From: Bacteroidota bacterium
Lineage (GTDB): Bacteria > Bacteroidota > Bacteroidia > Chitinophagales > Chitinophagaceae
Direction: 5' to 3'
DNA length: 33,466 nt
Assembly (NCBI GenBank): GCA_013286835.1
Contig: JABDEZ010000020.1
Location: forward strand, 1 to 33,466
The notes below the pieces were generated by a model that did not search any database, was not told the origin of the DNA, and saw nothing but the letters and a program-made list of their open reading frames with translations. A program made the position numbers and the translations under genes. Position 1 is the stretch's first letter. Every line of letters starts with the position of its first letter. Positions 1-33,466 of this stretch are shown piece after piece.

Positions 1-1
1 C

Positions 2-2341
2 GATATAACTGTTGCCAATGTGATGCAGCGTATCTCGGGTATTTCCCTGGAAAGAAGCAATAACGGCGATGGCAGGTACGCTATAATAAGAGGCATGGAC
101 AAAAGATATACCTATACTATGATAGATGGTGTAAAGATACCTAGCCCGGATAATAAAAACCGTTTTGTGCCGCTCGACATATTTCCTGCTGACATTATGG
201 AGCGGATAGAAGTAAACAAAACTGTTACTCCAAGTATGGAAGGTGATGCTATTGGGGGAAGTCTCAATATGGCACTCAAAAATGCTCCTGATCAATTAAG
301 CCTTAATGTAAACCTTGGTTCGGGCTTTAGTGAATATTTTTTCAATAATCCTTTTATCTCTTTCAATAAAAGCGTCATACAGCAACAATCGCCACTTGAA
401 AAAAATGGGCCTAACTACCTGGCCACGAGCAATGATTTTACACGGGCTAACCTTGACTTTAAAAATACTACAGCATTACCTTACGGTATTATAGGGGCAT
501 CGATAGGTAACCGGTTTTTCAATAAAAAATTAGGGATATTGGTAGCTGGCTCTTATCAGAATACCAACAGGGGATCTAATAATATTTACTTTCCTACAGT
601 AACAAGCATTACTAATACGCCTGCCTTTAAAGACATCATCAACCGTAACCTTTCATCTAATTTAATAAGAAGTGCGGTACATGCCAAGGTAGATTATAAA
701 TTCAACGATAAGCACCAAGTAAGCTTGTATGGCATATATACCAACCTGCAGGATATTGAGTCAAGAATATCTTACGATACGTCGCTTACCGCTACCCGTA
801 CATTGCCGGGTACAGGTAAGGTAACCACGTTGTCCAGGTCAAGAGATGAAACGCAATATATAGGCAACATTACGTTGCAGGGTAAGGATGCTCTATTGCC
901 CGAGGTTTACATGGATTGGTCAAGTTCTTATGCTATTGCTGGTACTAAAGTGCCCGACTGGGCGGAGCTTAATACATTTACGTCCGATACGCTGCACAAC
1001 GGGGTGCCGGGAGCGAGCCCGGCTACGTTGCAAAACTACAATAGAATATGGGAACATAATACAGACCATACGGTCTCCGAATACCTGAACCTGCACTATA
1101 CGCCTGCCATTTGGGGGAAAGAAGTGGAGTTTTCCGCTGGGGGCATGTTCCGCCACCAGGACCGCGATAACTATTTCAACACCTATACGCTGCAGCCTGT
1201 ATTGGTTGGTACGCCTCCCGCTTTCCCGGTATATACCAACATCTACAATGCCCAGTGGTCGGTACAGGATCCTACAGGCAATATTCTGGCTGGGCCTAAC
1301 TACAAAGCCGAGGAGGAAATATTATCTTATTATGCACAAGTACGGCTCCAACTGAACAAGCTGCAGATAATAGGGGGTGTACGTACCGAAAATACATGGC
1401 AGGGATATACGTCAAACCTAACCGATGCTGTGGCAGCACGCAGCGGCAGCATTACCTACCGGGATTTTTTGCCTGGTATACACCTTAAATACAGGCTGCG
1501 TCCTAAACAAAACCTTCGTTTCTCTGTTTATGAAGCTATTGCACGCCCCAATTATTTCGACCTCGTACCTGTAGGAACGCCTGCCACTGAGAATTTTGGT
1601 ACACAGGGTAATCCTACTGTAAAGCATACCACATCTACCAACTATGATGCTCGTTACGAATGGTATCCCAAACCAAATGAACAGATCATAATCGGAGCCT
1701 TTTATAAAGATCTGATCAATCCTATTGAAAATACAGTGGTCTTCACTAGGGCTGGCGATGCGGTAATACAACCCAATAATTTTGGTAATGCACAAAATAT
1801 GGGCTTTGAATTAGTAGGCATAAAATACTTCAAAAACTTTGGCGTATCCGCTAACTACACATTCACTTATTCGGTGGCAAATGTGTCGGTGATCAAGAAC
1901 AACGTTAATCCTGTAACCGGTGGCATTGACAGTCCCAGTACATTGACAATGCACACGACAAGACCGCTGCAGGGGCAATCGAAGCATATTGGCAATCTAT
2001 CCCTGTTTTATAAAAATGCAAAATACGGTCTTGATGTTCAGCTTGCATATGTATATACCGGCAGGCGTATCATACAGGTGTCACAATTTGAAGGGCTGGA
2101 CTATTGGCAACGGGCAACATCTCAACTTGACTTTTCGATCGAAAAAAGAATTGGTCGTAGGTTTGCTGTTTATGTAAAGGTTCAAAATATCCTCAACACC
2201 CCGGTCATCGTGGAGATCAACTCTCATTATCCTTATCCGGCAGGTGAGTTTCCTTTTCAAAAGGCAGGCAGCAACAGTTACCTGGTCGAAAAAGATACTT
2301 ACGGACAAACATTTTTATTTGGTGTAAGATACCGCCTGTAA
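2..2341 (+). CDS. TonB-dependent receptor (5' truncated by window edge)
   Basis: Frame is open from base 2. Plug-like 'VMQRISGISLERSNNGDGRYAIIRGMDKRYTYTMIDGVKIPS...DIMERIEVNKTVTPSMEGDAIGGSLNM', then beta-barrel-like sequence ending in 'TFLFGVRYRL'. Confidence 0.93.
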   Translation, partial: DITVANVMQRISGISLERSNNGDGRYAIIRGMDKRYTYTMIDGVKIPSPDNKNRFVPLDIFPADIMERIEVNKTVTPSMEGDAIGGSLNMALKNAPDQLSLNVNLGSGFSEYFFNNPFISFNKSVIQQQSPLEKNGPNYLATSNDFTRANLDFKNTTALPYGIIGASIGNRFFNKKLGILVAGSYQNTNRGSNNIYFPTVTSITNTPAFKDIINRNLSSNLIRSAVHAKVDYKFNDKHQVSLYGIYTNLQDIESRISYDTSLTATRTLPGTGKVTTLSRSRDETQYIGNITLQGKDALLPEVYMDWSSSYAIAGTKVPDWAELNTFTSDTLHNGVPGASPATLQNYNRIWEHNTDHTVSEYLNLHYTPAIWGKEVEFSAGGMFRHQDRDNYFNTYTLQPVLVGTPPAFPVYTNIYNAQWSVQDPTGNILAGPNYKAEEEILSYYAQVRLQLNKLQIIGGVRTENTWQGYTSNLTDAVAARSGSITYRDFLPGIHLKYRLRPKQNLRFSVYEAIARPNYFDLVPVGTPATENFGTQGNPTVKHTTSTNYDARYEWYPKPNEQIIIGAFYKDLINPIENTVVFTRAGDAVIQPNNFGNAQNMGFELVGIKYFKNFGVSANYTFTYSVANVSVIKNNVNPVTGGIDSPSTLTMHTTRPLQGQSKHIGNLSLFYKNAKYGLDVQLAYVYTGRRIIQVSQFEGLDYWQRATSQLDFSIEKRIGRRFAVYVKVQNILNTPVIVEINSHYPYPAGEFPFQKAGSNSYLVEKDTYGQTFLFGVRYRL

Positions 2342-2351
2342 AACTAACGCT

Positions 2352-3674
2352 ATGAAAAGAAATAACGCAGCCCCTGTATTATTGGTTTTAGTTGTTCTGG
2401 CTACCTTATTGCAGGCCTGCTTTAAAAAAGCCGAAAAATATAACTTGGCCCCTGCTGTAATAGCACAAGGCAATGTTGTTGACTCTAATAATGATACGAT
2501 ACAGGGAACGATAAAAGGTAGGCTTAGGGCAAATACCACTTATTACATGCCTGCCGATGTTTTTGTAAACCAAGGAGACAGCCTGGTAATACCTGCAGGG
2601 GATACGATCATTGTGCTTGGAAATGGAACGCCATTACGGGCCCCCAGCTTTTTTATCAATGGCACACTCATTTCAAATGGTACAAAGGCACAGCCTAATT
2701 GGATAACAGTTACCGACGCAATGAAGTCAAGCTTCCCCAATGGCGGCGTATGGGGCGGAATTGCAGGCGACAGTGCGCAGAATATCATTGTTAAATGGAC
2801 GCATATAGAATACACAGGTGCCCCCTGGCAGGCTAATGATCAAACACCTTCAGCGAGTATTTCAGGTACCCATTATGCTATTGTATCCCTTAGCCCTACC
2901 AACCTGGTGGTTGAAGATTCATGGATATCGCACACACAGGATGATGGTTGTTACATACGCAATGCCAAGGTCAGTATTATGCGCAATACATACGAGGCCA
3001 TTGGTACTACAAAAGGCATCCCCATCAATATTAAGTACGGTACCCGCGGCGACATAGCTTACAATGTAGTGATCGCTGGTTTTAATTCGGGCATTAAGAG
3101 TCAGTCATTATCGGGTGCGCCCAGCCAATCCATTATCAACATTTATAACAACACAGTCATCAACTGCGGCTTCCTCGATCCTAACTATACGTTGGGCGGT
3201 GGTATATCTTTCGAGAAGCTGGTAGCAGGCAAGGCTTACAACAACCTGATAATTGAAAATAAAATAGGATTACGGATACTGGGCGGTTCTTCGATAGTAG
3301 ATACTGCTAACTTAAGGTACGGCAATAACCTGTACTACGGCAATACAGCGGCCATCGCCACAAATTTTTTTCCAACTTATGCCGGCTTTATTGCACAGCC
3401 GCAACCCAGCGATATTTATTCCAATGTTGCGGGCGATAATGATCCCCAATTTATAGGGCTTGATGCCACTCAAATAGTTCCGGAGGTATATCCGCTCACA
3501 TCAAATGGTTTAGACCTTCACCTTAAACCTTCTTCGCCAGCTATTGGCAAAGGATCAGCTAACATCAGTGGCATCCCAATGAATTCCTTGCCGGCAGCCG
3601 CAGGCGCTCACATAACGTCACCAAATGTTGATTTAGGAGCGTATCCCAGCGATGGCAGCGGCAACCAACATTAG
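2352..3674 (+). CDS. Secreted lipoprotein with right-handed beta-helix-like (parallel beta-helix) architecture
   Basis: Signal peptide with lipobox-like 'LLQAC'. Repetitive N-rich strands ('YNVVIAGFNSGIKSQS', 'IYNNTVINCGF'). Starts 10 bp after the TonB receptor. Confidence 0.75.
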   Translation: MKRNNAAPVLLVLVVLATLLQACFKKAEKYNLAPAVIAQGNVVDSNNDTIQGTIKGRLRANTTYYMPADVFVNQGDSLVIPAGDTIIVLGNGTPLRAPSFFINGTLISNGTKAQPNWITVTDAMKSSFPNGGVWGGIAGDSAQNIIVKWTHIEYTGAPWQANDQTPSASISGTHYAIVSLSPTNLVVEDSWISHTQDDGCYIRNAKVSIMRNTYEAIGTTKGIPINIKYGTRGDIAYNVVIAGFNSGIKSQSLSGAPSQSIINIYNNTVINCGFLDPNYTLGGGISFEKLVAGKAYNNLIIENKIGLRILGGSSIVDTANLRYGNNLYYGNTAAIATNFFPTYAGFIAQPQPSDIYSNVAGDNDPQFIGLDATQIVPEVYPLTSNGLDLHLKPSSPAIGKGSANISGIPMNSLPAAAGAHITSPNVDLGAYPSDGSGNQH

Positions 3675-3698
3675 ATCATTCATTGTTAATATTTGCTC

Positions 3699-4979
3699 AT
3701 GCAAAAGATCATCACATTTATTGTTTGTTTCTTTTTATTTTCTGTTTGCAATGCACAGGAGTCAAAATATTTAGACTCGTTACCGGTGTGGCAAGAGGGT
3801 TGCCTGGATATACATTTCATTAATACAGGCTGCGGCAATTCTTCCTTCCTCATACTGCCCGATGGCACTACTATGCTCATAGATGCCGGGGATAAGGACC
3901 CGGACGCATTTAACAAGATAGCACCCTGGAAGGTTACTCTCCCATATCCTGATCATTCACTTTCATCGGCCGGTTGGATCATTAACTATATAAAACAGGT
4001 GATGCCAGTCAATACAAAACTCCAGATCGATTATGCGCTTATCACCCATTTTCATGGCGACCACTTTGGAGTTATAACTAAGGAGTCTCAAACATCATCT
4101 AATGGTAAATACAAGTTATCAGGTATAGCAGAAGTGGGTGATGTAATACCCATTAAAACATTTATCGATCGTGGATACCCCGATTATAATTTCCCGGTTG
4201 ACTTAAGGGAAAAAAACAAGAAACAGCCAAGCAGCTTTCTTAATTACCTGGATTTCATTAAATACCAGCAGGAGAACAATAACATGAAACCGGCAATGCT
4301 GCAGCCCGGTTCGGATGACCAGATAACCCTGGTGCATAACAAAGCCAAATACTCTTCTTTCGTAGTACGAGGAGTAAAGGTAAACGGCATTATATGGACA
4401 GGTCACGGCAATGAAACCAGGCAATATTTTAATGCAGATTCGGTAGCAGAAGTAAAGGGGAACAGTATTCCTGAAAATTCATTGAGCCTCGCCATCAAAA
4501 TAACCTACGGCGACTTTGACTATTATGCTGGGGGCGATAATACAGGTATACAGGGGTACGGACTGCCACATTGGGTTGATGTAGAAACCCCCATATCCAA
4601 TGCGGTAGGAAGGGTAGAGGCAGCCACTCTGGATCATCATGGCGGACGTGATGGAACAAATGAAAATTTCCTGAGAAATCTCCAGCCACAGGTCATAGTG
4701 GAACAGAGCTGGCGTTCAGACCATCCTGGACAGGAAGTACTTTACAGACTTACATCAGACTATCTATACAAAGGTCCTAAAGACATTTTTGCAACCAATA
4801 TACAAGAAGAAACAAAAGTAACCTTGGGGCAGACGCTTACTAAAGGTTACAAAAGTATGTTCGGTCATGTAATGATAAGAGTGTTGCCTGGCGGGAAAGA
4901 ATTCTATGTTTTTGTATTAAAAAATGAAGGTCGTAAACTGGTAGTTGACAAGCAATACGGGCCATACTATTCTAATTGA
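3699..4979 (+). CDS. Secreted MBL-fold (ComEC-like) metallohydrolase
   Basis: 'HFINTGCGNSSFLILPDGTTMLIDAGD' plus metal-binding 'THFHGDHFG' and N-terminal signal peptide. The ORF track starts at 3693; an in-frame ATG lies at 3699. Confidence 0.82.
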   Translation: MQKIITFIVCFFLFSVCNAQESKYLDSLPVWQEGCLDIHFINTGCGNSSFLILPDGTTMLIDAGDKDPDAFNKIAPWKVTLPYPDHSLSSAGWIINYIKQVMPVNTKLQIDYALITHFHGDHFGVITKESQTSSNGKYKLSGIAEVGDVIPIKTFIDRGYPDYNFPVDLREKNKKQPSSFLNYLDFIKYQQENNNMKPAMLQPGSDDQITLVHNKAKYSSFVVRGVKVNGIIWTGHGNETRQYFNADSVAEVKGNSIPENSLSLAIKITYGDFDYYAGGDNTGIQGYGLPHWVDVETPISNAVGRVEAATLDHHGGRDGTNENFLRNLQPQVIVEQSWRSDHPGQEVLYRLTSDYLYKGPKDIFATNIQEETKVTLGQTLTKGYKSMFGHVMIRVLPGGKEFYVFVLKNEGRKLVVDKQYGPYYSN

Positions 4980-4992
4980 GTTGTATTAAATA

Positions 4993-6381
4993 ATGAAAAG
5001 GATCATCTTGTTTTCAGCAAGTTGCTTGCTGGTGTCTACTTTTATAATATCTTTTATACCCCAAAGCTGCCTGTTGGATTATTGGGGGACCAAAAAACTA
5101 TATCAACCGGTTGATACCGGTTGTATCCCTGCTCCTGTAGGGTACAAGGCCATTTTCATAAATTATGCGGGCCGTCATGGTGCCCGCCATCTTACTAACC
5201 TGAATGACCTGCTGCTTATACAGCAAACGCTGAACCGTGCGGTTGATCTGGCTGGATTGACAAGTGATGGCGTGAAACTGAAGGAAATGGTGAACACATT
5301 GTTGCTGATTGAAAAAAAAGAAGATTGTGGACTGCTCACGGAAACTGGAAAGAGTGAATTATGGGGTATTGGCAACCGTATGAAAACCCATTATCCGTGG
5401 CTGTTTGCAGATAGTGTGTCGTGTAGGGTGGTCACCACCAAAGAAAAGCGTACAAAACAAAGTGCGCAGGCCTTTATGAGTGGTGTCAATAGACCTATGC
5501 AACAAAATGCCACCACCAATTTAATTGACAATGATAGTGTGCATCTTCGGTTTTATGAGGTATCACCTGGCTACCGTAAGTTTAAAAAAAATGGTAGCTG
5601 GATCGTTGAAATGAATAAGTTGAAGCATGATATCCGGGCTGAAGAGGAGAAACATAAAATAATCTGCAAATTCTTTACCAGGGATTATGCCAACCAGCTA
5701 CTGCACCCGGTAATTGATAAAACGGTGATGGGAATAACGGATACCGTTGGCGATTTTATAGATGCTATATTTAACGTAGCTACCCTCGCTAATGCCATGC
5801 CTACGGAAATAAAGATCGCCGGATATACCCCTGCCAAAGTAAACATCCGTTCTTTATTTACCTGCAATGAATTTGCCTGGCTTGAGTTTGTTAATTCTGC
5901 ACAGGATTATTTATTAAAAGGGCCAGGGACTGATGTTAGCGGTATCCAGGTAAGGAATGCGGTACCACTACTTGTAGATTTTATAAACAGTACAGATGAG
6001 GCTATAAAAAGCAGCAGACCGGCTATTGTTGTAAGGTTTGCACATGCTGAAACTTTGTCTCCGTTTGCTGCGCTTGCAAGCATCGAAGGAGCAGCAACGC
6101 CAACGGTTGATATATTCAAATACGCCCAGGTGTGGAACGTGAGCTCTATAATCGGTTATAGTGTAAATGTACAATGGATATTGTATAAAGACAGTGATAC
6201 AGGCAATACACCGCTCATTCAGATTTTATACAATGAAAAGCCGGTGCATATACCTGTAGCCACCAACCAATACCCGTATTATAAATGGGCCGACGTACGC
6301 GCGTTCTATATGAACAAACTCAGTAAAATGAATGTTAGTCTGAATTGCGATATGTTGGAATACTTGAAAGATCTGAAATAG
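4993..6381 (+). CDS. Histidine-phosphatase (histidine acid phosphatase / MINPP-like) family protein, secreted
   Basis: N-terminal signal peptide, 'NYAGRHGARH' (RHGxR signature) and distal 'FAHAETLSPF' (HAE-type motif). Confidence 0.8.
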   Translation: MKRIILFSASCLLVSTFIISFIPQSCLLDYWGTKKLYQPVDTGCIPAPVGYKAIFINYAGRHGARHLTNLNDLLLIQQTLNRAVDLAGLTSDGVKLKEMVNTLLLIEKKEDCGLLTETGKSELWGIGNRMKTHYPWLFADSVSCRVVTTKEKRTKQSAQAFMSGVNRPMQQNATTNLIDNDSVHLRFYEVSPGYRKFKKNGSWIVEMNKLKHDIRAEEEKHKIICKFFTRDYANQLLHPVIDKTVMGITDTVGDFIDAIFNVATLANAMPTEIKIAGYTPAKVNIRSLFTCNEFAWLEFVNSAQDYLLKGPGTDVSGIQVRNAVPLLVDFINSTDEAIKSSRPAIVVRFAHAETLSPFAALASIEGAATPTVDIFKYAQVWNVSSIIGYSVNVQWILYKDSDTGNTPLIQILYNEKPVHIPVATNQYPYYKWADVRAFYMNKLSKMNVSLNCDMLEYLKDLK

Positions 6382-6402
6382 TATTTCCGTATATCCCGGC
6401 AA

Positions 6403-6909
6403 TTACCCCAGGCGTAAACTTTTTAGTAATTCGTTTTTATAGGTTTTCCTGGTAGGTACACATACTTTATTTACAATCAGGTGGTTGGCATCAATGGCAT
6501 CTATATAATTTATATTCACAACATAGCTCCTGTGCACGCGTACAAATTGGTTTGAATTTAATATTTCAAGGTATTGATCAAGGGTGCTTCTTACCAGGTA
6601 CTTATTATTCGCTACATGCACGTTGATATAAACATTATCACTTTCTAAGTATGTAATATCTCCAATTCTAACTTTATGGTAGGCCGTACCTTGCTTAATA
6701 AACAAAAACTCGTCTGCTATAGTAGAAATGGCGGGTGTAAAACTAACTAAGGGGGCTGATTTCAAAAATTCTTTTGATACCGGTACTTGCATGGTGCATA
6801 AATTTGAATGTAAATATTCTATCAATTTCATCGAAACAGAATTTTGGCGTGTATACAAAAAGGAAACAGCATTTTTAGTGCGTAGGTAAAATAGAAACAA
6901 CGTAAACAA
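6403..6909 (-). CDS. LytTR-type DNA-binding domain protein
   Basis: 'IRIGDITYLESDNVYINVHVANNKYLVRSTLDQYLEIL..NQFVRVHRSYVVNINYIDAI' pattern typical of LytTR domains. The true start may be internal. Confidence 0.85.
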   Translation of the reverse strand: MFTLFLFYLRTKNAVSFLYTRQNSVSMKLIEYLHSNLCTMQVPVSKEFLKSAPLVSFTPAISTIADEFLFIKQGTAYHKVRIGDITYLESDNVYINVHVANNKYLVRSTLDQYLEILNSNQFVRVHRSYVVNINYIDAIDANHLIVNKVCVPTRKTYKNELLKSLRLG

Positions 6910-7032
6910 CTATTTTTTAAGTCGTTGATTATCAATGTTTTTTTGCGTAACAAAACCACCATTAAGTAAATGTTATCAGCCGCGCTTTACGTATTTTATC
7001 TTTGGTAATTGTTGCTGATAAACTTCTAATTG

Positions 7033-8715
7033 TTACAGATTTTGTATGAAAGCCGTTAGGTTAGTTCCCTGTTCCAGTTTTAATTTTTTGCGTAAGCGAT
7101 ATCTGCTAATGCGTAAACTATCCTGAGAAATACCCAATAGCGTGGACATATCAGAAGAGGTTATGTTTATTTTCAATAACGATGCAAGTCTTAGTTCAGC
7201 AGCGGTAAGATCGCTGCAATGGGCATTCAGATTATCAAAAAAAGATTGATGTACCTGTTCAAAAATAACCCGTAGTTCATCCCAATATTTAGCCTGGTTA
7301 AAATCCTGGTCTATTTGTTTCAATACTTCTCTTATTTGTTTTTTGTGATCTCGCTTATCGTCTTTGATCAATTCGGTAAGTTTTAACTTAAGATCATCCA
7401 GCAGCTGGTTTTTTTGTATCAGGTTTAATGTATAAGACGTAAGCTCCCGCGATCTTATGTCCAGCTCACTTTTAAGATTATCCTCTACTAAGTTTTTATT
7501 CTGCAGGTCGGTTTGCATCAATGCATAATTTGTTTCATATACATTTTTCTCTTGTTCGTTTATTCTGCGTTCCGCTTCTATTTTTATTTTCTGCCTGCTG
7601 ATGATGGATGTGCCTAATAATAATAGCAGGATAATAATAATTATTGTAGCCACAGTAATGATAAATTCCGATCTTTTATCGTTTTCAAGCTTTTGTATTT
7701 CTTTGTTTTTCTGCTGGGTATCATACTGTGCCTGTATCATGGCTACCTGCTTGCTGTTCTCTTTAGAATATATAGCAAGTACCTGTTTGCGGCTAAGTTC
7801 GTTATAATAATACGCGCTATCGTTCATACCCATAAGATGGTAAGCCTTTGCTATGTCTTCATATGCGCTGTTTATCTGGAAAAGCTCTTTTGTTCTTACC
7901 GCAAGTTTTAGAGCTAGCCGGGTTTGTTCAAGCCCTTCTTTAAATCGACCGGTTTTCCTGTATATATCACCCAGGTTATTTCTAATGTTTATTTGCGATA
8001 TCAGGTCATTGCCACCTTCGTAATAACCCAATGCCTTGTTATAATAGGCAAACGATGAATCATATTTTTCTTTATCTTCATAAATACTGGCAATGTTTTC
8101 GTAGATATCTGCAATGCCTTGCGGGCTTTTTATGGCTATAAAATATTGCAAAGCAAGGTGCTGGTAGTAGTAAGCGCTATCATATTTTTCTGTTTTTTCG
8201 CAAATATGGCCTATCATTCCGTAGGTAGTTGCTAACCCAGCGGTATCATTTAATTCCTGGTATATTTTAAGCGCCTCATAAAAATACCGGTTCGACAAGT
8301 TTCCCTGCCTGTTGGAGTAATAAATGCTGCCAATATTATCCAGGTTCTTTGCAATGAGGTCTTTTCTACTGGTTTGGTGGAATAGTTTATCGGCCTGCAG
8401 GTAGTGGTTCAATGCTTCAGCATAGCTGCTATTATGATATAGTATATAACCTGTTTGCTGTAGTGCAATAGCCTGGGCAAGTACATTTTTTTCAGCAACA
8501 GCCTCGGCCAGTAAACCTTTCAGGATGGTGTAAGCCGAGTCTGGATATACTTGTTTCTGCTTATCTGTTAATTGGAGCCGTATTAAAATATCAGTTTGGG
8601 CAAAAGCATTAATGCAGCAGAATAACAAAATGAGGGAAGTAAAGATTTTCTTTAGTACATAAAACCTATTGTACTTATTGGCTTTCATCAATGGCGTTGG
8701 TAAATATTGATGCAA
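7033..8715 (-). CDS. Tetratricopeptide-repeat sensor with one TM segment, coiled coil and C-terminal LuxR-like HTH
   Basis: Repeated TPR pattern (NLDNIGSIYYSNRQ, YGMIGHICEKTEKYDSAYYY...), TM 'FIITVATIIIIILLLLLGTSII', C-terminal 'LTAAELRLASLLKINITSSDMSTLLGISQDSLRISRYRLRKKL'. Confidence 0.85.
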   Translation of the reverse strand: MHQYLPTPLMKANKYNRFYVLKKIFTSLILLFCCINAFAQTDILIRLQLTDKQKQVYPDSAYTILKGLLAEAVAEKNVLAQAIALQQTGYILYHNSSYAEALNHYLQADKLFHQTSRKDLIAKNLDNIGSIYYSNRQGNLSNRYFYEALKIYQELNDTAGLATTYGMIGHICEKTEKYDSAYYYQHLALQYFIAIKSPQGIADIYENIASIYEDKEKYDSSFAYYNKALGYYEGGNDLISQINIRNNLGDIYRKTGRFKEGLEQTRLALKLAVRTKELFQINSAYEDIAKAYHLMGMNDSAYYYNELSRKQVLAIYSKENSKQVAMIQAQYDTQQKNKEIQKLENDKRSEFIITVATIIIIILLLLLGTSIISRQKIKIEAERRINEQEKNVYETNYALMQTDLQNKNLVEDNLKSELDIRSRELTSYTLNLIQKNQLLDDLKLKLTELIKDDKRDHKKQIREVLKQIDQDFNQAKYWDELRVIFEQVHQSFFDNLNAHCSDLTAAELRLASLLKINITSSDMSTLLGISQDSLRISRYRLRKKLKLEQGTNLTAFIQNL

Positions 8716-8861
8716 ATGTCACCTCAATACTTGCCGACAGCAAATCCTAATAATAAAATCACATAAAATTAATATTGGACTAGTTGTGGGTTATTTCTTT
8801 ATATGGTATTCCCTCCATGGCTATTGCCTGAAACTGTTGCCTGTCAAATTAAGTAGATAAT

Positions 8862-8908
8862 AAAATTAAAGGGTGTCTTCCTGTACGGGAAAGGCACCCT
8901 TTAATTTT
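8862..8908 (+). terminator. Strong hairpin plus T-rich tract in the leader of the T9SS-cargo gene
   Basis: AAAATTAAAGGGTG (8862-8875) / CACCCTTTAATTTT (8895-8908): perfect 14-bp arms. ATG follows at 8933. Confidence 0.6.
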
Positions 8909-8932
8909 GTAATTTTGAATGCAATACAATTT

Positions 8933-11344
8933 ATGAGAGGGATTCTGATCTTAGTGTTTTTTATAGGTGCATTCCACATGTCCCTGGCACAGTTGCCTGG
9001 CAACTTTAACCTGGTGCCCAACCCTGGCTTTGAATTTAATACCGCCGAATATAATAATGTAGGTTTACCACCGGATACAAGTTTTATAAATAGCAGGATG
9101 TGCTGGATTGCGCCCACTAGCGTTGGAAACGCAATATATAATATATATAACACATCAAATTATTACACATATTATTTTAAAGCACATGCAGGCATTAGTG
9201 CCGGGGCAATAGAGACTAGTCTTAGTTATAGGGGATATGCACTTTGGTTAAATGGCTGGCTGGATAGCGTTGGTGATCAAAGAACATTTCAGCAGACCCA
9301 TTTGCTGCAACCTCTCGTAGCTGGCACTACGTATTATTTCACCATGTACATTGGTGAATATAAATCAACAGATCCAAATCTCCGGGGAGATGATGTGTTA
9401 GGTAATATGGGGGTATACTTTTCTGCAAATAAATTGAGTAATTATACCTATACTAACTACGGAGGCTCCCACGGTGGATTATCTGTAACCCCACAAATAC
9501 GATTTGTAAACTGGGATATACCACTGTTTGATACTGTTATGTATGCAAAGCTAACAGCTGTATATACAGCAACCGGGGGCGAGCAATACATGACCATTGG
9601 TAATTTTGATTTTTTTTCTCAGCAGCATTTCGTCTATGTATCACCCCGTAGTACAGCACTTCACATTGCGTATTCTGGTTCTGGTTATCCCCTTATCGAT
9701 GACATTTCCCTCGTCAGCGATACCACCCGGCCCATGATCAGTCTCAGTGAGTTCAGCCTGGGTAATGATACGGTACTTTGCTCGGGACAGTCCCTCACCA
9801 TTGGCGGCCAGCCCAACTTCTTCCATTATTGGTGGAACACCGGCGATACCACCCGGTTCATTACCGTAAGCCAGCCCGGTACTTACTCCTGTACAATAGA
9901 CTATGGCTGCGGCACCTTTACAGATACCATAAACTTGTTATCCCCCATAGCAGTTAGCGTTCATATACCAGATACCGCTTTATGCCCCGGCCAAAGCTAT
10001 ACCCCTGCCGCACCACCCGGCTACCAACACTACTTGTGGAGCAATAACGATACTTCACGTGCAGTCACCCTCACAGACAGCGGTACTTACTGGCTGCACA
10101 TCAGTAACAATTGCGGTGCAGCCTATACCGATACCTTCCATATAATAAACAAAAATATCCCGGTAGCGCCTTTTACCATACCCGATACCGCATTATGTGC
10201 CGGGCAGGTATATACCGCAGCTCTACCTGCTAGCTACCCGCATTACCTGTGGAGCAATACAGATACCACAGCTTTTATAAATATTTCCACCCCTGGTGTT
10301 TACTGGCTGCAGGTAACCAATAATTGCGGTAATGGCTATACCGATACTTTTTCTGTGTCGCAGGGCATCAGTTCAATAACCCTGGGTAACGATACTGTCA
10401 TCTGTAACAATTTGGAAACCTATACGCTAGCGCTCCCTTCAGGGTTATCTAATATTCTTTGGAGCACCGGCAGCACAGCGCCGTTTATTACCATTGTGCG
10501 CCCCGGTACCTACATGGTACAGGCACAAAGTGTATGCGGGCTGTTTGCAGACACAATACTAGTGGGTTTTTGCAGTCCTGCAATTGATAAAATAACCAGC
10601 ACAGACACCATTTGCCGTGGCGAATGTATCACGGTCTCCGCGCAAACACACAATTATCCTCAGATATTCAGCTGGTCATTTCCGGGCGGTAGCCCCGCCT
10701 CCTACCCAAGCCCTACGCCTGTACAAGTATGCTATACTGATACCGGTACTTATGGTATAAAGCTGGTGGTACACAGTACTGGTGGGTCAGATTCCATGGC
10801 AAATACCGTAACCGTATTACCACAGCCTGTACCCGCTTTTGCAGATAGCACAATAACAGTAACGTACAACACCATCCTTGCTTTGCCTGCCTGTGCCACT
10901 GCCATGCACATACAATGGTTCAACCGCGACTCTTTAGTCTGCGATGGTTGCAGTGTCTTCACATTCCCGGCAAAAGTTTACCAGTCCATATACCAGTGTG
11001 TGGTCAGCAATGCAGGCTGCTCAGCCACTTGTACCTACAAGGTAATGGTTACAGACATACCAACCGATGTATGGATGCCCAACGCCTTCACACCCAATGG
11101 TGATGGTCTCAACGACTACTTTCATGCCATTACAGACAATCCCAATATAGTTTCCCTTCAGTTATCAGTTTACAATCGCTACGGCCAAAAAGTGTACGAA
11201 GGCGTACAAGACCCCAAAGGCTGGAATGGCACAGTAGGCGGAGTGCCTGCCGATGCCGGAACTTATTTCTGGTACATGCGTTACAAAGTATTAGGTAGCG
11301 ATGTTACCTACAATAAAAAGGGCGATGTTATTGTAGTGCGGTAA
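8933..11344 (+). CDS. Large secreted adhesin-like protein with Ig-like repeats, PKD-like domain and gliding-motility-type C-terminal (T9SS type B) sorting domain
   Basis: ATG at 8933 gives signal peptide MRGILILVFFIGAFHMSLAQ; the ORF track start at 8873 is GTG inside a hairpin. C-terminus 'WMPNAFTPNGDGLNDYF...LSVYNRYGQKVYEG...GWNGTVGG.PADAGTYFWYMRYK' matches the CHU_C/T9SS type B pattern. Confidence 0.92.
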   Translation: MRGILILVFFIGAFHMSLAQLPGNFNLVPNPGFEFNTAEYNNVGLPPDTSFINSRMCWIAPTSVGNAIYNIYNTSNYYTYYFKAHAGISAGAIETSLSYRGYALWLNGWLDSVGDQRTFQQTHLLQPLVAGTTYYFTMYIGEYKSTDPNLRGDDVLGNMGVYFSANKLSNYTYTNYGGSHGGLSVTPQIRFVNWDIPLFDTVMYAKLTAVYTATGGEQYMTIGNFDFFSQQHFVYVSPRSTALHIAYSGSGYPLIDDISLVSDTTRPMISLSEFSLGNDTVLCSGQSLTIGGQPNFFHYWWNTGDTTRFITVSQPGTYSCTIDYGCGTFTDTINLLSPIAVSVHIPDTALCPGQSYTPAAPPGYQHYLWSNNDTSRAVTLTDSGTYWLHISNNCGAAYTDTFHIINKNIPVAPFTIPDTALCAGQVYTAALPASYPHYLWSNTDTTAFINISTPGVYWLQVTNNCGNGYTDTFSVSQGISSITLGNDTVICNNLETYTLALPSGLSNILWSTGSTAPFITIVRPGTYMVQAQSVCGLFADTILVGFCSPAIDKITSTDTICRGECITVSAQTHNYPQIFSWSFPGGSPASYPSPTPVQVCYTDTGTYGIKLVVHSTGGSDSMANTVTVLPQPVPAFADSTITVTYNTILALPACATAMHIQWFNRDSLVCDGCSVFTFPAKVYQSIYQCVVSNAGCSATCTYKVMVTDIPTDVWMPNAFTPNGDGLNDYFHAITDNPNIVSLQLSVYNRYGQKVYEGVQDPKGWNGTVGGVPADAGTYFWYMRYKVLGSDVTYNKKGDVIVVR

Positions 11345-11441
11345 TCTTCCCGCATTTATTATTGTGTAACGAGGTGAACTACGCAGTGGGATGAATCAAA
11401 AAATTGATTACATATAAGGCCCTTTCTCAGGCACTCTAATA

Positions 11442-11463
11442 GTATAAAATGATACTTTTATAC
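11442..11463. promoter_or_regulatory. Inverted repeat GTATAAAA-N6-TTTTATAC upstream of the symporter gene
   Basis: Perfect 8-bp arms, 24 bp before the ATG at 11488. Confidence 0.45.
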
Positions 11464-11487
11464 CTTAAACTCAACTATACTTGATCA

Positions 11488-12735
11488 ATGCTGTCCACCG
11501 CCAAGTCTTTGCCTGTTTCCAAACGCAGTGCAGTATCAAGAGTACTCACAGATCTTACATTCTGGGTTTTCTTTGCCATTGTAGCAGGGATATTAGTAGG
11601 GTATTACTATCCTGCTACCGGAGTTCAAACTGAGTTTATTGCAAAGGATTTTGTCAATATCATTAAACTATTTATTGCTCCCATTATTTTCCTTACCATA
11701 GTACTGGGTATAGCTGGAATGGGAGACCTGAAGAAGGTAGGGCGCATTGGGGTAAAATCGCTGGTGTATTTTGAGGTTGTAACCACTTTTGCATTGGTAA
11801 TAGGGGTTACCATAGCCTACTTGTTAAAGCCCGGGGCTATAGATAAAACTGGCTTACAGGTGCAGGATGCAGCCAAATATACCAACCATGCAAGTGAGCA
11901 TTTTAGTTGGATGAAGTTTTTTATGGATAATCTTACACTGCAGGTATTGTTGCTTGCCATCACGGTAGGTATCATTGTTAATTATATGCGCCGGCGTCAG
12001 CAGGTCATCAGCATATTGCAAAAAGCGTCTAAGATCGTTTTTACTTGTTTAAAGTATGTTATGTATCTCGCACCAATTGGTGCATTTGCAGGCATCGCAT
12101 TTACAGTTGGCAAATTCGGGTTGCATACGCTTATTCCTTTGGCAAAGTTGGTTGGTGCAGTCTATCTAACCATGGTCATTTTTGTACTTGGCATTTTGGG
12201 GCTCATTATGCGTGCAAACAAAATGCGTATCCTGCATTTTCTTAACTATATTAAAGAAGAGTTGCTGGTGGTACTTGGTACATCTTCTTCAGAGGCTGCC
12301 CTCCCTTCCATAATGCAGAAGCTTGAAGAGATGGGATGTAGTAAACCTGTTGTAGGTCTTGTTGTGCCTACTGGTTATTCTTTCAACCTGGATGGAACAT
12401 CTATATATCTTTCCATGTCGGTAATTTTTCTGGCGCAGCTATATGGAGTGCAATTAAGCCTGGGCGAAATATTAAGCATCATTGGCTTGCTCATGCTTAC
12501 ATCAAAAGGTGCCGCAGGTGTTACTGGCAGTGGCTTTATTGTACTCGCATCCACGCTTACTACCATACACAAGATCCCGGTCGAAGGTTTAGCTTTCTTG
12601 TTGGGTGTAGATAAATTCATGAGCGTTGCCAGGGCCATTACTAATCTTATAGGTAATGGTGTAGCCACTATAGTTATAGCTAAAAGTGAAAAGGAATTTA
12701 TAGTTCCTGAAATAGTTACTGCTTCATCGGCGTGA
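11488..12735 (+). CDS. Dicarboxylate/amino acid:cation symporter (DAACS / SDF family)
   Basis: Multi-TM protein with 'NIIKLFIAPIIFLTIVLGI', 'LGTSSSEAALPSIMQKLEEMG', 'PTGYSFNLDGTSIYLSM' and 'AGVTGSGFIVLASTL'. Confidence 0.93.
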   Translation: MLSTAKSLPVSKRSAVSRVLTDLTFWVFFAIVAGILVGYYYPATGVQTEFIAKDFVNIIKLFIAPIIFLTIVLGIAGMGDLKKVGRIGVKSLVYFEVVTTFALVIGVTIAYLLKPGAIDKTGLQVQDAAKYTNHASEHFSWMKFFMDNLTLQVLLLAITVGIIVNYMRRRQQVISILQKASKIVFTCLKYVMYLAPIGAFAGIAFTVGKFGLHTLIPLAKLVGAVYLTMVIFVLGILGLIMRANKMRILHFLNYIKEELLVVLGTSSSEAALPSIMQKLEEMGCSKPVVGLVVPTGYSFNLDGTSIYLSMSVIFLAQLYGVQLSLGEILSIIGLLMLTSKGAAGVTGSGFIVLASTLTTIHKIPVEGLAFLLGVDKFMSVARAITNLIGNGVATIVIAKSEKEFIVPEIVTASSA

Positions 12736-12795
12736 TTTATTGTAATTAGGTGATGACCGTTTTATTAAGTTTGTTGAGCTCAAAATTAAATATCA

Positions 12796-13230
12796 ATGCT
12801 GAGGAAGATAACACTGCTGGTTACTGTACTTGTTATAACAACAATGGTCACATTTGCCCAAACGGCAGATGAAAGATCTTTAGTAAAAACGTTGGAATCC
12901 TTTCGTAAAGTTTTGATAGACCCAGACTCCACGGTTTTAAAACAATTGGTGTCAGATAAAGTAAGCTATGGTCATTCAAGTGGAGTAGTACAAAACCGGG
13001 CAGCTTTTATAGAAGCGTTGCTCAATGGTAAGTCCGATTTTGTTACCATTGATATAAGTGGTCAGACCATAGAGATATTTGATGATGTGGCAATTGTTAG
13101 GCATACCCTGTCTGCTATTACTAATGACAACGGAAAGCCACGCACAGTAAAACTAGGGGTAATGTTAGTTTGGAAGAAAAGCCATAACAAATGGATCTTA
13201 ATAGCCAGGCAAGCGGTGCACACAACCTGA
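12796..13230 (+). CDS. Secreted NTF2-like / DUF4440 family protein
   Basis: Signal peptide, then 'LVKTLESFRKVLIDPDSTVLKQLVSDKVSYGHSSGVVQNRAAFIEALLNGKSDF...WILIARQAVHT'. Confidence 0.75.
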   Translation: MLRKITLLVTVLVITTMVTFAQTADERSLVKTLESFRKVLIDPDSTVLKQLVSDKVSYGHSSGVVQNRAAFIEALLNGKSDFVTIDISGQTIEIFDDVAIVRHTLSAITNDNGKPRTVKLGVMLVWKKSHNKWILIARQAVHTT

Positions 13231-13347
13231 TAGCTTCCGGTTATTGGTATTGTAAGGGACGGTATTACGAGCTATGTTAATTCCCCTTTATCATAATTAA
13301 CGATCCCTTCTTAAAATTATCCAATGCTATGCCCGGTATTATCAGCA

Positions 13348-13355
13348 TAACTTTG
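13348..13355 (+). promoter_or_regulatory. Bacteroidota -7 promoter element (TAACTTTG) for the rhomboid gene
   Basis: Exact TAnnTTTG, 17 bp before the ATG. Confidence 0.45.
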
Positions 13356-13372
13356 CTGCACCAATATAGTTT

Positions 13373-14419
13373 ATGAACGTTGTAAACCAGCCGGGATTGA
13401 TAGACGAGGTGCCAATGCATCATCTTGAACCTGTGCAGTTTTTAGCAGCTGCTCAAACTGCTGGTGCTCAGCTCCGTTGGTTCCTGCTTGGTTTAAACAG
13501 CAATGTTATTGTTTTTCAAACTCCTGATAGTTACACTTCCCAAGGCGATATGCTTACTATTACTCTAAGTGGAGATAAAGCTGTTTTGCAGAGTGTCCCG
13601 GTTAATGAATATTATTGGGATGAGGAACAGAGTAGGAGAAACATAGCTGCATTTAAGCAGGCAATGGCGGAAACTGCTGAAGCACAGCATAAAGCCAACC
13701 GTAGCCTGCATCCCATGCATCGCGAAAAATATGGCGCACTCATACCTTCAAAGAGTTATCTCATTACACCCATTATAGTTTACTGCAATGCCCTGGTATT
13801 TGTTGTAATGTTGCTTGCTGGTGTCTCTTTATTAGAACCTACAGCAAAAAGTCTTTTTCAATGGGGTGGTAACCTTAGGCCTGCGGTACTACATGGCGAT
13901 TGGTGGCGGCTGCTTACCTATATGTTCTTACATAGCGGTGCCATGCACCTGCTTATGAATACTATTGCATTGCTTTACATTGGCATGTTCCTGGAGCCAC
14001 TTTTAGGTAAGTTTCGTTTTGCTGCAGCTTACCTGCTTACTGGTGTTTGTGCAGGTCTTTTAAGTATTGTTATGCATCCTTTCAGCGTAGGTGTGGGGGC
14101 TTCTGGGGCTATATTTGGTTTGTACGGCGTGTTTCTTTCTATGCTCACTACCCGCCATATACAGAAGACCATGAAAAAAACAATGCTGCGCAGCATCTTG
14201 TTCTTTATCGTCTTCAACCTGTTTGCTGGCATCCAGGGTAATATTGACAATGCTGCACACATTGGCGGATTGGTCAGCGGTATTGTTATTGGGTATGTTT
14301 ATTACCCGGGTATAGCGGCGCATGACTCACTTAAAAAACAAATGTTGGTAACGGCCTTAATTATAGCAAGTGTTATTGCTACCTCTATCATCGCGCTAGG
14401 GTATCTAAAAGCTGTATAA
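13373..14419 (+). CDS. Rhomboid family intramembrane serine protease with N-terminal cytosolic extension
   Basis: 'WWRLLTYMFLHSGAMHLLMNTIALLYIG', catalytic 'GVGASGAIFGLYG', 'DNAAHIGGLVSGIVIGY'. Confidence 0.93.
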   Translation: MNVVNQPGLIDEVPMHHLEPVQFLAAAQTAGAQLRWFLLGLNSNVIVFQTPDSYTSQGDMLTITLSGDKAVLQSVPVNEYYWDEEQSRRNIAAFKQAMAETAEAQHKANRSLHPMHREKYGALIPSKSYLITPIIVYCNALVFVVMLLAGVSLLEPTAKSLFQWGGNLRPAVLHGDWWRLLTYMFLHSGAMHLLMNTIALLYIGMFLEPLLGKFRFAAAYLLTGVCAGLLSIVMHPFSVGVGASGAIFGLYGVFLSMLTTRHIQKTMKKTMLRSILFFIVFNLFAGIQGNIDNAAHIGGLVSGIVIGYVYYPGIAAHDSLKKQMLVTALIIASVIATSIIALGYLKAV

Positions 14420-14420
14420 T

Positions 14421-15155
14421 TTATCCCTCTCCGAAAAATTTTATTGGGGTATGTTTCTTTAGCCCAAAAGGTGCAATTGCATGTTTTTTGATGTGCGCAA
14501 TTCCTTCGGTAACAGAGTCTGTAAACAAGAAAAGTTCAATGTCTTTGGCGCTAATGGTCTTTTCCACCACCAGTCGTTGTATGTGTTGGTATAGTGCGGT
14601 ATGATAATCCTTACCCATCAATACAATAGGGAACTTTTGAAATTTTCCCGTCTCTATCATCGTTATGGCTTCAAAGAATTCATCAAGGGTGCCGTATCCA
14701 CCTGGCATTACCACAAAGGCGTAAGAGTATTTGCTTAGCAATGTCTTGCGCACAAAGAAATAATCAAAATCCACCCACTTGTCCAGGTATTTATTGGGCT
14801 GTTGTTCTTTGGGCAAAATAATATTGCACCCTACAGATCTGCCACCTACATCCTTGGCGCCACGGTTTGCAGCCTCCATTATGCCAGGCCCTCCTCCTGT
14901 CATCACAGTAAAGCCCAGCTTCGATATTTCCTGTCCCATTTCCCGGGCTAACTCATAATATGGCGACGACTCATCAAACCTGGCTGAGCCAAATACGGTA
15001 ACGCAAGGGCCAATAAAATGTAGTTTTCGCAGGCCGTAAAAAAATTCGCCAAATACCTGCATGAGAAATGTAAACTCTTTCCATCGCGAATGTGGCCCCT
15101 CCAGAAATTCGTTTTCTTTTCTTGAACCTATTGGGGTAAATGACTTATCGATCAT
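14421..15155 (-). CDS. LOG family / TIGR00730-type Rossmann-fold protein
   Basis: 'VTVFGSARF', 'VMTGGGPGIMEAANRGAKD', 'VMPGGYGTLDEFFEAITMIETGK'. Confidence 0.9.
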   Translation of the reverse strand: MIDKSFTPIGSRKENEFLEGPHSRWKEFTFLMQVFGEFFYGLRKLHFIGPCVTVFGSARFDESSPYYELAREMGQEISKLGFTVMTGGGPGIMEAANRGAKDVGGRSVGCNIILPKEQQPNKYLDKWVDFDYFFVRKTLLSKYSYAFVVMPGGYGTLDEFFEAITMIETGKFQKFPIVLMGKDYHTALYQHIQRLVVEKTISAKDIELFLFTDSVTEGIAHIKKHAIAPFGLKKHTPIKFFGEG

Positions 15156-15296
15156 ATGCTGAAATGTCTTTGAGAAAACAATGGTCCCGTTTTCATGACG
15201 CTGTTTACTGCTGCAAATATAGTAAGGTAAATACTATGCCTATTGCATAACTCATTGCTACAAGAACTTTCATCAACTGCCTTCAGCTTTTCAAAA

Positions 15297-15308
15297 TGAT
15301 CAGGATCA
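15297..15308. promoter_or_regulatory. CRP/FNR-type dyad TGATCAGGATCA (inside AAAATGATC-AG-GATCATTTT)
   Basis: TGA-N6-TCA in a 20-bp palindromic region (15293-15312) upstream of paralog 1. Confidence 0.55.
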
Positions 15309-15318
15309 TTTTAATTAC

Positions 15319-15330
15319 TGACCATGGTCA
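15319..15330. promoter_or_regulatory. CRP/FNR-type dyad TGACCATGGTCA
   Basis: Perfect 12-bp palindrome. A TATTTTTG -7-like element lies at 15354-15361. Confidence 0.6.
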
Positions 15331-15353
15331 TATTACATGGTTGTTAGTGCACC

Positions 15354-15361
15354 TATTTTTG
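15354..15361 (+). promoter_or_regulatory. Bacteroidota -7 element TATTTTTG for paralog 1
   Basis: Exact TAnnTTTG, 17 bp before the ATG at 15379. Confidence 0.5.
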
Positions 15362-15378
15362 AACGATAAACAAAATCT

Positions 15379-15792
15379 ATGGAAAAGGTAAGTATAGCAC
15401 ACTACAACAGCGTTAATAATGTATGGCTGCAAATGCTAGGTTTTTACAAGCTGGAAATGAGGGCACTTAAAAATAAACTTACAGATATTGTACGCAAAAA
15501 TACCAACATCGACGTTGTAGGTCAGGCACGACAATATGAAAAAGTGTTCGAAGTACAGCTGGGCAGTATAGATGAACTCTGCAAAGATATCTGCGCTATA
15601 ACAACAGAACAGGCTGTCCATACCAAAGAAGGGTATATTGATATCAATCTATGGTCTGCATATAGTCAGTTAAAAGAGCGGTTTATAACTGAAGAAAGGG
15701 AACTCAACAATGTAAAAAAGAGTTTTAAACAATTTGCTTCGGCTATGGATGCGAACAGTAACAATGTTTTTCAGTCATATTTATCCAATTGA
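15379..15792 (+). CDS. Small coiled-coil protein, paralog 1 of 3
   Basis: Shares 'W L x x L G F Y', 'EGYID..L', 'RFITEE' and a C-terminal 'F.QFA' with the ORF at 15890. Confidence 0.7.
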   Translation: MEKVSIAHYNSVNNVWLQMLGFYKLEMRALKNKLTDIVRKNTNIDVVGQARQYEKVFEVQLGSIDELCKDICAITTEQAVHTKEGYIDINLWSAYSQLKERFITEERELNNVKKSFKQFASAMDANSNNVFQSYLSN

Positions 15793-15827
15793 TTGGCAAT
15801 AGCCGTAATACAGATTACAATTACCGA

Positions 15828-15839
15828 TGACGCACGTCA
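15828..15839. promoter_or_regulatory. CRP/FNR-type dyad TGACGCACGTCA upstream of paralog 2
   Basis: TGA-N6-TCA, centre about 56 bp before the ATG at 15890. The equivalent paralog 1 site is about 54 bp before its ATG. Confidence 0.55.
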
Positions 15840-15889
15840 TATTTTTACTGAAGCAGGAAAAATAGTTATTGTATAATAAAAATAATTTT

Positions 15890-16273
15890 ATGGAAAAAAT
15901 AAGTGTAACACATTTTGACAATGAGCATGGTGAATGGTTGTCATCTTTGGGGTTTTATAGCGAGGAAATTGATTTATTAAGGAAAAGGCTCACAGAAATT
16001 GCCGGCAAAAACTCGGCTCAGGATGTTTTAAAAGAAGTAGAGCATTATGAAAATCAATTAACAGTGCAATCAGATAACATTCAAGCCTTGCGCCACGATA
16101 TTCATGCGAATGATGTAGCGATAAGAAGTCAGTTGGAAAATTCAAAAGAAGGATATGTGGATAACCGGTTGTATACAACACACAAAGAACTGATCGATCG
16201 TTTTATTACTGAAGAGAAAGTATTCAAAGAAGTTAGGGCAGATTTTATGCAGTTTGCCGCTACCTGGATGTAG
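15890..16273 (+). CDS. Small coiled-coil protein, paralog 2 of 3
   Basis: ATG at 15890 (MEKISVTHFDNEHGEWLSSLGFYSEE...) aligns with the start of paralog 1. The ORF track start at 15869 is an upstream in-frame extension. Confidence 0.72.
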   Translation: MEKISVTHFDNEHGEWLSSLGFYSEEIDLLRKRLTEIAGKNSAQDVLKEVEHYENQLTVQSDNIQALRHDIHANDVAIRSQLENSKEGYVDNRLYTTHKELIDRFITEEKVFKEVRADFMQFAATWM

Positions 16274-16306
16274 CATTTTTATAGGTTGAATTAGAAATAA
16301 GACGAA

Positions 16307-16343
16307 CACAGGGGCAAATGGAATTATTCCGTTTGCCCCTGTG
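16307..16343. terminator. Bidirectional intrinsic terminator between convergent paralog 2 and USP genes
   Basis: CACAGGGGCAAAtGGAA-TTA-TTCCgTTTGCCCCTGTG: 17-bp stem with one T/G pair, then GGAATTTT. Confidence 0.85.
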
Positions 16344-16374
16344 GAATTTTATCTATTCCTGTTCTGCTAAAGCT

Positions 16375-17187
16375 CTAGTGATGTGCAATGAAAAGAGGTA
16401 GCTTATGGTCCTTTACTATATTCCTGATAAAGCTGGTTTTAAAAAGTTCTGAGATAAAAGATCTGCCATGAGAACCTGTTACCAATAAGGCCCCTCCTTT
16501 TTCTGATAACCACGAATTGAAATACTTCTGCGGATTGGTTTCTAGTTTGAAAAAGGTAAGATGCTTAAAATGCCTTGCTGCAAGTTCTTCTATATAGGGC
16601 AGATCGGGCAAGTCATCATTTTTCTCAGATGCATAAACGATCAGCGTAGGCAATTCAGAAAGCTCTGGAAAGAGATATGCAAACTGTTTTAGTGCAAATA
16701 CAGAGGATGCACTGCCATCATAGGCAATAATAATGCTTTGTGGAAACTCAAAATCTTCAGGAACAAGCAGCGTTGCACATTCAGATCTGTGTATAGTATC
16801 CTCCAGGTAATCTTCACTGTCTTCGCCCAGGTTTTCAAAAAGTAACTGACTGTTAAGTACCAGCAGATCAGCATACCGGGTTTCCTTATTCAAGTCGTCT
16901 AATATAAAATCGTCCCTATGTACCCGGTATTCAATATGGTGCGCTTGGCACCTCGCTTCAAATTTTTCAATATTAACCTCAATCAGGTCTGGGTTGTCGT
17001 TCACATAGGGAATGTATATAGGCCCGGCCATACCACCTAAAAAGTACGTCATAGCATCAGAGTAGCTTACCGCAGGCAGAAAAACACCAGTAAGCAATAT
17101 AGGCTCCAACTCATTCAGGTCATTTGCAAATTGTATGATCCCTTCCGAAAATTGGTTGCCGTCAAAAACTGCAAGTAATTTTTTCAT
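16375..17187 (-). CDS. Universal stress protein family (two UspA-like halves)
   Basis: 'MKKLLAVFDGNQFSEGIIQFA' N-terminus, second half 'SIIIAYDGSASSVFALKQFAYLFP', C-terminal 'GALLVTGSHGRSFISELFKTSFI'. Confidence 0.85.
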   Translation of the reverse strand: MKKLLAVFDGNQFSEGIIQFANDLNELEPILLTGVFLPAVSYSDAMTYFLGGMAGPIYIPYVNDNPDLIEVNIEKFEARCQAHHIEYRVHRDDFILDDLNKETRYADLLVLNSQLLFENLGEDSEDYLEDTIHRSECATLLVPEDFEFPQSIIIAYDGSASSVFALKQFAYLFPELSELPTLIVYASEKNDDLPDLPYIEELAARHFKHLTFFKLETNPQKYFNSWLSEKGGALLVTGSHGRSFISELFKTSFIRNIVKDHKLPLFIAHH

Positions 17188-17460
17188 GATAATTTTTATT
17201 TAACGGATGTAAGTTGACTGTTGGGTAATAAAAAATAGCTGCAGTTATCATGCATTAATATCGTACCAATAGAATTTGCCTTATATCGCTCTGCTAAATG
17301 CGATGATTTTTTACTGCCGGCTGCATACCAACCCAAAATGTCGGTTTCCCAGTCGTTTTTGCAACAAACATTTCCCAAGTTCCCATCCTTTTTTTCAAGG
17401 AGGGGTGGCCGCAGGCCGGGTGGTTACACTCGCAACCGGACAGAACACTCCCCCCTCTCG

Positions 17461-17505
17461 TACTCGTTTATAACGAGTATGCCCCGGTTTGGCGTTTGCA
17501 ACGCC
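17461..17505. repeat. Pair of short perfect hairpins: TACTCGTT-TAT-AACGAGTA and GGCGTT-TGC-AACGCC
   Basis: Arms of 8 bp (17461-17479) and 6 bp (17491-17505), next to 'AAGGAGGGGTGGCCGCAGGCCGGGTGG' (about 17397-17423). Confidence 0.5.
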
Positions 17506-17708
17506 CGTGAAACATTACAACCCGTGAAACGGTGCATATCTACTGTACTAAAATACCAATTACCCATGGAACCTCGCAGTGACACTATTAAAACAAAAAG
17601 ACCTGTCCGACACCGGACAAAACAGTGTAAATAAAATGCACATCAGGCTACCATAAAGCATTCCAGCCACAAGAATCAAGCAGCCTGTCCGGAGATATAT
17701 TCATTCGA

Positions 17709-17720
17709 TGATCTTAGTCA
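17709..17720. promoter_or_regulatory. CRP/FNR-type dyad TGATCTTAGTCA upstream of paralog 3
   Basis: CGATGA-TCTTAG-TCATCG. A TATTTTTA -7-like element at 17744-17751 has the same spacing as at paralog 1. Confidence 0.5.
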
Positions 17721-17757
17721 TCGTTTATTTTAAACCTTCTGGATATTTTTACCCTTA

Positions 17758-17769
17758 TGATCTTTATCA
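17758..17769. promoter_or_regulatory. Second CRP/FNR-type dyad TGATCTTTATCA upstream of paralog 3
   Basis: TGAT-CTTT-ATCA, 49 bp downstream of the first. Confidence 0.45.
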
Positions 17770-17926
17770 CCTTTTCTTATGATGACGGTTATTATTATTA
17801 GCAGCAGACTAAGATAATTTTACGTTATAGCAATCAACTGTCTGGTTATATGGGTTGCAGGTTTTCTGGTTCTCAGGCTCAGTCTTTAATTGCGGTAAGT
17901 AGGTATAGATGTAAATAGAAAATAAA

Positions 17927-18301
17927 ATGGTGATAAGTAAGATTAAGCATCTGAAGAATGAAAGAGAAACCTGGCTTAGAACTCTGGATTATATGCAGCA
18001 GGAGAATGTTTTCTTGAAGACTAGTCTGGGCGATAGCATACAAAATGACATCAATAATGAAGTCTTGGAAAGAGTTGAGTTTTTCCAAAATCAATTTGTC
18101 AACAAGGATGCTGTTATTGCATTACTCCGCTATGATATTGCGGAGCAAAATAGGTTATTGGAAAGCAGTGGGGATTTAAGTAATAACTACATGGCTATAG
18201 TAAAAAAACAAAATAGCTTACGTAAGGATATGGCGCGGATGGAAAAGGATTTTAATGAATTGAAATTTCAATTTAATACTTACCTGGCAGAGGTGCTATG
18301 A
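17927..18301 (+). CDS. Small coiled-coil protein, diverged paralog 3 of 3
   Basis: 'ETWLRTLDYMQQENVFLKTSL...RVEFFQNQFVNKDAVIALLRYDIAEQ' parallels 'GEWLSSLGFYSEEIDLLRKRL...EVEHYENQLTVQSDNIQALRHDIHAN' of paralog 2. Confidence 0.65.
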   Translation: MVISKIKHLKNERETWLRTLDYMQQENVFLKTSLGDSIQNDINNEVLERVEFFQNQFVNKDAVIALLRYDIAEQNRLLESSGDLSNNYMAIVKKQNSLRKDMARMEKDFNELKFQFNTYLAEVL

Positions 18302-18302
18302 T

Positions 18303-19358
18303 TTAATTGAACATATTTTGTAGCTTCTTTACATCTAGTATTACTATTTCTCCCTGGCGTATATCTATAAGTTTTTCTTCTTTAAAATCACTTAGGGTTC
18401 GTATCGCAGATTCCTTAGCTGTTCCAGCTACATTGGCCAGGTTTTCGCGGCTTATATCTATTACAAACTCAGCTTTACCACCGCTGTACTTGCTATGGAT
18501 AGCCAATAGTGCATCGGCTACTTTTTTCCTTAATGAGTTATAGGCAAGGTTAAGAAGTTGCTGTTCGCGTTCTGAAACATTATTAGCCAGTAGCTGAATA
18601 AATTTCTTCATCACCTCACGGTTGTTATTGATCAGGTATTCAAAGTCGTCCTTGGGTATTAATGCTACTGTGGTTTCTTCAAGTGCTTCTGTTGTTTCTT
18701 TATAGGTGCCCCCTTCCAGCAGTGCTACATAGCCCAAAAAATCACCTGCACTGTATAGCCCTGTTACCAGTTCCTTACCATCATCATTGGTTTTGTACGC
18801 CTTTACTTTTCCCTGTGTTATATAGTAAAGCCGGTGTGGATGGCTCTCCTCGGCATATATCACCTGTTTTTTCCTGAAATTGCTAATGCTCCGGTCATTG
18901 GCAAAGATTCTTAAAGCATCCTTACCACCTGCTGTTTCCACAAGTTCATTTATGCCTTCAAGTCCTGCTGCCAGGTCTTTTTTTATAAGCTCTGTTTTAC
19001 GCAGTCTGCTTTCTACAGCATTCAGTAATTCTGTGCCATTAAAGGGTTTGGTAATGTAATCATCGGCGCCAAGCTCCATACCTTTTCTTATCTCAGCCCG
19101 TTCCGCTTTAGCGGTAATAAATATGAAGGGTATATTTCTTGTTTCTATATTCTTCTGCAGCATGTGTATTACGCCATAGCCATCCAGTACAGGCATCATT
19201 ATGTCACATACAATCAGGTCAGGTTTATGTTGTATGGCTAGTGCCACTCCTTTTTTCCCATCTTCAGCTATTATTGTTTTATAGCCAGATAACTCCAGTA
19301 TTTCAGACATGTTTTCACATATCTCCATGTTGTCTTCAATGAGCAATATTACTTTCAT
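18303..19358 (-). CDS. Response regulator fused to a CRP/FNR-type cNMP-binding domain and HTH
   Basis: REC domain 'ILLIEDNMEICENMSEILELSGY...DLIVCDIMMPVLDGYGV..FITAKA...GADDYITKPF', cNMP-binding barrel 'KQVIYAEESHPHRLYYITQGKVKAYKTNDDGKELVTGLYSAGDFLGYVALLEGG', HTH 'ISRENLANVAGTAKESAIRTLSDFKEEKLI'. Confidence 0.93.
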   Translation of the reverse strand: MKVILLIEDNMEICENMSEILELSGYKTIIAEDGKKGVALAIQHKPDLIVCDIMMPVLDGYGVIHMLQKNIETRNIPFIFITAKAERAEIRKGMELGADDYITKPFNGTELLNAVESRLRKTELIKKDLAAGLEGINELVETAGGKDALRIFANDRSISNFRKKQVIYAEESHPHRLYYITQGKVKAYKTNDDGKELVTGLYSAGDFLGYVALLEGGTYKETTEALEETTVALIPKDDFEYLINNNREVMKKFIQLLANNVSEREQQLLNLAYNSLRKKVADALLAIHSKYSGGKAEFVIDISRENLANVAGTAKESAIRTLSDFKEEKLIDIRQGEIVILDVKKLQNMFN

Positions 19359-20545
19359 AATTCTTCTTTATTCAATGGCTTGAAATTGATAATGAATTCT
19401 GTTCCTTTACACTCTTCACTTACACATGCAATATTACCATTCATCAGTTCTGTGTATTTCGATACAATGTGTAACCCCAGTCCTGTACCCTGTATAGTAG
19501 TTACCGATTCACTTCTGAAGAAACGCTCAAACAAATGCTCTTGGTCGGCTTTAGACATGCCTAAACCATGATCTTTTACAGAAAGGTAAATGCCTTCTGG
19601 TCCGCTTTCTGTTCTAATATCAATGCTGGAGGCTTCTGGAGAAAACTTAATAGCATTAGATATGAGGTTCATCAGGATGTGACTTAATAGAGAGGGGTCA
19701 AGATATACTATACTGTTTCCGGCATGAATGTACTTCAGTTCTTGTCCCGTTTTTAGTAAAGTCTGTAGTTCTGTGAGTAGTGCATTAATATGCTGTTCAA
19801 TATCAAAATCAATAAAGCGTACCTGTATTTTTCCTTCCTCAATTCTCCCAACAGAGAGAAAATCATTCAGTATATCAGTAAGCATGTGTACCGATGATAC
19901 AATGCGTTGTATATGTTTATCGCGTTTAGGTTGGTCTTCAGTTGTAATGTATTTGTTTACCAGGTATGCCGACGAAAGTATTGTGCTGAGTGGTGTTCTG
20001 AACTCGTGCGAAGCCATAGATACAAAACGCGATTTGAGCTCATTCAGTTCTTTCTCTTTCTCCAGTGCTACAGATAGCGAATGGGTGCGCTCCTCTACTT
20101 TTTGTTCCAGTTCCGCATTCAACTGCAGCAATGCTTGTTCTGATTGTTTTCTTATGGATATGTCGCTTATAAATGCAATAGAGAATTGTCCCGTGTCCGA
20201 TTTGTGGGGGCTTAGGCTCACCTCTACGGGAAATTCGGTGCCATCCTTTTTTATTGCAAATAGATCCATACCTACTCCCATAGGTCTGCTATGTGTTTTG
20301 CGGCTATGGTAATGGTCGCGGTGTTTTATATGTTTATCCTTGTAACGGCCGGGAATAAGTAATTCTATTTTTTTGCCAATAAGCTCCTGTTCCTGGTAGC
20401 CAAATTGCTTTAGCGCAAACCCGTTAACTAGTACTATACTGCCTTCGGCATCAATAATAATGATACCTATAGCCGCATTGTTGAAAAGGGCCTGGAACTC
20501 CTTGTTTGCAGATTGAGTATTCACTTTGGGAGTAGCATTGAGCAT
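19355..20545 (-). CDS. PAS-domain sensor histidine kinase (no TM segment seen)
   Basis: PAS domain 'FQALFNNAAIGIIIIDAEGSIVLVNGFALKQFGYQEQELIGK', H-box 'MASHEFRTPLSTILSSAYLV', N-box 'HILMNLISNAIKFS', G-box 'DHGLGMS' and 'GTGLGLHIV'. ATGA stop/start overlap with the downstream response regulator. Confidence 0.94.
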   Translation of the reverse strand: MLNATPKVNTQSANKEFQALFNNAAIGIIIIDAEGSIVLVNGFALKQFGYQEQELIGKKIELLIPGRYKDKHIKHRDHYHSRKTHSRPMGVGMDLFAIKKDGTEFPVEVSLSPHKSDTGQFSIAFISDISIRKQSEQALLQLNAELEQKVEERTHSLSVALEKEKELNELKSRFVSMASHEFRTPLSTILSSAYLVNKYITTEDQPKRDKHIQRIVSSVHMLTDILNDFLSVGRIEEGKIQVRFIDFDIEQHINALLTELQTLLKTGQELKYIHAGNSIVYLDPSLLSHILMNLISNAIKFSPEASSIDIRTESGPEGIYLSVKDHGLGMSKADQEHLFERFFRSESVTTIQGTGLGLHIVSKYTELMNGNIACVSEECKGTEFIINFKPLNKEEL

Positions 20546-20658
20546 GAAAGGTAGGGTAATTTCTTATGTATTATTATAAGGATTATTAACCTGACAGCTT
20601 TTTCTCTATGCCCTATTGACTTGGTGTGAATTTATATATATAGGTTTGATGATTGGGG

Positions 20659-21264
20659 TTATGCAGCTAGGGTTAGTCGCTGTAATATGGCCACCACGTA
20701 AGGTGTAAGTATTTTTACTTCATGGTGTTCATGCAATGGTATTTGCATAAAGTCTCCGGCAACCATCCTGAAAACTTTATCGCCTACCATACAGTCACAC
20801 TGGCCTTCCAGTATAATAAAGCTCTCCAATTCGTTAGTATGCACTTCATCTTCAATATCTGTTGCAGATACAATTAGCATTTGCAATACAGACGGCCTGC
20901 TTGTAAGTACTTTAGTATATCGCCCTTCCTTAAACGATGAGGGTATGCGGTCTTGTACAAAGTCTAGCCATCGGCGGTAATTCGTAAATTTATTGATCAG
21001 TGGCAGGTCTGCTAGCTGCATTTGTGCCTCTTTGCTCAGGTTGTCTAAAAGATTGCCAATGGCGTGTTCTAGATGTGCCGGGGGTGTTACAGCGTATTTC
21101 TGGGTATAGGTTTCCATGGCTGCCTGTATGCTGTCTATTTCATTCTTTACCTCAGTATGCATCGTCATCATATGTTGCACCTCCTCCATCTCCTGTGGCG
21201 ATAAAGCTCCCAGGCAGTAGAGTTCTAAAATACCGGTATCAATATATTCCCGTATGTTCATCAC
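20659..21264 (-). CDS. Cupin-domain protein with anti-sigma-like N-terminal region
   Basis: N-terminus 'YIDTGILELYCLGALSPQEMEEVQHMMTMHTEVKNEIDSIQAAMETY' resembles RskA/ChrR-like anti-sigma N-termini. C-terminal cupin 'VHTNELESFIILEGQCDCMVGDKVFRMVAGDFMQIPLHEHHEVKIL'. Confidence 0.7.
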   Translation of the reverse strand: MMNIREYIDTGILELYCLGALSPQEMEEVQHMMTMHTEVKNEIDSIQAAMETYTQKYAVTPPAHLEHAIGNLLDNLSKEAQMQLADLPLINKFTNYRRWLDFVQDRIPSSFKEGRYTKVLTSRPSVLQMLIVSATDIEDEVHTNELESFIILEGQCDCMVGDKVFRMVAGDFMQIPLHEHHEVKILTPYVVAILQRLTLAA

Positions 21265-21575
21265 GTCGGTTGTTCAGGATTGTATAACGCTTCTTTGAGG
21301 TTTACATTTGTTTGTGTCCCTCTTTGCCTATATGACTTTAGCTAGGCTAGCGTACCATCTCTAGCGTGCAAGTTATTGCTATTTATTATATCAGTTGCAT
21401 AATTGAATGTTATCGCCATCAGTTGCCCTAAAAGAGACCGCATCTTAAATCTCTACCCATCACTCCATTTATTTCGTTGCATGAGCAGGTCTTGCCTTGG
21501 GTCGTGTCATCGTTTCTGGCCAGCCCAATCATATTTCTGTAGTGTATTACAGTATTACTTTGCTAATTTGCATAC

Positions 21576-22292
21576 ATGAAAGCCATGCTTTTTGCTGCCG
21601 GGTTGGGTACCCGACTTAAACCGTTTACAGACCACCATCCCAAAGCGCTGGCCGAGGTGAATGGCAAAACCTTGCTCGAACATAACATCCGGTATCTGCA
21701 AAAGGCTGGAATTTACGAGGTTATAGTAAATGTTCACCACTTCCCCAACCAGATAGAAGAGGTGCTTTTTGAGAACGACAGCTTTGGCAGCAATGTGTTG
21801 GTAAGTGATGAACGATACGAGGTATTGGAAACTGGTGGCGGCCTTTTGAAAGCGGGGCATTTTTTTGAGGGCGAAGACGACTTTGTGGTAATGAATGTAG
21901 ATGTGCTAACATCGTTGGATCTCACCGTTATGATTGCTGCCCATCGCGAAAGCGAAGCTATAGCCACACTGGCAGTAATGGAGCGCAACAGCGCTCGCCA
22001 GTTGTTGTTCGATGACCACATGCATCTCTGCGGCTGGACAAATACCGAAAAAAACCAGCAACGCATAAGCCGGGAAGTAGCCTGGATGCAGCCTTTTGCA
22101 TTCAGTGGCGTACAGGTACTAACTCCTGCAGTGTTGCACAATTGCCCTTTTCAGGGTAAGTTTTCGCTTATAGATCTGTACCTGCATCTGGCGAAAGATC
22201 AACTCATTTATGGTTATAACCACACCGGCAATGTATTTATAGATGTTGGCCGTCCCGAAAGTTTGGAGAAGGCGGGGTATCTGTTTGAGTAG
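21576..22292 (+). CDS. Sugar nucleotidyltransferase (NDP-sugar pyrophosphorylase family, MurU/HddC-like)
   Basis: 'MKAMLFAAGLGTRLKPFTDHHPKALAEVNGKTLLEHNIRYL', 'VMNVDVLTSLDL', 'FIDVGRPESLEKA'. Confidence 0.9.
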   Translation: MKAMLFAAGLGTRLKPFTDHHPKALAEVNGKTLLEHNIRYLQKAGIYEVIVNVHHFPNQIEEVLFENDSFGSNVLVSDERYEVLETGGGLLKAGHFFEGEDDFVVMNVDVLTSLDLTVMIAAHRESEAIATLAVMERNSARQLLFDDHMHLCGWTNTEKNQQRISREVAWMQPFAFSGVQVLTPAVLHNCPFQGKFSLIDLYLHLAKDQLIYGYNHTGNVFIDVGRPESLEKAGYLFE

Positions 22293-22347
22293 TTATTTTA
22301 GGCAATAGGCAGCATTGATTGAGGTAAGTGCTAAGGGAGTTATTTAT

Positions 22348-22755
22348 ATGAATAAAGGGTTAACTAGATCGTTAGGCATTTTTCTGATTTTCTTCGCCAT
22401 TTATGGCTGCAATACAGCATCTACCTACCATACACGATCCTTGGCTTCAGATTCTGTTCTCTCCCGTCAAGCCCACAAAACCACTTGCGATAGTGTACTA
22501 AGCAAGCTGATCTGCTCAAGCAGTCTATCAGATAATGCTAAGCAACTAAGTATTGAAAGCGAGGTCACCCACGATGGTAATCTTAATATCCGGCTATATA
22601 AAGTAAGTGGTTTAAATATAAAAATGACTTTTGTAAATCTTTTAATTGACCCAAACAAAAGGACTTTTAGCAACACATCTCTGGGTATCTACAACCCCAA
22701 GCCCCTCAAATACGATACAGCAATATTAAACTACATGATCGGGCATTGTATATAA
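22348..22755 (+). CDS. Hypothetical lipoprotein
   Basis: MNKGLTRSLGIFLIFFAIYGCNTAS has a lipobox-like 'IYGC'. The ORF track start at 22315 is an in-frame extension. Confidence 0.55.
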   Translation: MNKGLTRSLGIFLIFFAIYGCNTASTYHTRSLASDSVLSRQAHKTTCDSVLSKLICSSSLSDNAKQLSIESEVTHDGNLNIRLYKVSGLNIKMTFVNLLIDPNKRTFSNTSLGIYNPKPLKYDTAILNYMIGHCI

Positions 22756-22774
22756 CGGTAAGCAAGGTAGAAAC

Positions 22775-23272
22775 CTACCACTCGTACTCTCTTTCCACTA
22801 TCTTCTTCAACCGTTCTACCAGTGTAAAAGTTGCCGGGCAATAGTTCAGGTTTTGGGTAAATGTATCGTTATAAGCATCAAATGGTTGTTTGTTATGGTG
22901 GGGAAACTCCGCACAGTCAGCTGGCCGCACTTCATATATAGAGCACATATTATCTACCAAAAATTGGCAGGGCAATGTTTTGTTCATCCAGTCGCCCTTC
23001 TCATCTTTATACAGCCAGCGCTCTGTAAAGGCTTTCGGGGTCATCCTCATATGGGTTGAAATACGCTTTACATCGGCCTTGGTGTAGGTTGGGGTCATGG
23101 TTTTGCAACAGTTAGCACACTTGGTGCAGTCTGTATCCTGCCACACAGTAGCATCGGCTGCGGCAACAAGTGCCTCCATTTCTTCAGGCACTATATCGTC
23201 CAGCTTCTTTAAAAATTGGGTAAGCCCCTTTTTCTTCCGCGATACCGTCTTTTTGAATTGTTCCAGGTCCAT
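22775..23272 (-). CDS. YkgJ-family cysteine-cluster protein
   Basis: 'DCTKCANCCKTMTPTYTKADVKRI', 'LPCQFLVDNMCSIYEVRPADCAEFPH'. Confidence 0.9.
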   Translation of the reverse strand: MDLEQFKKTVSRKKKGLTQFLKKLDDIVPEEMEALVAAADATVWQDTDCTKCANCCKTMTPTYTKADVKRISTHMRMTPKAFTERWLYKDEKGDWMNKTLPCQFLVDNMCSIYEVRPADCAEFPHHNKQPFDAYNDTFTQNLNYCPATFTLVERLKKIVEREYEW

Positions 23273-23315
23273 GATGCTGTAAATTAACTAATAAACGCTT
23301 TCTTTTAAACCAAAA

Positions 23316-23334
23316 GATAATGATTATCGTTATT
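23316..23334. promoter_or_regulatory. Fur-box-like sequence GATAATGATTATCGTTATT
   Basis: 17/19 identical to the classical GATAATGATwATCATTATC consensus. Lies in the divergent YkgJ / DUF5686 intergenic region. Confidence 0.5.
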
Positions 23335-23423
23335 TTACGTTGTTGTACCTTGTAACGTTCAGGCAAAACGCTTTTTTAAGTTCTTGTTTTGTTATTAAAG
23401 GTTATGTTTGGTGGTTAAGTAAT

Positions 23424-26135
23424 ATGTATTTTATCCGGAACGTTGTTTTTCTTTTGCTCCTCCTTATCTGCACGTGCACCAGGCTGCATGCACAAATTGC
23501 CGATACTACTACCAGGCAAAGCGATACTGTGCAGCATACAGATGCTACCACTAAAAATGTTGCTCACATAGCAGACACCACTACTCATGCCGATTCTTTA
23601 TCGCTCCACAAGGTTGCAGACACGCTAAAACCAGCTCTTACTCTGGCAGACACTGCTGGTAAAGTAAAGGATACTATACATGCAAACACAGCACCCGGTG
23701 GCGGTTATGCAATAAATGGCAAGGCTGTAGATGCGCATACAGGTGAGGGTATCCCTTTTGCAACTGTATTTTTCCCCCATAGTCCCGTAGGTGCAGCCGC
23801 TGATATAAACGGAAATTTTATACTCAAAACCGATGTGCTCCCCGGCGATAGCGTTATTATATCTGCCATGGGCTATAGCAGGTATGGCAGGCACGTATAT
23901 AAACAGCAACACAATTACAATTTTATAGCCGAGATCCCGCTGTCCACAAACATGCTCAACGAGGTTGTTGTCCATGCCGGCGAAGACCCTGTTGTAGTGC
24001 TCATGCGGAAGATCATAAGCCGTAAACCTTTTAATAATCCTGACCGTACTCAAAACTATAAGTACGAGGCTTACAATAAACTGGAGATCGATTTGGAAAG
24101 ACTGTCCAAAGAGCAGTTTGAAAAAATACCGGGCTTCAATAAATTCAGTTTCATATACAACAACCAGGATACTACCGATGACGGCCAGCCTTTCCTCCCG
24201 CTATACATGACAGAAACCTTGTCCGATTATTATTTTGAGCGCCATCCCCAAAAACAACGTGAGTTTATAAAGGCCAGTATGGTGAAAGGGGTGGAGAATG
24301 AAAGTATAGACAAATTCCTCGGCAGCACCTACCAAAATATAAATGCCTACAATAATTTCATCCCTGTATTCGACAAGCAGTTTGTAAGTCCCATTAGTAA
24401 CTCCGGCCTGTTCTATTATAAGTACAACATCAAGGATACCGAAGTAGCTTACGGTCACAGGATCATACTGGTTCAGTTTGCACCACGCAGGCCTGGCGAA
24501 AATTGTTTCTATGGTAACTTCTGGGTTGTCGATTCTATTTATGCCTTGCAGCGCATCACTTTAGCGGTGCCTAAAGTGTCCAACGTAAACTATGTCAACA
24601 GTGTAAGCGTGTATCAGGAGTATGCACCTATCAACGACTCTATTTGGTTTGGGGTAAAAGATAAGTTCATAGCAGATTTTAACGCACCATATGGTGTCAA
24701 GCTTCCCGGCTTTATCGGTCGCAAAACAACTACCTATACTAAGATATTGGTGAACGATACTTCTGTACAGAATGTTTTAGATGATAAAGATTATAAGCAA
24801 GATGTAATGAAGAACGACAGCGCCCGCCTCCGCAGCGATAGCTGGTGGGCAACGCACCGTACCGATTCACTTTCAAAAAATGAAAAGGCAATTTATCAGA
24901 TGGTAGATACGCTTAATAAATTGCCTGTTGTCACTACCTATAAGCACCTCATTACATTTGCACTCACTGGCAATATCCAGGCTGGTCCTATAGTGTTCGG
25001 TCCTTACTTCTACCTCTATAGCAATAATAGTGTAGAGGGCAACCGTTTTCGTTTCTCTGCCAGCACTTCCGACCAGGTGTCAAAGAAAATTCGCTTAGGT
25101 GGTTATCTTGCATATGGTACATTAGATGGCGCATTTAAGTACAACATGAATATGCTATGGTTGCTCAACCGAAAGCCCCGCTCTTACCTGTATGCCACTT
25201 ATACACACGATATCAATCATGGGCAGAGTTACTACGATCAGATAACTAGTGATAATATATTCGGTACATTGTTTCGCAAGGCTGGTGTACCCTACAAGCT
25301 GGCTTTTGTAAATGAGGCGCGTGGCGAATACTTTAAAGAATTCTTTAGCGGTTTCAGCTACCAGTTTTTCGTGCAGCATCGTGAGTTCAGCCCATATGCA
25401 CCATTACCCAATTCCATGTTTTCAGATGACAAGGGCAATCCCACAAACACCGTCATCAGTTCAGAAGGTGGTGTGCGGTTGCGTTTTGCCTACAAAGAAA
25501 AATTCCTTGATGGCAAATTTCTTCGGGTAAGTCTGGGTAGCAAGTATCCCATTGTAGAGCTCAACGGCGCCGGCGGGGCTAAGGATGTATTGAATAGCGC
25601 ATACAACTATCAGAAGGTAAAGTTCACAATATCCAACACACTAAAGATAGCTCCATTCGGTACGCTGCATTACAACGCTTTTGCAGGTAAATATTTCGGT
25701 ACACTGCCATACCCTTTGTTAGAGATACACCCCGGTAACGAATACCTGGTGTACAATCCTTTTGCATTCGAGATGATGAACAAGTATGAGTTTATCAGTG
25801 ATCAGTATGCCGGGTTAGCGCTCGAACATAATATTGGCGGTGGCATCTTCAACTATATCCCCGTTCTTAAAAAAGCCAAGCTTCGTCAGTTCTGGACTAT
25901 GAAAAGCGTCATCGGCTCCTTAAGTCAGGATAACCAGAAATTGAACTTGATACCCGGCGGTTATCCCTTCCGTACGTTACAAGGTAACCCTTACGTCGAG
26001 CTCGGCACAGGCGTGTCCAACATACTCGAAATATTCAGGATCGATTTTGTTTGGCGTGTCACCCCCCAACCACTGGCTACAGAACAAAAAGCCAAATACT
26101 TTGGTGTTTTCTTTGGTGGCAGACTGGGATTTTAA
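23424..26135 (+). CDS. Outer-membrane DUF5686 / carboxypeptidase-regulatory-like domain protein
   Basis: 'YAINGKAVDAHTGEGIPFATVFFPHSPVGAAADINGNFILKTDVLPGDSVIISAMGY', then a long barrel-like region ending 'KYFGVFFGGRLGF'. ATG at 23424 precedes a signal peptide; the ORF track start at 23340 is TTG. Confidence 0.88.
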   Translation: MYFIRNVVFLLLLLICTCTRLHAQIADTTTRQSDTVQHTDATTKNVAHIADTTTHADSLSLHKVADTLKPALTLADTAGKVKDTIHANTAPGGGYAINGKAVDAHTGEGIPFATVFFPHSPVGAAADINGNFILKTDVLPGDSVIISAMGYSRYGRHVYKQQHNYNFIAEIPLSTNMLNEVVVHAGEDPVVVLMRKIISRKPFNNPDRTQNYKYEAYNKLEIDLERLSKEQFEKIPGFNKFSFIYNNQDTTDDGQPFLPLYMTETLSDYYFERHPQKQREFIKASMVKGVENESIDKFLGSTYQNINAYNNFIPVFDKQFVSPISNSGLFYYKYNIKDTEVAYGHRIILVQFAPRRPGENCFYGNFWVVDSIYALQRITLAVPKVSNVNYVNSVSVYQEYAPINDSIWFGVKDKFIADFNAPYGVKLPGFIGRKTTTYTKILVNDTSVQNVLDDKDYKQDVMKNDSARLRSDSWWATHRTDSLSKNEKAIYQMVDTLNKLPVVTTYKHLITFALTGNIQAGPIVFGPYFYLYSNNSVEGNRFRFSASTSDQVSKKIRLGGYLAYGTLDGAFKYNMNMLWLLNRKPRSYLYATYTHDINHGQSYYDQITSDNIFGTLFRKAGVPYKLAFVNEARGEYFKEFFSGFSYQFFVQHREFSPYAPLPNSMFSDDKGNPTNTVISSEGGVRLRFAYKEKFLDGKFLRVSLGSKYPIVELNGAGGAKDVLNSAYNYQKVKFTISNTLKIAPFGTLHYNAFAGKYFGTLPYPLLEIHPGNEYLVYNPFAFEMMNKYEFISDQYAGLALEHNIGGGIFNYIPVLKKAKLRQFWTMKSVIGSLSQDNQKLNLIPGGYPFRTLQGNPYVELGTGVSNILEIFRIDFVWRVTPQPLATEQKAKYFGVFFGGRLGF

Positions 26136-26212
26136 TAAGCTCTACTGTAATTGAATTGGCGCGACATCTTAGTGCATATTGTCTGTCATATAAATGCTTC
26201 CTCCGGTTGGCA

Positions 26213-26919
26213 TCAGCACTTTAACATCTTCTTCTTTTTCCCGATCTGCCCTTTATCTATAGCCTTTTTTATATATACTACTGCATCCGGCATTTTGCTG
26301 GCGGTGCCATTCTCTTGTACACGAGCAGAACCGATTCTTAGAGCGGTATCAATAGCTTCTTGTGTCAGCTCTTTTACATAAGAGCCCGTTGCTATAATAA
26401 AGCCATTCATAGTATGTCGTACCCGGTTGGGCGATGTGTGTATGGTTTTTTCTATCCGCTGCAGTAGGTGCCTTAATAGTGCTTGGTCCAGTTTGCTATC
26501 TTCTTTTATCGCTACCAGTCCGCTAAGGGTGGCCCATCCGGCTGCAGCAATATATTCTTCTTCCGCATCTATCCATTCCTGTCCCAGTTCAAAGCCATAC
26601 CGGCTGCCAGCTGTTACCCAGGGCACTGTGTATTCACTAATGTTGTTCGATGTCGCAATGCTCACCCACGCCTGCAGTTCTTCCTTGCTCATTTGCTCAT
26701 CATCGGCAATCAGGCCGGCCAGGTACATGGCATCCGCATTCCGGGTAAAGTATAGCTCGTTAGCTAAGGTGTGATCTTTCTTTATTTTCTTTTGTATCGT
26801 TTTCAGTGCTCCACCTTTACGCCAAAAAGAGGCTCTTTTACGCCGTGCTTTAGCAGTATTCTCTTTATGTTTTCATCACCTAAAGAGCTAAGCTCTGTCA
26901 TGATTTCGGTCAAAGTCAT
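26213..26919 (-). pseudogene. DNA alkylation repair protein, interrupted by an apparent -1 frameshift near 26803-26810
   Basis: ATG at 26919 encodes MTLTEIMTELSSLGDENIKRILLKHGVKEPLFGVKVEH then TGA (26803-26805). Inserting one base restores EHLKTIQKKIKKDHTLANELYFTRNADAMYLAGLIADDEQMS..., continuing into the 26213-26728 ORF. Confidence 0.8.
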
Positions 26920-26950
26920 ATGCTGCTTTTTTTATAAAAACTCTGGGTAA

Positions 26951-27421
26951 TTAAATGCCCCAGAGTTCCAATATTTGTTCTGTATGGTTTTTGGTATCCA
27001 CCTTGCTGATCACATGGTCTATTATACCTTCTTCATTAATAAGGAATGTTGCACGCATGGTACCCATGTATGCTTTCCCCATAAATTTCTTTTCACCCCA
27101 CAAACCGTATTCATTTACTATAGTCTTGTCCACATCGCTCACCAGTGTAAACGGAAGGGAGTATTTATCTTCAAATTTTTTATGGCTTTTTTCGCTGTCT
27201 GTGCTTACGCCAAGTATCACAACACCTTTTGCTTTTAGCGCAGCAAAGTTATCGCGCAGGTTGCAGGCTTCTGCTGTGCATCCTGGGGTGTCATCCTTTG
27301 GGTAAAAATACAAGACTACTTTTTTGCCTTTTAGTGCGCTTAAAGAAACTTCATTTCCGTTTTGGTCCTTAGCTTTAAAATCGGGCGCTTTGTCCCCCGT
27401 ATTCAATGTCATGATGATCAA
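26951..27421 (-). CDS. bcp: Thioredoxin-dependent thiol peroxidase (Bcp/PrxQ-type peroxiredoxin)
   Basis: 'LNTGDKAPDFKAKDQNGNEVSLSALKGKKVVLYFYPKDDTPGCTAEACNLRDNF'. Confidence 0.95.
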   Translation of the reverse strand: MIIMTLNTGDKAPDFKAKDQNGNEVSLSALKGKKVVLYFYPKDDTPGCTAEACNLRDNFAALKAKGVVILGVSTDSEKSHKKFEDKYSLPFTLVSDVDKTIVNEYGLWGEKKFMGKAYMGTMRATFLINEEGIIDHVISKVDTKNHTEQILELWGI

Positions 27422-27424
27422 TTT

Positions 27425-29185
27425 TTATCGTGTGAAAGTATATGTAATTTTCGCTTCGTTATTGTTCTCGTCGGCAGCGCTCAGCACTAGTTTATGTTTG
27501 CCCGGTTGGCAGTGTTCATCAAAAGTGTAAAAAAGTAGGTCTCCATGCTGTTCAATGCATATCCACTTACCGTCCAGCATGCCTTTAAATTTCCTTACAG
27601 AAGTCATATTGTCTTTAGCTGTAAACACAATTTGTTTTACTTTGTTTAGATTGGCCCCCTCTTTTTGCATAAGTTTTATGCTTGGGGGTATTGTATCTGC
27701 TGCCAGCCAATATGTACCAAAGTTACGTACTGCTGCTTTGTACCACCCCATGTTCATGTTGCCGGCAGCCTGTCCGTCTTCATCCTTGCCGTCAGTGTAT
27801 ATCATCACTATCTTATCCCGCAGGTTAAAATCTATGGGCTTATTCGGTTTTATACTCAGTTGCATCGCCGTATGCATGGGTATGTCTGCGCTGCATATTT
27901 TGTATATAGCCGATAGCTTTTTATCATCCTGTTGTTCATTGTAGGTATAGGCAACGCTATCATAAAGTGCGCGGTCATTCAGCTCAAATTTCAGGTTAGG
28001 GCTTTCAAACGTATTAAGGGCATTGGCCAGCAATATTTTTGATGGGTGCAGGTTGTTTGGGTCAATTCGGCGGGGAAAAGGATGAGGTGGTTGCGATACT
28101 GAAAAGGCGACAGTAGCAGTATTGCCAAAGTCATCGGTCAGTACTATTTTTATATTGTAAGGGGCACCAGGTTTTGTATCTGATAGCTCCTTTGGTATAT
28201 GTAGGTAGCCTTTGTTACGCAAAGGGTCATTGTATATAGAATTAAGGTGGTTCCCTGGAAGTTGAAACAGGCATTGCACCCAAAAACCATCTTTTTTCTT
28301 TGTAGGGTAGTCTGCGTAGGCATTTATATACCTTGTTTCATCGTAACCTATATTGTCCAATACAACCGAATAGTAGAAGGAATCATTTACAAATAGGTCA
28401 GCCTTATAATGCGCAAGTGTATTGTCGCTTCCTTCCATATAATCATTCACTTCCACACCTATGCCAAACAATGTATCTGTTGCGGCGGCTGGCAAAAAGG
28501 TTACGTTTTCTCTTTCTTCTGTATAGATGTCGTTTATCTTATGCAGAACTATAGTGTGTTGGTAACTATTATAAAATCCATTCGATAGGTTATATACCAC
28601 TGCTCGTAGTGGCACCGGTGCCTTCTTATCAATAATAGGCAACCCAAATTGCTCAGGGTTCAAAGGGTGTTCTGTTTTGCCGTCTCTTATTTCAAAGTGC
28701 AGGTGCGGTGCAGTACTTCCACCTGTGTTGCCAGACAATGCTATTAGTTGGCCCTTCTTTACCGGGAATTGTGTTGGCGATAATTGCAGGTCCACATCCC
28801 ATCGCTGCTGGGCGTATTGTTGGGCACGCATGTATTTTTGTATGGCAGGGGCAAAATCGCTCAGGTGCCCGTACAACGTAGTATAGCCATTGGGATGCGT
28901 GATATAGATGCCATGCCCAAACCCGCTTTTATCCATTTTTATTCTGGATATATAGCCATCAGCCGCCGCATGCACTGGTTGGCCTTCCTTTCCAAGCGTT
29001 TTTATATCCACACCACTATGAAAATGTCCGGGCCTGCACTCTCCGAAATTCCCGGCTAGGTAAATAGGTATATCTAGCGGATTACGAAAATAATGTTGGG
29101 GGTAATTAGGCTGCTCTTGCCCCCAAACCATCAGGGGACAAGCGAGTACAAGCAAGCTGAGGAATTTCTTCATGTTTTGAAACAA
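27425..29185 (-). CDS. M23-family metallopeptidase (secreted)
   Basis: Signal peptide plus 'FGECRPGHFHSGVDIKTLGKEGQPVHAAADGYISRIKMDKSGFGHGIYITHPNGYTTLYGHL...APHLHFEIRDG'. Confidence 0.94.
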   Translation of the reverse strand: MFQNMKKFLSLLVLACPLMVWGQEQPNYPQHYFRNPLDIPIYLAGNFGECRPGHFHSGVDIKTLGKEGQPVHAAADGYISRIKMDKSGFGHGIYITHPNGYTTLYGHLSDFAPAIQKYMRAQQYAQQRWDVDLQLSPTQFPVKKGQLIALSGNTGGSTAPHLHFEIRDGKTEHPLNPEQFGLPIIDKKAPVPLRAVVYNLSNGFYNSYQHTIVLHKINDIYTEERENVTFLPAAATDTLFGIGVEVNDYMEGSDNTLAHYKADLFVNDSFYYSVVLDNIGYDETRYINAYADYPTKKKDGFWVQCLFQLPGNHLNSIYNDPLRNKGYLHIPKELSDTKPGAPYNIKIVLTDDFGNTATVAFSVSQPPHPFPRRIDPNNLHPSKILLANALNTFESPNLKFELNDRALYDSVAYTYNEQQDDKKLSAIYKICSADIPMHTAMQLSIKPNKPIDFNLRDKIVMIYTDGKDEDGQAAGNMNMGWYKAAVRNFGTYWLAADTIPPSIKLMQKEGANLNKVKQIVFTAKDNMTSVRKFKGMLDGKWICIEQHGDLLFYTFDEHCQPGKHKLVLSAADENNNEAKITYTFTR

Positions 29186-29255
29186 TACGTAAAGCTAAAA
29201 GGTTTTAGGGAAATGCCTACGTTCAGTCAAAAAGCATATTTCGTTTGTCTCACGC

Positions 29256-30152
29256 TCATTTTTCAGTATGTACAATGTTATTTATTGCCTGCGTAATATC
29301 TGTATAGTCAAACCTATAGCCTGCGTCCAATAGTCTTTTGGGCAATACCCACCGGCTTTTTAAAATAAGTTCAGGTTCTGTAGCTATGATTTTTGCACCA
29401 ATATTCAGTAGCCATTTTGGCGATGGTAAGCCAAATTTTACGTGCATGCTTTCTCTCAGGGCTGTCATCAATGCAATATTATTAACCGGGTTAGGTGCAG
29501 CACAGTTAAAAGCCCCACTCAATTGCGGTTTGTCTTTTAAGAACATAACAATGTTGAATAGGTCTTTTATATGTATCCAGCTAAACATTTGTCTGCCGTT
29601 TCCCTGCTCGCCACCTAACCCCCATCGTACCAGGTTTTTAAACGGCTTCATTACTCCTCCGTCCTCGCCTAGCACTATAGCTATACGCAGGGCTACTTGC
29701 TTTGTACTTGGCGGTTTTATGGAAAAAAACGTTTGTTCCCAGCTAGTAGCCACATCTACCGAAAAGCCTGTGCCAATTTCTCCATCTTCTTCTGTCATCC
29801 CCCTGTCTTCGGCATGTCTGTAAATGGTTGCTGTGCTGGCGTTCATCCAAACTGGTGGTGGAGTGCTGCATTGTAATACAGCCTTGCCCAATATCCGGGT
29901 TGTTTCAGTTCTGGATCTTAATATCTCAGCCTTATTCTCTTTATTATAGCGACAGTCAACCGATTTTCCTGCAAGGTTGATGAGCATTTCTGCACCATCA
30001 ACAGCCGCGATTATACTCGCACTGTCCAACCACTGCACATGGCCTGGCTGCCTGGATATGATAATCACCTTATATCCCATTTTGCTGAACTCACTGGCAA
30101 AGTATTGGCCAATAAAGCCCGTTCCTCCTGCTAAAACAATTTTCTTGCTCAT
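29256..30152 (-). CDS. TIGR01777-type NAD(P)-binding epimerase/oxidoreductase
   Basis: 'KIVLAGGTGFIGQYFASEFSKMGYKVIIISR', 'MLINLAGKSVDCRYN', 'WSWIHIKDLFNIVMFL'-like pattern, 'FNCAAPNPVNN'. Confidence 0.9.
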   Translation of the reverse strand: MSKKIVLAGGTGFIGQYFASEFSKMGYKVIIISRQPGHVQWLDSASIIAAVDGAEMLINLAGKSVDCRYNKENKAEILRSRTETTRILGKAVLQCSTPPPVWMNASTATIYRHAEDRGMTEEDGEIGTGFSVDVATSWEQTFFSIKPPSTKQVALRIAIVLGEDGGVMKPFKNLVRWGLGGEQGNGRQMFSWIHIKDLFNIVMFLKDKPQLSGAFNCAAPNPVNNIALMTALRESMHVKFGLPSPKWLLNIGAKIIATEPELILKSRWVLPKRLLDAGYRFDYTDITQAINNIVHTEK

Positions 30153-30216
30153 ACTCTTTTTTGGTAATGCTAATAGATTGAGTAATGTACCTCAGTCGCG
30201 GGAATACATGCAGCTG

Positions 30217-30591
30217 CTACTTTGTCAGCGCATCATGTTTCAATTGTTGTTGTGCACGTGCCCTTAATTTAAAGAAGATAGTTAAGTTAAGAAAATGCAT
30301 ACCACCTAAAATAAGGATGATCCAACCCACCTTACTGCTCAATACTTCTATTACAATTCGGGTATTGGTTATTGGGTCTGCTTCCTTTAGCGCTAGGCTC
30401 ATGTAACCTATGTTAATAAGATAGAAGCCTACCACTAAAAGCTTGTTTACAGAGTCTGCAAGTAGGATATTGCCGTGAAAGATATCTACAAGGAATATCC
30501 TTCCATTCTTGAATAGCACATTTGCAACCCAAATGGTAAGTGCAATGCTGATGGTTAAATAGATCGCGTAGGTTAGAATGAAATAGTTCAT
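30217..30591 (-). CDS. Small integral membrane protein (about 3 TM)
   Basis: Hydrophobic segments 'TYAIYLTISIALTIWVANVLF', 'LLVVGFYLINIGYMSLAL', 'VGWIILILGGMHFLNLTIFF'. Downstream of the GbsR/MarR gene with an operator-like sequence between. Confidence 0.75.
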   Translation of the reverse strand: MNYFILTYAIYLTISIALTIWVANVLFKNGRIFLVDIFHGNILLADSVNKLLVVGFYLINIGYMSLALKEADPITNTRIVIEVLSSKVGWIILILGGMHFLNLTIFFKLRARAQQQLKHDALTK

Positions 30592-30621
30592 GATTGTTTG
30601 TTTTAATTGTTTGTGATTATT

Positions 30622-30647
30622 GAATTTTCAGTAAATAATGAAAGTTT
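30622..30647. promoter_or_regulatory. Operator-like sequence GAATTTTCAGTAAATAATGAAAGTTT upstream of the membrane-protein gene
   Basis: 20/26 matches to the palindrome at 31191-31216. Sits 30 bp upstream of the start codon at 30591. Confidence 0.5.
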
Positions 30648-30659
30648 TATACAAAAAAA

Positions 30660-31166
30660 TTATTTAAATATTTTAAAGATAGATCCCCAAAACCAGTTCT
30701 CGTCTGCTTTCAGCATAGTACCTAAAGCTTTATTCACATTCTTGGTCAGCTTGCTTATGCCGTTCACAGAAGTTTTAAAGGTTTTGTATTCTGGGTCTTT
30801 TTCATCACCCTTTACTTCGCTTAGTTCATTTAGTAATTTCAGTATGGGGTCTATTTCGCGTTTCTTCCGTTCCTGTGCCACTTGTCTGGCTATCAGCCAT
30901 GCATCTTTTTCGGCAAAGAAGTATTCTTTGCGTTCGCCTGCCCGGTGTTGTTTTTCTACAAGTCCCCAACCCATCAAGTCGCGCAGGGTCATATTGGTGT
31001 TACCACGGCTGATGTTTAATTTTTCCATAATATCCTCAGTAGTGATAGCATCAGGTGTTAGTAGCAGTAATGCATGCACTTGTGCCATAGTGCGATTAAT
31101 GCCCCATTCAGATCCCAGTTTACCCCAAGCCTCAATAAACTTTAATTTTGCTTCTTGCAATTCCAT
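30660..31166 (-). CDS. GbsR/MarR-family transcriptional regulator
   Basis: 'FIEAWGKLGSEWGINRTMAQVHALLLLTPDAITTEDIMEKLNISRGNTNMTLRDLMGWGLVEKQHRAGERKEYFFAEKD'. Confidence 0.92.
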   Translation of the reverse strand: MELQEAKLKFIEAWGKLGSEWGINRTMAQVHALLLLTPDAITTEDIMEKLNISRGNTNMTLRDLMGWGLVEKQHRAGERKEYFFAEKDAWLIARQVAQERKKREIDPILKLLNELSEVKGDEKDPEYKTFKTSVNGISKLTKNVNKALGTMLKADENWFWGSIFKIFK

Positions 31167-31190
31167 AACACAAATGTAAATAAAGTTTTC

Positions 31191-31216
31191 AAACTTTCAA
31201 TACTTATTGAAAGTTT
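31191..31216. promoter_or_regulatory. Palindromic operator AAACTTTCAATA-CT-TATTGAAAGTTT upstream of the GbsR/MarR gene
   Basis: Perfect 12-bp arms, 24 bp upstream of the start codon at 31166. An extra AAAGTTTT half-site lies at 31182-31189. Confidence 0.7.
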
Positions 31217-31588
31217 CTTTTTAGGAACAGATATTAAATATTTAAAATTCAAAAATGTGGATATCCTTTTTTGCTCATCTCCCTTCCTCAATAGTATCTT
31301 GCAACTGCAAATAGGGTAGTGAGCGCTTGTCTTCTCGAGCCAAAATGTCTGTAACAATTTTTATTACAACAACAGACATTTTATACTAAGCCCCTCCTGG
31401 GAAGGCCTTTTAGCCAAAATAGAAAATGTCCGCTGGCAGACATTTCTGGACATTTTAAGAAAAGAAGAGTTCTTATTCTGTAAATGTTTCAAATAAATGA
31501 GGGCACCCAATTTAAGATCTTACAGGTAGCAGAACGCTATATCATTATCATTCCACCTGAAATGTCTGTATCATTTTTAATTACCCTC

Positions 31589-31900
31589 ACAGACATTTTA
31601 CTGGAAATCCTTACCAGCCCAACAATATAGCCAAATTCAAAAATGTCCGTCACAGACATTTCTGGACATTCTGAATAGTGAAGGGAAACTCACGATCATA
31701 TAAATCACAACAATCAAAAGAATCATAGTTCCGACGATCACTCAACAGACATTTCACTCGAAAGCCTTACCAGTCAAGCAATACACCGAAAATACAAAAT
31801 GTTCGCCACAGACATTTCTGGACATTCTGAATAGTGAAAGGAAACCCACGATCATATAAATCACAACAATCAAAAGAATCATAGTTCCGACAATCACCCA
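31589..31900. repeat. 156-bp tandem duplication (31589-31744 and 31745-31900)
   Basis: Constant 156-bp offset with no indels at three anchors: ACAGACATTT, CACAGACATTTCTGGACATTCTGAATAGTGAA and CATAGTTCCGAC. Confidence 0.9.
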
Positions 31901-31904
31901 AATA

Positions 31905-31938
31905 AAAATGTCCGGGAATAGACATTCCCGGACATTTT
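31905..31938 (-). terminator. Intrinsic terminator for the peroxiredoxin gene, derived from a repeat module
   Basis: AAAATGTCCGGGAA-N6-TTCCCGGACATTTT: perfect 14-bp stem 22 bp past the peroxiredoxin stop. On the minus strand it is followed by ATTTTTATT. Confidence 0.75.
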
Positions 31939-31960
31939 GAGTATTGAATTTTATTCCGCT

Positions 31961-32434
31961 TTATGCAGTCACCTGCTTCAGCACATCTTGTATGGCAGTA
32001 AAGTTGGGTAGTTCGGTGGGCACTTCCAGCACTTCGGCATACTGTACTATACCTTCTTTATCTATTACAAAGGCCGACCGTTTAGATACGCCCTGCATAC
32101 CAAAGGCAAATTTTTCATGTAATGCGCCATATGCTGTAGAGGTTTCCTTATTAAAGTCGCTCAGCAGCGGAAAGTTCAGGTTCTGTTCTTTCTTAAACCT
32201 GTCCAGTACAAAAAGTGAATCCACAGAAATCCCCAGTACCTCAGCATTCAGGTTATTATAAATACTGTAATTATCTCTTATGCTGCACAGTTCTGCTGTA
32301 CATACCCCCGTAAATGCCAGTGGGAAGAACAACAACACTACATTCTTTCCTCGGTAGTCGCTCAATTTTATTTCTTTTTTATCACTGTCAAAAAGTGAAA
32401 ATTCTGGTGCCTGCTGGCCTACTGTAATTGCCAT
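31961..32434 (-). CDS. Peroxiredoxin (AhpC/TSA, redoxin family)
   Basis: '[53 protein letters not shown]'. Confidence 0.94.
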
Positions 32435-32571
32435 AGTGTTTTATATTTTATTATGTGTTAGGATGCTTTACGCTGTCAAAAGTAATACTAAACAGATATA
32501 CTTAGGAAAAGTTGTCCGTTCATAAACAGATAATATTGCAATATGTCTTCCTTCGACTGCACAATTGACAG

Positions 32572-32579
32572 TATTTTTG
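32572..32579 (+). promoter_or_regulatory. Bacteroidota -7 element TATTTTTG for groES-groEL
   Basis: Exact TAnnTTTG, 70 bp before the groES ATG. Confidence 0.45.
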
Positions 32580-32649
32580 CAATGGCATAGAAAGTGATAC
32601 CCACTTTACACAATCAACAAAGGAAATTAACATCTAAAATAAAACAACT

Positions 32650-32931
32650 ATGGCGAACAACGTGAACATTACTCCATTGCACGACAGGGTTATTGTAAAG
32701 CCCGCACCGGCTGAAGAGAAAACAGCAGGTGGCATCATCATCCCCGATACTGCCAAAGAAAAACCACAGCGCGGTATAGTAGTAGCTGCAGGTCCTGGTA
32801 AAAAAGATGAGCCAATGACTGTAAAAAGTGGCGACAATGTATTGTATGGCAAATATGCCGGTACAGAGATTTCTCTTGAAGGTAGCGACTACCTCATCAT
32901 GCGCGAAAGCGACATCCTTGCAGTTGTATAA
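32650..32931 (+). CDS. groES: Co-chaperonin GroES
   Basis: '[87 protein letters not shown]'. Confidence 0.98.
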
Positions 32932-32969
32932 TTTCATACAACCTCAGCAGGGATTTTTTACGTTATTAA

Positions 32970-33466
<497 letters not shown>

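Follow-up and report, generated by a model that had tools for sequence, protein, structure and literature searches.

A PAS kinase and a REC-CRP/FNR fusion protein as a probable low-oxygen switch in Chitinophagaceae

Described systems and the genes at the locus

The rhizobial FixL-FixJ-FixK cascade uses the anaerobox TTGAT-N4-ATCAA (PMC7888657, PMC9104804). Rhizobium leguminosarum has hFixL-FxkR-FixK and also FnrN; FxkR there is a regulator in its own right and acts on fixK via a K-box, and in rhizobia the anaerobox is common to FixK and FnrN (PMC7888657). In the open-access literature, coverage of which is incomplete, we found no Bacteroidota study that links a REC-CRP fusion to cbb3 genes, and no description of the control of high-affinity oxidases in Chitinophagaceae.

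The locus discussed here lies in a window of 33,466 nucleotides (the whole stretch of DNA that was analysed) from a member of the Chitinophagaceae. An earlier note on this DNA had described a kinase, a REC-CRP protein containing GTAKESAIRTL, and three small paralogs. All of these are present, and the genes are as follows.

19355..20545, minus strand: soluble PAS histidine kinase, PAS-HisKA-HATPase, with a FixL-like PAS domain (Pfam PAS, HisKA, HATPase_c)
18303..19358, minus strand: REC-CRP/FNR fusion response regulator (Pfam Response_reg, cNMP_binding, HTH_Crp_2), with a stop/start overlap with the kinase gene
15379..15792, plus strand: paralog 1, a small helical protein of 137 aa
15890..16273, plus strand: paralog 2, 127 aa from ATG 15890, modelled as a three-helix bundle (pLDDT 92)
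17927..18301, plus strand: paralog 3, 124 aa, facing the REC-CRP gene in convergent orientation, in a slot that is kept in relatives
16375..17187, minus strand: USP-family gene, 270 aa (Pfam Usp 2.5e-4, below the cut-off)

ATG 15890 is the most likely start of paralog 2. The three paralogs match no Pfam or NCBIfam model and no PDB fold; a fold search with Foldseek gave no match at E < 0.001, only generic helical bundles. The REC-CRP protein has both a cNMP-binding-like domain and a Crp-type HTH according to Pfam, which places it in the CRP/FNR superfamily. Its receiver Asp motif is conserved, and the recognition helix GT[AS]xE[ST]xIR is conserved among homologues, including the E and R.

The likeness to FixL-FixJ-FixK lies in a PAS kinase near to FixL, in a CRP/FNR output (HTH_Crp_2, with the helix E and R) that goes with enrichment of a site with the TGA-N6-TCA core, and in cbb3, CcoI/FixI and hemN as predicted targets. 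The locus differs in the direct fusion of receiver and CRP/FNR domain, which leaves neither a FixJ step nor a FixK as a protein of its own; a separate FixJ with LuxR-type output is lacking. It differs also in its Bacteroidota -7 box, in its 22-bp tandem dyads, and in the outer T of the anaerobox, which is not conserved here. The R. leguminosarum arrangement is similar in that one two-component system and one cysteine-bearing FNR-type oxygen regulator go with a single class of site, except that here the output protein of the two-component system is the CRP/FNR protein itself. We consider it probable (roughly 70%) that the kinase and REC-CRP form a FixL/FixJ/FixK-like switch, with FixJ and FixK fused, which would act as a class II activator via the dyads.

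Dyads and -7 boxes in the window and in relatives

The candidate sites upstream of the paralogs are listed below, with dyads given without strand. The equivalents shown are from a same-genus genome, L166 where named.

15297..15308: dyad TGATCAGGATCA, distal in the paralog 1 tandem, at about -63; TGATTAGGATCA in L166
15319..15330: dyad TGACCATGGTCA, proximal for paralog 1, at about -41, 22 bp from the distal dyad; TGACCATAGTCA in L166
15354..15361, plus strand: -7 box TATTTTTG of paralog 1, 23 nt past dyad 15319
15806..15817: degenerate dyad TAATACAGATTA, 22 bp 5' of the paralog 2 dyad, with 4/6 half-site bases; TAATACAGATCA in the same-genus genome
15828..15839: dyad TGACGCACGTCA, proximal for paralog 2; TGACAATCGTCA in L166, there 23 nt before box TAGTTTTG
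15863..15871, plus strand: -7-like box TAGTTATTG of paralog 2, 23 nt past dyad 15828 and one base longer than TAGTTTTG of the relative
17709..17720: dyad TGATCTTAGTCA, which may serve paralog 3 via box TATTTTTA
17744..17751, plus strand: box TATTTTTA, 23 nt past dyad 17709
17758..17769: dyad TGATCTTTATCA, distal in the paralog 3 tandem; identical in L166
17780..17791: one-mismatch dyad TGATGACGGTTA, proximal for paralog 3, 22 bp from 17758; TGATGAAGGTTA in L166
17815..17822, plus strand: -7 box TAATTTTA of paralog 3, 23 nt past 17780-17791 and 45 nt past 17758-17769

The five exact TGA-N6-TCA dyads that had been claimed are all there, and the claim that they exceed chance also holds. The window contains 17 such dyads, compared to 7.9 ± 2.6 in shuffled sequence (0/100 shuffles reached 17), and its intergenic DNA (4,166 bases) contains 6 where 1.4 are expected (Poisson P = 0.003). 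The occurrence of five in the 1,059 bases 5' of the three paralogs is rarer still by chance, for a region that was picked post hoc. In the same-genus genome G063, which carries the orthologous locus, all of the half-site bases of these five dyads are kept (30/30), together with 23/30 bases of the N6 spacers.

The distances from dyad to box had also been given correctly, being 23 nt for dyads 15319, 15828 and 17709; the extra base in the paralog 2 box explains the earlier figure of 37.5. For paralog 3, the distance given for dyad 17709 was right, but the tandem 17758 plus 17780 with TAATTTTA fits better than 17709 with TATTTTTA, and the tandem layout is common in relatives. The counterpart of dyad 17709 in G063 is separated by 45 nt from box TATTTTTG of a divergent ccoI operon. 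No dyad, even allowing one mismatch, was found in the immediate upstream DNA of the USP gene or the kinase operon of the window. The suggestion that the pair might control this USP gene is thus not borne out, though USP genes of relatives do have dyads upstream.

In intergenic DNA around 80 REC-CRP homologues, TGA-N6-TCA shows the strongest over-representation among 448 dyads tested (308 vs 52). Its density per kb of intergenic DNA is 4.6 within 1 kb of the REC-CRP gene and about 1.2 beyond 4 kb, against about 0.4 by chance. The consensus is TGAY-N4-RTCA, with 46% C at position -6.5. The gap between dyad and TAnnTTTG is 23 nt in 33 cases and 45 nt in 53, compared to 0-3 cases at other gaps; the longer gap applies when a second dyad sits 22 bp nearer the box, and tandem dyads 22 bp apart occur 78 times. 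This fixed distance supports the class II-type geometry that had been proposed, as measured from inferred start sites. The placement, with one dyad centred about 41 bp before the inferred start and another near -63, resembles that of class II/class I CRP/FNR promoters, the difference being that the Bacteroidota TAnnTTTG box is used here. The motif has only six bases, and the intergenic excess in the window alone is 6 vs 1.4, as might be expected if a short palindrome had clustered by chance; the enrichment, spacing and conservation in relatives contradict this explanation, and we regard it as hardly credible.

A genome scan for dyad plus box, as suggested in the earlier note, succeeds with the strict pattern. 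Composite sites occur at 1.02 per Mb in 110 genomes with REC-CRP, some 22 times above the control (0.046), and at 0.41 per Mb in genomes without it, with relatedness between genomes ignored. A search with gaps of 26-30, in effect a negative control, gave 2 matches, against 3 in the control. In the window's genome taken by itself, a looser box (TANNTTNR, gap 22-25) gave 14 matches compared to 26 in the control, and so the genome-wide signal requires either the strict pattern or several genomes. In 63/79 loci the REC-CRP gene directly follows a histidine kinase gene, about 31-34 of the 79 have cbb3 genes in the vicinity, and the kinase/REC-CRP switch is present in about three quarters of sampled Chitinophagaceae genomes. 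Flavihumibacter and Dyadobacter are examples of cultured relatives with the pair. It is concluded that the reading of the dyad as an operator grammar associated with REC-CRP genes is largely supported by these sequence patterns.

The reader of the sites and its signal

The proposal that the kinase/REC-CRP pair controls the paralogs gains from the association of the sites with REC-CRP genes, their spacing and their conservation, but in other genomes an FNR-type regulator uses the same grammar, so that the protein cannot be told from the site by itself. The dyads could be operators of this stand-alone cysteine-bearing protein, with REC-CRP as a second reader or not the main one. Its helix (GTATESTIRLL) is nearly identical to that of REC-CRP, the same motif (5.3-fold) and the 22-bp tandem occur near its genes, sites are more numerous in genomes bearing it (t = 3.5), and 0.41 sites per Mb are seen even in genomes that lack REC-CRP. 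Nevertheless, REC-CRP has the larger independent association with the sites (t = 5.6), and no FNR-type protein was found in the window's genome or in a 98%-complete same-genus genome, where only the L002 type occurs. We consider ownership by the FNR-type protein unlikely. L002 itself, the other CRP/FNR protein of the window's genome, is disfavoured because its helix is different and there is no such dyad geometry near genes of its type.

The best PDB matches of the kinase PAS profile are FixL (7.5e-19) and DosP, both of which are heme sensors. H72, aligned with the heme-ligand position of FixL, is invariant in 26 homologues, and the domain probably carries heme. The position of the FixL distal Arg varies among homologues, and is Met in the window kinase. 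This variation would suit a pair that does regulate the sites but responds to something other than oxygen via heme, such as redox, nitric oxide or another PAS ligand; the predicted targets hemerythrin/ScdA and HemN would also suit nitric oxide or redox stress. Such a signal seems doubtful to us, given the invariant heme-ligand His, the closeness to FixL and DosP, and cbb3 genes as the main neighbours. Low-oxygen gene activation is the most likely role of the PAS kinase and REC-CRP switch.

Targets and the missing cbb3 block

In relatives, the sites precede genes for cbb3 oxidase, CcoI, HemN, USP, Hsp20, ScdA-type hemerythrin and fermentation-type enzymes. The cbb3 oxidase and its assembly genes are thus among the predicted targets in relatives, but not in the window's genome, where the locus carries a scar:

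17286..17702, no strand: scar of about 417 bp including dispersed-repeat DNA, replacing an 11.1-kb cbb3 block of the same-genus genome (blastn against L166)

The repeat has about 20 partial copies in the window's genome, and the scar junction is identical in a second assembly (L028). The window's genome, at 69% completeness, yielded no cbb3. An open reading frame of 98 aa (17338-17634) was rejected as a gene because it lies within the repeat DNA. The USP gene is also left beside the scar, and the predicted local targets that are left are the three small three-helix-bundle proteins. Other candidate sites in the window's genome (L012, L017, L023) have downstream genes that form no clear regulon. 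The description of the regulon as self-contained was wrong, since it extends across the genome, with low-oxygen respiration genes as the main targets in relatives.

In the proposed mechanism, a drop in oxygen would lead the kinase, probably via a heme-PAS domain, to phosphorylate the receiver domain. The phosphorylated dimer would then bind TGAY-N4-RTCA via its CRP-type helix, as suggested by helix conservation and site association. Promoters activated in this way would have the TAnnTTTG box 23 nt past the proximal dyad, which places that dyad near -41, as in class II activation; in most cases another dyad lies 22 bp further upstream, near -63, as counted from inferred starts. The fuller version, for which we see even odds, is a one-step FixLJ-FixK in which a heme-PAS kinase directly phosphorylates a REC-CRP protein reading 22-bp tandems. 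It would be widespread in Chitinophagaceae, found also in other Bacteroidota, and share its operators with the stand-alone FNR-type protein, and the small helical proteins would be its most locus-bound targets, outlasting the oxidase operon.

With regulator, operator and promoter geometry defined for about three quarters of the family's sampled genomes, control by oxygen can be put to a direct test. The window would provide a natural case in which a regulator has lost its main operon and retained other targets, and it may link undescribed small proteins to low-oxygen life.

Dyads and predicted promoters in the window

The earlier note described five exact TGA-N6-TCA dyads, a PAS histidine kinase (19355..20545, minus strand), a receiver-CRP/FNR fusion regulator (REC-CRP; 18303..19358, minus strand) and three small paralogs (15379..15792, 15890..16273 and 17927..18301, plus strand), and all were confirmed in the window sequence. 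The dyad occurs 17 times in the whole window against 7.9 in shuffles, and 6 times against 1.4 in its intergenic DNA. Identity to paralog 1 is 39% for paralog 2 and 20% for paralog 3. In a Pfam/NCBIfam search none of the three paralogs scored above any family's cut-off. Paralog 2, modelled from 19 sequences, gives a three-helix bundle with high confidence (pLDDT 92), and this fold has no significant match in the PDB. The predicted promoters, with the TAnnTTTG −7 element as the box, are as follows.

Paralog 1: dyads 15297 and 15319, box TATTTTTG
Paralog 2: dyad 15828, preceded by a degenerate dyad at a distance of 22 bp; −7-like box
Paralog 3: dyad 17758, one-mismatch dyad 17780, box TAATTTTA
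Paralog 3, alternative: dyad 17709 with box TATTTTTA

The window belongs to a 2.67 Mb draft genome that is 69% complete. Among named relatives the closest is a Flavipsychrobacter MAG, whose REC-CRP (locus L029) is 95% identical. In G063, a 98% complete genome of the same genus, the half-site bases of the five dyads are kept in 30/30 positions and the N6 bases in only 23/30, so that the dyads are conserved in the orthologous locus. The USP gene (16375..17187, minus strand), tentatively proposed as a further target, has no site immediately upstream in the window, and neither has the kinase gene; a site is present upstream of the kinase genes of 29 other loci.

A predicted operator and its candidate readers

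Each of 64 half-sites was combined with seven spacers, and the resulting 448 dyads were tallied in the intergenic DNA of 80 loci around REC-CRP homologues. TGA-N6-TCA ranks first (308 against 52 expected), and the runners-up are mostly the same motif, extended. When sites are oriented towards the downstream gene, a second dyad lies exactly 22 bp away (78 cases), and the gap from dyad to box is 23 nt in 33 cases and 45 nt in 53, with 0–3 cases for other gaps. The relatives' boxes reproduce the 36.5 bp from dyad centre to last box base noted earlier. It is concluded that the TGA-N6-TCA dyad is a predicted conserved operator.

In most loci a homologue of the small proteins faces the REC-CRP gene convergently, as paralog 3 does in the window. 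An unrelated 133-aa family, often with dyads upstream, fills this slot in 16 others; it is recorded at L044:11065-11466 and 17 further loci and had no match in a Pfam/NCBIfam search.

The scan of related genomes suggested in the earlier note was made with TGAY-N4-RTCA-N23-TAnnTTTG in 150 genomes of the family Chitinophagaceae, using the backward pattern as control. The element occurs 515 times (1.02 per Mb) in the 110 genomes with REC-CRP and 55 times (0.41 per Mb) in the 40 without; with the control the figure is about 0.046 per Mb for either group. Because the element also exceeds the control in genomes lacking REC-CRP, a second reader of the sites is suggested. The same site grammar is found around genes for a stand-alone, cysteine-bearing CRP/FNR protein (FNR type), whose recognition helix (GTATESTIRLL) differs little from the GTATESLIRTL of REC-CRP; it was not found around genes of the type of L002, another CRP/FNR protein of the window's genome (GTTYETFFRML). 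In a regression with no phylogeny term, the presence of REC-CRP (t = 5.6) and that of the FNR type (t = 3.5) contribute independently to site number. An FNR-type gene was not found in the window's 69% complete genome or in G063 (98% complete).

Stand-alone CRP/FNR proteins that have N-terminal cysteines and a near-REC-CRP helix are encoded in most of the loci L180-L189, with the same grammar nearby. A second kinase/REC-CRP pair, 76% identical, is present within one genome in both the Flavipsychrobacter MAG (L030) and G063.

The missing cbb3 block

In alignment, window 12255-17285 corresponds to positions 1-5045 of the G063 locus, and 17703-21050 to 16160-19501. The intervening 11.1 kb of G063 carries hemN-like, ccoG, ccoP, ccoNO and ccoI genes, in place of which the window has 417 bp (17286-17702), containing a dispersed repeat that is present in about 20 partial copies genome-wide. 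The same junction occurs in a second assembly (L028), and a search of the rest of the 69% complete draft found no CcoNO. Two more distant relatives (L031 and L032) hold oxidase genes at that same place, and therefore loss of the block from the window's lineage is likelier than gain. The right breakpoint falls just before dyad 17709; in G063 the divergent ccoI operon has its box 45 nt away from this dyad.

Predicted targets and proposed oxygen signal

In relatives, genes downstream of sites include ccoNO, ccoI, ccoP and hemN-like genes and those for USP, Hsp20, ScdA-type hemerythrin, Rrf2, Nramp, PPDK, a zinc alcohol dehydrogenase, thiolase and a beta-CASP nuclease. This predicted set is similar to what FixK and Anr control at low oxygen (PMC7888657, PMC9104804, PMC6588701).

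The closest PDB matches of the kinase PAS domain are FixL (7.5e-19) and DosP. Histidine 72, invariant across 26 homologues, aligns with the heme ligand of FixL, and the position matching the FixL distal Arg varies among the homologues. Heme binding by the PAS domain is therefore only likely.

A family of 183-225 aa with a cysteine-rich motif, HDCxNCxGxC, is encoded before ccoI with dyads upstream (L029:11656-12255); a Pfam/NCBIfam search gave no match.

Comparison and spacing give good support to the predicted control by REC-CRP through the dyads. The kinase/REC-CRP system would operate like FixLJ-FixK, but it has no separate FixJ step and so falls outside FixLJ-FixK by strict definition.
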